64,000 bases of DNA from Haloarcula taiwanensis (GTDB lineage Archaea; Halobacteriota; Halobacteria; Halobacteriales; Haloarculaceae), in the NCBI GenBank assembly GCA_002844335.1, contig CP019154.1:2480001-2544000 (forward strand), read 5' to 3'. The position numbers were made by a program, and so were the translations under genes. The notes beneath the pieces are model-generated. The model searched no databases. It was not told where the DNA came from and was given only the letters and a program-made list of their open reading frames with translations. This document shows positions 1 to 64,000 of this stretch, piece by piece (position 1 is the stretch's first letter; each line of letters begins with the position of its first letter).

Positions 1-402
1 GTCCGGCACGACTCGACGGAGCCGGACTCGCCGCTCCGGCGGGGAGAGCCGGGCTTTGCGTTCAAATCGGAACTGGAACCAGAACCGGGCGAAGCGACGT
101 TCGTGAAGCGCGTCAACGGCGCGTTCGTCGACACCGGGCTGGAGGCCTGGCTCCGCGAGCGCGGCCATGGGACCGTCGTCGTCTGCGGGCTGACGACCGA
201 CCACTGCGTCTCGACGACGGCGCGGATGGCCGAGAACCGCGGGTTCGACGTGGTCGTCGCGAGCGACGCGACGGCGACGTTCGACCGCGCGCTCGACGGC
301 GAGCGGTTCGACGCGCCGCTGGTCCACCGGACGGCGCTGGCGCAACTACGCGGTGAGTTCGCGGCCATTGCGACGACGGGCGACGTGGTCGCATCGCTGT
401 AA
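1..402 (+). CDS. Cysteine hydrolase, isochorismatase/nicotinamidase family (3' part)
   Basis: The reading frame is open from the first base, so the N-terminus lies outside the window; 133 codons and a stop are visible. The segment [19 protein letters not shown] carries the family's nucleophilic Cys in its usual setting (G-x-x-T-D-x-C-V), followed by a conserved D-A-T turn ([10 protein letters not shown]). This is the C-terminal half of the Rossmann-like isochorismatase fold that holds nicotinamidases and related amidases. Nicotinamidase (NAD salvage) is the commonest role of haloarchaeal members, but the substrate cannot be fixed because the catalytic Asp and Lys lie upstream of the window. 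Confidence 0.85.
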
Positions 403-517
403 CTATAGTAGCCATTGAAAGTCAATGCACACCCGCACGACTGCAGTGCGATCGGTGTGTAAATCGGTTCAACTATAGCGCGTGGTCGCGTCGCGAAACA
501 GCCAAGCGAGAAAGCGG

Positions 518-781
518 TCAGTCCGAGACAGCGGCGTCCGCTTCCGCCGGTTGATCGGTGATTTCGTAGAGGTTCTGCCGCGCGTCAGCGAAGTACACGT
601 CTTCTTCGATAACACCGACTTCGTCGAGTCGTTCCAGAGCGTAACGGACGGTCCGTGCCGAAAGCATCGACTCCTCGACGATGCCTTTCTGTGTCAGCGG
701 GCCGTCGTACTCCAGAACCTTGTACACGAGCTTTGCGCTCGGCGGAAGGTCTGCGATGGCTTCCCCATCAGAGTCCGTCAT
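518..781 (-). CDS. Small winged-helix (MarR/TrmB-like) transcriptional regulator
   Basis: 87 residues, cytoplasmic and acidic. Residues 12-70 read as a winged helix-turn-helix: an LVYKVLEYDG opening helix, a GPLTQKGIVEES segment, then SARTVRYALERLDEVGVI as the recognition helix, with a short wing. No effector domain is present, so it is a stand-alone DNA-binding module of a type common in haloarchaea. The ATG has a CTTTATG-type box about 29 nt upstream and no Shine-Dalgarno sequence, consistent with a leaderless mRNA. It is divergent from the EMC6-like gene, but no target is evident. Confidence 0.75.
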   Translation of the reverse strand: MTDSDGEAIADLPPSAKLVYKVLEYDGPLTQKGIVEESMLSARTVRYALERLDEVGVIEEDVYFADARQNLYEITDQPAEADAAVSD

Positions 782-806
782 TACCCGTAATCACAAGCGC
801 CGGGCG

Positions 807-813
807 CATAAAG
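807..813 (-). promoter_or_regulatory. TATA-like box of the winged-helix regulator
   Basis: Read on the minus strand this is CTTTATG, centred about 29 nt upstream of the ATG at 781. That is the spacing expected for a leaderless haloarchaeal promoter. Confidence 0.5.
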
Positions 814-906
814 ATTGAGGAGTCAGTCTCGACGGCGCACGCATTCGCGGCCGCGTCACAGCCCTGAACCGCGCACCTTTTGGTTGCGGGTAGTGGAACG
901 TGTGGT

Positions 907-1203
907 ATGGCTACGGAAACGGCGGACGGAATGAGTTCCCATATGCGGGGGCTCACTGTCACGACGCTGACAGCCGTCGCTGGCATCGCCGCCGCGTTCG
1001 GTTCCAACGCATTAGCGACCGCGCCGAACGACCCACAAGGCGTGCTCGTCCTCGCGGTCGCTATCGCAGCACAGTTCCCGATTCTGCGGGTGATCGGCAT
1101 CGACACGGACGACCTCTCGACGAAGGACGTGCTCTATATCGGCTTCATGACCTTCTCGCTGTGGTTCGTCTCGTGGGGCATTCTGCTGACGACGGGAGCG
1201 TAA
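907..1203 (+). CDS. EMC6-like small membrane protein
   Basis: 98 residues with three hydrophobic segments: roughly 15-36 (LTVTTLTAVAGIAAAFG), 48-64 (VLVLAVAIAAQFPIL) and 76-97 (VLYIGFMTFSLWFVSWGILL). The size and the closing segment resemble archaeal EMC6-like proteins, relatives of ER membrane complex subunit 6, which helps membrane-protein insertion. I start it at ATG 907; an in-frame alternative start lies at 880. The stop is followed after 2 nt by the ABCE1 start, so the two are almost certainly one transcript. The family call is from pattern memory and moderately sure; that it is a small multi-pass membrane protein is clear. Confidence 0.65.
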   Translation: MATETADGMSSHMRGLTVTTLTAVAGIAAAFGSNALATAPNDPQGVLVLAVAIAAQFPILRVIGIDTDDLSTKDVLYIGFMTFSLWFVSWGILLTTGA

Positions 1204-1205
1204 CG

Positions 1206-3035
1206 ATGGCCGAGGACAGTATCGCCGTCGTCGACCTAGAGCGGTGCCAGCCCGACCGCTGTAACTACGAGTGCATGAACTACTGCCCGCCCAACCGCAG
1301 CGGGAAAGAGTGCATCGTCAAGCGCGAAGACGAGTACGAGGAGGACGAGCCCTTCGAGGGCCAGCCCGACCAGGTCCGCATCTCCGAGGAGATCTGTCTG
1401 GGCGAGTCCTGCGGTATCTGCGTGAACAAGTGTCCGTTCGACGCAATCGAGATCATCAATCTCCCACAGGAGCTGACCGACGACCCGGTCCACCGCTACG
1501 GGGAGAACGCCTTCGCACTGTACGGGCTCCCGAGCCCCGCCGAGGGACAGGTGACCGGGATTCTCGGCCCGAACGGCATCGGGAAGACCACCGCTGTGCG
1601 CATCCTCGCCGACGAGATGCAGCCCAACCTGGGCCGCTACGGCGAGGAGCCAAACTGGGACGAAATTCTCGACGAGTACCGCGGGACCGCGCTGCAGGAG
1701 TACCTCGAGCAGATGCGCGACGGCGACGTGACCGTCGCTCGCAAGCCCCAGTACGTCGACCGGATTCCGGACCAGTTCGACGGCAAGGCGCGGCAGCTAC
1801 TCGACCAGACCGACGAGCGCGGCGAACTGGACTACCTCATCGAGCGGACCGGCATCGGGCCGGTCGTCGACAACCACATCGACGACCTCTCGGGTGGGGA
1901 ACTTCAGCGCGTCGCGCTCGTCGCCACACTGGCGCGGGACGCCGACTTCTACTTCCTCGACGAGATCACGCCGTATCTGGACATCGGCCAGCGCATGACT
2001 GCCGCACGGCTCATCCGCGAACTCGCCGAGGAGGAGGACCGTTCGATGCTCGTCGTCGAGCACGACCTCGCCATCCTCGACCTGCTCGCGGACAACATCA
2101 ACGTCGCCTACGGGACTCCCGGCGCGTTCGGTATCATCACACCGCCCAAATCGACGAAGAAGGGTATCAACGAGTACCTCTCGGGCTACCTCGAAAACGA
2201 GAATATGCGCGTCCGCCAGACGGAAATCGAGTTCGAGGAGCACGCGCCCCGGACGGCCTCGACCGGCGACGTGGTCATCGAGTACCCCGACCTCCAGAAG
2301 AGCTACGGCGACGGCGAGTTCTCGCTGGACGTAGAGGCCGGCACCATCCGCGAGAGCGAAGTCCTGGGCGTCGTCGGCCCGAACGGCATCGGGAAGTCGA
2401 CGTTCGCCAAGATGCTCGCCGGCCGGCTGGAACCGACCGCGGGCGAAGTCGACACCAGCCTCGACATCGCCTACAAGCCCCAGTACATCGAAATTGACCA
2501 GCCGATGCGGGTCGACGCCTTCCTCGCGTCGATTACCGACGACTTCGGGAGCTCCTACTGGAACACCGAAATCGCACAACCGCTCCAGCTCGAGTCGGTG
2601 ATGGAACAGCAACTCACCGACCTCTCGGGCGGGGAGCGCCAGCGGGTCGCCATCGCGGCCTGCCTCTCGAAGGACGCCGACCTCTACCTGCTGGACGAAC
2701 CCTCGGCGCACCTGGACGTGGAACAGCGGGTCATGGCGACCTCCGCCATCCGCCGGTACGCCGAGAACCACGACGCGACGGCAATGGTCATCGACCACGA
2801 CATATACATGATAGACCTGCTGGCCGACCGCCTGCTCGTCTTCGACGGGGAGCCGGCGAAAAGCGGCCACGCCGCGCCGCCACAGGGCATGCGCGAGGGG
2901 ATGAACGAGTTCCTGCAGAACCTCGACATTACCTTCCGCCGGGACGAGCGGACCTCACGGCCCCGCATCAACAAGCCCGACTCGCAACTGGACCGGGAAC
3001 AGAAAAACGCCGGCGAGTACTACTACGCGCCGTAG
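1206..3035 (+). CDS. rli1: Ribosome recycling/biogenesis ATPase ABCE1 (RLI)
   Basis: 609 residues, the usual family length. The N-terminus has two Fe4S4 cluster motifs: C-x4-C-x3-C-x3-C within about 14-26, and CLGESCGICVNKCP near 64-77. Two ABC modules follow, with Walker A GPNGIGKTT at about 121-129 and GPNGIGKST at about 391-399, signatures DLSGGELQRVA and DLSGGERQRVA, and Walker B FYFLDEI and LYLLDEP. Known role: splits 70S ribosomes after termination together with aRF1/Pelota. The start at 1206 is fixed by the Fe-S domain; the frame stays open upstream only by reading across the EMC6-like gene in another phase. No key residue is missing. Confidence 0.97.
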   Translation: MAEDSIAVVDLERCQPDRCNYECMNYCPPNRSGKECIVKREDEYEEDEPFEGQPDQVRISEEICLGESCGICVNKCPFDAIEIINLPQELTDDPVHRYGENAFALYGLPSPAEGQVTGILGPNGIGKTTAVRILADEMQPNLGRYGEEPNWDEILDEYRGTALQEYLEQMRDGDVTVARKPQYVDRIPDQFDGKARQLLDQTDERGELDYLIERTGIGPVVDNHIDDLSGGELQRVALVATLARDADFYFLDEITPYLDIGQRMTAARLIRELAEEEDRSMLVVEHDLAILDLLADNINVAYGTPGAFGIITPPKSTKKGINEYLSGYLENENMRVRQTEIEFEEHAPRTASTGDVVIEYPDLQKSYGDGEFSLDVEAGTIRESEVLGVVGPNGIGKSTFAKMLAGRLEPTAGEVDTSLDIAYKPQYIEIDQPMRVDAFLASITDDFGSSYWNTEIAQPLQLESVMEQQLTDLSGGERQRVAIAACLSKDADLYLLDEPSAHLDVEQRVMATSAIRRYAENHDATAMVIDHDIYMIDLLADRLLVFDGEPAKSGHAAPPQGMREGMNEFLQNLDITFRRDERTSRPRINKPDSQLDREQKNAGEYYYAP

Positions 3036-3053
3036 ACTCGCGCAGTGGCGGCG

Positions 3054-3269
3054 TCAGGCCGCCGGGTCGCTGCCGCCGTCCGCCTCCGCCCCCGCGACTG
3101 CATCGTCTAGGCCGTCGGCGACCTCGTCCGGGTCGAACTCCTCATCCGGGTCGAGTTCGCGGTCGGATTGCTCGTCTGTCTGGGACTCAGTAACCGCTTC
3201 ATCACCGGTGACCGCCACGAAGACCTCTCGCAGTTCTGCGACGCGCTCGGGGGACTGACTCTTGCTCAT
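3054..3269 (-). CDS. Small acidic protein of unknown function
   Basis: 71 residues from ATG 3269, preferred because MSKSQSPERVAELREVF looks like a natural start; an in-frame alternative at 3284 adds five residues. After an N-terminal helix of about 20 residues the rest is dominated by Asp and Glu (DPDEEFDPDEVADGL) and looks disordered. No domain recognised. It is convergent with ABCE1, with 18 nt between stops. Codon use matches the neighbours and the acidity is typically haloarchaeal, so I take it as a real gene with no assignable role. Confidence 0.55.
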   Translation of the reverse strand: MSKSQSPERVAELREVFVAVTGDEAVTESQTDEQSDRELDPDEEFDPDEVADGLDDAVAGAEADGGSDPAA

Positions 3270-3337
3270 CGTGCATGTGTACAAGTACCACAGAAATGTA
3301 GCCGCTATACCGAATCAGTTTGGTATCCGTTCCCAGA

Positions 3338-3859
3338 CTACAGGACGTTCCGCTGGCAGGAGCCACACAGCGAGACTTCCTTCACGTCGACCTGACGGAC
3401 GGTGGGGGAGAAGTTCATCACGCAGCGCTTGTTATCGCAATGTTCCAGTCCGAGGGTGTGACCGACCTCGTGGACGACCTCTTTTCGAACCCGCTGTGAG
3501 AAGATTTCGCCGGCTGAGCGGTTCGAGAAGCCGCCGTCGGAGGAGGTCTGGAGCCGATACGTGGAGATGACGCTGCCGGAGCCACCGAGGTAAGCGAGTC
3601 CAAAAACGTAGTTTCGACGGCGGTAGAAGAGGTCTTTCGGCGTGATCGCGATGTTTTTGCCCCCGGAGCCGACCCGGCGGGCGAGGTCGATAAACTCCTC
3701 TGCGCGGTACTGGTCGCGGTCCCCATCGTACGCGCCGGCGGGAATGGACTGTGGCTCGTGCATCGAGACCTCACAGTCGTAGACGGAGCGGAGTCCGTCC
3801 GAGGCCTCGCGTTTGACTTGGGCCGAGACCTCACCCACCGGCACGATGTCGACGTGCAT
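3338..3859 (-). CDS. amzA: Archaemetzincin family zinc metalloprotease
   Basis: 173 residues. The C-terminal third holds the diagnostic motif HEVGHTLGLEHC, then CDNKRCVM (the metzincin Met) and a CGSC pair, giving the archaemetzincin pattern HExxHxxGxxHCx4CxMx17CxxC with every ligand present. It should bind a catalytic zinc through three His and a second zinc through four Cys. No signal peptide, so cytosolic; physiological substrates of archaeal members are not established. The frame remains open upstream to 4351, but MHVDIVPVGEV at 3859 is the proper start, with a TTTATG box 27 nt upstream. It is divergent from the UPF0146 gene. Confidence 0.9.
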   Translation of the reverse strand: MHVDIVPVGEVSAQVKREASDGLRSVYDCEVSMHEPQSIPAGAYDGDRDQYRAEEFIDLARRVGSGGKNIAITPKDLFYRRRNYVFGLAYLGGSGSVISTYRLQTSSDGGFSNRSAGEIFSQRVRKEVVHEVGHTLGLEHCDNKRCVMNFSPTVRQVDVKEVSLCGSCQRNVL

Positions 3860-3883
3860 GGGAACGCATATGCGCCCGCATCT

Positions 3884-3891
3884 CATAAATT
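3884..3891 (-). promoter_or_regulatory. TATA-like element in the 39-bp amzA/UPF0146 gap
   Basis: CATAAATT on the plus strand reads as AATTTATG on the minus strand, about 27 nt upstream of the archaemetzincin ATG at 3859. The whole gap between the two divergent genes is about 39 bp, so promoter elements for the UPF0146 gene must lie inside amzA coding sequence. Confidence 0.5.
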
Positions 3892-3898
3892 GTACGAC

Positions 3899-4303
3899 GT
3901 GCCCGACACTACCGGCTCGCTCGTTGACCGACTGGCGTCCGTCGATTCGGTCGTCGAGGTCGGCGTCGGAAACCACCCTGACATAGCTGGCCGACTGGTC
4001 GAGCGAGGCATCGACGTGACGGCGACGGATATCGTCGAGCGGGAGGTCCCCGACGGGGTCGCGTTTGTCGTCGACGACGTGCTTGACCCCGACCACGCGG
4101 TGTACGCAGGATGTGACATCGTCTTCGCCCGGAACCTCCCGCCGGAACTGCACCGGCCGACGCTGACGGTTGCCAACGCCGTCGGGGCGGCGTTCTGGTT
4201 CACGACGCTGGGCGGGGACCAGCCGACGGTTGCCGTCGAGCGCGAGCAACTCCCCGGCGGGGAGACGCTGTACCGGGCGAGAGATAGCAAGGCGCTTGAG
4301 TGA
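3899..4303 (+). CDS. UPF0146 family protein
   Basis: 134 residues from GTG 3899 (TTG 3890 is the alternative). Near the start [21 protein letters not shown] resembles the glycine-rich nucleotide-binding turn of a methyltransferase-like Rossmann fold, followed by VTATDI and an acidic strand [14 protein letters not shown]. This is the UPF0146 pattern of archaeal proteins of unknown function. Divergent from archaemetzincin and 19 nt upstream of the HAD hydrolase, so probably co-transcribed with it. Methyltransferase activity is only a fold-based guess: the protein is about half the size of a normal SAM methyltransferase. Confidence 0.75.
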
Positions 4304-4322
4304 GGCCCGCTTTCGCTCGCTC

Positions 4323-5195
4323 ATGCAAGTCGACGCGGTCGTCCTCGACATCGACGGCGTACTGGTGGACGTGGCCGACTCCTATCGGCGAGCCATCGTC
4401 GAATCCATCGACCGGGTGTACGGCGACACTATCGAGAAGTCCGCGGTCCAGCAGTTCAAAGACGCCGGCGGATTCAACAACGACTGGGAGCTGACCTATG
4501 CAGCCGCGCTGTTCGTTCTCGCCGGCCGCGAGTCTGCTGTCGCCGACATAGCAGCATTCACTGACGCTATCGCCGAGCGTGGCGGCGGCCTCGACGCGGC
4601 CGAAGCGGTGGTTCGTGACCTGCTGGATGACGCCGCAGAAGACCGGGTTTTCGATACTTGGGACCCCGAACAGCTCCGGGACGTGTTCCAGACGCTGTAT
4701 CTCGGCACCGACCGCTACCGGGATATCGAGGGCGGCGAGCCGCCGTTCGACGCGCCGGGGTACATCCACGACGAACCGCTGCTGGTGGACGATGAGACGC
4801 TGTCGGCCCTGCAGGACCGCTTCGCCGTCGGCGTCGTCACCGGCCGGCCAGCCGCCGAAGCCGACATCGCGCTCGAACGGGTCGGCCTCGACCTGCCCGA
4901 CGAGCACCGCTTCACCATGGACGACTGGGAGGAGGGCAAGCCCCACCCGGCCGCCCTGCGGACGCTCGCCGAGCGGTTCGACGCCGAACGGGTCGCTTTC
5001 GCCGGGGACACCCTCGACGACGTGGCGACGGCAGTCAACGCCGACGAAGCCGACGACGACCGCGTCTACTACGGTATCGGCGTCCTGACCGGAGGGCTGA
5101 CCGGCGACGCCGGCCGCCAGACGTTCGCCAACAACGGCGCGAGCGCCGTCGTCGAGTCAGTCACCGACCTGCCCGAGCTTCTCGACGCGGCATAA
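4323..5195 (+). CDS. HAD-superfamily subfamily IA hydrolase (TIGR01548-like)
   Basis: 290 residues from ATG 4323, following a short gap after the UPF0146 gene. HAD motif I is [11 protein letters not shown] at about residues 5-15, with the nucleophile and the acid two residues later. Motif II appears as VGVVTGRP, motif III as the Lys in EEGKPHP, and motif IV as [11 protein letters not shown] large helical cap lies between motifs I and II, as in subfamily IA. It should be a phosphatase on a small phosphorylated metabolite; length and cap match the uncharacterised TIGR01548 group. The substrate cannot be read from sequence. Confidence 0.85.
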
Positions 5196-5273
5196 TCGAG
5201 AGGCGGGTCGCCAGCTATTACCCGACCAGCAGCAAACGGCAACGGTTTCACTGCCGGGACAGAGACCCCGGGT

Positions 5274-5663
5274 ATGCGACGACTGCCGACGTTCGGCTGG
5301 GCGTTTCTGGTGAGCATCTGGGCCGGGCTCGTCGGGGGTGCAGTCATCCGCGAGCCGTCGGTCGACCTGGTGCCGCTGTACGCCGTTATCTGCCAGTTAC
5401 TCGGTCTCGTTGCGGCCTACTGGACGATGCGTGAACACAGTCACATCCTCAAATCTGTGCATCGACCGGGCCGTGTCGGGATGTTCATCATCGTCCTGTT
5501 TTTCGTGATGGTCCCGCTCTCGACAGTCTTTGCCCTCGCGCTCGGTGACACGTCAGTTGCTGGCGTCGCGACTCAGTGGCTCAGCTATCTGGTTGGTCTC
5601 GGGAGCGCGCTGTATATTGCCTTCGCCGGGGGGTTCGATTGGGCCTGGGAGACCTACACCTGA
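5274..5663 (+). CDS. Four-helix membrane protein, unknown function
   Basis: 129 residues with four hydrophobic segments: about 8-27 (FGWAFLVSIWAGLVGGAV), 32-50 (LVPLYAVICQLLGLVAAYW), 67-90 (VGMFIIVLFFVMVPLSTVFAL) and 100-120 (WLSYLVGLGSALYIAFAGG). A positively charged loop (HSHILKSVHRPGR) separates helices 2 and 3. No catalytic or transport motif seen. It lies between the HAD hydrolase and npdG, each with its own upstream gap, so it may be monocistronic. Typical haloarchaeal composition; treat as a conserved hypothetical. Confidence 0.6.
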   Translation: MRRLPTFGWAFLVSIWAGLVGGAVIREPSVDLVPLYAVICQLLGLVAAYWTMREHSHILKSVHRPGRVGMFIIVLFFVMVPLSTVFALALGDTSVAGVATQWLSYLVGLGSALYIAFAGGFDWAWETYT

Positions 5664-5712
5664 GTGAACCTGTCACACAACGTTTATTCAGTGGTCGGCC
5701 TACGCCGTAGGT

Positions 5713-6381
5713 ATGGACATCGCGTTGCTTGGCGGTACTGGAGACATCGGCCAAGGCCTCGCCCTCCGCTGGGCTGACGACACCAACCACACAATCATCA
5801 TCGGCTCCCGGAAAGCACAGAAGGCAGCGAACAAGGCCGAGGAGTACGAGGCAGAGCTGGCCAGCCGCGGCCACGACGACCCGTCAATCGCCGGTCTGGT
5901 GAACGAGGAGGCCGCCGCCCGCGCCGACGTGGTCGTTGCCGCCGTCCCTGCATACCACCTTACGGATACCATCGACGCCGTCGCCGACGAACTCGACGAC
6001 GCCACGCTCGTCGCCCCCGCGGTCGGGATGCAACGCGACGAGGACGGCTTCCACTACAACCGCCCCGGGGCCGGCAGCGTCACACAACTGGCCGAAAACG
6101 CCGCCCCCGACGACACCGCCGTCGTCGGCGCGTTCCACAACCTCGCGGCCGGCCGGCTGGCCAACCTCGACGCCGACCTCGACTGGGACACCATCGTCGT
6201 CGGCGACGACACCGACGCCAAGGACACCGTCTGTGAACTCGCCGAGGGCATCGAGGGGATTCGCGCGCTGGACGGCGGCCCGCTCGCCAACGCCGCCGAG
6301 ATCGAGGGACTGACGCCGCTTCTGATCAACGTTGCCCGCCACAACGACGGCCTGCACGACCTCGGCGTGCGGTTCCAATAG
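5713..6381 (+). CDS. npdG: F420H2:NADP oxidoreductase (NADPH-dependent F420 reductase)
   Basis: 222 residues, the family's usual size. The N-terminus MDIALLGGTGDIGQGLALRWA is the dinucleotide-binding loop, followed by the basic stretch GSRKAQKA that accepts the 2'-phosphate of NADP. VVVAAVPAYHL and VGAFHNLAAGRL match conserved parts of the fold around the F420 site. The enzyme moves hydride between coenzyme F420 and NADP(H) in the cytosol. Haloarchaea make F420, and this gene is the link to the NADPH pool. The start is unambiguous; no partner gene is adjacent. Confidence 0.9.
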   Translation: MDIALLGGTGDIGQGLALRWADDTNHTIIIGSRKAQKAANKAEEYEAELASRGHDDPSIAGLVNEEAAARADVVVAAVPAYHLTDTIDAVADELDDATLVAPAVGMQRDEDGFHYNRPGAGSVTQLAENAAPDDTAVVGAFHNLAAGRLANLDADLDWDTIVVGDDTDAKDTVCELAEGIEGIRALDGGPLANAAEIEGLTPLLINVARHNDGLHDLGVRFQ

Positions 6382-6665
6382 TACCTTTTTATGTCACCCC
6401 CTCTCCTCGCGCGCTCACAGAGCGCGCTGCGGGGAGCGGGTTCGCAAAAATCTACGCTAAAAACGACCTTCTCGCTCCCGCTGGTCGCGAGAAGTGAAAC
6501 CGCGCGCCGCCGGCGCGCGGTATACTTTACTCCACTCGCTCAGCTACCGCACCGGCGGCGCTACTACTAGTCCCGCTTCGGCGGCAGCCCTGCCCTTCCC
6601 CGACGCCAGCGATGAGACGCTGGCGCGGCCGCTATCGGGCGTGACGAACCGCAAAAACGACTGAA
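6382..6665. terminator. Convergent intergenic region with several strong hairpins
   Basis: 284 bp between the converging npdG and thioredoxin genes, without a gene. It holds a T5 run soon after the npdG stop (about 6385-6390), an inverted repeat GCGCGCT/AGCGCGC near 6409-6428, a CTTCTCGC/GCGAGAAG hairpin at 6468-6494, and a 21-nt perfect palindrome at 6500-6520 with one central base. The arrangement suits bidirectional termination, but these could also be copies of a dispersed intergenic repeat. Confidence 0.4.
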
Positions 6666-6932
6666 TTACGCCGAAGCCTGCTGCAGCGCGTCGTCGATGT
6701 CGTCGGCCTGCGTGACGCCGACGAAGCGCTCGACGATGCCGTCCTCGTTCTCGATGATGAGCGTCGGCAGAGAGCGTACCTGGTACTCGTTGGCGACGTC
6801 CTGTTCCTCGTCGACGTTTATTTTCTCGAACTCGACGTCGGTCCACTCCTCTTCGAGGTCTTCGAGAATCGGGTCCTGGGTCTTGCACGGGCCGCACCAG
6901 TCCGCGTAGAAGTCCTTCAGTGTAACCGTCAT
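6666..6932 (-). CDS. Thioredoxin
   Basis: 88 residues, slightly shorter than classical thioredoxins because the first strand-helix pair is trimmed. The redox motif WCGPC is at residues 12-16, the cis-Pro loop is RSLPTLI, and FEKINVDEEQDVANEY is the usual central strand and helix. It should act as a cytosolic disulfide reductase. The single-domain form with a very short N-terminus is common in haloarchaea. It is transcribed away from the Sec61-beta gene and has no thioredoxin reductase next to it. Confidence 0.9.
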   Translation of the reverse strand: MTVTLKDFYADWCGPCKTQDPILEDLEEEWTDVEFEKINVDEEQDVANEYQVRSLPTLIIENEDGIVERFVGVTQADDIDDALQQASA

Positions 6933-7047
6933 AGTACTCTGTTTTCGTTAGTCCGCGGTATCTGATAAGGGTTATCCATATGTACCGGCGGCGTGCACTC
7001 GCGGGCGACCCGAAAGGCTTAGTGTCGGTCACACACCACCGTGAAGT

Positions 7048-7209
7048 ATGAGTGGCAGCGACGGCGGCGGACTGATGTCCAGCGCAGGACTGGTCCGATA
7101 TTTCGACGCCGAAGACCAGAACACCATCCGTATCGATCCCCGAACCATCGTCGCGACCGGCGTCATGTTCGGGCTGTTGATGCTCGTGTTGAACGCGATG
7201 GTCGTGTAG
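7048..7209 (+). CDS. Preprotein translocase subunit Sec61-beta (archaeal SecG equivalent)
   Basis: A 53-residue gene. The N-terminus [19 protein letters not shown] is the characteristic haloarchaeal Sec61-beta opening ([13 protein letters not shown]), followed by an acidic linker, the conserved I-x-I-D-P-R-T turn, and a single C-terminal membrane helix ([18 protein letters not shown]). It is the small tail-anchored subunit of the SecYEbeta channel. The ATG lies about 29 nt after a weak CTTAG box. It stands between thioredoxin (divergent) and an unknown gene coupled to FAU-1, 44 nt downstream. Confidence 0.95.
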
Positions 7210-7253
7210 GCGATTCCGCACTGTTTTCCTCCCTCCGCCACTGACTCGCGGGT

Positions 7254-7628
7254 ATGCACTTCACGCAACGCGAACAGCAGGCGCTCCGCGAGGCCGGCGT
7301 CGACCAGGACACCATCGAAGCCGCCTCCGAGGCCGTCGTGGAAGCGACCGACGACGCGGCCGCGGCGCTGGAAGCCTTCTTCGACGGCCGCGAGACGGTG
7401 TACTCCGACATGGACCTCGCCCACAGCGCCAGCGAGGTGCAGGAACACGCCGTCGAGTACTGCGACCTGTTCACCCACGCCGACGACATCCGGGGCTACC
7501 TACGTTTTGACACCTGGGGCGTCCCGGTCGAGGGCGGGCGCGTCCTCAGCCACGAGAAGGTAGAGCTCTCGCTGGGGCCGACGGTCCACGACCGGGTCCG
7601 CTTTGCCGCCGACGAGGACGCGCTATGA
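7254..7628 (+). CDS. Conserved haloarchaeal protein of unknown function, coupled to FAU-1
   Basis: 124 residues, soluble and acidic, with no membrane segment. The first two thirds are predicted helical (QREQQALREAGVDQDTIEAASEAV); the last part is beta-like (YLRFDTWGVPVEGG, ELSLGPTVHDRVRF). I do not recognise a domain. The stop overlaps the FAU-1 start in an ATGA tetranucleotide at 7625-7628, so the two are translationally coupled. Position after Sec61-beta and before an RNA-binding protein suggests a role around RNA or ribosomes, which is inference from context only. Confidence 0.7.
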   Translation: MHFTQREQQALREAGVDQDTIEAASEAVVEATDDAAAALEAFFDGRETVYSDMDLAHSASEVQEHAVEYCDLFTHADDIRGYLRFDTWGVPVEGGRVLSHEKVELSLGPTVHDRVRFAADEDAL

Positions 7629-9025
7629 CCGTCAGGGTCAGGGGCATCTACGCGACGGCGCTGACCCGGGTCCTCCGCGACGACGGCCACGACATCGTCC
7701 AGGCCTCGGGCCCCATCGAGGAGCGCTTCGACGGCGAGTTCGCTGACGCGCGGGCGGCCGTGACCGTGACGACGACGGGCGACCAGCAGGGCGTCGGCGT
7801 CGTCGGCGACCGCGACGCCGCCGCGAGCGTCACCGACCGCCTGACTGCGGTGGGCCGGGACACCCTCCACTGGGACGCCCCGACGCCGGAGGGCGCGGTC
7901 TACGCTGGCACCGTGACCGAGACGCTCGGGAGCGGCGCTGTCGTCGACCTCGGCGACGGCGAGGGGTTTCTCCCGTACTCGTCTTCGGACGAGCGCGTCG
8001 AGACGGGCGATGCGCTCCGCGTGCAGGTCGTCGAAGCGAGCGCGCCCTGGACGGATGGTCGGCCGGTACTCGACACGACCGTCGCCGTTCGCGGCGACCT
8101 CCTCTCGCTCGTCCGGGGCGGGAGCGGCCCGTCGTCGGGGACCGGCGGCCCGGCGATGCTTGACGTAATCGCCGCGGACCCACGGGACGGCTGGGGCGTC
8201 TCCTGGGAAGCCGCGAGCGAGGACGCGAGCTTCGACGCGCTGGCCGACGCGCTCGACGCCGCCAACGACCGCGCGGCGGCCATCGACGCATCGCTCGACG
8301 GGGCCGACCCGCCCGCGGACTGCGCGCCGGCCCGGTACGACGGGGGGCTGGCGACGACGTGGCTGTGGTTCGGCCGCGAGAGCCGCTTCGCACTCGATGA
8401 GGCCCGCCGCGAGGTGACGGCGACGATGCCCGGCCACCACCGCGTGAAGGCCGGTGACCGCGCCGCCAGCGCCGCCGTCGACTACGTCGAGGCGCTGTGT
8501 GACGACCCCGAGACCGGCGAGACGGACTTCCCCTTTGCCGTGACGGCCCGGCAGTTCGGCCCGCAGGTCGGCGGCTCGCTCTCGCTGGGCCACGGCAAGC
8601 CCGACGGCCGGCTCATCACGCTGGGCAACGGCGAGGTACAGGCCGTCGACGACGACGGGACGGTGACCATCGAGCGGGAGATGAGCCCCGGCGGCACCTA
8701 CGACGCGCTGGGCGTCCCGAAAGAGGCCGGAGACATCGCCGAGACGAAAGTCAAGGAAGGGCGGTGGTGGTACCCGACGGTGTACCGCGACAGCGACGGC
8801 GAAAAGAAGGGGACCTACGTCAACGTCTGTACGCCCGTCGAGGTATTCCCCGACACCGCCCGGTACGTCGACCTCCACGTCGACGTGGTGAAACACGCCG
8901 ACGGGACCGTCGAGCGGGTCGACGACGACGAACTCGACGCGGCGGTCGAGCGCGGCCAGGTCCCCGAAGAACTGGCCGAGCGCGCCCGGAGCGTCGCCGC
9001 CGCTGTCAAGAGCGCGCTGGAGTGA
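7625..9025 (+). CDS. fau-1: Probable ribonuclease/AU-rich RNA-binding protein FAU-1
   Basis: 466 residues, matching archaeal FAU-1. The N-terminal half resembles RNase E/G: an S1-like portion (VYAGTVTETLGSGAVVDLGDGEGFLPYS, about 95-125) and a long variable middle. The last 120 residues form a DUF402 domain (VTIEREMSPGGTYDALGVPK, then EGRWWYPTVYRD and YVNVCTPVEVFP). Known members bind AU-rich RNA and are proposed to process rRNA. The start overlaps the upstream unknown gene by four bases. It converges on the LVIVD-repeat gene with 24 nt between stops. No truncation seen. Confidence 0.85.
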   Translation: MTVRVRGIYATALTRVLRDDGHDIVQASGPIEERFDGEFADARAAVTVTTTGDQQGVGVVGDRDAAASVTDRLTAVGRDTLHWDAPTPEGAVYAGTVTETLGSGAVVDLGDGEGFLPYSSSDERVETGDALRVQVVEASAPWTDGRPVLDTTVAVRGDLLSLVRGGSGPSSGTGGPAMLDVIAADPRDGWGVSWEAASEDASFDALADALDAANDRAAAIDASLDGADPPADCAPARYDGGLATTWLWFGRESRFALDEARREVTATMPGHHRVKAGDRAASAAVDYVEALCDDPETGETDFPFAVTARQFGPQVGGSLSLGHGKPDGRLITLGNGEVQAVDDDGTVTIEREMSPGGTYDALGVPKEAGDIAETKVKEGRWWYPTVYRDSDGEKKGTYVNVCTPVEVFPDTARYVDLHVDVVKHADGTVERVDDDELDAAVERGQVPEELAERARSVAAAVKSALE

Positions 9026-9049
9026 GTGAAGTCAGTCAGCGGCGCGGCG

Positions 9050-10465
9050 TCAGTCTTGCCGGCTGGCGCGCCAGGCCGCCAGCGCGAGCGCCGTGACCGC
9101 CGACCCGACGCCGAAGCCGGGGCCGCCAACGCCGAGGGAGGTGCCATCAGTGCTGTTAGCGCTGCCGCCCTCATCGCCCGTGGCCGACGGGTCCGCTGTC
9201 GGCGTCCGTATCCGCGGGTCCGGGAACGTGTACAGCCCGGGCTGGACCTCCGTCCCCTGGCTCGCGTTCGTGCTCCCGGCGACGAAACAGCCGGCGGCCC
9301 GCTGGGTGGTCCAGAACGAGGTCGTATCGGTGTCGCGCCACTCGAAGGCGAGTTCGGGCGCGGTCGGGTCCGTCAGGTCGTGGACCCGGACCCCGCCGTT
9401 GTACCACGCGGAGTAACAGCGGTCGGCGGTCAACTCGAAGTTGTGAGCGGTGGTCAAAATCCCGCCGGGCGAGGGGTCCGATGTGGGCGGCGGGTCGAGC
9501 GTCGACAGCAGTTCGGCGTCGGCCGGGTCGCTGATGTCGTACAGTTCGATGCCGCTGGGACCGCCGCTGTCGTCGTCACCGAGGTCCCATGATTCGCCGC
9601 CGACGCCAAGCAGCGACGCGTCCTCGTCGACCGTCACGAAGTGGTCGTTGCCCGGCGGCTCGCTCCGCTCGGTGCCGGGGTCCTCGATGGCAGCGAGATC
9701 TTCTGGGTCGCGCCCGCGAACTTTCGCCACCAGCGAGATGTCGCTCGGGTCAGACACGTCGACGACCCACGTCCCGCTGTCCCAGTAGGCCAGATAGGCC
9801 CGCTCATCCTGCACCCACACGTCGTGGAGCGGCCAGAGGCTCGTCGGTACGTCGTGCCAGGCGTCGCCGGCGTCTAACAGCGACCACTCGCCGACTTCCT
9901 GCTCGGTTTCGGCGTCGACGACGAGCAGGGGGTTGCCGTCGCGGTCGTTCGCGGTCAGGTAGGCGTACCGGCCGTCGAAGTCGCAGTTGTGGATGCGCGT
10001 GTCCAGTTCCAGCCCCGCCATTCGTGTCGGCTTCTGCCGGTCGCTCACGTCGAAGACGACGAACCCGTGGGCTCCGTCCGCGGGGTGGGCCGGCCCGGCG
10101 GCCAGCAGCCGCGAACCGCTGACGGCGAGGTCCTGCACCCGCTGTATCGGGCCGTCGTCGCTCTCTGCCAGCAGGCCCGTCTGCCGACCGAGCAGTCTGG
10201 GGCTGGTCGGCGTGACGAGGTCGGCGAGCGCGATACCGTCCCCGGTCGCGACGTAGGCCGTGTGCCCGTCAGGGCTGGTGACGACCTCGTACACCGTCTC
10301 CATCTCCAGCACGCCCAGCGGGTCCCCGCCGGTCGGGGTGTCGGCGGCCGCTGGCTCGGCCGTCCCGTCGCCGGTCGGCGTCGGATGTGCGCGGGTCGTT
10401 CCCGTCGCCAGCCCGACGCCTGTTCCTGCGAGAGCGAGTCGTCGGAGGACCGTCCGGCGGCGCAT
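9050..10465 (-). CDS. Secreted LVIVD-repeat (beta-propeller-like) protein with Tat signal and PGF-CTERM tail
   Basis: 471 residues. The N-terminus MRRRTVLRRLALAGTGVGLA is a twin-arginine signal. The body has several repeats of the LVIVD type (GFVVFDVSDRQKPTRMAGLE, GTWVVDVSDPSDISLVAKV, GIELYDISDPADAELLSTL, GVRVHDLTDPTAPELAFEW), each likely one propeller blade. The C-terminus ends with PGFG, a hydrophobic stretch and a basic tail (RASRQD), the PGF-CTERM signal cut by archaeosortase A before lipid attachment. It should therefore be exported folded and fixed to the cell surface. Ligand or enzymatic role unknown. Both ends are intact. Confidence 0.85.
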   Translation of the reverse strand: MRRRTVLRRLALAGTGVGLATGTTRAHPTPTGDGTAEPAAADTPTGGDPLGVLEMETVYEVVTSPDGHTAYVATGDGIALADLVTPTSPRLLGRQTGLLAESDDGPIQRVQDLAVSGSRLLAAGPAHPADGAHGFVVFDVSDRQKPTRMAGLELDTRIHNCDFDGRYAYLTANDRDGNPLLVVDAETEQEVGEWSLLDAGDAWHDVPTSLWPLHDVWVQDERAYLAYWDSGTWVVDVSDPSDISLVAKVRGRDPEDLAAIEDPGTERSEPPGNDHFVTVDEDASLLGVGGESWDLGDDDSGGPSGIELYDISDPADAELLSTLDPPPTSDPSPGGILTTAHNFELTADRCYSAWYNGGVRVHDLTDPTAPELAFEWRDTDTTSFWTTQRAAGCFVAGSTNASQGTEVQPGLYTFPDPRIRTPTADPSATGDEGGSANSTDGTSLGVGGPGFGVGSAVTALALAAWRASRQD

Positions 10466-10510
10466 AGCCGTCCCTCGGAGAGCCAGGGCAAGAAGGATTC
10501 CGGTGGGGCG

Positions 10511-11089
10511 TCAGTTCCCCTGAATCGCGTCGATAACCATCGCTGCGGCTATTATCGGCTCCTTTGGAACCGTACTGGCGTCGTCGATGGTAATCTCGTA
10601 GCGGTCTTTCAGCGAAAATTGCCCGTCGATGTTGCCGACGTGGTTGCCGTCCTGATCGGTGATCTCGTACTTGTGGGGAATCCAACCGCCGAACGGGACG
10701 ACGTTGCGGGCGATAGTCACGAGCGCACCCTGGGAGTTGATTTCGGCGAGTTTCGCCTCGGTGCTGGCGTCCCGAATCTTCCACGTATCCTGAAAAATCG
10801 AGTAGTCGTTGTCGAGGATGACAATGTCCTCGCCGGTCCTGGAGTCAGTGAGGACGTAGTTTCCGGCCACGTCGATGATGCCGCCAGCCTTGATTTGGAA
10901 CACCTCGTCGCCGTTCGCGTCGACGAACGGGAACTGCTCTTTCATCTTCAGCATCTTCTGTTTCCCGCGGAGGACGACGTTCCCGGCGGCGTCCATGGCT
11001 TTGTACTTGTTTCGGACCAGACTCTGTTCAACTGTGTAGCTGTCGTCGGAGAGGTCAATCCCCGCGATGTCGTAGTCGCTCGTTCCCAT
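10511..11089 (-). CDS. LURP-one-related / scramblase-like beta-barrel protein
   Basis: 192 residues. Repeating strand patterns (YTVEQSLVRNKYKAMDAAGN, FQIKAGGIIDVAGNYVLTDS, IFQDTWKIRDASTEAKLAEI, PHKYEITDQDGNHVGNIDG) are typical of the LURP-one/Tubby-like fold. The last hydrophobic helix (EPIIAAAMVIDAI) matches the buried C-terminal helix of Tubby-like proteins, so it need not be a membrane anchor. Function in archaea is unknown; relatives are proposed to bind lipids or act in stress responses. It lies alone between the LVIVD gene and uvrA, divergent from uvrA. Confidence 0.75.
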   Translation of the reverse strand: MGTSDYDIAGIDLSDDSYTVEQSLVRNKYKAMDAAGNVVLRGKQKMLKMKEQFPFVDANGDEVFQIKAGGIIDVAGNYVLTDSRTGEDIVILDNDYSIFQDTWKIRDASTEAKLAEINSQGALVTIARNVVPFGGWIPHKYEITDQDGNHVGNIDGQFSLKDRYEITIDDASTVPKEPIIAAAMVIDAIQGN

Positions 11090-11224
11090 ACCAATCTCAT
11101 ATTCGATATTCGTGGTGAATCTTTCGCCACACTGTCCAAAATAAAATCAGGCAGGTGCGAAGCGTCGTCTGTCGGCACCCGAACCGACAGGGTTTCCCTC
11201 CTGCCGGCCAACGAAGATGCAAAG

Positions 11225-14197
11225 ATGAGCAAGGATATAATCGAGGTCCGAGGGGCCGAGGAACACAACCTCAAGGACGTCGACGTGGAGATTCCCCGCG
11301 AGGAACTGACAGTCGTCACCGGGCTGTCGGGGTCGGGCAAATCCTCGCTCGCATTTGAGACGGTGTACGCCGAGGGCCAGCGCCGGTACATCGAGTCGCT
11401 GTCGGCGTACGCGCGGAACTTCCTGGGCCAGATGGACAAGCCCCAGGTCGAGAACGTCGAGGGGCTGTCGCCGGCCATCTCCATCGACCAGAAGAACGCT
11501 GCCAACAACCCCCGCTCGACGGTCGGGACCGTCACCGAGCTACACGACTACCTCCGCCTGCTGTACGCCCGCGTCGGGACGCCGCACTGCCCCGAGTGTG
11601 GCCGCGAAGTGGGCGAGCAGTCCGCCCAGAACATGGTCTCGCGCATCCTCGAACTCCCCGAGGGCACCCGCGCGAAACTGTGTGCACCGGTCGTTCGCGA
11701 CCAGAAGGGGGCCTTCGAGGACCTGTTCGACGACCTCGTCGGCGAGGGGTACAGCCGCGTCGAGGTCGACGGCGAGGAGTTCGACCTCACGCTGGACCGG
11801 CCGGAACTGGACGAGAACTACGACCACACGGTCGACGTGGTCGTCGACCGCGTGAAGATTTCGCCGGACGCCCGCTCGCGCATCACGGATTCCGTCGAGA
11901 CGGCGCTGACCGAGGCCGACGGGACGCTGAAGGTCATCCTCCCGGACCCGCCGGAAGGCGCGGCCGAGACCCTCGGCGGGTCGGATGCCAGAGCCACGGG
12001 CGACCTGGCCGACGGCGACGAGGGCGACGCGGACGAACGCACCCGCCTCGTCGTCGAACTCTCCGAGGACCTCGCCTGCACGCACTGCGGTATCGACATC
12101 TCCGAAATCGAGACGCGGTCGTTCTCGTTCAACTCCCCGCACGGGGCCTGCCCGGAGTGTGAGGGGCTGGGCGAGACCAAGGAGGTCAGCGAGGACCTCG
12201 TGGTCACCGACCCCTCGAAGCCGCTCAAGCACGTCTTCGAACCCTGGAGCTACGACCGGACGTACTACTCGCGGCAACTGGACAACGTCGCCGAGCACTT
12301 CGGCGTGGACCTCTCGACGCCCTTCGAGGAACTGGACGAGTCCATTCGGCGGCAGTTCCTCTATGGTACCGACGACATCGTCGACTTCCAGTGGCGGACC
12401 AAGAACGGCACCCGCGAGAAGAGCGAGCGCTTCGAGGGCGTCATCCCCAACCTGGAGCGCCGCCACGTCGAGACGGACTCCGACCGCGCCCGCGAGCACA
12501 TCGAGGAGTTCATGGCGACGACGACGTGCCCGGCCTGTGAGGGGACCCGACTCAAGGCTGAGTCCCGGGCGGTGCTCGTCGACGGCACCGCCATCACCGA
12601 GGTCAACGAGATGTCCATCAGCGACGCGCTGGAACACTTCGAGGGCCTGGGGGCGACCCTCTCTACCCGTGACCGGAAAATCGCCGAGGAGATTCTGAAG
12701 GAGATTCGGGCCCGGCTTGGCTTCATGACCGAGGTGGGACTGGACTACCTGACGCTGGACCGCGAAGCATCGACGCTGTCGGGCGGCGAGAGCCAGCGCA
12801 TCCGGCTGGCAACGCAGATCGGCAGCGGCCTCGTCGGCGTCCTCTACGTCCTTGACGAACCCTCTATCGGCCTCCACCAGCGGGACAACGACCGCCTGCT
12901 GAACACGCTGGAGGAACTGCGGGACCTCGGTAACACCCTGCTCGTCGTCGAACACGACACCGAGACGATGCGCCGGGCCGACCAGATAATCGACATGGGG
13001 CCGGGTCCGGGCAAGCGCGGCGGCGAAGTCGTCGTCAACGGCCCGATGGACGAGGTCATCGAAACCGAGGAATCGGTGACCGGGGAGTACCTCTCGGGCG
13101 AACGGACGATTCCGGTGCCCGAGAGCCGCCGCGAGGCCGACGGCGAACTCACGGTCCGGGGCGCGCGCCAGCACAACCTCGCGGACCTCGACGTGTCCGT
13201 CCCGTTGGGAACGTTCACGGCCATCACCGGCGTCTCCGGCTCCGGCAAGTCGACGCTGATGCACGACGTGCTGTACAAGGGGCTGGTCCGGCGGATGAAC
13301 GACACCGACGTGAACCCCGGCGAGCACGACGCCATCGAGGGCCTCGACGACATCGAGACGGTGCGGCTTATCGACCAGTCGCCCATCGGCCGCACGCCCC
13401 GATCCAACCCGGCGACCTACACCAACGTCTTCGACCACATCCGCGAACTGTTCGCCGAGACCAGCCTCGCGAAACAGCGGGGCTACGAGAAGGGGCGTTT
13501 CTCGTTCAACGTCAAGGGTGGTCGCTGTGAGGGCTGTGGCGGTCAGGGCACGGTCACCATCGACATGAACTTCCTCTCCGACGTAACCGTCCCCTGTGAG
13601 GAGTGCGGCGGCGCGCGCTACAACGACGAAACGCTGGACGTGACCTACAAGGGCGCGACCATCGCCGACGTGCTGGAGATGACCGTCGAGGAGGCCTACG
13701 ACTTCTTCGAGAGCCACTCGGGGATTCGCCGCCGCCTCGAACTCCTGAAAGACGTGGGGCTGGGTTACATGCGGCTGGGCCAGCCCTCGACGACCCTTTC
13801 TGGTGGGGAGGCCCAGCGCGTCAAACTCGCCGAAGAACTCGGCAAGAAGGATTCGGGCGAGACGCTGTACCTGCTCGACGAGCCGACGACCGGCCTCCAC
13901 CCCGAGGACGAACGGAAGCTCATCGACGTGCTCCACCGGCTCACCGACGACGGCAACACCGTGGTCGTCATCGAGCACGAACTCGACCTGGTGAAAAACG
14001 CCGACCACATCATCGACCTCGGGCCGGAGGGCGGCGAGAACGGCGGCGAACTCGTCGCCGAGGGGACCCCGGAGGAGGTGGCCCGGACCGAAGCCTCCTA
14101 CACCGGGCAGTACCTCCGGGACCTCCTGCCGAACGTCGACCTGGAGGGGCCACGCGCCGACCGCGACGTGGCTCAGCCGGCGGCTGACGACGACTAA
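11225..14197 (+). CDS. uvrA: Excinuclease ABC subunit A
   Basis: 990 residues. Walker A motifs are GLSGSGKS at 33-40 and GVSGSGKS near 669-676. ABC signatures appear as LSGGESQRIRLA and LSGGEAQRVKLA, with Walker B VLYVLDEPSIGLH and LYLLDEPTTGLH. Zinc-binding Cys pairs are present (CPECGRE, CTHCG with CPECEG, and CEGCGGQG with CEECGG). A UvrA-specific acidic insert lies around 240-275. It is the damage sensor of nucleotide excision repair, which haloarchaea share with bacteria. I start at ATG 11225; the frame stays open far upstream but only across the LURP gene antisense. Its stop overlaps the convergent PIN gene stop. Confidence 0.97.
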   Translation: MSKDIIEVRGAEEHNLKDVDVEIPREELTVVTGLSGSGKSSLAFETVYAEGQRRYIESLSAYARNFLGQMDKPQVENVEGLSPAISIDQKNAANNPRSTVGTVTELHDYLRLLYARVGTPHCPECGREVGEQSAQNMVSRILELPEGTRAKLCAPVVRDQKGAFEDLFDDLVGEGYSRVEVDGEEFDLTLDRPELDENYDHTVDVVVDRVKISPDARSRITDSVETALTEADGTLKVILPDPPEGAAETLGGSDARATGDLADGDEGDADERTRLVVELSEDLACTHCGIDISEIETRSFSFNSPHGACPECEGLGETKEVSEDLVVTDPSKPLKHVFEPWSYDRTYYSRQLDNVAEHFGVDLSTPFEELDESIRRQFLYGTDDIVDFQWRTKNGTREKSERFEGVIPNLERRHVETDSDRAREHIEEFMATTTCPACEGTRLKAESRAVLVDGTAITEVNEMSISDALEHFEGLGATLSTRDRKIAEEILKEIRARLGFMTEVGLDYLTLDREASTLSGGESQRIRLATQIGSGLVGVLYVLDEPSIGLHQRDNDRLLNTLEELRDLGNTLLVVEHDTETMRRADQIIDMGPGPGKRGGEVVVNGPMDEVIETEESVTGEYLSGERTIPVPESRREADGELTVRGARQHNLADLDVSVPLGTFTAITGVSGSGKSTLMHDVLYKGLVRRMNDTDVNPGEHDAIEGLDDIETVRLIDQSPIGRTPRSNPATYTNVFDHIRELFAETSLAKQRGYEKGRFSFNVKGGRCEGCGGQGTVTIDMNFLSDVTVPCEECGGARYNDETLDVTYKGATIADVLEMTVEEAYDFFESHSGIRRRLELLKDVGLGYMRLGQPSTTLSGGEAQRVKLAEELGKKDSGETLYLLDEPTTGLHPEDERKLIDVLHRLTDDGNTVVVIEHELDLVKNADHIIDLGPEGGENGGELVAEGTPEEVARTEASYTGQYLRDLLPNVDLEGPRADRDVAQPAADDD

Positions 14198-14721
14198 TCG
14201 GCCGCGTCGTCGATGAGCCGCTCCGCTTTTCTAACGAGGCTCGCGCTGAACCGCGCGCCGACCTCGTCCATCGCGTAGAGCGTCTCGGTCGCGTCGTCGG
14301 GCTCGATGTCGCCCCGTTCGACGGCCCGTACGAGGACGCCAATCGACCCGGCGACCGGTATCGACAGCGCCTTGCAGGTCTGTCGGCGCGGCTTGTCGTC
14401 GGTGACAACAACGGGGTCGGCGGCGACCAGCGCGTGAGCCAGCAGTACGGCATCGCCTCGCGGGTCCCCGTCAGAGCGACCGAGGTGGCTGGCTGCCTCC
14501 TCGACGGCCGCCGTGGAGACGGACTGCGGACAGGTGACCCAGCCGTCGTCGATGGCGTCGGACAGGGCTTTCGCTGCCGGGTCGCTGGTAACCTCCCGGC
14601 GGACGGGATCCGGGACGACGACCGAGCCGTCGAGTCCGGCGAGCAGGGCAGCGCTCCCGGTATCGGCCAGCGTGATGAGGACGCTCGCGTCGACCAGGAC
14701 CGTTCGCTCGCCGCCGGTCAT
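14194..14721 (-). CDS. PIN-domain protein, probable toxin of a toxin-antitoxin pair
   Basis: 175 residues from ATG 14721. The PIN acidic residues are visible: VLVDASVLI (Asp near 11), a Glu in PVRREVTSD, GDAVLLAHAL (Asp near 98) and VVVTDDKPRR. Such proteins are Mg-dependent RNases; with a UPF0175 partner the usual reading is a VapC-like toxin. The start overlaps the antitoxin stop by four bases (ATGA on the minus strand, 14718-14721), and the last bases overlap the convergent uvrA stop. All active-site acids appear intact. Confidence 0.8.
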   Translation of the reverse strand: MTGGERTVLVDASVLITLADTGSAALLAGLDGSVVVPDPVRREVTSDPAAKALSDAIDDGWVTCPQSVSTAAVEEAASHLGRSDGDPRGDAVLLAHALVAADPVVVTDDKPRRQTCKALSIPVAGSIGVLVRAVERGDIEPDDATETLYAMDEVGARFSASLVRKAERLIDDAAD

Positions 14722-15014
14722 CGAAGCGCGTCTACGTCGTCGGCCAGGTCGGCCTCGTCGTAGTTCGTCATGACGCCGCGGTCGTTGGCCTCGGCCATCA
14801 TCTCCGCGATGGTGAGCCCTGCCAACTCCGCCGCACCGCGCATCCCGACCTCTCCGTCCTGATACCGCTGGAGGGCGACCCGAATCAGTTCCTCTCTGGC
14901 CCCCCGCTGGATGGCCTGTCGAATGGCGTCGCTGCGGCTCGCGTCGGTGGCGTCGGCGAGTCGCGCCACCAGGTCGAGTTCCTCGTCGCTCATACGGGTG
15001 GTGACGTTCTCCAT
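14718..15014 (-). CDS. UPF0175 family antitoxin-type DNA-binding protein
   Basis: 98 residues from ATG 15014; alternative starts upstream would add a few residues. Residues 1-45 look like a ribbon-helix-helix (MENVTTRMSDEELD, then DASRSDAIRQAIQRGARE). The rest (ALQRYQDGEVGMRGAAELAGLTI) is the UPF0175 helix-turn-helix seen in partners of PIN toxins. It should bind and silence the PIN protein and repress the operon. A CATTAAAC box lies 24-31 nt upstream of the chosen start, with a small palindrome between box and start. Confidence 0.8.
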   Translation of the reverse strand: MENVTTRMSDEELDLVARLADATDASRSDAIRQAIQRGAREELIRVALQRYQDGEVGMRGAAELAGLTIAEMMAEANDRGVMTNYDEADLADDVDALR

Positions 15015-15026
15015 GCGTAATACGAC

Positions 15027-15038
15027 GCAACGCATTGC
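15027..15038 (-). promoter_or_regulatory. Candidate operator palindrome of the toxin-antitoxin pair
   Basis: GCAACGCATTGC carries GCAA/TTGC arms around CGCA. It lies between the TATA-like box (15038-15045) and the antitoxin ATG at 15014, where an autorepressor would block initiation. The arms are short, so this is suggestive only. Confidence 0.35.
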
Positions 15039-15137
15039 ATTAAACGTGCGGTCGGTCGGTTCGGTCAGCAGTGTTGCGGCGATATCCGAAGCGGCCACCA
15101 ACGTTTTAGTCGCCGGCGGAACCTGATAGAGCCAGCC

Positions 15138-15905
15138 ATGGCACAGTCGACAGCGGACGGCGTCGAGCGGAAACGGGGTATCGGTGGGCTGGCGAGGCAG
15201 GCGAACCCGGCCTTCGCCGCGGGGGCGGTGGCCGTCCCGCTGCTGGCTTTCGTGGGCGCGCTCGCCAGCGGGAACATCCGGGCGCTGACCTACGTGCACG
15301 TGATGGCCGGCGTGCTGTGGACCGGCATCGACCTGTTCATGGGGCTGGTGCTGGGCCCGGTCCTGGGGGGCCAGGAGCCGGAGGCCCGGGCTGACTTCTT
15401 CGCGTCGTTCACGCCGAAGATGACGTTCCTGATGCCGACGCTGGCGACAGTGACCATCAGCGGCGGCATCCTGCTCGCGCTCCGGCTCGGGAAGTTCCCC
15501 AACGCCGACCCGTGGCTGGCGATTCTGACCGCGGCGACGCTCATCCCCGTCGTCCTCCTCATCGGCTACCAGTTCGACGCGCTGACCGACCCGAAGACGC
15601 TGGGGATACTCGGCGTGGCCGTCCTCGGCTCCGGGGCGTATCTGGCGACCGCGCTCCCGCAGTTCGCGATGACCTCGTGGTGGATAGTCGCCACGCTGGC
15701 CATCGTGACGCTGCTGTCCGTGCAGGGCTTCGGCGTCATCCTGCCCGGCGAGGTCCGCATCTACCGGCAGGTCGTCTCCGAGAACCCGGACGTCGACCTC
15801 GTCTCCGAAATCGGGATGCGAAACGCCAAGCTCGGGGGACTTCAGGGCCTGATGCAGCTGGCAATCGTCTTCGTGATGGTTGGGCTGCGCTGGTGGACGC
15901 CGTAG
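15138..15905 (+). CDS. Six-helix membrane protein (CopD/DUF2269-like), unknown function
   Basis: 255 residues with about six hydrophobic segments: near 25-45 (AAGAVAVPLLAFVGALASG), 52-75 (YVHVMAGVLWTGIDLFMGLVLG), 95-112, 126-145, 150-172 and 178-200. There is a further stretch at the C-terminus (LMQLAIVFVMVGLRWW). A conserved His in helix 2 (TYVHVMAGVLWTGID) and a loop MTFLMPTLATVTISGG recall integral membrane proteins that bind heme or copper. I cannot name the family with certainty. It is divergent from the toxin-antitoxin pair and followed by a channel-like gene. Confidence 0.55.
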   Translation: MAQSTADGVERKRGIGGLARQANPAFAAGAVAVPLLAFVGALASGNIRALTYVHVMAGVLWTGIDLFMGLVLGPVLGGQEPEARADFFASFTPKMTFLMPTLATVTISGGILLALRLGKFPNADPWLAILTAATLIPVVLLIGYQFDALTDPKTLGILGVAVLGSGAYLATALPQFAMTSWWIVATLAIVTLLSVQGFGVILPGEVRIYRQVVSENPDVDLVSEIGMRNAKLGGLQGLMQLAIVFVMVGLRWWTP

Positions 15906-15950
15906 GCACGGCCGCGGCTACAGACGGGCCGGACGGGTGTGGAAGCGCTT

Positions 15951-16409
15951 ATGCCTGCCTGCAGACAGTTCCTGGCAACGATGGCCTGGTCGGGGCGCGC
16001 CGGGAGTCGCTGTACGTACACCGACGACCGCACGGAGTCCGACGGCGAGACTCAGGAGTGGGAGTGGCCACACGGCGCAATCGACGGTCGGGCGCTCGCC
16101 CGTTGGGGAATGAACGCGTTCCTGTTCGTGACCACTGGCTACGGCGAGCGGGCGTCGTACACGCTCGCGGCGTCCGTGGCGCTCATCGCCGCCTACGCGG
16201 GGCTGTACGTCGCTATCGCGCCGGACCTGTTCGGGAGCGTCGGCCAGTACGCACAGCTCAGCCTCGGGTCGTTCATCGCCTTCTTCCTCGGCGGCGTCGG
16301 CGAGGTCAGCAATCCCACCGTGAGCCTCCTCGCCCAGTCAGAAGCGTTCCTCGGCGGCTTCTTCGTGGCGCTGTACGTCTTCGCGCTGACGCGGTCGGCG
16401 AGTCGCTGA
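15951..16409 (+). CDS. Ion-channel-like two-helix membrane protein lacking a classical selectivity filter
   Basis: 152 residues from ATG 15951 (GTG 15939 also possible). Residues 1-45 are polar with two Cys; two membrane segments follow, about 66-86 (YTLAASVALIAAYAGLYVAI) and 122-145 (LAQSEAFLGGFFVALYVFALTRS). The second, with its E-A-F-x-G start and basic ending, resembles the last helix of two-TM ion channels, as found at the C-terminus of haloarchaeal pentapeptide-repeat channels. Where T-x-G-Y-G-D is expected the sequence reads LGGVGEVSNP. It could be a degenerate channel or the C-terminal remnant of a longer protein. Confidence 0.5.
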   Translation: MPACRQFLATMAWSGRAGSRCTYTDDRTESDGETQEWEWPHGAIDGRALARWGMNAFLFVTTGYGERASYTLAASVALIAAYAGLYVAIAPDLFGSVGQYAQLSLGSFIAFFLGGVGEVSNPTVSLLAQSEAFLGGFFVALYVFALTRSASR

Positions 16410-16450
16410 CCACCACCAGCTTTCTTCGCTCGGGCATCGTACAGTCGTCT

Positions 16451-17425
16451 ATGGACACCGTCTACGCCGCGCTCGGCGACCGCGTCCTCGTCGGAGGCAG
16501 CGGGACCGGCTGGGACGACTGCCTGCTCGGCCACGACATCGAGTGTGTCGCCGCGGGCGCGGCCGAGCCGGCCCGGGCCTTCGTCGGCACCGCCGACGCC
16601 GGCCTCCAGCGGACGACCGGCGGTGGCGCGACGTGGGAATCGGTCCTCGACGCCGGCGACCGCGTGACGAGCGCCACAGTCAGCTCACAGGACCCTGACA
16701 TGGTGTGGGCCGGGACGGAACCGAGCGCCGTCTACCGCTCGACCGACGGCGGCGAGACGTGGACGGAGCGGCCGGGGCTGACCGACCTCGATACGGCGTC
16801 GCGGTGGTCGTTTCCGCCGCGGCCACACACCCACCACGTCCGCTGGCTCGCGCTCGCCCCAGACGACCCGGCGCAGGTGTACGCCGCTATCGAGGCCGGC
16901 GCGTTCATCCGCAGTCCGGACGGCGGCGAAACGTGGGTCGACCATCCCGACGGTGCTCGGCGGGACAACCACACGCTGTCGACCCATCCAGACGCCCCGG
17001 ACCGGGTGTACACCGCCGCCGGCGACGGCTTCGCGCTGTCGGCCGACCGGGGAGCGACGTGGACCCACCCGCAGGACGGGCTGGCCCATCGGTACGTATG
17101 GGGGCTGGCTGTCCACCCCGACGACCCGGACCGCGTCGTCGTCTCGGCTGCCAGCGGCCCACAGTCCGCGCACAGCACACACGGAGAGAGCTACGTGTAT
17201 CGGTGGGACGGTGAGCGGTGGACACAATCGATGGACGGCCTGCCGGGTCCGGGTGGGCTGGCCCGCCCGGTCCTCGCCACCGACCCGGACGGCAGCTTCC
17301 TCGTACTGACGAACCACGGGCTGTTCCAGTCGAACCGCGGGGACGCGTGGACGCGACACGACCTCGACGGCGGGGACTGGCCGAGCGACTACGAGCAAGT
17401 CCCGAGCGGGCTGGCCGTCATCTGA
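16451..17425 (+). CDS. BNR/Asp-box repeat beta-propeller protein
   Basis: 324 residues, no signal peptide, so probably cytosolic. Asp-box motifs (S-x-D-x-G-x-T-W) recur as YRSTDGGETWTE, IRSPDGGETWVD and ALSADRGATWTH, with degenerate copies in QRTTGGGATWES and QSNRGDAWTRH. This predicts a six- or seven-bladed propeller of the sortilin/photosynthesis-factor type. Such proteins are often scaffolds; no sialidase catalytic residues are evident. The start at ATG 16451 gives MDTVYAALGDRVLVG, the first strand. It begins about 40 nt after the channel-like gene and may be co-transcribed with it. Confidence 0.75.
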   Translation: MDTVYAALGDRVLVGGSGTGWDDCLLGHDIECVAAGAAEPARAFVGTADAGLQRTTGGGATWESVLDAGDRVTSATVSSQDPDMVWAGTEPSAVYRSTDGGETWTERPGLTDLDTASRWSFPPRPHTHHVRWLALAPDDPAQVYAAIEAGAFIRSPDGGETWVDHPDGARRDNHTLSTHPDAPDRVYTAAGDGFALSADRGATWTHPQDGLAHRYVWGLAVHPDDPDRVVVSAASGPQSAHSTHGESYVYRWDGERWTQSMDGLPGPGGLARPVLATDPDGSFLVLTNHGLFQSNRGDAWTRHDLDGGDWPSDYEQVPSGLAVI

Positions 17426-17482
17426 TACCGCCACCGCCTGAGCGGCTCTGGTGACAAACAGAACACACAGCGGACAGAAGCC

Positions 17483-17869
17483 CTACACGGCGGTAACAGC
17501 CACGGACCCGATGCCGGCTGTCACGACCGTCGCAACAGCCGAGAGCAGGATGATTTTCGCCGCTTTTCGCCGATCAGCGCGAACGGCCTCGCTCGTGCCG
17601 ACGCGTCCGCTTTCCCCACCGGACCCCGAGAGGTCGTAGCGGGCCAGCGCTCCGAAAGCGACACAGAACTGGAAGTAATCCTGAAACGCGCCGAGGAACC
17701 CGCCAAAAATGAAGGGGACAGTCGCCCACAGCGACAGTCGAGGGACTGCGCCGACCCCGACGGCGACTGCGATGCCAGCAGCGACGGCGAACGACCCGAC
17801 GGCCGACAGCCGCCGGGCGCGGCGCTGGTTCGCTCCGATGTTACACACCCCGGGCTGGTACTCTGCCAT
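17483..17869 (-). CDS. Three-helix membrane protein with N-terminal C-N-I-G motif, unknown function
   Basis: 128 residues. It opens with MAEYQPGVCNIG and a basic stretch (NQRRARR). Three hydrophobic segments follow: about 23-44 (VGSFAVAAGIAVAVGVGAV), 47-72 (LSLWATVPFIFGGFLGAFQDYFQF) and 108-127 (ILLSAVATVVTAGIGSVAV). The E-Y-Q-P-G-V-C-N-I-G start with following arginines is a pattern I associate with a family of small archaeal and bacterial membrane proteins of unknown role. It is convergent with the BNR gene. No enzymatic motif seen. Confidence 0.6.
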   Translation of the reverse strand: MAEYQPGVCNIGANQRRARRLSAVGSFAVAAGIAVAVGVGAVPRLSLWATVPFIFGGFLGAFQDYFQFCVAFGALARYDLSGSGGESGRVGTSEAVRADRRKAAKIILLSAVATVVTAGIGSVAVTAV

Positions 17870-18125
17870 AGCCGACGACAGGGGCTACACCGACAAATAC
17901 GCCCTGCTTCGACCGGCGACGTGGCGGTGTCAGCTATCTCGCATACCGCTCGGTCACGGGCAGTGCATCGCGGTGGCGCTTGGCCCGCTCCTGCTCGCCG
18001 TCGTCGCGTTCGCCGGTGCTCCGGTGAGCGGCGTCCCGCAGACAGCCACACGGCCGCCGTTCGCAACGATTCCATGACATATCAGCGGAGAACACTGATG
18101 CACCTGGCCGTCGTACCGTGCCGTG

Positions 18126-18551
18126 ATGTCCCTCCAACTCGACCGCTCGGATACGTGGACGTGCGCCCTGCTCGGCGGGCTGCTGGCCGCCCCCTTCACC
18201 GCGTTGCAGGTGATTCAGTCCCCGGACAGCATCATGTTCAACATGGTTGTGGTCGGCGGCGCGCTCGCCGGCTACCTCGTCAAGCGCCGCGGCGGAAACG
18301 GCACTGCGACCGGACTGCGAGCCGGTTTCGTCGGCGGCCTTCCGGCGCTGTGGGGGGTGGCCGAGTTCGTGTGGTCCATCCCTTCCGTGGCGAACCCGCT
18401 GTGGTTCCAGGCCGTCGGCGTCGCGATGGGGCTGTCGGTCGGAGCGCTCGCCATGCTCATTCCGGCGCTCGGCGGCGCGCTCGCCGGCCGCTTCGGCGGC
18501 TGGCTGGCCGAGCGGCAGGGCCATCCGCGGGTCCCCGCCGCGGGCGGCTGA
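18126..18551 (+). CDS. DUF5518-like small membrane protein
   Basis: 141 residues from ATG 18126 (GTG 18123 is adjacent in frame). Hydrophobic, glycine-rich segments: about 14-30 (ALLGGLLAAPFTALQV), 40-52 (NMVVVGGALAGYLVK), 66-84 (AGFVGGLPALWGVAEFVW) and 95-125 (VGVAMGLSVGALAMLIPALGGALAG). The repeated GGALAG pattern and size fit DUF5518, a haloarchaeal family of unknown function. Before it, 17870-18125 has no gene I can defend, and a short gap separates it from the flavoprotein downstream. Confidence 0.6.
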   Translation: MSLQLDRSDTWTCALLGGLLAAPFTALQVIQSPDSIMFNMVVVGGALAGYLVKRRGGNGTATGLRAGFVGGLPALWGVAEFVWSIPSVANPLWFQAVGVAMGLSVGALAMLIPALGGALAGRFGGWLAERQGHPRVPAAGG

Positions 18552-18605
18552 CCGGGAGCGAGCGAATCGAGAAGGTATTTGGTTCGTGACACCGAGAGAA
18601 CGTGT

Positions 18606-19688
18606 ATGTATGACGTTGTGGTCGTCGGGGCGGGACCGGCCGGGTCGCGGTACGCGCGTCGGGCGGCCGAGCGGGGGCTTGACGTGGTCGTCTTCGAACA
18701 GGGGGAGGTCGGGAAGCCCCTTGCCTGCTCGGGTCACGTCAGCACGGATATCTGGGAGTTCACCGAAGACGCCCGCGACGACCTGTTCCAGAACGAGATT
18801 TCGGGCGCTCGGTTTCACACTGGCGGTCCCAGCAGTCAGGACCATCCCTTCTACAAGGACGAGGTCATATCGAACGTTATCGACCGCGTCGGTCTGGACA
18901 GGCATCTCGCCGAAGTGGCCCGTGGCGCCGGTGCCGAGGTCCGCGAGGAGCACTCGGTCGTCGGCGTCACTGAGGACAAAGATGGCGTCACCGTCGAAGT
19001 CCGCGGACCCGACGGCATCGAGACCCACCGCGCGAAGATGGTCGCCGGCTGTGACGGCCCGAAGAGCCGCGTCCGGCGGGAACTGGACTTGCCCGAACCC
19101 GACGAACTACTGCACGGCGTCCTCGGGTTCAGCGACGAGGTCGACCACAGCGATTTCGTCGACGTGCACCTTACCGTCCCGCGCTTTTTCGCCTGGCGCA
19201 TTCCACGAGGCGAAGCCGGCGTCGAGTACGGACTGGCGGTACCACCGGGTGCTGACGCTCGCGGCCGTTTCGAGGAGTTCGTCGACGGCTACGGCGTCGA
19301 AACCGACCACCGCTGTTCTGGACTTATCCCGATCGGCCCGCCGAGGCGAGTCACCGGTCGACGGTCGTTTCTCATCGGTGACGCCGCAGCCCAGACCAAG
19401 CCCTTCACCGGCGGTGGCATCCGATACGGCATGACTGCCGCCGACCACGCGGCCCGAGAAATCGACCCCGACGACCCGGCGACGCTGGGCGAGTACGAGC
19501 GCGCGTGGCGCGACGACCTTCGACAGGAGATCCGCCTCGGCCACGCCGTTCGGGCGGGCTACTCCGCACCGGAACCGATACAGAAAGTCGGGATGAAAGC
19601 CTTCGAAGGCGAGATCGGCGTCCACATGGACCGGCCGACAACGCTGTTCTCCAGAGAACAGCTAGCGGCGCTGTTCTCACGGTCCTGA
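18606..19688 (+). CDS. Geranylgeranyl reductase family FAD-dependent oxidoreductase
   Basis: 360 residues from ATG 18606. The FAD-binding dinucleotide loop VVVGAGPAGSRYARRAAE is at the N-terminus; a second FAD motif, SFLIGDAAAQTKPFTGGGI, lies near 255-275, as in geranylgeranyl/digeranylgeranyl reductases. AGCDGPKSRVRREL is the mid FAD loop. Family members saturate isoprenoid double bonds in archaeal membrane lipids, menaquinone or carotenoids. The conserved Cys of PLACSGHVS matches the family's active-site C-x-G segment. Lipid substrate unknown; no lipid-synthesis gene is adjacent. The upstream in-frame extension to 18579 is unlikely to be translated. Confidence 0.85.
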   Translation: MYDVVVVGAGPAGSRYARRAAERGLDVVVFEQGEVGKPLACSGHVSTDIWEFTEDARDDLFQNEISGARFHTGGPSSQDHPFYKDEVISNVIDRVGLDRHLAEVARGAGAEVREEHSVVGVTEDKDGVTVEVRGPDGIETHRAKMVAGCDGPKSRVRRELDLPEPDELLHGVLGFSDEVDHSDFVDVHLTVPRFFAWRIPRGEAGVEYGLAVPPGADARGRFEEFVDGYGVETDHRCSGLIPIGPPRRVTGRRSFLIGDAAAQTKPFTGGGIRYGMTAADHAAREIDPDDPATLGEYERAWRDDLRQEIRLGHAVRAGYSAPEPIQKVGMKAFEGEIGVHMDRPTTLFSREQLAALFSRS

Positions 19689-19752
19689 CAGACGTGTTAC
19701 CCTGCTGGCGTTTGCGGGTAACGTTTTTACCGGCCGATGGAAAAAGACGGGC

Positions 19753-20757
19753 GTGGTAACACGCCGACGTACCTACGTCCTCGCGGGCCTGCTTGTCCTC
19801 ACCGGCTGTCTGACAGGAGTTCTGCTCGCGCGGGTGCTAGCGACGATTTTCTTCGCAATCACGGTCGCATACGTGCTTTTCCCCGTCTCGGAATGGCTTG
19901 GACGCCACGGACTCAACAGGCGACTGTCGGCGGCTGTGACAACAGGTATCGCCTTCATCAGCGGCACACTCATCATCGTCCCGCTCGGGGCCGTGCTGTA
20001 TCTCCGCCGCCGCGACCTGTTTTCTTTCTTCCAGCAGCTCCCGTCGATGGTGACCCTCGAATTCGGCGAGTTCAGCTACCCGATCGAGATAGATCCGACG
20101 TTAGTAGCCGCCCGAGAGACGCTCACGGCCGTCGCGGTGGATTTAGCCGCTGAATCGCCCGTGCTGGCGCTGAAGGCCGTCCTGTTTGCGATCCTCGTCT
20201 ACGCGATGCTCTGGCAGCCGCAGGCTCCGAAAACGGCCGTCTATCGGACGGTCCCGGCGTCGTATCACGAGGTCGTCAACCGACTCCATCAGCGACTCCG
20301 GGGGACGCTGTACGCGATTTACGTGCTTCAGGCGGCGACGGCGTTCGGGACCTTCGTCGTGGCGTGGGTCGTGTTCTGGCTGCTGGGCTATCAGGGCGCG
20401 TTCGCACTGGCAGTGGTCGCCGGTATTCTGCAGTTCGTTCCCGTCATCGGCCCCAGCGTCGTCGTCCTCACCATCGCTGTCGCGGATGTTATCAACGGCA
20501 ACATCACCGGGGCAGTTCTGGTGACCGTGTTCGGCCTCGTTTTTGTCGGTTTCCTCCCCGATGCGGTAATCAGACCGAAGCTCGCCCGCTACACGACGGG
20601 TCTCCCGGCCAGCCTCTACTTCGTCGGATTCACTGGCGGCGTGTTGACGCTTGGCGTCATCGGCTTCATCGCCGGCCCGGTCGTCATCGCGCTGCTGGTC
20701 GAACTGTCGTCGCTACTGACCAGCGAGCGGCAGGGCGACCAGCAGAAACTGACGTAA
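19753..20757 (+). CDS. AI-2E family transporter-like permease
   Basis: 334 residues from GTG 19753. About eight membrane segments: two at the N-terminus (VLAGLLVLTGCLTGVLLA, TIFFAITVAYVLFPV), one near 70-90, then a soluble portion, and a hydrophobic C-terminal block with LGYQGAFALAVVAGILQFVPVIG and PSVVVLTIAVADVI. The motif G-x-x-x-F-x-P-x-x-G with the downstream P-K (DAVIRPKLARYTTGLP) is typical of the AI-2E/UPF0118 family. Members export small molecules or exchange ions; several are Na+/H+ antiporters. Substrate here is unknown. Convergent with the sulfurtransferase gene. Confidence 0.85.
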   Translation: MVTRRRTYVLAGLLVLTGCLTGVLLARVLATIFFAITVAYVLFPVSEWLGRHGLNRRLSAAVTTGIAFISGTLIIVPLGAVLYLRRRDLFSFFQQLPSMVTLEFGEFSYPIEIDPTLVAARETLTAVAVDLAAESPVLALKAVLFAILVYAMLWQPQAPKTAVYRTVPASYHEVVNRLHQRLRGTLYAIYVLQAATAFGTFVVAWVVFWLLGYQGAFALAVVAGILQFVPVIGPSVVVLTIAVADVINGNITGAVLVTVFGLVFVGFLPDAVIRPKLARYTTGLPASLYFVGFTGGVLTLGVIGFIAGPVVIALLVELSSLLTSERQGDQQKLT

Positions 20758-20784
20758 TGTAGAGTATGCCAGCGCGACGACGTC

Positions 20785-21579
20785 TCAGTTCGTCTCCAGC
20801 GGCCGCCCCTGTGCTTCCCACTCAGTGAGGCTCCCTTCGTAGAAATCCACCCGCTCGAAGCCCAGATGCCGGAGGACGACGTACGTGTGGCTGATGCGCC
20901 GGGCGGTGTTGCAGTAGAGAACGACACGTTTCTCGGGGGCGACGCCGGCACTTTCGAGAACGGACAGCGCCTCCTCGCGCGCGAGCAGGCCTCGCGTCTC
21001 GTCGTCGACGAGGTCCCGCCAGTCCAGCAGGACCGCACCGGGGATGTGGCCCGCGTCGTACTCCTCGTCCTCGCGGGTGTCGACCAGCACCGTGTCGGAG
21101 TCGTTCGCCGCCTCAGCGACCGTATCCGGGCCGACCAGCGGCGTCGACGCCGGCCGCTGAACGGCGTAGTCGGTCGGTGTGACATCGGGCGTCTCGCTCG
21201 AGGTCTCCCGTTCGAGTTGCCAACTGGAGAAGTCGCCGTCAAGGAGGTGGAGTCGGTCGGGGTCGTGGCCGAACAGTTCTGCGGTGACCAGAAACCGCGC
21301 GGCGAAGACGCCGTGGTGGTCGTCGTACGCCACGATTTCGCTCTCCGGCGAGATGCCGGCCTCCGAGAGCAACCGTGCCCACTCGTCTTCGGCGGGCAGC
21401 ATTCCCTCGCCAGCATCGGACTCCGCGCCGTGTTCGTCCGCCCGGAACGAATCGAAGGGTACGTTCACCGCACCCGGGAGGTGTCCGAGGCCGTCGTACT
21501 CCCACGCGTCTCGCACGTCGACCACCCGGAGGTCGTCGCCCCGACTCGACACCCACTCCGCAGAGACGAAATCAGTCAT
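20785..21579 (-). CDS. tssA: Thiosulfate sulfurtransferase, two rhodanese domains
   Basis: 264 residues. Domain 1 (residues 1-115, DLRVVDVRDAWEYDGLGHLPGA) is non-catalytic, with Asp-Asp-His-His where the active loop would be. Domain 2 (about 140-260) has LVDTREDEEYDAGHIPGA and the active-site loop YCNTARRIS, with the persulfide-forming Cys. The enzyme moves sulfane sulfur from thiosulfate or mercaptopyruvate to acceptors; the loop does not decide which. Divergent from a second sulfurtransferase. The start ATGACTGA overlaps the end of a tiny Cys-rich reading frame by 8 nt, which may allow translational coupling. Confidence 0.85.
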   Translation of the reverse strand: MTDFVSAEWVSSRGDDLRVVDVRDAWEYDGLGHLPGAVNVPFDSFRADEHGAESDAGEGMLPAEDEWARLLSEAGISPESEIVAYDDHHGVFAARFLVTAELFGHDPDRLHLLDGDFSSWQLERETSSETPDVTPTDYAVQRPASTPLVGPDTVAEAANDSDTVLVDTREDEEYDAGHIPGAVLLDWRDLVDDETRGLLAREEALSVLESAGVAPEKRVVLYCNTARRISHTYVVLRHLGFERVDFYEGSLTEWEAQGRPLETN

Positions 21580-21691
21580 CGTCCACGCGTAACCGCTCCG
21601 TCCGCTTGAAAACTCTCATCATGTGCGGTCGAAGGTGGGTGCAAATGCTGCCGCATTTCGCGCACGCACAGCAGGGCTCACATCCGGACAT
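21572..21691 (-). CDS. Candidate 39-residue Cys-rich mini-protein upstream of tssA
   Basis: From the ATG at 21691 (minus strand) the frame gives 39 residues with six Cys in the first 17: Cys at 4, 7, 8, 10, 13 and 17 (CEPCCACAKCGSIC), then a basic C-terminal half (RVFKRTERLRVDDD). The stop overlaps the tssA start by 8 nt. Such a density of Cys in GC-rich DNA is unusual by chance and could bind zinc or an Fe-S cluster. Against it, the frame stays open further upstream and I recognise no homologue. Plausible small metal-binding protein, low confidence. Confidence 0.35.
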   Translation of the reverse strand: MSGCEPCCACAKCGSICTHLRPHMMRVFKRTERLRVDDD

Positions 21692-21807
21692 GGAACGCCA
21701 TGGCTCCTGTCCGCTGGGCGGCGGACGTGTTGAATAGCGACAGTGCTCAGTAGAGGCAACGTCTGCCGACACGGTGGACGAGTGGCCGAACATGCCGAAA
21801 GTCGTAG

Positions 21808-21816
21808 TAATATATG
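21808..21816 (+). promoter_or_regulatory. TATA-like box of the second sulfurtransferase
   Basis: TAATATATG centred about 32 nt upstream of ATG 21844, in an AT-rich patch within GC-rich surroundings. It supports the downstream ATG as start rather than the in-frame one at 21814. Confidence 0.5.
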
Positions 21817-21843
21817 TCTGGTAGACTTACGCTTCGATGCACT

Positions 21844-22707
21844 ATGACTGACTACGCTAACGACGTGCTCGTCTCGGCCGACTGGGTCAGCGAGCATCTG
21901 GACGAGTTCCAGAGCGACGACCCCGCCCACCGACTGGTAGAAGTGGACGTCGACACGGAACTGTACGACGAGAGCCACGCCCCCGGGGCGATCGGCTTCA
22001 ACTGGGAGACACAGCTTCAGGACCAGACCACACGCGACATCCTCGACAAGGAAGATTTCGAGGACCTGCTTGGCAGTCACGGCATCAGCGAGGACTCGAC
22101 GGTCGTTCTCTACGGAGACAACTCCAACTGGTTCGCCGCCTACACGTATTGGCAGTTCAAGTACTACGGCCACGACGACGTGAAGCTGCTCGACGGCGGC
22201 CGCGAGTACTGGGTCGAGAACGACTACGAACTCACCGACGAGGTCCCCGAGTTCTCCGAAGTCGACTACGAGGCCTCCGGCCCGCGCGAGTCCATCCGCG
22301 CCTACCGAGAGGACGTCGAGAACGCCATCGAGCGCGAACTGCCGCTGGTCGACGTTCGCTCGCCCGAGGAATACTCCGGCGAAATCCTCGCACCCCCGGG
22401 ACTCCAGGAGACCGCCCAGCGCGGCGGCCACATCCCCGGCGCACAGAACATCTCCTGGGCGGCCGTCACCAACGACGACGGGACGTTCAAGGACTACGAC
22501 GAACTCGAAGAACTCTACGCCGAGTACGGCATCGACGGCGACTCCACGACGGTCGCCTACTGCCGCATCGGTGAGCGCTCCTCGGTCGCCTGGTTCGCCC
22601 TGCACGAACTGCTGGGCTACGACGACACCATCAACTACGACGGCTCCTGGACTGAATGGGGCAATCTGGTTGGTGCGCCTATCGAGAAAGGCGAAGCGGA
22701 CGACTGA
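21844..22707 (+). CDS. tssB: Thiosulfate sulfurtransferase, two rhodanese domains
   Basis: 287 residues from ATG 21844. The N-terminal rhodanese domain (HRLVEVDVDTELYDESHAPG) is inactive, with VVLYGDNSNWFAAY at the loop. The C-terminal domain has LVDVRSPEEYSG, a spacer with HIPGAQNISW, and the catalytic loop YCRIGERSS, the classical C-R-x-G-x-R-[ST] of thiosulfate:cyanide sulfurtransferase. Cytosolic, acidic. Paralogue of the divergent gene on the other strand, which has the variant loop CNTARR, so the two may use different donors. Followed by a repeat-containing gap. Confidence 0.9.
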   Translation: MTDYANDVLVSADWVSEHLDEFQSDDPAHRLVEVDVDTELYDESHAPGAIGFNWETQLQDQTTRDILDKEDFEDLLGSHGISEDSTVVLYGDNSNWFAAYTYWQFKYYGHDDVKLLDGGREYWVENDYELTDEVPEFSEVDYEASGPRESIRAYREDVENAIERELPLVDVRSPEEYSGEILAPPGLQETAQRGGHIPGAQNISWAAVTNDDGTFKDYDELEELYAEYGIDGDSTTVAYCRIGERSSVAWFALHELLGYDDTINYDGSWTEWGNLVGAPIEKGEADD

Positions 22708-22760
22708 GCATAGCGAAGGCGTTCGCTTCGTAGCGGAGCGGGGAGCCCGCAGGGCGACCC

Positions 22761-22892
22761 GTGGAGCAGGGCGAGGCTGAGTAAGCGCAAGCGTGCGGGG
22801 CCTCGAATCGGAACGGCGACCACCGGGAACCGTGAAGCAGGACGAAGCTGAGTAAGCGGCAGCATACGACGCGTCAAATCGGAGCGGTAACG
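22761..22892 (+). repeat. Two imperfect direct copies of a ~60-bp intergenic repeat
   Basis: Copy 1 (22761-22821) and copy 2 (22832-22892) share GAGCAGGGCGAGGCTGAGTA-like and AATCGGA-CGG blocks with scattered substitutions (GTGGAGCAGGGCGAGGC against GTGAAGCAGGACGAAGC). They lie in the 306-bp gap 22708-23013 after tssB, which has no gene. Just before them a GAAGGCGTTCGCTTC inverted repeat near the tssB stop could fold as a terminator. Confidence 0.6.
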
Positions 22893-23013
22893 GCTTACTT
22901 TCGGATTTTTGTGGCGCTGTTCGAGAGCGATGGCGTCCCTGAGACAGTGACATCTGTTCCGGGCGGCACGGCTCGAAAAGCCAGTCGCGTTCCCAACCGT
23001 ACATTCAAGTCAG

Positions 23014-23319
23014 ATGCGCATCCTACACGCGGGTGTGGACCGAACGGAACTCGAACGGGAACTCCGCGACGCCTTCGACGCCGACCCGGATATCGTTACG
23101 GTCGTCGCCAGACAGGCGCGGGACCTCTCGGAATCAGACCAGTTCGTGACCGACTTCGGGGCGGAACTGACCGTTGAAGATGTCATCGACAACCTCGCGG
23201 ACGCGCCCGAGGAGTATCAACTCGCCGAGCGATGGAACTGGTGGCTGGGTGCACTTGACCTCTCACACGGCGGCTACGCGCGGTTCAGCGTTCGGCAGGA
23301 CATCGACAAAACGTCCTGA
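23014..23319 (+). CDS. Conserved haloarchaeal protein of unknown function
   Basis: 101 residues, soluble and acidic. Alternating helices and strands: RTELERELRDAFDADPDIVTVVARQARDLSESD, then FGAELTVEDVIDNLADAP, and a Trp-rich centre (ERWNWWLGALDLSHGGYARF). No recognised domain; the ferredoxin-like alternation could suit a small ligand- or protein-binding module. It follows the repeat-containing gap and faces the 39-residue zinc-finger gene. Composition is normal for the window. Confidence 0.6.
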   Translation: MRILHAGVDRTELERELRDAFDADPDIVTVVARQARDLSESDQFVTDFGAELTVEDVIDNLADAPEEYQLAERWNWWLGALDLSHGGYARFSVRQDIDKTS

Positions 23320-23366
23320 CCTGTTGCTGTCGGGATTCCTGTGTGCGAAAAGCGGCGCGACGCCAG

Positions 23367-23486
23367 TTAGTGTACGCTAAGCCCGTGTGCCTCTCGTGCG
23401 TGTTCGAGGAGTTCCTCCGTCGTGTCGAACTCCTCACCGCAACTGCACGTGTGGTACGTCGTCGGGGATTGCTGGCGTGTCGCCAT
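23367..23486 (-). CDS. 39-residue C2H2-type zinc-finger protein
   Basis: From ATG 23486 the 39-residue product has YHTCSCGEEF followed by TTEELLEHAREAHG. The spacing Cys-x-Cys, a Phe, a Leu, then His-x4-His is a C2H2 finger with a shortened knuckle, typical of haloarchaeal mini zinc-finger proteins. A strong TATAATAATT patch lies 25-34 nt upstream of the ATG, which supports a leaderless transcript and a real gene. Role unknown; it could bind DNA, RNA or a partner protein. It faces the unknown gene ending at 23319. Confidence 0.75.
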   Translation of the reverse strand: MATRQQSPTTYHTCSCGEEFDTTEELLEHAREAHGLSVH

Positions 23487-23510
23487 GACAAGTGAACAAT
23501 GTGCCCCGAG

Positions 23511-23520
23511 TATAATAATT
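23511..23520 (-). promoter_or_regulatory. TATA box of the mini zinc-finger gene
   Basis: TATAATAATT (AATTATTATA on the minus strand), centred 29 nt upstream of ATG 23486. The most AT-rich point of the 242-bp gap 23487-23728, which otherwise holds nothing recognisable. Confidence 0.55.
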
Positions 23521-23728
23521 GTTTATGCTAGGGTGGTAACACTGCCCACCAGATATGTTAGCCACACACAATACGGTACCGAAAAATAGCTCCTTGAGCT
23601 TTCATAGCCACTAAGCGTCGATATATCGTCGTGTTCTGGTTCATAGATATTACGCTGCCCCGGCGGCTAACGACACGAGCCGGCCAGAACCGACGAACGG
23701 AAACGGACGCGATGCGTCTGTCCCCATA

Positions 23729-24964
23729 ATGGATGTGCAGTTTCTCGGCGGGGCGGGTGAAATCGGTCGGAGCGCCATCCTCATTGACGAGTCGTTACTG
23801 CTAGATTTCGGGATGTTGACCGACTCGCCGCCACAGTTTCCGGTTCGGACGCCGTCGCCGGACGCCGTCGTCGTCTCCCACGGCCACCTCGACCACGTCG
23901 GGACCATCCCGGCGCTGGTATCGGGCGACGCGCGACCACCGATTCACTGGACGCCGCCGACGTACGAACTGGCGATGACGCTCGCCCGTGACACGCTCAA
24001 GCTCCACGGCGGGACGGTCAACTGTCCGTTCACCGAGACCAACGTCAGGCGGGTGACGCAGGTGTCTGAGACCCACGGCTACCGGGAGACGTTCGAGGCC
24101 GCCGGCTACGAGGTCACCTTCTACAACGCCGGCCACATCCCGGGAAGCGCACACGTTCTCGTTGACGACGGCGACACCCGACTGCTGTACACGGGCGATT
24201 TCCACACCGACGACCAGCGCCTCGTCTCAGGGACGACGGCCCGTCCGGACGCGGACACGGTCATCTGTGAGAGCACCTATTCCGATGTCGACCACGAACT
24301 CCGAGAAACGGTCGAGGGTCGATTCGTCGAAAGCGTCGAAACGACGCTCTGGGAGGGCGGCACCGTCGTCGTCCCCGCCTTCGCCATCGGACGAACACAG
24401 GAGATGTTGCTCGTCTGCGAGGCCCACGACATCCCCTGCTACGTCGACGGGATGGGTAAGGAGGTGACCGAGATGCTCGCCCAGTACCCCGAGTTCCTCC
24501 GGGACGCCGACGCGTTCCGGCGGGCGAAATCGCACGCACGGTTTGTGACTGGCAAGGACGGCCAGCGCAAACGTATCACCGACCAGAAGGCGGCAATCGT
24601 CACCACCAGCGGGATGCTCTCGGGCGGCCCGGCGATGACGTATATCCCGGAGGTCCGTGGAAATCCGATGAACAAGGTCACGATGACCGGGTATCAGGTC
24701 GAGGGAACGCCGGGCCGGGACCTGCTAGAGACCGGTAGTGCCGAGATAGACGGGCGGATTATGCCTGTCAGCGCGCGCGTCGAGCAGTACGACTTTTCGG
24801 CACACGCCGACCGCGGTGGGCTGTTGGCGTACCTCGGTGACTATCGTGACACGCCGGTGCTCGTGAACCACGGCGACCGCTGCGAGGCGTTTGCAACCAC
24901 ACTCCGCGAAGACGGCTACGACGCGACCGCGCCCGAATTAGGCGAGACCGTCACCCTCCAGTAG
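23729..24964 (+). CDS. Beta-CASP metallo-beta-lactamase RNase (archaeal CPSF-like)
   Basis: 411 residues. The metallo-beta-lactamase core has MDVQFLGGAGEIGRSAILID and the zinc motif SHGHLDHVG (His 51, His 53, Asp 55, His 56). Further ligands are in AGHIPGSAH and YTGDFH. The beta-CASP insertion follows with ICESTYSD, VVPAFAIGRTQEML and TTSGMLSGGPAMTYIP, and the C-terminal motif is QYDFSAHADRGGLL. There is no KH domain, so it is of the aCPSF2/short type. Such enzymes are endo- and/or 5'-3' exoribonucleases in RNA processing and decay. All zinc ligands appear present. Confidence 0.92.
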   Translation: MDVQFLGGAGEIGRSAILIDESLLLDFGMLTDSPPQFPVRTPSPDAVVVSHGHLDHVGTIPALVSGDARPPIHWTPPTYELAMTLARDTLKLHGGTVNCPFTETNVRRVTQVSETHGYRETFEAAGYEVTFYNAGHIPGSAHVLVDDGDTRLLYTGDFHTDDQRLVSGTTARPDADTVICESTYSDVDHELRETVEGRFVESVETTLWEGGTVVVPAFAIGRTQEMLLVCEAHDIPCYVDGMGKEVTEMLAQYPEFLRDADAFRRAKSHARFVTGKDGQRKRITDQKAAIVTTSGMLSGGPAMTYIPEVRGNPMNKVTMTGYQVEGTPGRDLLETGSAEIDGRIMPVSARVEQYDFSAHADRGGLLAYLGDYRDTPVLVNHGDRCEAFATTLREDGYDATAPELGETVTLQ

Positions 24965-24992
24965 GCTGTCACGCAGGCGACCTCGGCCTCGC

Positions 24993-25172
24993 TCAGTCAC
25001 GCTCGTTCGCGTCTTCGGTGGCGCGCTGTTTCAGCCACTCATCGAGCAGGTCGCGAATCGCGGCGTCCCGGTTGTCGCGGTGGTCGGCGAACGCCTTGTC
25101 GTCAATCGCATCGAGCAACTCCTCGTCCAGTTCGACCTCGATCGATTCGAGGTCCAGAAACGCTTCGTCCAT
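24993..25172 (-). CDS. 59-residue ribbon-helix-helix (CopG-like) protein
   Basis: 59 residues from ATG 25172. IEVELDEELLDAIDDKAF is the beta strand and first helix, and NRDAAIRDLLDEWLKQRA the second, with the N-R-D/A-x-x-R-D-L-L turn of ribbon-helix-helix repressors. The C-terminus is acidic. An AATATAT box (25201-25207) lies 29-35 nt upstream, and the stop is 28 nt from the convergent beta-CASP gene. No toxin partner is adjacent, so it is probably a solitary regulator rather than an antitoxin. Confidence 0.75.
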   Translation of the reverse strand: MDEAFLDLESIEVELDEELLDAIDDKAFADHRDNRDAAIRDLLDEWLKQRATEDANERD

Positions 25173-25324
25173 TGATTACGGGGAGTTGAACGGCCAGAGA
25201 AATATATCCTCGTCAGACAGCCGTCGGTCAGTCGCGTGACAGGGGCCATAGAGGCGATGAACTCCAGAAGCCTGTCAGGAAACCGCCGTGCTTTGATTAC
25301 GACTCGTGTCGTATTCACGTCGTG

Positions 25325-26557
25325 ATGGGCTCGCTACAGTCTCTTATCGGTCCCCACCGGCTCGACGCGCTCGGCGCGTGGACGGTAACGGGAATTCTCA
25401 TCGGCGGCGTCGGACGGTTCCTGGCCGGTGGCGAATTCGAGTGGGCAGTGCTCACGGCACTCCTCGTCGGTATCGCGGTCACGGTTCCGTTCGCCACGCG
25501 GAATCTCGAAACGACGGTGCCTGCGGAGTTGCTCGGACTGGTCGCGGTCCCGGTACTCGTCCGGACGGTCGGCGGTTTCCCGCAGGTCACCCCGTTCCTC
25601 GTAATCGCCGGGGTCGCACTGCTGTTGGCCGTTGTCCTCGATGCGTGTACCTCACTGACGATGACGCCGCGGTTCGCAACGGTGTTCGTCGTCATCGTGA
25701 CGATGGCCGTCGCGGGCGTCTGGGCGGTCGGTATCTATGCGACCGACACGCTACTGGGAACCGCGTTCCTCGACGGGCAGACGGAGCTGATGTGGGACCT
25801 CGTCACTGCAGCGACCGCCGGTATCATCGCCGGTGTCGTGTTCGAACTGTACTTCGAACGGTCGGCGCGCATCGCCCGACTGCGCGTCTCGGGCGCAGAC
25901 CCATCCGAACGTGACCAGTCGGGTACGTCCCTTCCCGGAGACGGCAAGCACCACCGCATCGCGGTCCGGACGCTACAGGCGGTCCTCGGGGTAATATCCG
26001 CCTTCGCGCTCGTCCGGGGCAACGTGACGCTGTTCGTCAACAGCGCCGGCCCGCTGGCGATAACGTTCCTGCCGGCGCTGTTCCGCCGGGAATACGACTA
26101 CGCGATGGACACCGGTCTTGTGCTGTGGATCACGGTGGCGTCGACGCTGCACGGGGCCGGCGCGCTCGAACTGTACCAGGCGTTTGGCTGGTACGACAGC
26201 CTGGCCCACGCCGTCTCGGCGTCGCTGGTCGCCGGCGTGGGGTACGCGGTCGCGCGGGCGGTCGAACGCCACTCCCGGGCGGTCGATTTCAACCGCGGGT
26301 TCCGCGCCACCTTCGTCGTCCTGTTCGTCCTCGCGGTGGGCGTCGGCTGGGAGATACTTGAGTTCGCAAGCGGCGGCCTCGCGTCGGTAGTCGGCGGCGA
26401 GGCGGTCCTGGCACAGTACGGCACGGGGGACATCGTGAACGACCTCGTGTTCAACACGGTCGGCGCGCTCGTCGTCGCGGGCTGGAGCACCGCCCACTTC
26501 GAGGGCATCGCGGCCCGGCTCACCGGCCGGGTCGGGCGGCTCGCGGGCGGGGACTGA
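25325..26557 (+). CDS. Large membrane protein with DUF2238/YjdF-like C-terminal half
   Basis: 410 residues from ATG 25325 (an in-frame ATG precedes it by one codon). About ten hydrophobic segments. Residues 1-180 hold six, with GTAFLDGQTELMWDLVTAATAG at the end; a polar stretch (SGADPSERDQSGTSL) follows. The last 190 residues show YDSLAHAVSASLVAGVGYAV, VGWEILEFASGG and GTGDIVNDLVFNTVGALV, the His, Glu and Asp-containing motif set of DUF2238 (YjdF-type) membrane proteins. Function unknown; the conserved acidic and His residues inside membrane segments could bind metal. Confidence 0.65.
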   Translation: MGSLQSLIGPHRLDALGAWTVTGILIGGVGRFLAGGEFEWAVLTALLVGIAVTVPFATRNLETTVPAELLGLVAVPVLVRTVGGFPQVTPFLVIAGVALLLAVVLDACTSLTMTPRFATVFVVIVTMAVAGVWAVGIYATDTLLGTAFLDGQTELMWDLVTAATAGIIAGVVFELYFERSARIARLRVSGADPSERDQSGTSLPGDGKHHRIAVRTLQAVLGVISAFALVRGNVTLFVNSAGPLAITFLPALFRREYDYAMDTGLVLWITVASTLHGAGALELYQAFGWYDSLAHAVSASLVAGVGYAVARAVERHSRAVDFNRGFRATFVVLFVLAVGVGWEILEFASGGLASVVGGEAVLAQYGTGDIVNDLVFNTVGALVVAGWSTAHFEGIAARLTGRVGRLAGGD

Positions 26558-26766
26558 GCGTCCCGAGAGTGGGGCTGCGGTACGACAGACCGGCGCGTAT
26601 GGAGCGAACGCGACTCGACTTCGACCGCTACTTCGAAGTGGTCATGGAGGCCGGCAAACGCCACAGCATAGAGAACGACGGAGACGCCCCTAGAGACGGT
26701 CAACGTCTACACGCCGCCGCGGTAGCCGTCAGGCCTCAGTGCCGTCGACCGGTAGTACTTTCAGCG

Positions 26767-27843
26767 TCACTCGACGCCGGCTTCGGCGTCCATCGGGTCC
26801 TGGATGTCGCCGACGACCTCCTCCAGCAGGTCCGTGACCGTCACCAGCCCGACGACTTCGCCGTCTTCGAGCACGAAGGCCAGTTCTTGGCGCTCGGCCT
26901 GGAACTGGTCGATGGCGTCACTGACGGTGGTGTCGGGCGACATCGTCATCGGCGGCGAGGCGACGGCTTCGAGGTCGATGCCGTCGAGCAGGCCGCCCGC
27001 CCCGTCCTGTTCCTCGCGCTCGTCGACCAGCGCCGGGATGTAGACGATGCCGAGGAAGTCTTCGAGCGTCTCGCCGACGAGCGGGTAGCGGGTGTGGGGC
27101 GTCTCGGCGATGCGCTCGGCGTTGGTCACGTCGTCGTCGGTCGGCGACAGCGCGACGATGTCCTCGCGGGGCACCATCACGTCGCCGACTTCACGGTCGC
27201 CAACGCGGAACGCAGAAATAATCTCCTCACGACGCTCGTCGGGCACGTCGCCGCGGTCCAGAACGGAACCGAGTTCGTTGCGTAGTTCGGCCCGGGACTC
27301 GATGCTGTCGACCTCCGCTTCGAGCCACGCGCCGGACATCTCGACACCGAACAGCCCCAGCGTCCACTTGGCGACGCCGTCGCCGACCTTGATAATCGGC
27401 GAGATGACCCACGCGAAGTAGTACAGCGGCGTCGCGCCGTACCGGCAGACGAACTTCGCGCGCTCGACGCCGAGGTACGTCGGCGTCTGCTCGCCGTGGG
27501 TCAGGTGGACGAGGTTGATGATGAGGAAGGCGATGGCCGCGCCGGCCCCGACGCCGGCCAGCGCAGAAGACTGGAAATACGGCTCGAAGATGGCAGCGAG
27601 CGCCGGCTCGGCGACGATACCGACCGCAATGCTGGAAGCGGTGATGCCGACCTGACAGCTCGTCAGGTAGATTTCGAGGTCGTCGGTCATCTCCCAGGCC
27701 CGACGGAGGCCGGGTTCGTCGAACTCCGACTCCGAGTACTGTCTGGCCCGGGTCAGGGCAAACTCGATGGCGACGAAGAAGCCGTTTGCGAGGATCAGGG
27801 CGACCCCTGCAAGCAGCCTGAGCGCGATTTCGACTGGTTGCAT
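26767..27843 (-). CDS. CNNM/CorB-type membrane protein with CBS pair
   Basis: 358 residues. Residues 1-180 form a DUF21 membrane domain (ALILANGFFVAIEFALTRAR, YLTSCQVGITASSIAVGIVAEPALA, FLIINLVHLTHGEQTP). From about 215 a CBS pair follows (VGDVMVPREDIVALSPTD, RYPLVGETLEDFLGIV, then MTMSPDTTVSDAIDQF and GLVTVTDLLEEVVGDI). The family moves or senses Mg2+, with nucleotide-regulated CBS domains, as in CorB/CorC and CNNM. It lacks the C-terminal CorC_HlyC domain, as many archaeal versions do. Confidence 0.88.
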   Translation of the reverse strand: MQPVEIALRLLAGVALILANGFFVAIEFALTRARQYSESEFDEPGLRRAWEMTDDLEIYLTSCQVGITASSIAVGIVAEPALAAIFEPYFQSSALAGVGAGAAIAFLIINLVHLTHGEQTPTYLGVERAKFVCRYGATPLYYFAWVISPIIKVGDGVAKWTLGLFGVEMSGAWLEAEVDSIESRAELRNELGSVLDRGDVPDERREEIISAFRVGDREVGDVMVPREDIVALSPTDDDVTNAERIAETPHTRYPLVGETLEDFLGIVYIPALVDEREEQDGAGGLLDGIDLEAVASPPMTMSPDTTVSDAIDQFQAERQELAFVLEDGEVVGLVTVTDLLEEVVGDIQDPMDAEAGVE

Positions 27844-27891
27844 GTATCGGCGGGATTCACCAGCCGGACAGGAAAGCGTGGTGACATCGGG

Positions 27892-28011
27892 TCAGTCGCC
27901 GGCCCCCCGACGGCGGGCGAGCCAGCGACCGACGACCAGCGCGGCAGCGCCCGCGACCGCGGCGAGCGCGAGGCGAAGAGGCGGAGGAACGGCCCGGAGC
28001 TGGCATAGCAC
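27892..28011 (-). CDS. Candidate 39-residue single-helix membrane protein
   Basis: From GTG 28011 the frame codes for 39 residues: a short start (VLCQLRAVPPP), one membrane helix (LRLALAAVAGAAALVVGRWLA) and a basic ending (RRRGAGD), a positive-inside signature. It sits between the SDR stop and the CNNM start, 23 and 48 nt from them, on the same strand, so could be in one transcript. The frame remains open upstream into the SDR gene, so the start is a guess. Real gene possible, not certain. Confidence 0.35.
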   Translation of the reverse strand: MLCQLRAVPPPLRLALAAVAGAAALVVGRWLARRRGAGD

Positions 28012-28034
28012 GTCCGCACCCGAGAAATAACCGT

Positions 28035-28976
28035 TTACGCGCGCTCGAAGTCGTACTCGACGCCGGTGAGGTCGGTCGAGACCGCCCAGAGCCGTTCGGC
28101 GGTCGCCTCGTCGCGCGAGGCCGCGTTGGACTGCTGGAACTCGGGCGGGCCGCGCATGTCGAGCAGGCCGCCGGGGCCGACGTACTCGCCGCCGATGACG
28201 TCGTCGGCGGTGGCAGCGTACAGCATCGGGAGCGCGCCCTGCTCGGCGGACTGGGCGAGCACAGCGTTGGCGAGGCCCATAGCCGCGGTTCGCAGCGTCG
28301 ACCCCATCTCCCGGGGTCCGCGGAACTGGAGGTCGGTGTCGGCGTAGCCGGGGTGGCAGGCGACGCTTATCACGTCGTCCCAGCCGTGGTTGCCCAGCCG
28401 GCGCTGGAGTTCGTAGGCAAAGAGGAGGTTGGCGAGCTTGCTCTGGCCGTAGGCCGACCACTTCCCGTAGGAGCGCTCGCCCTGCAGGTCGTCGAAGTCA
28501 ATCTCGCCCATCTCGTGTGCACCGCTGGACTGCGTGACGATTCGGGACTCGCCGTCGGCGGCCCCGAGGAGGTCAAGGAGGTGCCCGGTCAGGGCAAAGT
28601 GACCCAGATGGTTGACGCCGAACTGCGTCTCGAAACCGTCGGCCGTCTCGCTCCGGGGAATCGCCATGACGCCGGCGTTGTTACAGAGAATGTCGACGGC
28701 GTCGTAGTCGTCTTGGAGGCCGTCGGCGAAGGATTCGACGTTCGAGAGGTCCGCGAGGTCACACTTACGGATATCGAGCGTCGCGTTCGGCACGGCTTCG
28801 CGGATCTCCGCTGCGGCCGATTCACCGCGGTCGACGCTCCGGCAGGCCATCACAACCGTCGCGCCTCTGCGAGCGAACGCCTTCGAGCCTTCAAGTCCCA
28901 GCCCGCTGTTCGCGCCGGTTACGACCACGGTTCGGTCCGTCAGCGGGGGCATGTCTTCGATAGTCCAGCCTGTCAT
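28035..28976 (-). CDS. Short-chain dehydrogenase, retinol dehydrogenase-like
   Basis: 313 residues. The NAD(P) loop is TVVVTGANSGLGLEGSKAF; VMACRSVDRG after the second strand favours NADP. The NNAGVMA motif, the Ser of IVTQSSGAHEMG and the catalytic Y-x-x-x-K (SAYGQSKLANL) are complete, and CHPGYADTDLQF is the post-catalytic loop. Closest in layout to eukaryotic-type retinol dehydrogenase/WW-oxidoreductase-like SDRs, which have many haloarchaeal relatives. Cytosolic alcohol/carbonyl oxidoreductase with unknown substrate. First of a possible minus-strand set with the mini membrane protein and the CNNM gene. Confidence 0.9.
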   Translation of the reverse strand: MTGWTIEDMPPLTDRTVVVTGANSGLGLEGSKAFARRGATVVMACRSVDRGESAAAEIREAVPNATLDIRKCDLADLSNVESFADGLQDDYDAVDILCNNAGVMAIPRSETADGFETQFGVNHLGHFALTGHLLDLLGAADGESRIVTQSSGAHEMGEIDFDDLQGERSYGKWSAYGQSKLANLLFAYELQRRLGNHGWDDVISVACHPGYADTDLQFRGPREMGSTLRTAAMGLANAVLAQSAEQGALPMLYAATADDVIGGEYVGPGGLLDMRGPPEFQQSNAASRDEATAERLWAVSTDLTGVEYDFERA

Positions 28977-29060
28977 TGAGGGAGCTACGGGCGCGAAGCA
29001 CTGAAACCCATCGCCGACGGGAGAGTGAGAGTCTTATGCTGTCGCCCCCGTGTTCCAGTG

Positions 29061-29315
29061 ATGAGCGACGTGTCGATCACCGTCTACACGCGCGAGGACT
29101 GCCATCTCTGTGAGAAGGCCATCGAGACAATCGAGCAAGTCGCCGACGACGAGGAAGTCGCTATCGCGCTAGACCTCGTCGACGTTGACGAAGATCCCGA
29201 GCTTCAGGCGGAGTACGGCGAGCGCGTTCCCTACGTCTTCGTGGACGAGTCGCCGGCGTTCAAGTACCACGTCGACGAGCGACAGTTACGCGAGAAGCTG
29301 CAGCAGTCGGCGTAG
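29061..29315 (+). CDS. Glutaredoxin-like protein (DUF836 type)
   Basis: 84 residues from ATG 29061. Strand ITVYTREDCHLCEKAIETI places the redox pair at Cys 14 and Cys 17 with His-Leu between. The cis-Pro loop is GERVPYVFVDESPAF, and LREKLQQ is the last helix. This is the short glutaredoxin-like DUF836 form, whose C-x-x-C loop is usually CHLC. Probable cytosolic thiol-disulfide or bacillithiol/gamma-glutamylcysteine-linked oxidoreductase; haloarchaea use gamma-glutamylcysteine as main thiol. Divergent from the SDR. Confidence 0.85.
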   Translation: MSDVSITVYTREDCHLCEKAIETIEQVADDEEVAIALDLVDVDEDPELQAEYGERVPYVFVDESPAFKYHVDERQLREKLQQSA

Positions 29316-29389
29316 CGGTCTGGACACGACAGACCCTCTGTCGCGGCTACCACCGCAATTTATTAATTCTGGGGCGCATCTCACCGCTG

Positions 29390-29686
29390 ATGCCCTCCAG
29401 TATCAGCAACGCTGTGTTCAGCGAACCGTCCGGGCCACGGATCGCTCTCGTCCACTTCGCTGGGTCACTTGTCTTCGCCGGTCTCTACGTGTCCGCCTGG
29501 GTTACCGAGGGTGCTGTCCCGGACAGCTGGTTACTCGCGATGGTCGTCGGAACCGGATTAGCGGGCGTTGCGGAGGTGTTGCCAAAGCGCAGACGACAGA
29601 CAGCCGGCGTCCTCCGCTCGGTCGCGATTCTCGTGTTTCTCTGTCTCGTCGTCGCCCTCGTCGCGCCCGACCTTCTCGGTATCTGA
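29390..29686 (+). CDS. Three-helix membrane protein, unknown function
   Basis: 98 residues with hydrophobic segments near 18-38 (ALVHFAGSLVFAGLYVSAW), 47-63 (WLLAMVVGTGLAGVAEVL) and 75-95 (SVAILVFLCLVVALVAPDLL). A basic loop (PKRRRQTAG) between the second and third segments suggests that loop is cytoplasmic. No motif or family recognised. Separated from glutaredoxin by 74 nt containing an AT-rich patch (TTTATTAATT near 29360), which could be its promoter. Convergent with thiE. Confidence 0.6.
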   Translation: MPSSISNAVFSEPSGPRIALVHFAGSLVFAGLYVSAWVTEGAVPDSWLLAMVVGTGLAGVAEVLPKRRRQTAGVLRSVAILVFLCLVVALVAPDLLGI

Positions 29687-29736
29687 GCGCCGCCCGCAAA
29701 CCGGGCTGTCTCGGCGGTACCGCGAACAAGCCAGTG

Positions 29737-30372
29737 CTATCGCCCCTGCTCGACGGCACTGTGTAACGCGTCCGTCGCCGCTGTCGGGTCGTCGGCCTGC
29801 GTGATTGCTGTGATGACAGCGACCCCGTCCGCACCCGCTCTGACGACCTCAACGGCGTTATCGGCCGTGATGCCGCCGATAGCGACAAACGGGATGTCTA
29901 CTGCTTCTGCGATAGCAGCGACTCGCTCGGTGCCGATGGCGTACTCGTCGTCATCGATGTCGTCTTTCGAGCCGGTAGCAAACACTGCACCAACGCCAAG
30001 ATAGTCCGCGCCGGCCGCCGCCGCTTCCCGGGCGTCTTCGACAGTCGAGACCGAGCGCCCGATGAGTGCGTCCTCGCCCAGCAAGTCCCGCGCGACCGGA
30101 ACAGGAAGGTCGTCGTCGCCGAGGTGGACCCCGTCAGCGTCGAGTGCCTGTGCGATGTCTACGCGGTCGTTGACGACGAACGCGACGTCGGCCTCGCGGG
30201 TCAGGTCCCGCAGTTCCCGACCGAGTTCGTAGCGTTCGCGCGCGGTCCGGTCCTTCTCGCGGAGTTGGACGACGCCGACGCCACCGTCAATCGCGTCTGC
30301 GACGATTTCGTCGGTTGTCCGGCCCGCCGAGAGCGACGCCTGCGTGACGAGATACACGTCCCAGTCGACCAT
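29737..30372 (-). CDS. thiE: Thiamine-phosphate synthase
   Basis: 211 residues, the normal ThiE length. Landmarks of the TIM barrel are VVQLREKDRTARE (pyrophosphate-binding), FVVNDRVDIAQALDADGVHLGDDDLP, GRSVSTVEDAREA, YLGVGAVFATGSKDD, FVAIGGITADN and GADGVAVITAI. It joins HMP-PP and thiazole phosphate to give thiamine phosphate. It starts 42 nt after the last gene of the pst operon on the same strand, so read-through is possible, but no functional link to phosphate uptake is evident. Confidence 0.95.
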   Translation of the reverse strand: MVDWDVYLVTQASLSAGRTTDEIVADAIDGGVGVVQLREKDRTARERYELGRELRDLTREADVAFVVNDRVDIAQALDADGVHLGDDDLPVPVARDLLGEDALIGRSVSTVEDAREAAAAGADYLGVGAVFATGSKDDIDDDEYAIGTERVAAIAEAVDIPFVAIGGITADNAVEVVRAGADGVAVITAITQADDPTAATDALHSAVEQGR

Positions 30373-30414
30373 AGCCAGTCTCGGAACCGATGACTCTTGT
30401 GTGCTGTGCGTTGG

Positions 30415-31476
30415 TCAGGACTCTGTTTCAGCTGTCGAACTCGACGCGTTTGCCTCGTCGGTGTCAGTTGCCGGGTCCGAGAGCGCGCCGTCGCGAACAG
30501 CCATCCGGAGCCCGAACTCGGCGATATTACCGCCGTGTTCCGCCGTTCTAGCGAGGCTGTCGAGGGCGCGCGTGAGCCGGTAGTCGGCGTCACCGGACTC
30601 GAACAGCTGTCGGTCGAGACTGGTTATCCGCTCTCGAACGTCCCGGCGCGTGGCCAGTGTCTGTCGGGCGGTGTCGACACAGGCGTCGCCAATGATCACT
30701 CGGACAGCGTCCTCGACGACGGCGTGGACATCCTGTGCAATGCTGTCGAGGGCTGTGATGATACGCTCGTCGGGTTGGCCGTCGAGTCGGTCGGCGACGG
30801 TCCCGATGCGCTCGGCGTGATCGGCCACGCGTTCGAGTTCGTTCGCGGTCCCCCAGAGGGTGAACAGTTCGGGACGGGTCAGCCCGAGCGCGTCTATCTC
30901 GTCGAGGCGGGCCAGCCCGCGCTCGAAGTAGCGGTCTATCATGGCGTACAGCCGGTCGGCCTGCTCGTCGCGGTCGGCCCACCGGTCGCCGGTCGTCCCG
31001 GTCGTGAGCGCGGCCATCGCGTCCCGGTGCATCGACAGGGCGACGAACTGGAGCTGGCGGACCGACTGGCTGACGGACACCTCGCCAGCATCGAGCATCG
31101 TCCGGACCGTGACCTGTGACTCGGTCGCCTCAGCGACGGTCACACCTGTCAGGTTCCGGGTGACGCGTTCGATGGCCCGGTGTTGTTCGTCGCTGTAGCC
31201 ATCGGGGACTTCAAGGACGACAGATTCGACGCCAGCGGCGTAGGCCGCCCGCAACAGCTGCTCTATTTCCGCCGGGTCGTCGTTGCCGACTTCCAGTCTG
31301 AGGCGGTTCCGCGCCGTCGTCTGTGACTCAGGGGTCTGGATTACCAGGAGCCCGTCGATGTGCGTGTGGAGGTTCACCGTCGTTCCGGCCGTACAGTTCT
31401 CCGATTCGGCCCACTCTTTTGGGAGCGAAACGGTGTACGTGCCGCCGCCGACGGTCTGTATCTTTCGGGTTTCCAT
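30415..31476 (-). CDS. PhoU-domain regulator with N-terminal SpoVT/AbrB domain
   Basis: 353 residues. The first 45 form an AbrB-like swapped-hairpin (METRKIQTVGGGTYTVSLPKEWAESENCTAG), with potential DNA-binding ability. Then comes a linker and a PhoU-like helical domain (ANELERVADHAERIGTVADRL, DVRERITSLDRQLFESGDADYRLTRALDSLARTAEHGGNIAEF) with the acidic E/D-x-x-x-D/H sets that bind metal clusters. Fusions of this type are archaeal phosphate-signalling regulators; target unknown. It lies 2 nt after phoU and is the last pst operon gene. It is a paralogue of the divergent gene at 38405. Confidence 0.85.
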   Translation of the reverse strand: METRKIQTVGGGTYTVSLPKEWAESENCTAGTTVNLHTHIDGLLVIQTPESQTTARNRLRLEVGNDDPAEIEQLLRAAYAAGVESVVLEVPDGYSDEQHRAIERVTRNLTGVTVAEATESQVTVRTMLDAGEVSVSQSVRQLQFVALSMHRDAMAALTTGTTGDRWADRDEQADRLYAMIDRYFERGLARLDEIDALGLTRPELFTLWGTANELERVADHAERIGTVADRLDGQPDERIITALDSIAQDVHAVVEDAVRVIIGDACVDTARQTLATRRDVRERITSLDRQLFESGDADYRLTRALDSLARTAEHGGNIAEFGLRMAVRDGALSDPATDTDEANASSSTAETES

Positions 31477-31478
31477 AG

Positions 31479-32156
31479 CTAGTAAATGAGTTCTGAGTCG
31501 GTTTCGACCATGTACAGCGTGCGTGCCGCGATGTTGACCGCGTGGTCGCCGACGCGTTCGAGGTCCCGAACCGTCAACAGGAGCCGGGACACGTCGTCGA
31601 GGAGTTGCTCGACCGCCCAGCCGTCGTCGCCGTCGGCCTCCCGTTCGATGAGGTCCCGGGCGACGGTCTCGCTGGCCCGCTGGCAGAGCGCATCGAGCGC
31701 GTCGTCATCAGCCGCGATAGCGCGACAGTCCTCGACGGCTTCCAGTCGATAGGCGTCGATACTACGCTCGACCATGTCGGTGGCCTCGCGGCCGATAGTG
31801 TCGACGTCGACCTCGGGGGCAAGTCGACGGTCGGCCGACTGTGCGTAGGCCGCGAGGTTCGTGGCGAGGTCTCCCACGCGTTCAAGATCGGTGATTATCT
31901 TGAACGAGGCGGCGATAAAGCGGAGGTCGGTCGCGACCGGCTGCTGGAGAGCAAAGAGGTCGATACAGTCGGCTTCAAGGGCCAGATACAGCTCGTTTAT
32001 TTCGTTGTCACCGTCGATGACAGACTGCGCCATCTCCCGGTCGACGGTCCGGAGCGCAGTGAGCGCCGATTCGAGTCGCTCGACGACCAGATCGCCCATC
32101 CCGACCACGCCGTCCCGGAGTTCGTCCAGTTGTTGCTGGTACGACTCGCGCGACAT
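31479..32156 (-). CDS. phoU: Phosphate-signalling protein PhoU
   Basis: 225 residues, two tandem three-helix bundles. The first has QLDELRDGVVGMGDLVVERLESAL and ASFKIITDLERVGDLATNLAAY; the second ends with LLTVRDLERVGDHAVNIAARTLYM. The two E-R-x-G-D-x-A/H-x-N motifs supply the trinuclear metal sites of PhoU. In bacteria PhoU restrains Pst uptake; haloarchaea lack the usual PhoR/PhoB pair, so its partner may be the PstB ATPase itself. Sits 3 nt after pstB and 2 nt before the AbrB-PhoU gene. Confidence 0.93.
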   Translation of the reverse strand: MSRESYQQQLDELRDGVVGMGDLVVERLESALTALRTVDREMAQSVIDGDNEINELYLALEADCIDLFALQQPVATDLRFIAASFKIITDLERVGDLATNLAAYAQSADRRLAPEVDVDTIGREATDMVERSIDAYRLEAVEDCRAIAADDDALDALCQRASETVARDLIEREADGDDGWAVEQLLDDVSRLLLTVRDLERVGDHAVNIAARTLYMVETDSELIY

Positions 32157-32159
32157 GGG

Positions 32160-33101
32160 TCACCCGAACTTGCCGGTGATGTAGTCCTCGACGCGCTGGC
32201 TCTCGGGGTTCTCGAATATCTTGTCGGTGTCGTCGTACTCGACGAGTTCGCCGCCGGTGAGGAACACGGCCGTCTGGTCGGAAATGCGGGCCGCCTGCTG
32301 CATGTTGTGGGTGACGATGACGACCGTGTAGTCCTTCGACAGCTCCTCGACGAGGTCCTCGATTTTCGAGGTGGCGATGGGGTCCAGCGCCGAGGCCGGC
32401 TCGTCCATCAGGATGACCTCGGGGTCAACGGCCAGACAGCGCGCGATACAGAGGCGCTGTTGTTGCCCGCCCGAGAGGCCGAGCGCGTTGTCGTCCAGTC
32501 GGTCGCTAACCTCGTCCCACAGCGCGGCCTGCTTCAGCGAGCGCTCGACGAGTTCAGCCTCTGCCTCGGTGTCGTCGCGACCGAACAGGCGCGCGAGCAG
32601 GCCCTTGTTGATGTCGCCGTGCTTGCGCGGGCCATACGAGATGTTCTCCCGAATGGACTTCGGGAAGGGGTTGGGCGACTGAAAGACCATCCCGATACGC
32701 TTGCGCAGTTCGACGAGGTTGGCGTTGGGGTCGTAGATCTCGGTCCCTTCGAGTTCGACCGAGCCGTCGATGCGGGCGGCCTTGATGCGGTCGTTCATGC
32801 GGTTGAGACAGCGAAGGTACGTCGACTTGCCACAGCCGGATGGCCCGATAAGCGCCGTGACGCTGTTCTCGGGGATCTCCATCGAGACATCCTTCAGCGC
32901 GTGGTCATCACCGTACCACACGTCGAGGTTCTCGACCGAGAGCTTCGATTTGCCGTCGAAGTCGTACTGCCGCCACGCCTCGCGGATCCGCTCGTCGCTC
33001 TCGCCGGCCGTCGTCTCGGCGCTTGGCGAGGTGGTGTCGACTGTCTGTCCGCTGTTCGTTTGCGTGTCCGTGCTCGGCTCCGTGTTGATGCTATCACTCA
33101 T
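32160..33101 (-). CDS. pstB: Phosphate ABC transporter ATP-binding protein PstB
   Basis: 313 residues, about 50 longer than bacterial PstB owing to an N-terminal Ser/Thr/Glu-rich tail. Motifs: Walker [17 protein letters not shown]-loop [11 protein letters not shown], signature [13 protein letters not shown], Walker [15 protein letters not shown]-loop [15 protein letters not shown] is characteristic of PstB. It powers phosphate uptake as a dimer under PstC/PstA. Its first bases overlap the end of pstA by 8 nt, so the two are translationally coupled. Confidence 0.97.
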
Positions 33102-35748
33102 AGTTGAGTTTCCTCCGGAAGTATGTCCGCGCCGTGATACCGACTGCGTAGAACGTCAGCACGACGATCAGCAGAATAAACGCTGTTGCCCATCCCATCT
33201 GTGGCGACCCCGACACCCCGGCCGCGATGACGGCCCACACCTGCGTCGGCAGCGACGCCGAGGCCGAAAGCAAGGCGTCATTGACGATGAACGGTGGCCC
33301 CGAGACGAAGCGGAAGCCGTCGATGACGTCGACGGCGGCCGTCGCGTTCAGCGTCGAGCCGAGGACAAGGATGAGCGGGGCAGTCTCGCCAGCGATGCGG
33401 CCGACGCCGAGGATGACGCCGGTGATGACGCCCGGCATCGCCGCCGGAAGGACGACGCTTTTGATGGTCTCCCACTGGGTCACACCCAGTGCCGCGCTGG
33501 CGTCGCGGTACTCGTCGGGGACCGACTTGATTGACTCCCGCGAGGTGATGAGCACCAGCGGCAGGAGCATGAAGCCAAGCACCAGCATCCCGGCAAGCAG
33601 CGACTCGTCGCCGCCAAGCCGGGGAATCAGGAATGCTGCTCCGAACAGACCGAAGACGATGCTCGGCGTGGACCACAGCGCGTTTGTCGCGATTTCGACC
33701 ACCGAAGTGAATCGGCCCTGCTCGGCGTACTCGGTGAGGAACACTGCCGCACCAACACCCAGCGGGACGGCGAACAGCGTTGCGCCGATCACCAGCCACA
33801 CCGTGCCGATGATCGCAGGCACGATACCGCCGGGCTCGGCTCCCAGCGGAATGTAGGCCTGCATCACCATCGGCCACGAGAGGCTCCCCTCGTTGGCAAT
33901 GGAGACGCCGAGAACGTTGAACGATGTACCGGTAGCGGCTACGTGCAGGCCCACTAGCGCGGTGAAGCCGGCCGCACCGACGAGGCCGAGTCGCGTCTCC
34001 TCAGTCAGCAGGCGGCGGGTAATCGTCTCTTCGCTGGACCGCTTTGCAGCCGTGGTGAGCGTCGCCAGCGCGAGCGAGGCCACAGCGGCCCCGAGCGCGA
34101 CCGCAGGCACGAGATTTACCGGACCAACTCGCGGATTGATGCCGGCAACTGGCTGGAGCAGCAGCGTCGCCAGCAACAGCCCGAGTCCGCCGAACACCCC
34201 CAGCGTGAACAGCGGGGCCTCCCGCTGTGCGCTCTCCGCCAGCGTCGGCCCGTCGCTTGCGAGCACGCCGACGAGTGGGGAGACTGCGAGACCGCCCGCG
34301 GCGACCGATCCGGCGACGACAGCGGCGAATGCAACCGTCTCGTTGAGTGGGAGGCCGAACGGAGTCGGGCCGAAGGCGAGGAAAAAGCCGATGAGGACGA
34401 CCATCGCGAGAACTGCCGTCGGGACGGCCTGTCGGATCGAGCCGGCTCGGTCAGACTGGGTCCCGACGTTGCGGAGCGAGCCGAACGACCGGAAGAACGT
34501 GACCGCGAGCAATAGTGCCGGGAGGACAAGCAGCAGCGTCCCGACCGTCGTGCTGGGCGTCACTGCGAGCGCTGTATCGAGCGCACGTCCCTGTCGGTTG
34601 ACCTGGACAGTGTAGGTGTAGGCGTACCGCAGCGGGGTGCCGGTGACGAGCACGCTCGCAAACACCGCAGCGAGCGAACCAACCGCCGCCAGTGGGAGGA
34701 TCCGGAATAGCTGTCGCGCGCCAGTGTTCCAGTCAGTCGTGCCCGCAGGCGAACGAGCGAACTGGATTGTAGCCAGAAGAGCTGGCGACAGGAGGACCAG
34801 TGCCGTCAGCGCACCGATCGACAGTCCGTGGACGGCGTAGCCGATGCCCTTGATGGTCACGAACACGACGATTGTCGCCATCACAGCCACCATCAGGAAG
34901 GCGTTGAGGTTGATGACGAGGAAGGCCCCGTACTCGCGTCCCCGGGCACCGAACCCGGCGCGGCACTTCGCGGCCGACCAAGCCGACAGCAGCGTCCCGA
35001 CCAGGAGGAACACGGGGATGACCGCGCCGCCGGTGAAGCCACCGGAGAGCGTCTGCGGGCTCCACTGCCAGCCCACGCCGATGGTTCCGGTCACGATTGT
35101 CAGCCCGAGTGCGCCGACGACGATAGCCGTCGGGAGCGTCGAACCAAGGTCCTCACGAGGGAGGATCGCCAGCAGGAACAGGCCGACGCCGGCGACGGCG
35201 GCGGTGACAAGCCACAGGAGCGAGCCGAATCCGGCAAGGGAACCCCCGACGACGGCCCCCATTGCGAGGCCGAGCGCGCCGAGCGCGCCGCCAGAGAGCA
35301 GGCCGGCACTCATGTTCGGTTCCGTGTCCACGAGTTCGAGCCGGGAGGAGACACCGGCGGCAGTGATCGCCAGTGCCTCGACTAGCAACACGGTGCCCAG
35401 CAGTGTCGCCATCGTCACCGGAAGGGTCGCGGCAAGAGCAGTCAGCGCCACCGTCGAGATAACGAGGCCCAGCCCGATGCCGCGGACTCGCTGTGAAGTG
35501 ACCGGGACGACGTTGAGGAAAGAGGCAAGGCCAGTGATGCCGACGGCTCCGACGACGACGGCCAGCAGCGTTCCGAGGGCCGTGGTGAGGGCACTGCCGC
35601 TGGTCCCGGGCGGGACGAGGTTCACGAGCGTGACGAGCCCGAGCGTGAAGCCGACGACGCTGAGCGCTATCGCCGCATCGAGTCCGCGGTCGTAAATGTT
35701 CGAATCCGCACTGACGAGCTGATCCGTTGTCGCGTAAGCGTCACTCAT
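33094..35748 (-). CDS. pstA: Phosphate ABC transporter permease PstA with a large N-terminal membrane extension
   Basis: 884 residues from ATG 35748, about three times the normal PstA. Only the last ~305 residues (from about 578) are Pst[35 protein letters not shown], and the EAA coupling loop [20 protein letters not shown]. Residues 1-575 hold some 14-16 hydrophobic helices with short polar links ([38 protein letters not shown]), with no motif I know. The frame is uninterrupted and codon use does not change at the junction, so a real fusion. It overlaps pstC by ATGA and pstB by 8 nt. Confidence 0.9.
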
Positions 35749-36866
35749 TGTTGCCCCTTCAGTTTCCGTTGCATACGTCGCTCGATGTACTGCGAGACGA
35801 TGCTCATGCCGGCGACGATGACGAACAGCATGACACCGGCGACGAACAGCACGTCGACGGTGCTCTCCGAGGCGCTGCCGTACTGGGTCGCAATCAGGCT
35901 CGTCAGCGTCGCGTTGGCGTCGAAGATATCGAACAGCGGGTCGGCGAACTGTGTCCCCGAGGCCATGATGGCGGCGACGGCCATCGTCTCGCCGATAGCC
36001 CGGCCCAGCCCGAGGATGACGGCTGCGGAGATGCCCGAGAAGGCCGCCGGGATGGAGATGCTCTTCATCGTCTGCCACTCGGTCGCGCCCATCGCGACGG
36101 AGCCGTCACCCATCGACTGCGGGACGCTGGAGAGGGCGTCCTCGCCGACGGAGACGACCGTCGGCAGCGCCATCACGCCAACGACAACCCCGGCGATGAG
36201 GAAGCTTGCCCCGTCGTCGAGGAAGTTCGTCTGGATGAAGCCGTTGAGTACCTGGAAACCGATGAATCCGTAGACGATGGAGGGGATGCCAGCCAGAATC
36301 TCCACGCCGGGCTTGATGAGTTCCCGCAGGCGGTCGCTGGCGACCTCGGCGATAAATAGCGCGCCGAACAGACCCAGCGGGCCGGCGACTGCGCCCGCGA
36401 TGAGAGTGACGACTACCGTCGCCCAGATCATCGGGATCAGCGAGTACGCCCCGCTGAGTGGGTTCCAGTACGTCGAATCCGACGGCAGGACGGCGTCGAG
36501 CCAGAAGAACCAGCGAGCCGACCCGCCCTGTTCTGGAATCAGTAGCAGTCCAAGCCCGTGTTCGAGAAACGCTGGTAATGCGCTCGCGAACAGGAAGAAC
36601 GTAATAAACGCGACGGTCAGCACCGTCAAAATCGTCGCGACCAGCGTGAGCAGGCGTGCAACCTCGGCCTGATAGGTGACCCACCCGACCGCCGTGACGA
36701 ACACGAACGCGAGTAGCATCGGCAGCGCTATCGCCGGCCGAAACAGGAACACGAGAATCGTCGCCGCCAGCGTCGTCGCTATCGCGCCGACCGCAAGCGC
36801 TGCGCCGTCGATTCTGCCCCCGCCCGACACCGACTCACTCTCCGTCGTTGGTATGTCTTCTGTCAT
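35745..36866 (-). CDS. pstC: Phosphate ABC transporter permease PstC
   Basis: 373 residues: two or three extra N-terminal helices (ATTLAATILVFLFRPAIALPMLLAFVF region), then the six-helix permease core. The permease includes LSGAYSLIPMIWATVVVTLIAG, LIKPGVEILAGIPSIVYGFIG and the EAA loop ALSSVPQSMGDGSVAMGATE, ending in VILGLGRAIGETMAVAAIMA. Pairs with PstA in the membrane to form the phosphate path. Its stop overlaps the pstA start by four bases; it begins 52 nt after pstS. The upstream hydrophobic extension is longer than in bacteria, though less extreme than in PstA. Confidence 0.95.
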   Translation of the reverse strand: MTEDIPTTESESVSGGGRIDGAALAVGAIATTLAATILVFLFRPAIALPMLLAFVFVTAVGWVTYQAEVARLLTLVATILTVLTVAFITFFLFASALPAFLEHGLGLLLIPEQGGSARWFFWLDAVLPSDSTYWNPLSGAYSLIPMIWATVVVTLIAGAVAGPLGLFGALFIAEVASDRLRELIKPGVEILAGIPSIVYGFIGFQVLNGFIQTNFLDDGASFLIAGVVVGVMALPTVVSVGEDALSSVPQSMGDGSVAMGATEWQTMKSISIPAAFSGISAAVILGLGRAIGETMAVAAIMASGTQFADPLFDIFDANATLTSLIATQYGSASESTVDVLFVAGVMLFVIVAGMSIVSQYIERRMQRKLKGQQ

Positions 36867-36918
36867 ATTATTGAAAATCGACCGAGACGGTCGAAATCGT
36901 CAGACTGCGTCCGGCCGG

Positions 36919-38073
36919 TTACACCTGGTCGGGGAGCTTGGCGCGCTGTTCTTCCTGACGGCGCGCACCGAGCTTGAAGTAGTTGTTCGGCGCGACGAAG
37001 GTGTCCTGACCGAAGTCGGACAGGATCATGTTGATGACCGCGGCTTCCTTCTTCGAGGTGCCTTCCCACGTGTACATGTGGAGGTCACGCGAGAGGGGAT
37101 AGGCCTTCGAGTCCAGACCGTTCTGGTCGTCCTGATAGCTGTAGGTCGTCCCTTCCCACTCCAGGGCGACGGGGGCCAGGCCGTCGGTGTCGATGAACGC
37201 CAGCGCGAGGTAGCTGATGGCGTTGTCGGCCTGTGCGATGGCCTGTGCGAGGCGCTGGTTCTGGCCGTAGCGGTTGGCGACAGAGGTGTCCTCCTCGGGG
37301 TTGCCGAAGACGTTGGAGACGAAAGAGGTCCGGGTACCCGAGCCTTTGACACGGCCGAGGACCTGAATCTCGCGGTCCGGACCGCCGAGTTCGCTCCAGT
37401 TGGTGAGTTCACCTTTGTAGAGGGCTTTGAGCTGGTCCCCGGTAATCTTCTCGACGCCGGCGTCGGCGATTTCCTGGGAGACCACGAGCGGCTGGCCGTC
37501 GACCCCGACGACGTGGTCGACGAACTGCTCGTAGGAGTCACGGTCCGGGAGTTCGTCCTCGACGTTCCCGGAGGAATTACCGATGTCGTTCTGGCCGTTC
37601 ATGACCTTCTCGACGCCGGTCCCGGAGTGGGAGAGGCCGACGGTGAACTGGAACGGCGGCCCCTCCTCGCCGCCGGCTTCGAAGCCGTAGAGGCCGGCCC
37701 AGTAATCGGCGAGGTTCTGGTCCGTGTCGATGTCGTACTCGCCGTGGGGCCAGTACTCGCTGTCGCTGGCCGGGCGGTTGGCGTTCCAGTAGGACGCCGC
37801 CGTGTTGGCGATGGGGTACACCGTCGAGGAGCCGCCCGATTCGAGCGGGCCGACGCTCTCCTGGCTGGAGCTTTCGGTCGCTTCCGTCTCCGCCGAGTCC
37901 ATCTCCGTCGACGCCGCCTCGGTGTCCGCGCTCCCGCCGGAGCTTCCGTCGGAATCGGATCCGTCGCTGCCGCTGGAACAGCCGGCGATTGCAGCGATAC
38001 TGGTCGCACCCGTTGTTGCGATGAATTTCCGCCGCGATACGAGGTCTGACAGCCCGTCTGGATCGTGCGCCAT
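36919..38073 (-). CDS. pstS: Phosphate-binding lipoprotein PstS
   Basis: 384 residues from ATG 38073 (another in-frame ATG one codon earlier). A twin-arginine motif SRRKF at 13-17 is followed by a hydrophobic run and the lipobox AIAGC, with Cys 32 as lipidation site: a Tat-exported lipoprotein, as usual in haloarchaea. A Ser/Asp/Glu-rich linker runs to about residue 75. The binding domain has GGSSTVYPIANTAA (phosphate loop), SHSGTGVEKVM and VKGSGTRTSFVSNV, the two Ser/Thr-rich loops that grip phosphate. First gene of the pst operon, with a TTATTA box about 26 nt upstream. Confidence 0.95.
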   Translation of the reverse strand: MAHDPDGLSDLVSRRKFIATTGATSIAAIAGCSSGSDGSDSDGSSGGSADTEAASTEMDSAETEATESSSQESVGPLESGGSSTVYPIANTAASYWNANRPASDSEYWPHGEYDIDTDQNLADYWAGLYGFEAGGEEGPPFQFTVGLSHSGTGVEKVMNGQNDIGNSSGNVEDELPDRDSYEQFVDHVVGVDGQPLVVSQEIADAGVEKITGDQLKALYKGELTNWSELGGPDREIQVLGRVKGSGTRTSFVSNVFGNPEEDTSVANRYGQNQRLAQAIAQADNAISYLALAFIDTDGLAPVALEWEGTTYSYQDDQNGLDSKAYPLSRDLHMYTWEGTSKKEAAVINMILSDFGQDTFVAPNNYFKLGARRQEEQRAKLPDQV

Positions 38074-38404
38074 CACCAGAACCCAGCGGGACAGGTAATA
38101 AGTAACCTGCTAAGATAGCTATATCTATTGGTGTATTACTATATAGATATGGTATGGCAAAAACTCACAAACAGGTAGACATATAGCAGCGAATATGCCG
38201 CTATCATGCCGTCAGAGCCCCGAATATGACCGATACTGATGAGCCGCTAGATATAGCATTTTCACCGGTTTGAATTACCTATACCGGCGAATATCGTCGT
38301 ATCATCGGCGTGTAGCCGGACAATATGTCCTCAAATATTAGAGCTCCGATACAGTATATAGATATGAGTGGATTTATACCATCCCGTGAACGAGTGCCAG
38401 TCAC
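38074..38404. promoter_or_regulatory. AT-rich divergent promoter region of pstS and the PhoU-like gene, with repeated motif
   Basis: A 331-bp gene-free stretch, strikingly AT-rich for this genome. TATATAGATATG occurs twice as an exact 12-nt direct repeat, 38140-38151 and 38355-38366; the second copy ends just upstream of the TTTATA box (38373-38378) of the PhoU-like gene. Near pstS, AAGATAGCTATATCTATT (38112-38129) has overlapping inverted arms. These are good candidates for phosphate-responsive operator sites. The pstS TATA box is TTATTA on the minus strand at 38097-38102. Confidence 0.6.
38373..38378 (+). promoter_or_regulatory. TATA box of the divergent PhoU-like gene
   Basis: TTTATA centred 29-30 nt upstream of ATG 38405, with no room for a Shine-Dalgarno leader. 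It marks a leaderless transcript. Confidence 0.6.
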
Positions 38405-39409
38405 ATGGAGACACGCAAGGTCCAGGTGACAGGCGGGTCGACGTACACCGTCTCCCTCCCCAAAGAGTGGGCAACAGAGAACGACGTGAGCGCTGGCAGC
38501 GTCGTCGAATTCCACGCTGAACGGGACCTACTGTTGCTCGCTCCGCAGCGGGACAACGGCCGCGTAGAAGGGAGTCTCGACGTGGAAGGGCTCGAAAACA
38601 GGCACGAACTCACGCGGGCGGTAATGACGATGTACGTCAGCGGCTTCGACATCATCCAACTCGAAGCGACCCGGATCACGGCCGAGCAGCGACGCATCAT
38701 CCGCGATGCGACCCAGGGACTGGTCGGTCTGGAGATGATCGAGGAGACGACGGACCGGGTCGTCCTGCAGGACCTGCTCGATTCATCGGAACTGTCGGTC
38801 CACAACGCGATCACACGAATGCGACTGGTCTCGTTGACGATGCTCTCCGATGCTGTCGAGGCGCTCATCGAGGACGACGACAACCTCGCAGCGGACGTGA
38901 TGCAACGCGACGACGACGTGGACCGGCTCTGGTACATGGTTTCGCGCGTGTTCCGAACCGTCCTCCGGAACCCGACGGCGGCTAACGAGATCGGCTTCCC
39001 GCGCGAGACCGTCTTCGACTTCCAGTCCAGCGCCCGCCAATTAGAGCGTATCGCTGACCACGCGACCAAGATCGCTAGCCTCTCCCAAGAGATTGGGGAG
39101 ATAACTGGCGAAACCGCCGACCTGCTCGATCAGCTGGAAACCGAAGCCATTGCCGTCCCCGAAACAGCGATGGACGCACTGTTGACCGAAGACTCCGACG
39201 AGGCCGTCGAACTGGCAAACGAGGCCCGGAGTCAGATCCCTGACGTCGACGAGACCGCTCGCGAAGTCGACGGCCAGATCCGCGAGTTCGACCCACAGAG
39301 CGCGCAGGTGCTCGGGCTCGTCGTCGACTCACTGTCCCGGACCGCCGACTACGGCGGCAACATCGCCGAGAGCGCGCTCCAGAAAGCCGCACCGCGGCCA
39401 CAATCCTGA
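38405..39409 (+). CDS. AbrB-PhoU family phosphate regulator, divergent from pstS
   Basis: 334 residues, with the same plan as the operon's last gene: an AbrB-like N-terminus (METRKVQVTGGSTYTVSLPKEWATENDVSAG), a linker, then PhoU-like helices with FQSSARQLERIADHATKIASL and LGLVVDSLSRTADYGGNIAES. Its position back to back with pstS, sharing an AT-rich promoter with a repeated motif, makes it the likeliest local transcriptional regulator of the pst operon. This is inference, but the AbrB domain offers DNA binding and the PhoU part a phosphate-state sensor. Confidence 0.85.
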   Translation: METRKVQVTGGSTYTVSLPKEWATENDVSAGSVVEFHAERDLLLLAPQRDNGRVEGSLDVEGLENRHELTRAVMTMYVSGFDIIQLEATRITAEQRRIIRDATQGLVGLEMIEETTDRVVLQDLLDSSELSVHNAITRMRLVSLTMLSDAVEALIEDDDNLAADVMQRDDDVDRLWYMVSRVFRTVLRNPTAANEIGFPRETVFDFQSSARQLERIADHATKIASLSQEIGEITGETADLLDQLETEAIAVPETAMDALLTEDSDEAVELANEARSQIPDVDETAREVDGQIREFDPQSAQVLGLVVDSLSRTADYGGNIAESALQKAAPRPQS

Positions 39410-39451
39410 CCACTCGACAGTATACAAATCAGGCGCAGCCACCCTGCGGCC

Positions 39452-40237
39452 TTAGCGTGTCGAAACGATGCAGTGGCGACGATGCCGCCTGAGCGTTTCG
39501 AGGCACGCGACGGTGTCAGCGAGTGCCGGACACGTCACCGGACAGTCGTCGTAGAGATACCGAACGAGACTGGTTCCGTCGACACCGGAGAGAGCGGCGG
39601 TCGACCGACCGTGAAGCTGTTGCTGGCGGGTCGCTGCCACTGCCTCGCACTCGCTTTCGATCTCGGCGAGCTGATTGTCGATGCTGTCGAGTCGGGCCGG
39701 GTCAGTCGTTCTGCGTGCGTTCGCACCGAGTGCGGCCCCGCGGCGTTCACAGTTGTCAAGCGTTGCTCGCACTGACTGTAACGACTCCCGCTCGCGTTCG
39801 AGCGCCGGGAGCAGCGTCTCGCGCTCGTCGCGTGCTCTCTCACTTGCGGTTAGCAGCGCCTCGTACAATTGTGGAGTCAGGCGCGTTCCCGTGGCGATCT
39901 GCGTGCCGAGTTCCGGGCCGAACTCCATCGACATGTTGGCTTCCAGCGAGTCATCGTACTCGGCTTCGAAATGTGGCACAGCCATAACCGTCTCTCGGTA
40001 GGCTTCCCTGACGGCACGCAGGTTCGTATCGGGTTTCGGCTGCCGGGCACTGAGCGCCGACATCCCTCCCCCAGATGTGTCGACAGTGCCTGCGGCTCGT
40101 GCCGGCGGCTCGATAGATACAAGCTGGGTCCGAAAGCGCCGGAACGCCGTCAGTTCAGCCTCGACACAGTCGATTTCTCGTTGAACGACAGCGAGCGCCT
40201 GCTCGGTTCGCGGCTGGCTTGTCTCGGTGTTAGACAC
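39452..40237 (-). CDS. Coiled-coil protein, haloarchaeal DUF7260-like, unknown function
   Basis: 261 residues, no membrane segment. The first 45 residues (EQALAVVQREIDCVEAELTAFRRF) and the stretch 130-215 (LYEALLTASERARDERETLLPALERERESLQ, DPARLDSIDNQLAEIESECEAVAATRQQQL) are coiled-coil-like. A C-terminal segment has four Cys (DDCPVTCPALADTVACLE) and His-rich ending. It matches a recurrent haloarchaeal protein type of unknown role. The 290-bp gap upstream (40238-40527) has a TATTTTATATG patch at 40276-40286 and no gene I can support. Confidence 0.6.
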   Translation of the reverse strand: MSNTETSQPRTEQALAVVQREIDCVEAELTAFRRFRTQLVSIEPPARAAGTVDTSGGGMSALSARQPKPDTNLRAVREAYRETVMAVPHFEAEYDDSLEANMSMEFGPELGTQIATGTRLTPQLYEALLTASERARDERETLLPALERERESLQSVRATLDNCERRGAALGANARRTTDPARLDSIDNQLAEIESECEAVAATRQQQLHGRSTAALSGVDGTSLVRYLYDDCPVTCPALADTVACLETLRRHRRHCIVSTR

Positions 40238-40527
40238 GGAACACTCAGCCGGAGTGTTTGCTCTCGTCGTATAGGTATTTTATATGTTCGCTATATAGAC
40301 GACCGTATCCCTACCGGTGAAGTCGGCAGTGGTCCGCTACGATCAGCGCGACACTTCGCTGCCAGCAACAGGTGCCGGCAGTCCGTCGACTCACGCCGTC
40401 CGCAACGGATGCACTTTTCCCGAGTGGGAGACTACGACCTGCTGGTGGCGATGACGAGATGTTACCCCCGCTGAGCCCCTTGTGACGATGCACTATTCCT
40501 GAGCCACCATTTCACCCCGAACAACAG

Positions 40528-40914
40528 CTAAAACGGTGCAGCAGGGCCTTCGTCGGGATCTCCGTCAACAGCCGCAGTGTCTGCCGTCGCCTCCCCGTCA
40601 GCGGTTGCACGTTCCAGCGGCCCGTCCCAGCCGTTCAGGCCCGGTTCAAAACTTACAACATCGCCATCAAAGCCTTCATACGACGCGATAAGCCGGGCAG
40701 CCTGGACGCTAGACTTCCCCTTCGGACAGACTGTCACGACCTCGTCGTCGCCTTCGAACCGTTCGACTTCGTCAACGAGCGACGGGAACGGGACGTTCTC
40801 GCTTCCGGGAATGTGGCCTCGCTCGAACGCGCCGGGCGAGCGGATATCGACCACCCGGACCGTCTCTTCGTCGAGTTTCGACCGGAGCTCGTCGGCGTCG
40901 ATTTCGCCGTCCAT
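40528..40914 (-). CDS. Single-domain rhodanese
   Basis: 128 residues. VRVVDIRSPGAFERGHIPGSENVPF is the typical rhodanese front half and VTVCPKGKSS the active loop with the persulfide Cys; the loop is six residues, the size for sulfur rather than Cdc25-type phosphate substrates. SYEGFDGDVVSFEPGLNGW closes the domain. A 30-residue Asp/Ala-rich tail follows. Cytosolic sulfurtransferase, last of a five-gene minus-strand cluster, 38 nt after the NUDIX gene. It is a third rhodanese protein in the window. Confidence 0.88.
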   Translation of the reverse strand: MDGEIDADELRSKLDEETVRVVDIRSPGAFERGHIPGSENVPFPSLVDEVERFEGDDEVVTVCPKGKSSVQAARLIASYEGFDGDVVSFEPGLNGWDGPLERATADGEATADTAAVDGDPDEGPAAPF

Positions 40915-40952
40915 ACCCAGCCGCTAGCGGGCGATGCCTAAACCTTCACCGG

Positions 40953-41495
40953 CTACAGCAAACCGTCGGCCTGTGCCAGCAGGATGCCTTCGATGGTTGC
41001 GTCGTTGGCCGGTTCGCGGCGGGCGACCTGCAGCGCTTCGTCGATGGGAACGGTCGTCACTGAAAGGAATTCGTTCTCGTCGAGTTCCCGGTCGACCGGT
41101 TCCAGTCCCTCAGCGAAGACGATGCCGCGGCGGTGCCGGAGCACGCCGGTCGAACACGAGAACTCCTCGATGAGTGAGACGCCGGCGGCTTCGAACCCAG
41201 TTTCCTCACGGAGTTCGCGCGCGCCCGCAGTCGTGTAGGACTCGTCGTCCTCGACGATGCCGGCGGGGAGTTCGAGACACTGCTCGCGGATGGTCGGGCG
41301 GTACTGGTCGACCATGACGAGTTCATCGCCGGTCGTGGCCACCACGACGGCCGCGTCGGGCAGTTCAGCCCAGTAGTAGTCTTTCTCGGACCCGTCGGGC
41401 TGGCGAACTCGGTCGTAGCCGCCGGTGTACCAGCCGGTCTCGTACTCACGTTTGCTCTCGACGATGGGCCACTCGTGGGCCGACTCGCGGGTCAT
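40953..41495 (-). CDS. NUDIX hydrolase, ADP-sugar pyrophosphatase-like
   Basis: 180 residues. The complete Nudix box G-x5-E-x7-R-E-x2-E-E-x-G is present as GIVEDDESYTTAGARELREETG. Upstream, AVVVATTGDELVMVDQYRPTIREQCLELPAG is the strand-loop typical of ADP-ribose/ADP-sugar pyrophosphatases, which cut the diphosphate to give AMP and sugar phosphate. Its start overlaps the stop of the preceding unknown gene as ATGA (41492-41495). Exact nucleotide substrate unknown. Confidence 0.88.
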   Translation of the reverse strand: MTRESAHEWPIVESKREYETGWYTGGYDRVRQPDGSEKDYYWAELPDAAVVVATTGDELVMVDQYRPTIREQCLELPAGIVEDDESYTTAGARELREETGFEAAGVSLIEEFSCSTGVLRHRRGIVFAEGLEPVDRELDENEFLSVTTVPIDEALQVARREPANDATIEGILLAQADGLL

Positions 41496-41905
41496 ACGTC
41501 CTGTCGGACCGCGACGTGGTAAAACGTGCCGTTGTGCCGGACGACGACGCCGTCGTCGGTCACAGCCCCGTCGTACTGCTGTCGCAAGGCGTCGCGTTCG
41601 TCAAAGGGCGAGTGGGTGAACGCGCCCTTGAGTCCGAACGGGCCGCGCCAGTACGGCTCGGACTGCCCGGCCGCCGACGCGGATGCCTCGGCCAGCGCCG
41701 CGCTCGTGTACGGGAAGCGTCGCTCGGACTGGGTGCTCCAGTTGATGGCAGTGCCGTTGTCGACGCTGTACTCGCCGTCGCTCGGCGTAGCGACAGTGTA
41801 GTACGGGTCGCCGCTCTTGAGGAGGCCCGGGAGCGCACCCAGCGCCAGCAACAGCACAACGACGGCGATGATTCCGAGCAATGTGTTCCGTGTGACCGGA
41901 CGCAT
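41492..41905 (-). CDS. Membrane-anchored protein of unknown function
   Basis: 137 residues. One N-terminal hydrophobic helix (NTLLGIIAVVVLLLALGALPGLL) after a basic start (MRPVTR) anchors the protein with the rest outside; there is no Cys lipobox. The exterior part (YYTVATPSDGEYSVDNGTAINWST, FPYTSAALAEASAS, HNGTFYHVAVRQDV) looks like a small beta-rich domain with several N-x-T sites. No family recognised. It overlaps the NUDIX start by ATGA and the DUF5809-like stop by one base, so the group is translationally coupled. Confidence 0.65.
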   Translation of the reverse strand: MRPVTRNTLLGIIAVVVLLLALGALPGLLKSGDPYYTVATPSDGEYSVDNGTAINWSTQSERRFPYTSAALAEASASAAGQSEPYWRGPFGLKGAFTHSPFDERDALRQQYDGAVTDDGVVVRHNGTFYHVAVRQDV

Positions 41906-42318
41906 CAGACGACCTCGCGGTAGATGCGGCCGAAGGCCTGCCGACGGAGCGTCCCGACGGCGGCCCGGCGTTCATCTTGAAACGTCGCCGCGACGGCCTG
42001 CTCTGCGAACTGGGCGGCGTGCCAGGCGACGTGGTCGACGTTCTCCGCGCCGACCAGCGTCACCTCACAGTCCGTGTCTTCGCGCCACTCCTCGAACTCC
42101 GCCATCGAACCGACCTGAACTGCGAGCGACTCTGCGAACAGTACGTCGCGGGCGGTCTCAATGACCTCACTGGTGACCCGCTCCTCGTAGGTCTCCGGGT
42201 CGAGACCCATCGCCTTCGCGACTTCCTTGACGACCACCTGCGCCGTCGGCCCGAACGCGTCGTAGCGCTCACTGGCCTCGGCTGCCGATGCCGGCGCGAA
42301 CTGCCCCTCAGTGTCCAT
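41905..42318 (-). CDS. DUF5809-like haloarchaeal protein
   Basis: 137 residues, soluble and acidic, mostly helical (AFGPTAQVVVKEVAKAMGLDPETYEERV, ETARDVLFAESLAVQVGSMAEFEEW, HAAQFAEQAVAATFQDERRAAVGTLRRQ). I associate this pattern with DUF5809, a haloarchaea-specific family of unknown function often found next to DUF5810, which is the case here (24 nt upstream). Overlaps the next gene by one base (TGATG). No catalytic motif visible. Confidence 0.65.
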   Translation of the reverse strand: MDTEGQFAPASAAEASERYDAFGPTAQVVVKEVAKAMGLDPETYEERVTSEVIETARDVLFAESLAVQVGSMAEFEEWREDTDCEVTLVGAENVDHVAWHAAQFAEQAVAATFQDERRAAVGTLRRQAFGRIYREVV

Positions 42319-42341
42319 ACGTCCCCTTGCCGCCGGCGGGA

Positions 42342-42794
42342 CTATTCGGTTTCGTCTTCGTTCGTGGCAGTGTCGTCGCCGTCGACCGACGTATCGCCGT
42401 CGGTGGCGTCGCCATCGCTCTCGCGTAGCATCTCCCGCGTCAGGTCGCGCGCCTCGGCCAGCACCTCGCTGTCGTGGTCGCTGAGCGCGTTCGACCCACG
42501 GTGGCGGTCCGCCCCCTGCGGCAGGTCGGTGTGGCCGTGGTCGTGTTCATGGCTGTGGCCCCCGTCGCTGCGGTCGACGGTGTCTTCAAACACCTGTGGG
42601 AACTCCGTCTCCTCGGCGTACTCGACGACCTCGGTGGACAGTTCGTCCTCACCGAGCTGGCCCCAGTCGGGGACGCGCTCGTCGAGCCACGCTTCGTGGT
42701 CGTCGCCGCCGGTCATCGCCGTAAACGCGAGATGATTCGCCAGATGCACGTCGTCGGCTTGCGGGTCGTCACACACTGGACAGGCGTATCCCAT
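42342..42794 (-). CDS. DUF5810-like zinc-ribbon-start protein
   Basis: 150 residues. It begins MGYACPVCDDPQADDVHLANHLAFTAMTGG: a C-x-x-C pair and two His about 12 and 16 residues on, which suggests a C2H2-type zinc site. A second His-rich patch (HSHEHDHGHTD) lies near residue 80-90 and the C-terminal third is Asp/Glu/Thr-rich and probably disordered. Matches my memory of DUF5810. First gene of the cluster; the 152-bp gap to rimI can hold its promoter. Function unknown; metal binding is likely. Confidence 0.65.
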   Translation of the reverse strand: MGYACPVCDDPQADDVHLANHLAFTAMTGGDDHEAWLDERVPDWGQLGEDELSTEVVEYAEETEFPQVFEDTVDRSDGGHSHEHDHGHTDLPQGADRHRGSNALSDHDSEVLAEARDLTREMLRESDGDATDGDTSVDGDDTATNEDETE

Positions 42795-42946
42795 CAGTGT
42801 GCGAACCGTGGACGCGGAGCCGTATATGCAGTCGGGGTCTCGGAGCGGTGGGTACTGCGAGAGGACTGGCTGCGAAGGGGCGTCCGGCAGTAGACGACGG
42901 GAGTGCGACCACAGCGCTCAGACAATGCCAGACGTAGCCGACACAG

Positions 42947-43444
42947 TCATAATAGTCGGACCATCACAAGCGCATCTTCGCCGTTGCTGTAGTAGTTCGG
43001 AATAGTCTTGCGGTGCTCGAACCCGAACCGCCGGTACAGCTTTCGTGCGCCGTCATTGTCGGCCCGGACCTCCAGCTTGACTGAGCCGGCCCCCGTCTCG
43101 CCGATAACCTCGAGTGCGCGCGTCAACAGCGCGCTCGCAACCCCCTGCCGACGGTACGCTGGCCGAACCGCGAGGTCCTTGATGTGGCCGAGCGGGGTAC
43201 CGTGGTTCGGCACCGTGTCCGCGATGACGTAGCCCGCGACGGCGGGCGGGTCGCCATCGTCGTTGCCGGTTTCGGCGACGAGAAACCCCGGTTCGCCGAG
43301 ATAGCTCTCCAGTGCAGAAAACGGCCACGGCTGTGGAAACGACGCCTGCTCGACGCGGTGGACCTCGATGAGGTCCGCACGGACAGCGCGCCGAACCGCC
43401 GGGGTACCCGGCGTCTCCGGCCCGTCTGGAGCGACCGTTGTCAC
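42947..43444 (-). CDS. rimI: Ribosomal-protein-alanine N-acetyltransferase (RimI/Naa10-like)
   Basis: 165 residues. A GNAT fold: ADLIEVHRVEQASFPQPWPFSALE is the RimI-specific opening, HIKDLAVRPAYRRQGVASALLTRAL carries the acetyl-CoA pyrophosphate loop (R-x-x-G-x-A), and VKLEVRADNDGARKLYRRFGFEH is the closing motif, then the YYSNGEDALVM tail typical of RimI. It acetylates protein N-termini; in archaea one enzyme serves many substrates. The track between this gene and aconitase is empty for 580 bp. Confidence 0.9.
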   Translation of the reverse strand: MTTVAPDGPETPGTPAVRRAVRADLIEVHRVEQASFPQPWPFSALESYLGEPGFLVAETGNDDGDPPAVAGYVIADTVPNHGTPLGHIKDLAVRPAYRRQGVASALLTRALEVIGETGAGSVKLEVRADNDGARKLYRRFGFEHRKTIPNYYSNGEDALVMVRLL

Positions 43445-44024
43445 GTACGCATTTCGGTGTGGACCTACATATGTGTTACCGCCGACCGAAGATACCCGAG
43501 TTCTGACTGTTTGTCGATAGGTACTGATAATTCATGCATCGATACGACCCTGCCATGGTTAGAAATGCGGAAGGTTCTTTACTCTGACGAGTGTATCTAT
43601 GCATGCACCCATTTGGGTGCCACCACCCCCACCCCCACCCCTCTTTCCAAACTTTTCCATCGCCACCTGGGTCTGTCTTGGGGACCGCTATGCCGTAACC
43701 GGGACACTCATTCCCGTGAAACAGCGTCGGCTACGAGTATGGAGAACGAAAAAGACAGTCTCGCGCTGTCGCTAACCGGTCGTCCTGTGCCGGTACCCGA
43801 ACCACATCTCTCTGTGCGTGTGTTTCCCGATAGACCGAGGAATGTGTCGCTCGACCGGAGCGGATGCCGCGCTGTTTGTGGCTTCACTGCTCGAAAAGCG
43901 ATCTGCTGTCTCACGGCGCGAAGCGCTGTTCGACTTCGAAAGGATTCCTCGCTACGCTCGGAATCGCTCTGCTCGCAGGACCTGCGGTCCCGTTCCCAAT
44001 ACGAGGTTTCTGCAAAACCTCGCT
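43445..44024. other. 580-bp gene-free stretch with hairpins and a C-rich/G-rich tract
   Basis: No open frame here has convincing protein character. Visible structure: repeated ATGCAT near 43534 and 43599-43604; a perfect hairpin GCACCCA-TT-TGGGTGC at 43605-43620; directly after it CCACCACCCCCACCCCCACC (43621-43640), whose minus strand has three G4-G5 runs and could form a quadruplex; then a pyrimidine run. Later, GATTCC/GGAATC arms near 43953-43975 and a hairpin next to the aconitase stop. It may hold a small RNA, or dispersed intergenic repeats; I cannot decide. Confidence 0.45.
44002..44022 (-). terminator. Hairpin just downstream of aconitase
   Basis: CGAGGTTT and AAACCTCG arms (44002-44009 and 44015-44022) with a five-base loop, two bases past the aconitase stop at 44025-44027. 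The position suits a transcription terminator or mRNA 3' stabilising hairpin; no T run follows on the minus strand. Confidence 0.45.
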
Positions 44025-45998
44025 CTAGTCGTCTGCGGGTGCAGCGCCGCCTTCGTCGTGTTGCTGCTTCGTGTGCGAGAGTTTGCCACCGGCGGCGAGG
44101 ATCTCGCGTTCACGCTCGGAGGCGTCGAGCTGACCGGTTGCTTCCCAGTCGTCGTTCACGCGGATGGTGAACTCCGTCTGGCCGGATTTGACGGCCTCGG
44201 CCGCGTCGTCGACGATCTCGATGTCGTCGCCTTCCTCGATTTTCTCGTAGGTCTCCTCGTCGATGGTGAGCGGGACGATACCGAAGTTGAACAGGTTCGC
44301 CTTGTGGATGCGGGCGAAGCTCTGTGCGAGGACGGTCTCGATACCCAGGTACATCGGGCACAGGGCCGCGTGTTCACGCGAGGAGCCCTGACCGTAGTTC
44401 TCGCCAGCGACGAGCACGCCGCCGTCAGCTTCGAGTGCGCGCTCCGCGAACGTGTCGTCGACGCGCGAGAGCGTGAACTCGGAGAGCTTCGGGACGTTCG
44501 ACCGGTACATCAGGATGTCCTGCGTGGCCGGGATGATGTGGTCCGTCGTGATGTTGTCCTCCATCTTGAGGAGGGCTTCACCACCGACTTCGGTCTCCAG
44601 CGGGTCCTTCAGCGGCACGTCGCCGATGTTCGGGCCCTTGATGAGTTCGTCGTCGACGGCGTTCTCCGGCGCGATGAGGTCCGATTCGGAGTTGCCGATG
44701 TACTGGTCGGGCATCTCCAGCCCGGGTGCCTCGAGGTCGCCGAGTTCGTCGGCGAGGTCCCGCGGGTCGACGATTTCGCCTTTGATGGCCGCCGCGGTGG
44801 CGACTTCCGGCGAACAGAGGTAGACGTTGTCGTCCTCGATACCCGAGCGACCTTCGAAGTTGCGGTTGAACGTCCGCAGCGAGACTGAATCTGAGGCCGG
44901 GACGTGCCCGATGCCGATACAGGCACCACACGTCGCCTCGGAGAAGTTGACGCCAGCGGCCATCATCTCCGCGGTCCAGCCCTCGCGGGCCAGCATCTCG
45001 GAGGCCTGCTTGGATCCGGGGGCGACGATCATCTCGGTCTTCTTGTCGATGTTGCGCCCTTCCAGCATCTTCGCGGCCGGGAGGATGTCCTCGTAGGCAC
45101 CGTTCGTACAGGAGCCGATCATGACCTGCTCGACGTCGACGCCCTCGACCTCGGAGACGGGCACGACGTTGTCAGGCATCGACGGCTCGGCGATGAGCGG
45201 TTCGAGGTCCGAGAGGTCGACGACGATTTCGTCGGCGTACTCGGCGTCCTCGTCGGGGCCGATGTCCTCGAAGACGTCCTCGCGGCCGAGGCGTTCGAGG
45301 TAGTCCTTGGTCTGGTCGTCCGTCGGGAAGATCGAGGAGGTGGCACCGAGCTCGGTCCCCATGTTGGTGATAGTCGTCCGCTCGGGGACGGTCAGCGTCT
45401 CGACGCCAGGCCCGGTGTATTCCAGCACCTTGCCGACGCCGCCCTTGACCGAAAGCCGGCGGAGCAGCTCCAAGATGACGTCCTTGGCGGTTGCCCAGTC
45501 GGGCAGTTCGCCTTCGAGGCGGACGTTGACGACTTCCGGCATCTCGATGTAGTACGCGCCGCCACCCATCGCGACGGCGACGTCGAGGCCACCGGACCCG
45601 ATGGCGAGTTCGCCGAGGCCGCCGGGCGTCGGCGTGTGCGAGTCGGACCCGAGCATCGTCTTGCCGGGTGCGGCGAAGTTCTCCTTGTGGACGTTGTGAC
45701 AGATACCGTTGCCGGGGCGCGAGAAGTGTGCCCCGAACGTACCCGCCGCAGAACGGAGGAAGCGGTGGTCGTCGGTATTCTTAAAGTCAAACTGATAGGT
45801 CTGATGGTCACAGTACTGTGCGGCCAGCTCCGTCTGTACCTCTTCGAGGCCCAGCGCTTCGAACTGCAGCCAGACGAGCGTCCCGGTCGTGTCCTGTGTC
45901 AGCACCTGGTCGATCTCGATCCCTATCTCTTCTCCGGGTGTAAGTTCCCCTTCGACGAGATGGTCGTCGAGAATTTTTTCCGTAAGCGTCTGTCCCAT
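44025..45998 (-). CDS. acnA: Aconitate hydratase
   Basis: 657 residues from ATG 45998; the frame is open upstream but only antisense to the dUTPase-like gene. The substrate and cluster region has SDSHTPTPGGLGELAIGSGG, IGSCTNGAYED (first cluster Cys) and CGACIGIG (the C-x-x-C pair that completes the [4Fe-4S] site). The swivel domain has ITTDHIIPA and YGQGSSREHAAL. It interconverts citrate and isocitrate in the TCA cycle. It is shorter than the ~890-residue bacterial AcnA, being of the mitochondrial-like size found in haloarchaea. A TATA-like box lies about 31 nt upstream. Confidence 0.95.
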   Translation of the reverse strand: MGQTLTEKILDDHLVEGELTPGEEIGIEIDQVLTQDTTGTLVWLQFEALGLEEVQTELAAQYCDHQTYQFDFKNTDDHRFLRSAAGTFGAHFSRPGNGICHNVHKENFAAPGKTMLGSDSHTPTPGGLGELAIGSGGLDVAVAMGGGAYYIEMPEVVNVRLEGELPDWATAKDVILELLRRLSVKGGVGKVLEYTGPGVETLTVPERTTITNMGTELGATSSIFPTDDQTKDYLERLGREDVFEDIGPDEDAEYADEIVVDLSDLEPLIAEPSMPDNVVPVSEVEGVDVEQVMIGSCTNGAYEDILPAAKMLEGRNIDKKTEMIVAPGSKQASEMLAREGWTAEMMAAGVNFSEATCGACIGIGHVPASDSVSLRTFNRNFEGRSGIEDDNVYLCSPEVATAAAIKGEIVDPRDLADELGDLEAPGLEMPDQYIGNSESDLIAPENAVDDELIKGPNIGDVPLKDPLETEVGGEALLKMEDNITTDHIIPATQDILMYRSNVPKLSEFTLSRVDDTFAERALEADGGVLVAGENYGQGSSREHAALCPMYLGIETVLAQSFARIHKANLFNFGIVPLTIDEETYEKIEEGDDIEIVDDAAEAVKSGQTEFTIRVNDDWEATGQLDASEREREILAAGGKLSHTKQQHDEGGAAPADD

Positions 45999-46025
45999 AA
46001 CGTGCGTCAATGGATGGCGCGGCGG

Positions 46026-46032
46026 TATAAAT
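46026..46032 (-). promoter_or_regulatory. TATA box of aconitase
   Basis: TATAAAT on the plus strand (ATTTATA on the minus), 28-34 nt upstream of ATG 45998, the spacing of a leaderless promoter. A second AT-rich box (CATATAAAAA, 46056-46065) could serve the divergent dUTPase-like gene with a leader of some 60-70 nt. Confidence 0.55.
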
Positions 46033-46160
46033 CCCGCGTATTCCGTCGTATTTTTCATATAAAAACCCGTGCCGTCCGTCACTCGGAAGCGAGTCAACGA
46101 GACAGAACAGCGGTTGGCCAGACCGGCAGGCCTTTCCACGATACTCGCACAGAACCGGGT

Positions 46161-46622
46161 ATGTTCAAAAGTGGGCGATTCGTCGCCGATGCCCTCGGCG
46201 ACCTGAGAGAACCACAAGTGCAACCGAACGGCGTCGACCTCACGCTCGGGGCAATCTACGAACAGGTCGAACCGGGGCGCATTGAGCGCGACGGCAAGAC
46301 CGTCGGTGACCGACGGGAAGTCGAACCCAGCGACGGTGTCTATCAGCTCGACCGTGGCGGGTACATCGTCGAGTACGCCGACCGCGTTGTCATTCCAGAT
46401 GGACACATCGGTTTTCTCCTTCCCCGGTCGTCGTTGCTTCGCAACTCCTGCATGCTCGATACAGCCGTCTGGGACGCCGGCTACGAGGGGCGGGGCGAGG
46501 GCTTGCTTGAAGTCCACCACCCGATAGAACTCGAACAGGGCGCGCGGATCGCACAGCTCGTGCTCGCCGACGCCGCTCACGAGGGGACGTACGAGGGGTC
46601 GTATCAGGGCGAGAACCTGTAG
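46161..46622 (+). CDS. dUTPase/dCTP deaminase-family nucleotidohydrolase
   Basis: 153 residues from ATG 46161. QPNGVDLTLGAIYE and YIVEYADRVVIPDGHIGFLLPRSSLLRN are the trimeric dUTPase/Dcd fold motifs, with the R-S-S phosphate-binding turn. DTAVWDAGYEGRGEGLLEVHHP is the uracil hairpin and adjacent strand, and GARIAQLVLAD the next motif. The family either removes pyrophosphate from dUTP or deaminates dCTP; lack of the Dcd E in R-x-S-x-A-R-x-G-[ILV]-x-x-x-x-T-x-x-x-x-E form makes dUTPase the better guess. Archaeal bifunctional forms also exist. Confidence 0.82.
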   Translation: MFKSGRFVADALGDLREPQVQPNGVDLTLGAIYEQVEPGRIERDGKTVGDRREVEPSDGVYQLDRGGYIVEYADRVVIPDGHIGFLLPRSSLLRNSCMLDTAVWDAGYEGRGEGLLEVHHPIELEQGARIAQLVLADAAHEGTYEGSYQGENL

Positions 46623-46636
46623 TTGCGACGGGCCGC

Positions 46637-48508
46637 TTACGGCGTCACAGTGAACGTGAGTTCGCTCCCGTCGCTGAATCCGAGCGTAACCGTGATTTCG
46701 TCCCCGGCCATGTCGACGGGCTTCCCGGAGTTACCCTTTCCTGAGGTCAGGAATTCATACATTGTGACCTCAGCCGTCGAATTTCCGGAAACCATTGCGG
46801 CGTCAGATAGCACCGCCGTGCTCCCGATCTGGTAGCCGTCTTTCCCGGCGTTGCGTTCCTTGTTCGTGTCCCAGACCCCCGTCGATGCGCCGACGACACG
46901 GATTTCGTGGTCAGTCCGGGTGCTACCGGACCCGCTCTCGAACAGCGTGCTGGCAGCGTCCGTACTGACAGTGACGTTCCTGACGCTGACTGCCGTCGAA
47001 GCCGTGTTTTCAATGGACAGCGCGACACCAGAGCCGTCACCACCGAACGTCTCTGCGTCGCCGGTGTACCTGACAAAGTCAGCCGCGTCGCCCAGCGCCA
47101 CGGTCGCGGTCTGGCCGGTCGCGCCGTCGTTACCGTACGCGTCCGTCAGCTCCGACAGCGTGACCGTGTATTCGCCGGGCTGGCTCACGGTGTACTTGAC
47201 TCTGTAGGTAAACGACGAGCCGCTGTTGTCGAGGTTCAACTGCTCGACGTTTTCGACAGTGCCGGGTCCGGACACGCCCAGTGTCACGTCACTCGCTTGA
47301 ATCGAGGTCTGCTCTGTCGCTTCGAGTGTCACAGTGAACGTTCGGCTGCCGGTCTCGGTCGCGGTGAAGGAATCGACCGCCGGAGCGGTCGTGTCCTTCG
47401 GCGTCTGGTCGTTTGTGACTGAATCGCCGCGGTTCCCCACGTCGTCTTCGACGACCGCCGTTGGCGTGACTGTCCCGTCGGCGAGTGAACTCGTGTCGAA
47501 CGTCAGCGTCGTCTCGTCAGTCGCCGGGTCGATAGTCGCCGACCGCGTGATGTCAGTCCCGGTCTGGTCGGTCAGTGTGACGCGTGCCGTCTCGTCACCG
47601 TCCAGCGAATCCGGGTTTGTGATAGTCACGTCGACGGCGTTCTGGTTCGCCTGGGTGATGGCGTCGGGTTCGACAACGACGTTGTTCACGTCGCCTGGCG
47701 AGCGACTGTCGAGCACGAAGGATAGGGCAGTCTGTGGCGACATTTCGGTTCCGTCGGCGTCTTGCGCTTCCGATACCGTCACGTCGATAGTCTTGTCCAC
47801 GTCGTTGTCGGCGAAGCGGATCGGGACCTCGTACGTTTTCGCCGTCGTCCAGGTCCCGTCCGCGGTCACTACTGTCGCCGAGCTTTCGGTGACGCCGTCG
47901 AGTTCGATGCTCGGCGCGATAGTCCGGTCCATCTCCGTATCGAAAGTCAGCGTCAGCGTGCGTTCGACGTTGTTGTTAGCTTCTGTGTCATCTATCGGTG
48001 TTCCGGGGAGTGTCGCCGAATCGATAGCCGGTGGCTCCGGAGCTGGCGTCGCAGTCTCCGTAGCCGGTGTCTCAGTCTCCGGAGTCGGCGTCGCGGTGTC
48101 TGTGGTCGGCGTCGGATCAGTAGCCACCGTCCGGCTCTCCCGACCGAGGACCGTACTGCTGTCGACAGCAACGGCGAGGACGGTGACGGTGCCGGTGTAG
48201 GAATGAGACAGTCGCACGGTATCGGTCGGTTCGAACGGGCCGGTGACGGCTGACTCATAGCGCTGACTCGCAGTTTCGTTTCGGATGATAACGTCGAATG
48301 ACCTGCCGTCGACAGTGTCACCGCCGTTGTGTGTGATCGAGACGGTAGTGCTCGTGATATCTATGTCGAGGTCCACCAGCGGCTCCGCGGTCGATTGTGG
48401 TCCGGACGAGAGAACACCGGCACCCAGCACCGAGACCAGCACGACGATAACAGCCGTCAGTAACACGATGCCGACCGTCTCCGATTGACCGCGGGATGAG
48501 TCAGTCAT
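46637..48508 (-). CDS. Large surface protein with type IV pilin-like N-terminus and Ig-like domains
   Basis: 623 residues from ATG 48508. Residues 1-30 are a class III prepilin-like start (RGQSETVGIVLLTAVIVVLVSVLGAGVL): a Gln-Ser-Glu-Thr-Val-Gly signal with a hydrophobic helix. Next come a small beta domain (to about 130), a Thr/Pro/Glu linker (TPTPETETPATETATPAPEPP, truncated here) near 140-165, and three or more Ig-like beta modules (FDTEMDRTIAPSIELDG, RSPGDVNNVVVEPDA, DTTAPAVDSFTATETGS). Usual haloarchaeal pilins are 120-200 residues, so this is probably a minor pilin or adhesin. Confidence 0.75.
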   Translation of the reverse strand: MTDSSRGQSETVGIVLLTAVIVVLVSVLGAGVLSSGPQSTAEPLVDLDIDITSTTVSITHNGGDTVDGRSFDVIIRNETASQRYESAVTGPFEPTDTVRLSHSYTGTVTVLAVAVDSSTVLGRESRTVATDPTPTTDTATPTPETETPATETATPAPEPPAIDSATLPGTPIDDTEANNNVERTLTLTFDTEMDRTIAPSIELDGVTESSATVVTADGTWTTAKTYEVPIRFADNDVDKTIDVTVSEAQDADGTEMSPQTALSFVLDSRSPGDVNNVVVEPDAITQANQNAVDVTITNPDSLDGDETARVTLTDQTGTDITRSATIDPATDETTLTFDTSSLADGTVTPTAVVEDDVGNRGDSVTNDQTPKDTTAPAVDSFTATETGSRTFTVTLEATEQTSIQASDVTLGVSGPGTVENVEQLNLDNSGSSFTYRVKYTVSQPGEYTVTLSELTDAYGNDGATGQTATVALGDAADFVRYTGDAETFGGDGSGVALSIENTASTAVSVRNVTVSTDAASTLFESGSGSTRTDHEIRVVGASTGVWDTNKERNAGKDGYQIGSTAVLSDAAMVSGNSTAEVTMYEFLTSGKGNSGKPVDMAGDEITVTLGFSDGSELTFTVTP

Positions 48509-48809
48509 GTCAAGTCCGACCGCAGCGCCTTGTGTGGAACCGTCGACACATGGTGTCAGCAGGCGTCGGCAGAGCGGATAGTGTACTAGTACTCGTTCGC
48601 AGTCAAAAGGGTGCTGATGGTTGAGACATGGTAGGCCATGCTGTGAATTTAAGTGGATTTCCCGAGTGCTATCCATTGGTGCTTGAATCGACTATACCCC
48701 GGTCCATACCGCCGTCAGCCTTCAGTACCCGGAAATTACACAAGCACCGTTTTCAGGTACGACAACTGTCTGACCGGGGTTTATCATCGTTGCTGCGTGA
48801 CAGTGAGAC
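48509..48809. other. 301-bp divergent intergenic region
   Basis: Lies between the pilin-headed gene and the HTH-10 regulator. AT content rises around 48630-48745 (AATTTAAGTGG near 48645). I see no reading frame with protein character and no strong hairpin; it presumably holds both promoters. Confidence 0.4.
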
Positions 48810-49469
48810 ATGATAGTAGAATTTCACATCGACGCCCCCCTCTTGCAGCGAACAGCTGAAACGCTGAGTAAAGCAGCGATACGGATACAGCGACTGCACT
48901 GCGAGAGCGGCGACTGTCGTGCCGTCGCCTGGATTGGCCCCGTTGAGCGGCCCGCCATTGAAGCGAATCTGGCCCAGGACGAGAGTATCACCGACTATGC
49001 CCACGTAGCGGCAGAAGGAGATGGTCACTGGTACATCCTACATACGACTGATACGACAATCGACACGATCGGAGAAGCGTTGTTGAACGCGGACGGGTTC
49101 CTGCTCGGCGCCGCACAGACCGGCGAAGACTGGGTCTTCCGGGCCCGGTTCCCCGAGAAGAGTTCGGTGCTGTCGTTCCGTGACGCGCTCGTGTCCAGTG
49201 ATATCACCATCGACATTCAGACCATCACTGACGACACGGAAGCCTCCCCGCAGTTCGGCGTGACGGACCCACAGAGAGAAGTGCTGTTGCTCGCGCTCAA
49301 TCGTGGCTACTTCACCGTCCCGCGGGAGTCCTCTCTCTCGGACCTCGCCGCCGAACTCGGTATCTCCAGCCAAGCCGCTTCAGAGCGGCTCCGGCGGGGA
49401 ACCCGGACGTTGGTCCAGAACACGCTGGCGGCCCCTGAGCGACCGCTTGTCGGCTCACCGCCAGAGTGA
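48810..49469 (+). CDS. HTH-10 (bacterio-opsin activator-like) transcriptional regulator
   Basis: 219 residues. The C-terminal ~60 residues are an HTH-10 domain (VTDPQREVLLLALNRGYFTVPRE, DLAAELGISSQAASERLRRG), the DNA-binding part of the Bat family. Residues 1-150 form a sensor of the Bat-associated beta-rich type (HIDAPLLQRTAETLSKAAIRIQRL, WIGPVERPAIEANLAQDE, WVFRARFPEKSSVLSFRDAL). Such regulators control haloarchaeal metabolism and light or oxygen responses; no target is evident, though the divergent pilin-like gene is a natural candidate. Confidence 0.85.
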   Translation: MIVEFHIDAPLLQRTAETLSKAAIRIQRLHCESGDCRAVAWIGPVERPAIEANLAQDESITDYAHVAAEGDGHWYILHTTDTTIDTIGEALLNADGFLLGAAQTGEDWVFRARFPEKSSVLSFRDALVSSDITIDIQTITDDTEASPQFGVTDPQREVLLLALNRGYFTVPRESSLSDLAAELGISSQAASERLRRGTRTLVQNTLAAPERPLVGSPPE

Positions 49470-49675
49470 CCGGAAGAGAGTAACTTCCGGGTGGGAGAAC
49501 GCGGTGGTGGTGGGACGCCGACCAGCTGTGAGCAACAGGTCTGTGGCGACACAGTGGTAAGTAGCCGCGTGTGAGCTGACAGTGCCGAAGAGTGGTCCGT
49601 CATCGGCACGTCGGTTACTTCAGACAGTGAAATAGCTCATCCGCTGTTATAAGAGAAGGGAGCGTATGATGGCGT

Positions 49676-49954
49676 ATGAGCTCGAACGAGGGGACTGTGT
49701 ATATGCTGCGGAACCGGGCCACGGAGGGGTCCGACGACTGGGTGAGCCCCGAGCCCGCAGAAGATGTTATTGCCGATGCGGTGCTTGAAGCGACAGATCT
49801 GGCTGCGGATGATATTGACAGGCTTGATACGTACGTCGACAGCGAGTCTCTCCGTGCAGTCGTCGGCGAGGGGACGACGGAGTCGCTAACGTTCGCTGTC
49901 GAAGGACACGACGTGACAATAACCGCTGACGGAGCGATTTCTGTCGACGGGTAA
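49676..49954 (+). CDS. HalOD1 output-domain protein
   Basis: 92 residues consisting of one HalOD1 domain: PAEDVIADAVLEATDLAADDIDRLDTYVDSESLRAVVG followed by the strand pair TESLTFAVEGHDVTITADGAISV. HalOD1 is a haloarchaea-specific output module found alone or after response-regulator receivers; molecular action unknown. It is monocistronic by spacing, with a 206-nt upstream gap and methylglyoxal synthase 58 nt further on. Confidence 0.85.
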   Translation: MSSNEGTVYMLRNRATEGSDDWVSPEPAEDVIADAVLEATDLAADDIDRLDTYVDSESLRAVVGEGTTESLTFAVEGHDVTITADGAISVDG

Positions 49955-50012
49955 CCGGCGCTGACACGCCCCCGTCCAAATGAGATAAGTCGATGGCCCG
50001 AGAGCCCCAAGT

Positions 50013-50396
50013 ATGACTCGCGTCGCGCTCATCGCACACGACGACGAGAAACCCGAGATGATAGACCTGGCACAGAGCTACGAGGACACGCTGTCGGCGT
50101 TCGACCTCGTCGGGACCGGCACGACGAGCAAGCGCATCATGGCCGAGACCGACCTCACGGTCGAGCGCAAGGAGAGCGGGCCGATGGGCGGGGACACGCA
50201 GATCGGCGCGGAAGTCGCCGAGGGCCGGATGGACGGCATCGTCTTCCTTCGGGACCCGCTGACAGCACAGCCTCACGAGCCGGACATCTCGGCGCTCCTG
50301 CGTATCTGTGATGTCCATGACGTGCCGCTGGCGACGACGCGAACCTCGGCGGAGTACGTGCTGGACGGACTGGCTCGGGACCAAGCTGACGACTAA
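50013..50396 (+). CDS. mgsA: Methylglyoxal synthase
   Basis: 127 residues. ALIAHDDEKPEMI has the catalytic Asp-containing start; GTGTTSKRI is the phosphate loop; SGPMGGDTQIGAEVAEG and FLRDPLTAQPHEPDISALLRICDVH are the family's signature blocks including the catalytic Asp and His. The usual A-T-N near the end is A-T-T here. It converts dihydroxyacetone phosphate to methylglyoxal and phosphate, a bypass of lower glycolysis. Cytosolic homohexamer in bacteria. Convergent with queC. Confidence 0.93.
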   Translation: MTRVALIAHDDEKPEMIDLAQSYEDTLSAFDLVGTGTTSKRIMAETDLTVERKESGPMGGDTQIGAEVAEGRMDGIVFLRDPLTAQPHEPDISALLRICDVHDVPLATTRTSAEYVLDGLARDQADD

Positions 50397-50426
50397 TTCC
50401 TCGGTGGACGACCGCCCGTAATCTGC

Positions 50427-51125
50427 TTATTCGGCGTACGTCGGTCGTTCGGCGTATTCGATTGGGTCCCGTTCGCCGATGCGCTGGAAAGCTTCGAGTC
50501 GGAACGCACAGGCGTCACACGTCCCACAGGCCGGTTCGTCGTCCCGGTAGCAACTCCATGTGTCCTCGTAGGGGACGCCGAGTTCGACGCCGCGCTCGGC
50601 GATGTCTGTCTTGGACCACTCGACGAACGGCGCGACGAGGTCGATGTCCGTCTCGGGCTTCGTGCCGGCGTCGATGACGCCCTGGAAGGCGTCGAAGAAG
50701 GCGGGCCGGCAGTCCGGGTACCCCGAGAAGTCCTCGCTGTGTGCGCCGATGAAGACAGCCCCGCAGTCGTTGGCTTCGGCGTAGGAGACCGCCATCGACA
50801 GCAGGTTCGCGTTACGGAACGGGACGTAGGAACTCGGAATCTCGTCGCTGTCGGTGTCGGCGTCGGCCACGGCCATCGAGTCGTCGGTCAGCGACGACGC
50901 GCCGATCTGGGTGAGGTGCTCGGTCTCGACGTGGAGGAAGTCCGCCGCGTCGACGTGGTCGGCCAGCGCGCTGGCGCACTCGTACTCCCGGTCTTCGGTG
51001 TTTTGCCCGTAGCTGGTGTGCAGCAGGTACAGGTCGTCGTAGCCGCGGGTCTGTGCTTCGTACGCCGCCGTGGCGCTGTCCATGCCGCCGGAGGCGAGCA
51101 CGACAGCGCGGGTGTCGTTAGTCAT
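50427..51125 (-). CDS. queC: 7-cyano-7-deazaguanine synthase QueC
   Basis: 232 residues. The PP-loop ATP motif is VVLASGGMDSATAAYEA; FVPFRN and FIGAHSEDFSGYPDCRPAFF belong to the substrate site; the zinc motif is WSCYRDDEPACGTCDACAFR with four Cys. It turns CDG into preQ0 using ATP and ammonia; in archaea preQ0 goes to archaeosine in tRNA. Last gene of queD-queE-queC, 21 nt after queE. Confidence 0.96.
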   Translation of the reverse strand: MTNDTRAVVLASGGMDSATAAYEAQTRGYDDLYLLHTSYGQNTEDREYECASALADHVDAADFLHVETEHLTQIGASSLTDDSMAVADADTDSDEIPSSYVPFRNANLLSMAVSYAEANDCGAVFIGAHSEDFSGYPDCRPAFFDAFQGVIDAGTKPETDIDLVAPFVEWSKTDIAERGVELGVPYEDTWSCYRDDEPACGTCDACAFRLEAFQRIGERDPIEYAERPTYAE

Positions 51126-51146
51126 GCTAAGTGGTATCGCAGGCAG

Positions 51147-51929
51147 TTACGTTCCCGGTGCGTCGTTCCAGAGGTCGACGTGGAGCCGCGGCGTGTACCG
51201 ATAGCCGTACTCCAGTGCGAGGTCCGCGACTGTCTCCCGGGTCGATTCGAGCTGGTCGCGCGTCTGTCCTTCCGGCATCAGCAACACGTCGTCGTCATCC
51301 ACGCGTGCGGACGCGGCGTCGCGGAGTCGGTCGATGAGGCGCTCGATCTCGGCCATGTCCTCGCGGCCGGTGACGACGAACTTCAGTTGCGTGTCGTAGC
51401 TTTCGACGAGTTCGGCCAGCGTCGGCACGTCGAGTCGCCGGTCCTCGTGGCGGTCCGCCCACTCGCCGTCGCCGTCGGGGTCGCGGTCGGCCGTCGGCGT
51501 ACTGGAGGCCAGTTTCGGGCTGACGCTGGCAAGGTCGATAGGGGCGTCCGGGACGACGGTTCCGTTAGTCTCGACCGTCGTGTGATACCCGCGGTCGGCC
51601 AGCCGCGCCAGCAGGGTCTCGCTCGAATCGTGAATCAGCGGCTCGCCGCCGGTGAGGACGACGTGGTCGGCGTCGTACTCGTCGATAGCCGCGACCACGT
51701 CGCCGACGGTGAACCAGTCGTGGGTCGGCTCCCAGGAGGTGTGATAGGAGTCACAGAACCAGCACCGCAGATTACAGCCGCTGGTTCGAACGAACACGCT
51801 CGGGACGCCGGCCAGTCGGCCCTCGCCCTGAAGCGACTGGAACAGTTCGTTGATAGGGAGGTCGCCCGTCTCCGCGTCGGCGTCGGTCCCCTCGATGTCG
51901 ACCCCGGGCGTGTCGTTTGCGACCGGCAT
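51147..51929 (-). CDS. queE: 7-carboxy-7-deazaguanine synthase QueE
   Basis: 260 residues. The radical-SAM Cys triad is in SGCNLRCWFC (C-x3-C-x2-C), followed by DSYHTSW, which is characteristic of QueE. VLTGGEPLIH binds SAM, then TVETNGTV and LASVSPKLASS. It makes CDG from 6-carboxytetrahydropterin with radical chemistry. The start codon shares one base with the queD stop (TGATG), so coupling is likely. An N-terminal Asp/Glu tail of about 25 residues is a haloarchaeal addition. Confidence 0.95.
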   Translation of the reverse strand: MPVANDTPGVDIEGTDADAETGDLPINELFQSLQGEGRLAGVPSVFVRTSGCNLRCWFCDSYHTSWEPTHDWFTVGDVVAAIDEYDADHVVLTGGEPLIHDSSETLLARLADRGYHTTVETNGTVVPDAPIDLASVSPKLASSTPTADRDPDGDGEWADRHEDRRLDVPTLAELVESYDTQLKFVVTGREDMAEIERLIDRLRDAASARVDDDDVLLMPEGQTRDQLESTRETVADLALEYGYRYTPRLHVDLWNDAPGT

Positions 51930-52378
51930 CAGCGGATACAGAGTTCGCTGGTCTCCCGGACGGAGACGGCGACGTCCGACACCGTCTCCGGGAGGCGGTC
52001 GGCGAGGCGCTGTTCCAGTATCGCGGCCATGACCTCGGCCGTCGGCGGGTGGTCGAGGACGACCACGGCATCGCCATCGCCGCTGGCGTCGAAGGCTTCG
52101 ACCAGCGGGTCACCGGCCTCGAGCAGGAAGCGGTGGTCCCACTCGTCGACCACGTCCGTGATGTCTCCCTTATCCACGACCCACCCTTCGTCGGTGAGTT
52201 CACCGGTGACACGGACCGTTATTTCGTAGTTGTGTCCGTGCGGGCGCGAGCATTTCCCGTCGTGATGTAGCAATCGATGGCCCGCAGAGATACGGAGCGG
52301 CCGATCACCGCCGACGACGAGGTTCCGTTCGCCAGCGTCGGCGAGCGTGTCATCGGCCTTCGATAGTCCCTGAGACAT
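51929..52378 (-). CDS. queD: 6-carboxytetrahydropterin synthase QueD
   Basis: 149 residues. ISAGHRLLHHDGKCSRPHGHNYEI contains the zinc ligands (H, then H-x-H) and the catalytic Cys between them, the core of the 6-pyruvoyltetrahydropterin synthase fold (shown here in parts for length). VVDKGDIT and DHRFLLEAGDPL follow, and the C-terminal ETSELCIR is close to the usual E-T motif. It makes 6-carboxytetrahydropterin from dihydroneopterin triphosphate. First gene of the archaeosine precursor operon; the GTP cyclohydrolase step is not nearby. Confidence 0.93.
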   Translation of the reverse strand: MSQGLSKADDTLADAGERNLVVGGDRPLRISAGHRLLHHDGKCSRPHGHNYEITVRVTGELTDEGWVVDKGDITDVVDEWDHRFLLEAGDPLVEAFDASGDGDAVVVLDHPPTAEVMAAILEQRLADRLPETVSDVAVSVRETSELCIR

Positions 52379-52592
52379 ACCACGGTATTATCGGTCGGTG
52401 GCTTAACTCTCACGGGAGCTGGCTAGCCAGTGCCTCGGTAACACAGAACTGAGACGAGCGGGGGCGAGTCGTCACTGTCCGACAGTAGGTGCGCAGTGGA
52501 GACACCCCTCGGGAACGAACGGACAGCGTTCACCGTGGGACGGCGCTCGACGACCATCGAAGACCGCGCTACGTGTTAGTGGGAGTGGCAAG

Positions 52593-52883
52593 TCACTCGG
52601 AGAGTGAATCGTCGGCGACGGCCGCAAGTCGTCGGTTCATCGCTCGGAGATACTCGGCGGCAGCGTCGGGATGGCCGTCATCTAGCGCCGTGTGTACCTG
52701 CTCGCAGCCGTGGAGCAACTGCGAGCGCAACTCACACTCCGGGAGCTTGTGCTGGCTGACCGTCTCGGCTGTCGCAACTGCCTGTCGAGCCGTATCGAAC
52801 TCCGCGCCGCTGATCGCCGTCTCGCCCTCTTCAGCGAGTTGTGTCAGCACCGCGTGTACGTCGCTGGGCAGGTCACTGGACAC
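52593..52883 (-). CDS. Small helical haloarchaeal protein, unknown function
   Basis: 96 residues, all-helical by pattern: VHAVLTQLAEEGETAISGAEF, TARQAVATAETVSQH, LRSQLLHGCEQVHTALDDGHPDAAAEYLRAMNRRLAAV. The arrangement of three helices resembles a small antiparallel bundle of the type found in many haloarchaeal proteins next to signalling genes. Two Cys, no obvious metal site. Flanked by gaps of about 210 and 250 nt without other genes that I can see. No function assignable. Confidence 0.6.
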   Translation of the reverse strand: MSSDLPSDVHAVLTQLAEEGETAISGAEFDTARQAVATAETVSQHKLPECELRSQLLHGCEQVHTALDDGHPDAAAEYLRAMNRRLAAVADDSLSE

Positions 52884-53129
52884 AAACGCTGTTAGGCACG
52901 CACAGTGATAACGGCCGTGTTAGATGTCCAGCGGGGACCCGAGGCGCAAGCCCGGACAGCACCTGTGGTACCCTCGCCGTGCGGACGCCTGTGGGTGGGC
53001 GGGCTGTGGCCGGCAGTGATCTCGGAACACAGCGGTCGAAAGCGATGGACGGGAGTCCCATCTCACAGGCGACTATCGTTCGCGGATATCGGCGTAAGGG
53101 ATAGGTCACTGCAGCCCACAGGGTTGGGT

Positions 53130-53819
53130 GTGACACGACGTGCCGTCGAACGGGAGTTCGAGCGTTACCTCTCGCAGTTCGTCGACGAGACGTACGCGGC
53201 GTTCGATGTGGCAGCCGTGCTTCGCGGGTCAAACGGGAGCGGCGGCCGCGTTGCGGGCAAACTGCTGAACAACAGCCGCCCGCTGGAACGACACGTTATC
53301 CGGCCGAAACTCCAGTCCTACCAGCAGCAGATACTCGACCAGCTGGAGCCGGTGCTGGATTACGCTGCCACCGACGCGGCGTTCGACGCCTACGCTGACG
53401 ACGTGCTGGCCCGCGATATCTACTGGAACGCGCTCCGTGACACTGTCCGTGGCGACCGACGAGACCAGATTCGGGAGCGGCTGCTGGCCCGCCAGCAGTC
53501 GTTTGGAGACGACCTCGCGCCGCTGGTCGCCGCCGACAGCGACGACTTCTGGACGGCTGTCACTGATACATATGACCAGGAGACGGCGACGGATATCGTT
53601 CAGACGCACTTCGAGTTTTCCGTTCCGCTGCGGGAGGACCAGAACGCCTTCGCCTTCGAACTCAGCATCGACCCCGGCGAGGTGCTGGGCGGTCTCGCAC
53701 GGGCCCTGCCCACGCTCAACGTCGAATTCACCGACGAGGCGTTGCGGTCGATGCGCCACGCTGAACAGCAGGTCATTCCGTCGGCGAAGGCTGACGTAGC
53801 GCAGGCGTACGACTCATAG
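53130..53819 (+). CDS. Conserved protein of unknown function
   Basis: 229 residues from GTG 53130, chosen because VTRRAVEREFERYLSQFVDETYAAF begins a clear helix; the in-frame region before it has no protein character. Mostly helical and charged (NNSRPLERHVIRPKLQSYQQQILDQLEPVLDYA, RGDRRDQIRERLLARQQSF), with a beta-rich part near 165-205 (VQTHFEFSVPLREDQNAFAF, then ELSIDPGEVLGG). No membrane segment. I do not recognise the family. It is followed by 451 bp without a defensible gene. Confidence 0.6.
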   Translation: MTRRAVEREFERYLSQFVDETYAAFDVAAVLRGSNGSGGRVAGKLLNNSRPLERHVIRPKLQSYQQQILDQLEPVLDYAATDAAFDAYADDVLARDIYWNALRDTVRGDRRDQIRERLLARQQSFGDDLAPLVAADSDDFWTAVTDTYDQETATDIVQTHFEFSVPLREDQNAFAFELSIDPGEVLGGLARALPTLNVEFTDEALRSMRHAEQQVIPSAKADVAQAYDS

Positions 53820-54270
53820 AGTGGCCCTGCCGCTACGTGCCGCTTTGCTCAGTCTGCGTTACCAGTCGGTGTTTGGAGTAGTATGTCCGAAAGTGGACAC
53901 AGCGGCCGTCTTGGCACGTGGACGGCCGTTGTGTCAGGTATTGGTGTTGGTGTTGACTGACGACGGCAGGTGTGGTTACTCACGTCGACTCGGCCTCGGA
54001 CTCCGCGAGGCCGATAGAGCATGGGAGCTTGGCAGCGAACGCCGGTAACGGCGTTCACATACGGGCTACAGTACGTAGACCAATCAACCTGCCATCGGTT
54101 TCCATGTCCCCATATGGTAAATAACCTACGGAATATGTTACTTCTATACCGAGTAAATCATTATAATCCATCGTCAGACACCAGGACTGCCGAACACGAG
54201 AGGGGTCCGATATACTAGAAATCTGGTATGTATCCGCCGCCAGTCGCGGAGACCACCGCGGCAGTGGGTC
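53820..54270. other. 451-bp gene-free, partly AT-rich region
   Basis: The right half (54060-54220) is AT-rich (TATGGTAAATAACC, ATTATAATCC), unlike its surroundings. At 53882 a 25-codon frame (MSESGHSGRLGTWTAVVSGI then stop) resembles the start of a haloarchaeal amino-acid permease and could be a decayed gene end. No hairpin or repeat of note. The M28 peptidase is transcribed into this region from the right. Confidence 0.4.
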
Positions 54271-55599
54271 TCAGTCGTCGAAGGGCCAGTCGCCCGTAAT
54301 CCGCATCCCCTCGGCGAGGTCCTGCGATTCGAGGGCGGCAGCTATCTCCGCGGGGTCCTTGCGGTCGGCGCGCACCGAGCCGTCGGCGAGCGTCACGGCG
54401 AGTTCGGTCAGCAGGACGGCCTGCTCGCGGAACGTCCGGGATTCCAGTTTGTCCAGCGTGTCGGCGTGGGTGTGGCCCCAGCCGCGGCCCTCGCCGCCGG
54501 TTTCGCTGGTCACGTGGTAGCCGGGGACGCCGCGCCGGACAAACGGCCAGTGGTCGCTGTGGGGACCCTGCTCCGGCGTGAGCGAGATGGGGTGGTCGAA
54601 ACGGTCGGCCACGTCCTCGGCGGCGGCCGCGAGCGCGTCGAACCCGTGGGTGAAACACTTCAGCGTCCGGCCCTGGACGACGCCGTCCAGATTGAGCACG
54701 GCCGTCACGTCGTCGGGGGCCACGTGGGCGGCCAGCCGGTTCGAGCCGACGAGTCCGACCTCCTCCGCGCCGAAGGTGACGAACTCCACGCGCGTCGCCA
54801 GTTCGTGCTCGCGGCCGGCCAGCGCCCGCGCGAGTTCGACGACCATCGCCGTCCCCGCGCCGTTGTCCATCGCGCCCTCCGCGATGTCGTGGGCGTCGAC
54901 ATGACTGGTCACCAGCAGTCGTTCGTCCGTGTCCGGTCCGAGTTCGGCGTGAACGTTCTGACTCGTCGCAGCGGGCGTCTCGCAGTCGACGCTAAGGGCG
55001 ACATCATCACCGGCGTAGCGGCGACCCAGTCGCGCGCCCGTCTCGCTGGCGACGCCGACTGCCGGAATCTCGCCGATGGGGGTCTCAGCCGTGCCGACGC
55101 TCCCGGTCGGTGGCAGCACGCCTTCGACGTGGTTGCGGTAGATGAACCCCGCCGCCCCGGCCTCGACGGCGAGGTAGTACTTCTCCCGCCGGTGGATATA
55201 CCGGTCGTACCAGTCGGGCACGTCAGAGCGGGCCAGCACTATCTGGCCCTCACAGTCAGCGTCCTCGAAATCCTCCGGGAGGCCGTGGCCGACGTCGACC
55301 AGTTCGCCGGTCACTTCGCTGGACGGCGACCGCGGGAGGGCGATGCATTCGTGCGCCTGTGTCGCGACCGGTGACCCATCGACGTGGACGGCGCTGTCGC
55401 CCCGCTCCCAGCCCTGTATCTCGAACTCGGAGAGTCGAGCGTCGCGGGCGTACGCCGCCAGCGCGTCTCGGGTCGCTTCGGCAGCCCTCCGTTCGCCGTC
55501 ACTGCCGGCCATCCGGTTCCCGATGTCGACCAGCCTCTCCAGGTGGTCCCACCCGACCGTGCTGGTGAAGGTCTCGCCTATCCAGTCAGTGTCGTCCAT
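54271..55599 (-). CDS. M28 family zinc metallopeptidase
   Basis: 442 residues. The di-zinc site of M28 is readable in order: VTSHVDAHDIAEGAMDNGAG (His, then bridging Asp), FVTFGAEEVGLVGSN (Glu-Glu), LNLDGVVQG (Asp) and WGHTHADTLDKL (His). A protease-associated-like insert (HGLPEDFEDADCEGQIVLARSD, AGAAGFIYRN) occupies residues 95-165. No signal peptide, so an intracellular aminopeptidase or carboxypeptidase rather than secreted. Complete; substrate unknown. Confidence 0.92.
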   Translation of the reverse strand: MDDTDWIGETFTSTVGWDHLERLVDIGNRMAGSDGERRAAEATRDALAAYARDARLSEFEIQGWERGDSAVHVDGSPVATQAHECIALPRSPSSEVTGELVDVGHGLPEDFEDADCEGQIVLARSDVPDWYDRYIHRREKYYLAVEAGAAGFIYRNHVEGVLPPTGSVGTAETPIGEIPAVGVASETGARLGRRYAGDDVALSVDCETPAATSQNVHAELGPDTDERLLVTSHVDAHDIAEGAMDNGAGTAMVVELARALAGREHELATRVEFVTFGAEEVGLVGSNRLAAHVAPDDVTAVLNLDGVVQGRTLKCFTHGFDALAAAAEDVADRFDHPISLTPEQGPHSDHWPFVRRGVPGYHVTSETGGEGRGWGHTHADTLDKLESRTFREQAVLLTELAVTLADGSVRADRKDPAEIAAALESQDLAEGMRITGDWPFDD

Positions 55600-55656
55600 A
55601 CCTCTCGGTGGGGTCGTGCCGGGTTTGAAGGTAGGGGTCGGCGGCCGGCGCGGCGA

Positions 55657-55989
55657 TTACCGGGGCGCGAGCGGACCGAACCGGCTGGCGACTCCGTACC
55701 CCAGGACAGCCAGCGCGGTGCCGACGAGGCCGAACAGGAGCAGGGAGAGGAGAAACTCCAGCGGCGTGACGGCGACCGCCGGCTGGTCCAGCAGGCGGCG
55801 GTACGCCGAAAGGAGCCCGCTCCCGAAGACGGCGGCGGCGAGGAACCCGCCGAAACTGGCGACGCCGACGGTCGCGGCGGCGACCGCGCGATACCGGCTG
55901 GACAGGTCGCGTCGCCCGGCGTCGGCATACACCAGCGCGACCGCGACCGGTGACACGAACAGGGCAGCGAGCACCGGGAGGAGGGTCAT
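55657..55989 (-). CDS. Three-helix membrane protein, unknown function
   Basis: 110 residues with three hydrophobic segments: 1-21 (MTLLPVLAALFVSPVAVALVY), 36-58 (AAATVGVASFGGFLAAAVFG) and 76-100 (PLEFLLSLLLFGLVGTALAVLGY). The loop YADAGRRDLSSRYRAVA is basic and so probably inside. No family recognised. It lies between the M28 gene (same strand, 57 nt downstream) and the alcohol dehydrogenase (divergent). Confidence 0.6.
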   Translation of the reverse strand: MTLLPVLAALFVSPVAVALVYADAGRRDLSSRYRAVAAATVGVASFGGFLAAAVFGSGLLSAYRRLLDQPAVAVTPLEFLLSLLLFGLVGTALAVLGYGVASRFGPLAPR

Positions 55990-56076
55990 GTCCGGATATC
56001 GCTGGTCCGAGTCATAAAGTCACTCCCGAGCGACGGCGGCCTCCGGTATTTTGTCCGGAGCGCGCGAAGCAGACCT

Positions 56077-57144
56077 ATGCGCGCCGCAGTGCTTGAGGCG
56101 TACGACGAACCGCTGGCAGTCCGGGACCGCGATCCGCCGACCCCGGACCCGGACGGGGCCGTCGTCGCGGTCGAGGCGTGTGGCATCTGTCGGAGCGACT
56201 GGCACGCCTGGCAGGGCCACGGCGACTGGGCCGACGACGACGTGCCGATAGGACAGGTGCTGGGCCACGAACCGGCGGGCCGCGTCGTCGAGACGGGCGA
56301 CCGGGTGACGACAGTGTCGGCCGGCGACCGCGTCGTCGTGCCGTTCAACCTCGGCGACGGGACCTGTGGCTACTGCCGAAACGGTCACGGCAACGTCTGT
56401 ACGGGCGGGTGGGCGCTGGGCTTCGAGTCCGACGTTCCGGGCGCGTTCGCCGAGCGAGTCGCCGTCCCGCAGGCCGACTACAACCTCGTGGGGCTGCCCG
56501 ACAGCGTTGATTTCGACGCCGCGGCAGCGCTGGGCTGTCGGTACGTCACGGCCTTTCACGCGCTGGCACATCGGGCTGACATCGCCGCCGGGGACCGCGT
56601 CGCGGTGCATGGCTGTGGCGGCCTCGGGCTGGCGGCCGTCCAGATCGCGTCGGCGCTGGGTGCGAGCGTCATCGCCGTCGACATCCGCGAGGACCCGCTG
56701 GCGATGGCCCGTGATGTGGGTGCGACCGCTGTCGTTGACGCCAGCGCTGTGGCAGACGTGCCAGCGGCCATCGAGGCCGAAACCGACGGCGGCGCGGAGG
56801 TGTCCGTCGACGCGCTGGGCCGGGCCGAGACCTGTCGGAACAGCGTTCGATGCCTCCGACCACGAGGAACGCACGTTCAGGTCGGGCTGACGACCGATGC
56901 TGAACGCGGCGAGGTGGCGCTGCCGACCGACTGGATCACCCGCTGGGATATCGACGTGCTCGGCTCACGCGGGATGCCGCCGTCGCGGTACGACGAACTC
57001 CTCCGTCTGGTCGCTGACGGGACGCTCAATCCCGGCGCACTCGTCACCCGCCGGGTGGCACTAGAGGAAGTTTCGGAGCGGCTGGCCGCGATGACAGACT
57101 ACGGGACCGACGGTATCGAACTGGTAACGGAGTTCGGCCGGTAG
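56077..57144 (+). CDS. Zinc-dependent alcohol dehydrogenase (MDR superfamily)
   Basis: 355 residues. The catalytic zinc site is CGICRSDWHAWQG with GHEPAGRVVE downstream. The lobe for the structural zinc reads D-x2-C-x2-C-x7-C (GDGTCGYCRNGHGNVC), with Asp in place of the usual first Cys. The Rossmann loop is VHGCGGLGLAAVQIASALGA followed by VIAVDIRED; the Asp after the strand favours NAD. A substrate-side block VDALGRAETCRNSVRCLR follows. It should oxidise or reduce an alcohol/aldehyde; which one is not readable. Confidence 0.88.
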   Translation: MRAAVLEAYDEPLAVRDRDPPTPDPDGAVVAVEACGICRSDWHAWQGHGDWADDDVPIGQVLGHEPAGRVVETGDRVTTVSAGDRVVVPFNLGDGTCGYCRNGHGNVCTGGWALGFESDVPGAFAERVAVPQADYNLVGLPDSVDFDAAAALGCRYVTAFHALAHRADIAAGDRVAVHGCGGLGLAAVQIASALGASVIAVDIREDPLAMARDVGATAVVDASAVADVPAAIEAETDGGAEVSVDALGRAETCRNSVRCLRPRGTHVQVGLTTDAERGEVALPTDWITRWDIDVLGSRGMPPSRYDELLRLVADGTLNPGALVTRRVALEEVSERLAAMTDYGTDGIELVTEFGR

Positions 57145-57182
57145 CGGGTACGCTTTTAGCGCTTCAGCTTGACACCCCAAGC

Positions 57183-57419
57183 ATGTCCAACATACTGCGT
57201 GACGCTGTCGTCGACCCAGCCCGGGACGCGCTCCCGTTTCTGGTCATCACCGTCCTGTGGGTTATCGTGATGCTCGTCCTCTACGGCCTCTTTCTGGTCA
57301 CCAAGCCGAGCGATATCACGTACGACGCCTGGGTCCACGCGACGGTGTTCGTCGTCCCGGCCATCGGGTTCTTGGGACAGGTACTCCAGCAAGCGCTGTC
57401 GGGTCACCACCGGACCTGA
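57183..57419 (+). CDS. Two-helix small membrane protein, unknown function
   Basis: 78 residues. Segments near 16-42 (ALPFLVITVLWVIVMLVLYGLFLV) and 52-70 (AWVHATVFVVPAIGFLGQVL), joined by a polar loop (TKPSDITYD), ending with a basic tail (GHHRT). No motif recognised. It starts 38 nt after the alcohol dehydrogenase and could be co-transcribed. Convergent with the ferredoxin gene. Confidence 0.6.
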   Translation: MSNILRDAVVDPARDALPFLVITVLWVIVMLVLYGLFLVTKPSDITYDAWVHATVFVVPAIGFLGQVLQQALSGHHRT

Positions 57420-57430
57420 CCGGCTCCCCG

Positions 57431-57748
57431 TCACTTCCAGGGGTTCGGGACCAGTTCGGCCTGCACCGTCGCGCCGACGGCGAGATGCGTGTCGGTTGTC
57501 GGCTCGGCGATACAGAGCAGGACGTAGCCGTCCGCAAGCTGTCGGTCCTTGAGTGCCCGCGGCGAGCGGTGATGCACCACGTCACCGGACAGCAGCCGAG
57601 CGGTACAGGTCCCGCACGCACCGGTTCGACAGCCGAACGGCAGTCCGATATCCGCGGCCGCCGCGGCATCGAGTATCGTCTTGCCGTCCGGGACGAAAAT
57701 CGTCTCCGTCCGGTCGCTGTCCCGCCAGTCCAGCTGGACCTCGGACAT
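57431..57748 (-). CDS. Plant-type [2Fe-2S] ferredoxin
   Basis: 105 residues from ATG 57748. The cluster motif is GCRTGACGTCTARLLSG (C-x4-C-x2-C), with the fourth Cys in YVLLCIAEP. TIFVPDGKTILDAAAAADI is the beta-grasp front half. Unlike the well-known halobacterial ferredoxins it has no large acidic N-terminal insert. It starts 22 nt after the SBP56-like gene on the same strand, suggesting it serves that protein as electron carrier. The frame remains open upstream into that gene. Confidence 0.88.
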   Translation of the reverse strand: MSEVQLDWRDSDRTETIFVPDGKTILDAAAAADIGLPFGCRTGACGTCTARLLSGDVVHHRSPRALKDRQLADGYVLLCIAEPTTDTHLAVGATVQAELVPNPWK

Positions 57749-57770
57749 CAGCTGCCCACCCGCACCGCCG

Positions 57771-59168
57771 TCATTGCCACACGTCGCTGGTACAGTCTCC
57801 GTCGGGCCACCGAATCTCGTGGGCACGAGCAGGGCCTTCGGGCAGGTCGCCGAAGTCCACGAGGAAGTCCCGGTCCAGCGACATTGTCCCCGTCCGCGGA
57901 TCCACATCGGCTTTGAGCATTACCGAGCCGGTCTCGGCCTCCTCGGGGAAGAACTGGTTATCCCACGACGAAAACAGCGAGGTCGTCCAGTACAGCCGCT
58001 CGCCGTCGAGTGAGAGCTGAAGCATCTGCGGACCCGCGACGATGTCACGGCCCTGTACCTGCTGAATGTCGCCGAAGTAGCCACCGATAGAGATCGAATC
58101 GGCCTTCCGGGGGTTCGACGGGTCCGAGATGTCGTACATCCACACCTCGCCGTGGAGCCAGTTCGACCCGAAGAGGTAGCGGTCGTCCATCGAGATGAGG
58201 ATGTCCGTTACCAGTGCTGGCACCGGCATGTCCCACCCCTCGTGTTCACGGTCGTCGAACTCGATGACTGGTTCGGCATGATACTCACCGTTCGATTCGT
58301 GGAAGTGGATGATATTCGAGGATAGCGCCGCGCCGACGTAGCCGTGCGTGCTCTCGGGTGTGTGGAGAAAGCGGGCTTCGAGCGGAATCAGACCGTCCTC
58401 GCCGAGGTCGATGGTCTGTTCGACGGTGCCAGCCTCCCAGTCCCAGAAATTGAGATGCTGGCCGTATTTGCCGTCCTCAACGTCCTCTAAGTCGAACCCA
58501 GGGTAGTAGGTTTTCGGGGCCGCCCACTCCGTCGACAGCATCACGTTCTGGCGGGGCTGATACCAGTAGTCGTAGTTCATCTCTATCTCGCCGGGCGGGT
58601 CCCACCGACCCTGCACCTCGAAGTCGTCGTTCAGTTCCAGAAAGCCGCCGGGGAGGTCGCCGTCGGCGTCGCCCAGCATGGAGATAAGGATCTCACCGTC
58701 GGGGATGCAGTGGACGGTGTGGGGCGCGGAGAGGTCGTGGTCGTACACCGTTTCCGGTTCAATGACTTTCGTCAGTTCAGGGTCGCGTCGCTCCTTGGTG
58801 TCGACGATGTGAATTCGAGATGACCGCTGGCCGGGAATGACGAGATGCCGGCGCTCCAGTCCGTCCATGTGGCACGATGAGGAGCAGGCGTTCCACCCGA
58901 AATGGTGGAGTTCGTCGCCCTTGTTCGGCATTTTGACTCGATTGATTATTTCGCTGTAGGTGTCCGAGTCAGGGTCGACATCGACGACAGCCAGAAAGTC
59001 CGGCGCGTCGACGTCCTGACCCACGTGCAGCCCCATCACGTAGGCGGTCCGTTCGCGCTCGGCCTCCTCAATGGCCGCCTGCGGAGTGGCATAGCCCGGC
59101 CCCTCGTGGTCGTGATGCTCGTGATGGTCGTGTGTCTCGCTCTCTGACGGCTGTTCGGCGTCACTCAT
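57771..59168 (-). CDS. Selenium-binding protein 56 / methanethiol oxidase-like protein
   Basis: 465 residues. After a His/Glu tail (HDHHEHHDHEGPGYATP) the SBP56 propeller begins: YVMGLHVGQDVDAPDFLAVV, then HHFGWNACSSSCHMDG with the Cys pair that in animal SBP56 is C-S-S-C (one extra Ser here). HDLSAPHTVHCIPDGEILIS and the C-terminal WTTSLFSSWDNQFFPE are family blocks. Bacterial and human relatives are copper-dependent methanethiol oxidases making formaldehyde, H2S and peroxide. The His-rich start suggests metal handling. Upstream of ferredoxin. Confidence 0.88.
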   Translation of the reverse strand: MSDAEQPSESETHDHHEHHDHEGPGYATPQAAIEEAERERTAYVMGLHVGQDVDAPDFLAVVDVDPDSDTYSEIINRVKMPNKGDELHHFGWNACSSSCHMDGLERRHLVIPGQRSSRIHIVDTKERRDPELTKVIEPETVYDHDLSAPHTVHCIPDGEILISMLGDADGDLPGGFLELNDDFEVQGRWDPPGEIEMNYDYWYQPRQNVMLSTEWAAPKTYYPGFDLEDVEDGKYGQHLNFWDWEAGTVEQTIDLGEDGLIPLEARFLHTPESTHGYVGAALSSNIIHFHESNGEYHAEPVIEFDDREHEGWDMPVPALVTDILISMDDRYLFGSNWLHGEVWMYDISDPSNPRKADSISIGGYFGDIQQVQGRDIVAGPQMLQLSLDGERLYWTTSLFSSWDNQFFPEEAETGSVMLKADVDPRTGTMSLDRDFLVDFGDLPEGPARAHEIRWPDGDCTSDVWQ

Positions 59169-59280
59169 GCTTGTTAGTTACATACACATTACATTTTAGC
59201 AACGTGTTCCGGATGAAACGGCCGCTACATGCGGCGTGGTAATGGCAGCGTCCGGCGCGATGCACGGGCCACCGTCGGCT

Positions 59281-60183
59281 TCACGCCAGTTGTCGCCAGC
59301 TCCACGTCGGTTCCCAGTCGAGCAGCTGCTGGGCTTTCGAGGTGTCGATGAGCGCCGCATACGGGTCGCTGTCCTCGCCCGTCTGTCTTCGGTAGTCGGC
59401 CTCGGGATACAGTTCCGCTGCGAGTTCGGCGCTCGGTGTCTCAGCACTCGTGTCCGGGGCCGACACCCAGAACCGCTCGTGGCCATCGAACGACGCCTCG
59501 ATGGCTGCCTCGACGAGCGTGACAGCATCGGTAGCGTGGACATATCCACAGAGCGTGTTACGCTGGGTATGGAAATGCGCCGAGTTCCGGAGTCCAGCGA
59601 GGGTACGGTCGGCCTCGACAAACGTCTCGTGGGCCAAGTCATCGTCGACCACCCACGGGAACCGAAGCGACGTAATGGTCTGGGGTGCGTCCGCGCTCCG
59701 GCGGGCGAACCCGTCGGCAGCGATCTCCAGTGCCTGTTTCCCCATTGCGTACGGGTTCGACGGCGTGAGGCGGTGGTCCTCGTCAACCGGGAGGAAGTTA
59801 ATCGTGATGGCGTCCGGTTCGAACCCGCCGCCGATGGCGCTGAAACTCGACGCCAGAGCGACCGTGTCGATACCCAGTTCGCCGGCTGCTTCCAGTAGGT
59901 GATAGCTGGACATGACGTTACTTTCATAGGTCCGGTATCCCGGCGTCTGGTCGGGCGTGGGAACCATTCCGAGGTGGACGACAGCGTCGGCATCGCTCTT
60001 TGCGAGTGCACCGTACACCTCGCCCGCATCGAGCAGGTCAGTCTCGATGTATACGTCCGAGTGTGTCTCGTCGCGCCGACCGCGGGAGAGATTGACCGTC
60101 CGGTATCCCGCTGCATCCAGATATTCGAGGACGTGCGTGCCGACACGGCCGTTACCGCCAGTGACGGCGACCGATTCGGGCAT
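59281..60183 (-). CDS. NAD-dependent epimerase/dehydratase (extended SDR)
   Basis: 300 residues from ATG 60183. The binding loop VTGGNGRVGTHVLEYLDAAGY is followed by VVHLGMVPTPDQ and TVALASSFSAIGG, with the active Tyr-Lys as YAMGKQALEIA after NPYAMG. Thus an extended SDR of the UDP-sugar epimerase type, but with an N-terminal half close to uronate dehydrogenases. Substrate unknown. The upstream in-frame extension to 60210 would begin at TTG and is less likely. Lies 61 nt downstream of the next gene on the same strand. Confidence 0.82.
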   Translation of the reverse strand: MPESVAVTGGNGRVGTHVLEYLDAAGYRTVNLSRGRRDETHSDVYIETDLLDAGEVYGALAKSDADAVVHLGMVPTPDQTPGYRTYESNVMSSYHLLEAAGELGIDTVALASSFSAIGGGFEPDAITINFLPVDEDHRLTPSNPYAMGKQALEIAADGFARRSADAPQTITSLRFPWVVDDDLAHETFVEADRTLAGLRNSAHFHTQRNTLCGYVHATDAVTLVEAAIEASFDGHERFWVSAPDTSAETPSAELAAELYPEADYRRQTGEDSDPYAALIDTSKAQQLLDWEPTWSWRQLA

Positions 60184-60243
60184 GCAAGGATATGCACCAG
60201 ACAGACTCAAAGGGGTTCCGCCGGGACACGTCGATGGCCGTCC

Positions 60244-61128
60244 TCACGCCGCAGCGAGCGCCTTCCGGACAGCGTCCTTGATTGGCGTCTGGTCGATTGG
60301 CACGACATCTTGCAGGTCCATTGCCGGGTCAACCGTGACCGGGTTCCGCATACTCTCGGCCAGCGGCCGGGCGATGGCGTACTGTACGTCTGTCGTGAAT
60401 CGAAGCCAGTGCGAGGACAGGCCCGGCGTCATCACCGGCACGGGGATGATAAACAGTCGCTTGCCCTTCTCTGCCGCGGTGAGTTTCAGCAGCGACTCGT
60501 AGGACCACACTGACGGCCCGCCGATGTCGTAGGTCTCGCCACGGGTCTCGTCGGCATCGAGCAACGCCACGAGGTAGCTAATCGCGTCGTCGACACCGAT
60601 GGGCTGACACGGCGTTCTGACCCACTTGGGGACGAGCATCAGCGGCAGCCGGTCGGTCAGGTCGTTGACGATCCGGAAGCTCGCGCTCTCCGGGCCGATG
60701 ATGACCGCCGCACGGAGTACCGTCAGGTCGAACGACCCCTCCGCCAGCACCGACTCGACTTCGCGCCGCGACGCCAGATGGGGCGAGAGGTTCTCCTCGT
60801 CACCGCTGATACCGCTGAGATAGACAACCCTGTCGACGCCCGCGGCCGACGCCGAGTCCGCGAACCGACGGGCGTAGCGACGGTCCAGCTCAGCGAAGTT
60901 CTCGGAAGTGAGCGAGTGGATGAGGTAGTACGCAACGTCGATGTCGTCGCAGAGTCCATCGAGGGAGTCTGGGTCGCCGAGGTCACCCTCGAACGGCTCG
61001 ACCCCGTCGGGAAACGATTCTTCGCTCGCACTCCGGGAGAACGCCACCACATCGTGGCCTGCGTCGTTCAGGGCACGGACCAGTCGCTGTCCGATGAATC
61101 CGGTCGCACCCACGACGAGCACACGCAT
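60244..61128 (-). CDS. NAD(P)-binding atypical SDR, complex I NDUFA9-like
   Basis: 294 residues. RVLVVGATGFIGQRLVRALNDAGH is the dinucleotide loop, followed by VAFSRSASEESF and a short VAYYLIHSL. There is no catalytic Y-x-x-x-K, which fits the atypical SDR5/NDUFA9-like group; VVYLSGISGDEENLSPHL and VLRAAVIIGPESASFRIV are family strands. Possible roles include flavin or isoprenoid metabolism or assembly functions. It sits upstream of the epimerase on the same strand and may share its transcript. Confidence 0.82.
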   Translation of the reverse strand: MRVLVVGATGFIGQRLVRALNDAGHDVVAFSRSASEESFPDGVEPFEGDLGDPDSLDGLCDDIDVAYYLIHSLTSENFAELDRRYARRFADSASAAGVDRVVYLSGISGDEENLSPHLASRREVESVLAEGSFDLTVLRAAVIIGPESASFRIVNDLTDRLPLMLVPKWVRTPCQPIGVDDAISYLVALLDADETRGETYDIGGPSVWSYESLLKLTAAEKGKRLFIIPVPVMTPGLSSHWLRFTTDVQYAIARPLAESMRNPVTVDPAMDLQDVVPIDQTPIKDAVRKALAAA

Positions 61129-61289
61129 GTGTTCGTACCTTGTGTCGGAACCTCAAGGACGTTGCGGCGATTCCCGTGCCGTGACAGTCACCGGGGCCGT
61201 GAGAGACAGGGACGGGCGTTGCGACTCCCCGGGTTCAAACCGCTCTGATACTGCTATTCGCTCGTCACGTCCGCTCCTCGCAGAATAGC

Positions 61290-61310
61290 GGGCAGCGAGG
61301 GATTTGAACC
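61290..61310 (-). repeat. Duplicate of the tRNA-Arg 3' end
   Basis: This 21-nt segment matches 20 of 21 bases of 61396-61416, the 3' end plus T-arm of the neighbouring tRNA-Arg, in the same orientation, 85 nt away. A fragment in inverted orientation (GATTCAAATCCTCGC, about 61340-61354) lies between. It could be an attachment-site remnant of a former tRNA-integrating element or a local duplication. Confidence 0.6.
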
Positions 61311-61395
61311 ACAGTCGTTTCGCACCGCTACACTCCCTGATTCAAATCCTCGCTTCCGGTTCGCTCACCGCTCGTAAAACTCGGGTTCGCTGCAC

Positions 61396-61467
61396 GGGCG
61401 GCGAGGGATTTGAACCCCCGACCATCTGGTCCGGAACCAGGCGTTCTGTCCGCTGAACTAGCCGCCC
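61396..61467 (-). tRNA. tRNA-Arg (anticodon CCG)
   Basis: On the minus strand it begins GGGCGGCTAGTTCAGCGG and ends GCCGCCC. Acceptor GGGCGGC pairs with GCCGCCC; D arm GTTC/GAAC; anticodon arm CCTGG-TTCCGGA-CCAGA, with CCG at positions 34-36 and a C-A mismatch at 27-43; T arm GGGGG-TTCAAAT-CCCTC. 72 nt, no intron, no encoded CCA. It decodes CGG, a frequently used Arg codon in this GC-rich genome. Confidence 0.95.
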
Positions 61468-61512
61468 ACAAGAAGCGCTATCGGACTGCGCGTCTTAACG
61501 ATTGTGAACCCG

Positions 61513-62097
61513 TCAGGGCGACTCGCCGGTCTCGATAGTGAACTCGCTGGTCGGGTACGCGACACAGGTCAGACAGTACCCCTCTTCCATGTCGTCGTCC
61601 ATCAGCGAGTCGTTGTTGCTGTGACGGATGTAGTCCGTCGCTGGGCCGTCCTCGATATGGCCGGCACAGGAGATACACTGGCCCTCACGGCAGGCGTAGG
61701 GGAGGTCCCAGCCTTCCTCTTCGCCAGCATCGAGAATCGTCTCGTTGTTGGCGACCTCGATTGTCTCGCCTTCCTTGGCGAATTCGATTTCGTAGTACTC
61801 GACCTCGTCGTCGGCGATGTCGTCGGGGTCGAAGCCGTCGTCCTCCTCTTCGACCTCTTCGCCTTCGCCGAGTTCGCCTTCGGCCTCACCGGCCGGAATC
61901 GCTGTGGCACCGCCACCGCCGATAGAGCGGTTGTACGGCTCCGGGAAGTCCGTCTCGGGGACTGTCGCGGCCCGCTGCTCAAGGACCTCCTGAGAGATAT
62001 CTTCCGGTGCCTCCCAACCGGTCCCTTTGGCGTAGTGGAGCGCGACCACTATCAGGGTAAGCGTGGCCCCGGCGGCGAGTCCAACGAGTTCTACCAT
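61513..62097 (-). CDS. Membrane-anchored [2Fe-2S] ferredoxin with acidic linker
   Basis: 194 residues from ATG 62097 (an ATG two codons earlier is also possible). An N-terminal helix ([20 protein letters not shown]) anchors it; then comes a strongly acidic linker ([20 protein letters not shown]) to about 95. The C-terminal half is a plant-type ferredoxin with the cluster motif [15 protein letters not shown] and last Cys in [10 protein letters not shown]. The [10 protein letters not shown]-like ending resembles halophilic ferredoxins. It probably passes electrons at the membrane; partner unknown. Confidence 0.88.
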
Positions 62098-62123
62098 GTG
62101 CACGGCTATGGAATACTGGTTTA

Positions 62124-62215
62124 ATTAGCTGTTGTTTCACCCGCAGCCACCCGCGAACGGCCCGGCCATATTAGCTGTTGTTTCACCCGCAGCCACCCGC
62201 GAACGGCCCGGCCAT
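62124..62215 (+). repeat. Perfect 46-bp tandem duplication
   Basis: 62124-62169 and 62170-62215 are identical 46-nt units (ATTAGCTGTTGTTTCACCCG at the start, GGCCCGGCCAT at the end), head to tail with no spacer. They lie upstream of the ferredoxin gene start (62097) and upstream of the pilin-like gene. Identity with no drift implies a recent slip or unequal exchange. The unit may carry a promoter element of either gene. Confidence 0.9.
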
Positions 62216-62275
62216 CAGACAACAGTGTGCCCGATGGAGGCGATTAATTTCCATACTGTTTAGTTCTATCAATTA

Positions 62276-62737
62276 ATGGGGAGTGACATGAGAGTAAAAG
62301 AGTCGTGGAACAATCTCGGTACCGCTGGAAAGGTACTCGTCGGAATCGGTGTCAGTATGGCTGTTCTGGTCATCCTCATTCCGATTATCATCGTCGTCTC
62401 GGCGGTAATTGCGTCTTTCGTGCTGGGAATGGGTAGCGGTGGGGGCGACGTATCTGTGGCCCCACAGGCCTCGTTCTCGTTCGAGCACGAGCAGACACCA
62501 GACGGTGTGGTTACTGTTGTAACCCACGACGGTGGTGAGACGATCAGCGCGGAGCAACTCACTATCGAAGTGACGGACGGACAAACAGTGGGGTGGGACG
62601 ATGACGACGGCAGAGTGACTGTCGGCGATCAGTCGAGCGTTAACGTCGAGGGCGGAACCGAAGTCAGCCTCGTCTGGCACGGAGACGACCAGACAACAGT
62701 GCTCGCAAGAAGCACTGCTCCAGCAAACGAATCCTGA
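62276..62737 (+). CDS. Type IV pilin-like / DUF1628-type small surface protein
   Basis: 153 residues from ATG 62276 (a second in-frame ATG at 62288). After a short basic start (RVKESWNNLGTAGKV) a hydrophobic helix runs LVGIGVSMAVLVILIPIIIVVSAVIAS; the rest is a small beta domain (SFSFEHEQTPDGVVTVVTHDGGETI, LTIEVTDGQTVGWDDDDG, EVSLVWHGDDQTTVLA). The exterior domain matches the C-terminal part of haloarchaeal pilin-like proteins. A true prepilin cleavage motif is not obvious, so it may be a pilin-like anchored protein. Convergent with gnd. Confidence 0.65.
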   Translation: MGSDMRVKESWNNLGTAGKVLVGIGVSMAVLVILIPIIIVVSAVIASFVLGMGSGGGDVSVAPQASFSFEHEQTPDGVVTVVTHDGGETISAEQLTIEVTDGQTVGWDDDDGRVTVGDQSSVNVEGGTEVSLVWHGDDQTTVLARSTAPANES

Positions 62738-62755
62738 AGCGACACGGTAGCACAC

Positions 62756-63655
62756 TCACTCCCGTCGTGGGACGTCGTGGCGACCGAAGCCGTACCTGAG
62801 CCGGCTTGCGAGGCGGCGCGAGAAGCGGCCGTCGTCGGCCCGCGAACCGAACCGCTCGGCCAGCGCTTGGTAGATGAGCGGCACCGGGACTTCCTGTTCG
62901 AGCGCCTCTTGGACGGTCCAGGTCCCCGTCGACCCGCCCTCGACGCGGTCGGCCACGTCACCGAGGTCGTTGCCCTCCTCGCGGAACGCCTCCTCGCAGA
63001 GTTCCAGCAGCCACGACCGGATGACCGCGCCGTTGTTCCAGGTGTTGGCGACCGATTCGAGATCAAGGTCATAACGGCCGTTGGCCAGCAGTTCGAAGCC
63101 CTCGCCGTAGGTCTGCATCAGTGCGTACTCGACACCGTTGTGGACCATCTTGACATAGTGGCCCGAGCCGGCCGGTCCCATCCGGTCGTGGCCGTCGGGG
63201 CCGGTCGAGACGGCGTCGAAGACGGGAACCAGTTCGTCGTAGGCCCACTGCGGGCCGCCGACCATCAGTGAGAACCCCAGTTCTGCACCCGCCGGACCGC
63301 CGGACGTTCCACAGTCGAGATAGGCCGCCTCGGTCGACTCGGCGCGGCGAACCGAGTCCTCGAAGTAGGAATTGCCGCCGTCGACTACGATGTCGTCGCC
63401 GTCGAGTGTCGGAGCCAACTCGTCCAGCGCAGCGTCGACTGGGTCTCCGGCCGGAACCATCAGCCAGATGCGTTTCTCCGAGCCGAGTTTCTCCGCGAGG
63501 TCCGCGATGGACGACGCCGGCCGAGCGCCGGCGTCCGCCGCGTCGGCGACGCTCTCCTCGTCGATATCGAAGACGACGACTTCGTGGCCGGCTTCGAGTA
63601 CGCGGTCGACGACGATTCGGCCCATGCGTCCGAGTCCGATGACGCCAAGTTCCAT
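62756..63655 (-). CDS. gnd: 6-phosphogluconate dehydrogenase, decarboxylating
   Basis: 299 residues, the short NAD-type (YqeC/GntZ-like) form. The N-terminus ELGVIGLGRMGRIVVDRVLEAGH binds the dinucleotide; VFDIDEESV suggests NAD by its Asp. DGGNSYFEDS and DCGTSGGPAGAELGFSLMVGG are substrate loops; VKMVHNGVEYALMQTYGEGFE carries the catalytic Lys and Asn. It oxidises and decarboxylates 6-phosphogluconate to ribulose 5-phosphate, the haloarchaeal route to pentoses. The 272 bp upstream (63656-63927) holds no other gene. Confidence 0.93.
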   Translation of the reverse strand: MELGVIGLGRMGRIVVDRVLEAGHEVVVFDIDEESVADAADAGARPASSIADLAEKLGSEKRIWLMVPAGDPVDAALDELAPTLDGDDIVVDGGNSYFEDSVRRAESTEAAYLDCGTSGGPAGAELGFSLMVGGPQWAYDELVPVFDAVSTGPDGHDRMGPAGSGHYVKMVHNGVEYALMQTYGEGFELLANGRYDLDLESVANTWNNGAVIRSWLLELCEEAFREEGNDLGDVADRVEGGSTGTWTVQEALEQEVPVPLIYQALAERFGSRADDGRFSRRLASRLRYGFGRHDVPRRE

Positions 63656-63927
63656 ACCGAGGAGTCGCCGACCGAACAGGTAGGGGTTGCGGTTCGACAG
63701 AAAACCGTGGCACGAACACCACCCGTGCCGTCGTCAGTCATAGCGCCATCGCCACCCAACTGCCTCGGAAGCGGCCGTGGGAAGCCAGCAATTGCCACGT
63801 AGCGCTGTCCCGTACTGCACCGAATACTCCGGCTCTGGAATCCAAAAAAATCTACGGAATACAATCACATCATACGTGATATTCCGAGGACCACCGCCGT
63901 TTTGTTCCGGCCACTCTTGGTGAGGGC

Positions 63928-64000
63928 ATGGACGACCGCATACGCGAACACGCTCGGATTCTCGTCGACTGGAGCGCTCGCATCGACGCGGGTGACGACG
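63928..64000 (+). CDS. Aminopeptidase, M29-like (5' end only)
   Basis: Only 24 codons lie inside the window: MDDRIREHARILVDWSARID and four more. The start A-R-I-L-V-D-W-S is a typical opening of haloarchaeal M29 leucyl/cobalt aminopeptidases. The rest is outside, so metal ligands cannot be checked. Divergent from gnd. Confidence 0.6.
   Translation, partial: MDDRIREHARILVDWSARIDAGDD

Follow-up and report, generated by a model that had tools for sequence, protein, structure and literature searches.

A conserved palindromic element at set spacings in Haloarcula phosphate promoters, a probable haloarchaeal pho-box

The DNA analyzed here is a 64,000-nucleotide stretch of the Haloarcula taiwanensis genome (contig CP019154.1, positions 2,480,001 to 2,544,000; hereafter the window), in which a minus-strand operon with the gene order pstS, pstC, pstA, pstB, phoU and a second AbrB-PhoU gene faces away from a plus-strand gene at 38405. 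The gap between pstS and this divergent gene is, as the preliminary description had stated, an AT-rich island (43% GC vs. 65% for the window). The features of the locus are as follows.

30499-31476, minus strand: second AbrB-PhoU protein, closing the pst operon directly after phoU
31479-36866, minus strand: rest of the pst operon (pstC, pstA, pstB, phoU)
31479-32156, minus strand: phoU (Pfam)
32160-33101, minus strand: pstB, named from its translation
within 33094-36078, minus strand: pstA, named from its translation
35745-36866, minus strand: pstC, named from its translation
36919-38073, minus strand: pstS, phosphate-binding protein (ATG at 38073, alternative GTG at 38076; Pfam PBP_like_2)
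38099-38112, minus strand: pstS core promoter TAGCAGGTTACTTA (pattern TAGYAGNNTAYTTA), containing the presumed TATA box
38119-38126, unstranded: degenerate element CTATATCT, 20 bp nearer pstS, at a position used by other genera
38139-38146, unstranded: palindrome CTATATAG, 40 bp upstream of the pstS core promoter
38355-38361, plus strand: TATATAG, the element copy in the promoter of the AbrB-PhoU gene, at -50 relative to the ATG (12-mer at 38355-38366)
38373-38378, plus strand: putative TATA box TTTATA of the AbrB-PhoU gene, at -32 to -27, which would fit a leaderless transcript
38405-39409, plus strand: AbrB-PhoU fusion (Pfam), putative one-component phosphate regulator, divergent to pstS
39452-40237, minus strand: DUF7260 gene (Pfam DUF7260, 1.7e-66), candidate phosphate-regulon member
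40291-40298, unstranded: element CTATATAG before the DUF7260 gene, in the layout CTATATAG-N4-CATATAAA

The divergent gene does encode the fusion of a MazE/AbrB-type domain with PhoU that had been proposed for it: its product carries an N-terminal MazE_antitoxin match (Pfam, 6.2e-11, residues 7-51), which identifies the AbrB/MazE-type domain, and a PhoU domain (Pfam, 5.7e-23, residues 136-225), with PDB PhoU chains 1t72 and 4q25 also matched. Across 81 sequences, AbrB residues 2-20 are almost invariant. The genome contains five matches to this protein, one being the protein that closes the present pst operon and another an 89% identical paralog that lies divergent to a pstS gene followed by a pstC-like gene (contig C1, near 2.00 Mb). 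The pst2 operon (L033) has the same divergent layout as pst1, with its own AbrB-PhoU gene, and both pst promoters contain the element described below. Among named relatives, Haloarcula species are nearest, with the best listed orthologs 99% identical; the named-relative set used here comprises 80 loci kept out of 230, with Halobacterium salinarum outside these 80.

The preliminary description had drawn attention to a 12-mer, TATATAGATATG, present twice in the gap. Both copies are exact and on the plus strand (38140-38151 and 38355-38366), the first upstream of the pstS core promoter and the second beside the regulator's TATA box, ending 6 bp before TTTATA. Even when two mismatches are tolerated, the window contains no third copy (0 of 100 shuffles with at least two matches), and in the 3.72 Mb genome the exact 12-mer is found only twice, both times in this gap, which counts against its being common in unrelated AT-rich gaps. 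Because direct 12-mer repeats arise in 125 of 20,000 dinucleotide shuffles of the gap (p ~0.006), the repeat by itself is suggestive only; it is conservation, and not the repeat itself, that makes the element convincing. Of the 15 closest loci, counting the own genome, all 15 keep the full 12-mer on the regulator side and 2 keep it on the pstS side, so we take the shared unit to be a 7-8 bp core. The full 12-mer was accordingly rejected as a functional unit, since its last five bases are not conserved on the pstS side, where their agreement is mostly chance. What is conserved is CTATATAG near pstS and TATATAGAT near the regulator gene. Two related sites had been missed earlier, namely the near-copy CTATATCT, 20 bp from CTATATAG, and the CTATATAG at 40291-40298. 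Looping via a fixed distance between the copies was rejected, as this distance is 215 bp here vs. about 110 to 370 bp elsewhere.

Aligning 29 gaps from the genus reveals two long conserved runs inside the gap, one at 38139-38146 (CTATATAG) and one at 38353-38378 (the AbrB-PhoU promoter block), with a few single columns elsewhere conserved as well. Within the second run, TATATAG lies 11 bp before TTTATA, whose own distance from the ATG would fit a leaderless AbrB-PhoU transcript. With gene starts taken from the protein match, 43 of 59 loci, representing 13 of 24 genera, have the element at -53 to -45 of AbrB-PhoU, compared with a mean of 0.3 and a maximum of 4 loci and 3 genera in 1000 shuffles. 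The exact element is missing at AbrB-PhoU in the other 11 of the 24 genera, and several Natrialbaceae carry TCTATAGA at this promoter instead. In the named set, where one locus has 6 bp of upstream sequence only and four matches do not begin at ATG, 61 of the 80 loci have the element at -55 to -44.

We also searched for the combined layout TATATAG-N10-12-TTTAT, which has three matches in the own genome, all in the two pst gaps (reversed control 1), and 105 matches in 60 haloarchaeal genomes, own included, vs. 46 for the reversed control. The three spacing classes, compared against 73 closer AbrB-PhoU protein matches, behave differently across these 60 genomes. Matches with N11 lie at most 80 bp upstream of an AbrB-PhoU gene in 52 of 57 cases (the distance in G053 being uncertain, with a protein match that starts at residue 15), and one further N11 match precedes a weakly pstS-like gene (L115). 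For N12, 12 of 20 matches are on the pstS side of the AbrB-PhoU gap, and for N10 none of 28 precedes any of the AbrB-PhoU genes compared. Since the pattern matches are mostly orthologs, these counts speak for conservation and specificity, not for independent events.

The N10 matches were rejected as phosphate promoters, given that none adjoins any of the AbrB-PhoU genes compared and that their downstream frames are varied, some being integrases by eye. At four loci (L081, L087, L090, L119) the N10 layout stands before frames that look tyrosine-recombinase-like by eye, perhaps marking a different promoter type. We likewise set aside an N12 type, TATATAGCTGTTCGATACATTTAT, which precedes a small zinc-finger-like frame in both cases examined (L101, L102); this sequence recurs in six Haloarcula genomes, in one of them with a base change.

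On the pstS side, the core promoter pattern TAGYAGNNTAYTTA has two matches genome-wide, before pstS1 and pstS2 (reversed control 0). Of the named loci, 78 have 250 bp or more of upstream sequence; an exact pstS core facing away from AbrB-PhoU is found in 42 of these and absent from 36, and all 42 of the former have CTATATA or TATATAG upstream of the core. The element-to-core spacings at these sites are 20 bp (13 sites), 29 bp (1), 39 bp (22), 40 bp (6), 47 bp (1) and 49 bp (7). With a looser core and a wider, partly redundant set in which some genomes appear twice, 79 of 80 cases have the element within 60 bp (the miss being L031), at spacings that cluster near 20, 30, 39 and 48 bp. The distinct spacings (18, 20, 22, 29, 30, 38, 39, 40, 47 and 49 bp), each counted once, show a stronger period near 10 bp than random spacings do (p = 0.0016), a value that treats spacings 1-2 bp apart as separate, with most of the 39s representing one inherited state. 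Because the spacings are thus partly inherited or near-duplicate, the evidence amounts to four preferred positions about 9.5-10 bp apart, and these steps of about 10 bp are suggestive of helical phasing of the element relative to the pstS core. In the window itself, pstS has the element at 40 bp from the core and the near-copy CTATATCT at 20 bp.

An automatic search for divergent pstS-like starts succeeded at 41 of 59 loci, with two of the 41 frames looking spurious. The exact element is absent at three pstS-like genes (L140, L146, L153), the starts of L146 and L153 being uncertain. Two genomes with distant AbrB-PhoU matches only, G042 (where the pstS match is itself weak) and G043, have pstS-like promoters that lack the exact core and element nearby, too few cases of joint loss to bear on the identity of the binder. 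A CTATATAG in the pstS2-pstC2 gap of the own genome is not relied on, as a site is present in that stretch at only one of seven second-copy loci from named congeners (L249).

Taken alone, CTATATAG is too unspecific to serve as a genome-wide regulon marker: its 13 sites are no enrichment over the reversed control (20), and several of them adjoin genes with no evident link to phosphate. One of the 13 precedes the gene for a calcineurin-like phosphoesterase, behind which lies a polyphosphate kinase gene (ppk; L065/L124, contig C2, 302588), and another precedes the DUF7260 gene in the window. At L066 (contig C2, 477286), CTATATAG separates another AbrB-PhoU gene from a divergent gene with weak HTH matches. 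The phosphoesterase-ppk and DUF7260 promoters have in common a third layout, CTATATAG-N4-CATATAAA; the ppk and DUF7260 genes themselves were identified by Pfam in the own genome only. Its pattern TATATANNNNNCATATAA gives 26 matches in the 60 genomes, 23 of them at the two expected loci, vs. 3 for the reversed control: 12 (in 12 genomes) are 1.84-1.88 kb from an AbrB-PhoU start, which is the DUF7260 position in the own genome, and 11 stand before a phosphoesterase gene (11 of 24 such loci examined), with one of the rest at a contig edge and two elsewhere. Among named loci, CTATATAG was found about 1.9 kb from the AbrB-PhoU start in 6 of 12, all in the nearest clade, with two others ending earlier. 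On the sequence evidence, the N11 and CATATAA layouts are in Haloarcula almost restricted to the AbrB-PhoU, phosphoesterase-ppk and DUF7260 promoters, and DUF7260 is possibly a phosphate-starvation protein of uncharacterised function.

Judged from the DNA, the element is a conserved sequence with the core CTATATAG and set spacings to TATA boxes. Our best reading, which we hold to be probable, is that it forms the upstream pho-box operator of haloarchaeal phosphate promoters and is probably bound by AbrB-PhoU. A dimeric DNA-binding protein would occupy the palindrome upstream of the TATA box, would lie on one helix face relative to the basal transcription machinery, and would raise transcription under phosphate shortage. 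As binder, the AbrB-PhoU protein encoded beside the element, or its paralog at pst2, would be likeliest, with the AbrB domain reading the DNA, the PhoU domain receiving a phosphate or Pst-transporter signal, and the protein controlling its own gene as well as pst. Archaeal activators usually act from just upstream of the TATA box. It is because of this activator-type position, the reports from H. salinarum discussed below and the invariant AbrB residues that we regard AbrB-PhoU as the likely binder and activation at low phosphate as the likely effect. A counterpoint to a single binding mode is that the element-to-TATA distance is 11 bp at AbrB-PhoU, 14 or 34 bp at pstS, and 6 bp at ppk and DUF7260.

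The preliminary description had seen in the gap a self-contained phosphate switch in which AbrB-PhoU regulates both itself and the pst operon. The switch gains from the presence of the same core at set TATA distances in both divergent promoters, but "self-contained" has to be given up: pst2 with its own AbrB-PhoU, phosphoesterase-ppk and DUF7260 also carry the element, and there are five AbrB-PhoU paralogs. A broader proposal, which we judge equally apt to prove right or wrong, is a compact regulon under a one-component PhoU-DNA-reader, including ppk, the phosphoesterase and DUF7260, in which the CTATATAG operator, upstream of the pstS TATA box, would have shifted in evolution mainly by whole helix turns (about 20, 30, 40 and 50 bp).

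The alternative that survives best, unlikely but to be taken seriously, is that some other transcription factor binds the element, which would still be a genuine phosphate operator, with AbrB-PhoU just a target or acting at another level. A PAS-domain protein near one such site and, on contig C2, the protein with weak HTH matches encoded divergently from an AbrB-PhoU gene would be candidates; the element-bearing ppk operon is far from the 38405 gene in the own genome. Against this, the AbrB domain is almost invariant, the N11 sites stand directly before AbrB-PhoU genes in 52 of 57 cases, and an AbrB-PhoU gene is found no more than 4 kb away at 12 of the 24 phosphoesterase loci examined, all of which favors AbrB-PhoU itself as the binder.

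Considerably less probable is the reading of TATATA as a second TATA box from which these promoters would start an alternative transcript. The sequence would make a plausible archaeal TATA box, and from -50 it would direct a start about 23 nt before the ATG, but a TATA box needs neither the clustering of pstS-core spacings near 20, 30, 39 and 48 bp nor, on the pstS side, an 8-bp palindrome whose terminal C and G are mostly conserved. The leaderless transcript reported for the Haloferax pst operon HVO_2375-2378 (PMC6560208) fits the downstream TATA box. Chance repetition within AT-rich DNA, or descent of both copies from one duplicated promoter, would agree with the gap shuffles and with the loss of the full 12-mer next to pstS in all but 2 of 15 loci, but is very hard to credit when the 7-8 bp core is kept at both places and most of the gap is not, and when that core is conserved across many genera under a sharp spacing rule.

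With the element read as a pho-box operator, the two-copy repeat becomes a testable regulon model for Haloarcula phosphate control, phosphoesterase-ppk and DUF7260 are named as two further candidate targets, and a simple helix-phasing prediction follows from the pstS spacings.

The bacterial PHO box likewise consists of repeated sites upstream of pst promoters, which serve the response to phosphate shortage and are read by PhoB. In bacteria the reading is done by a two-component pair, PhoR-PhoB, and PhoU does not itself read DNA. By arrangement, the Haloarcula element may be likened to the PHO box in its repeated sites upstream of pst promoters; it differs in that PhoU and AbrB domains are joined in one protein. 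PhoU coupled directly to DNA would, if true, depart from the bacterial PhoR-PhoB scheme.

Closer to Haloarcula, pho-boxes in the pst1 and pst2 promoters of Halobacterium salinarum R1 are reportedly the subject of Furtwaengler et al. 2010 (Mol Microbiol 76:378); our literature search, which had that paper outside its reach, found no description of the element or its spacing. According to PMC6560208, the pho-boxes in both pst promoters of H. salinarum are essential for upregulation and are described as binding motifs of PhoU regulators. By description, the present elements are alike in belonging to the promoters of two haloarchaeal pst operons. PMC6560208 also reports that in early phosphate starvation a Haloferax volcanii sRNA132 mutant has lower transcripts of both pst operons and of polyphosphate kinase, and in summarising the phosphate stimulon of H. 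salinarum it names no ppk, which counts against ppk membership. PhoU expression is reported to be up in H. salinarum under phosphate starvation (PMC11218638). PhoU2 of Haloferax volcanii (HVO_2374) is syntenic with pst1 and likely, from this context, orthologous to the 38405 gene; it differs in that none of the available text of PMC6267482 describes an operator. That haloarchaeal pst operons have pho-boxes together with PhoU regulators is in essence a published idea; the additions here are the spacing across the order, the promoter of the regulator itself, and the ppk and DUF7260 genes, of which the 2010 paper may cover part.
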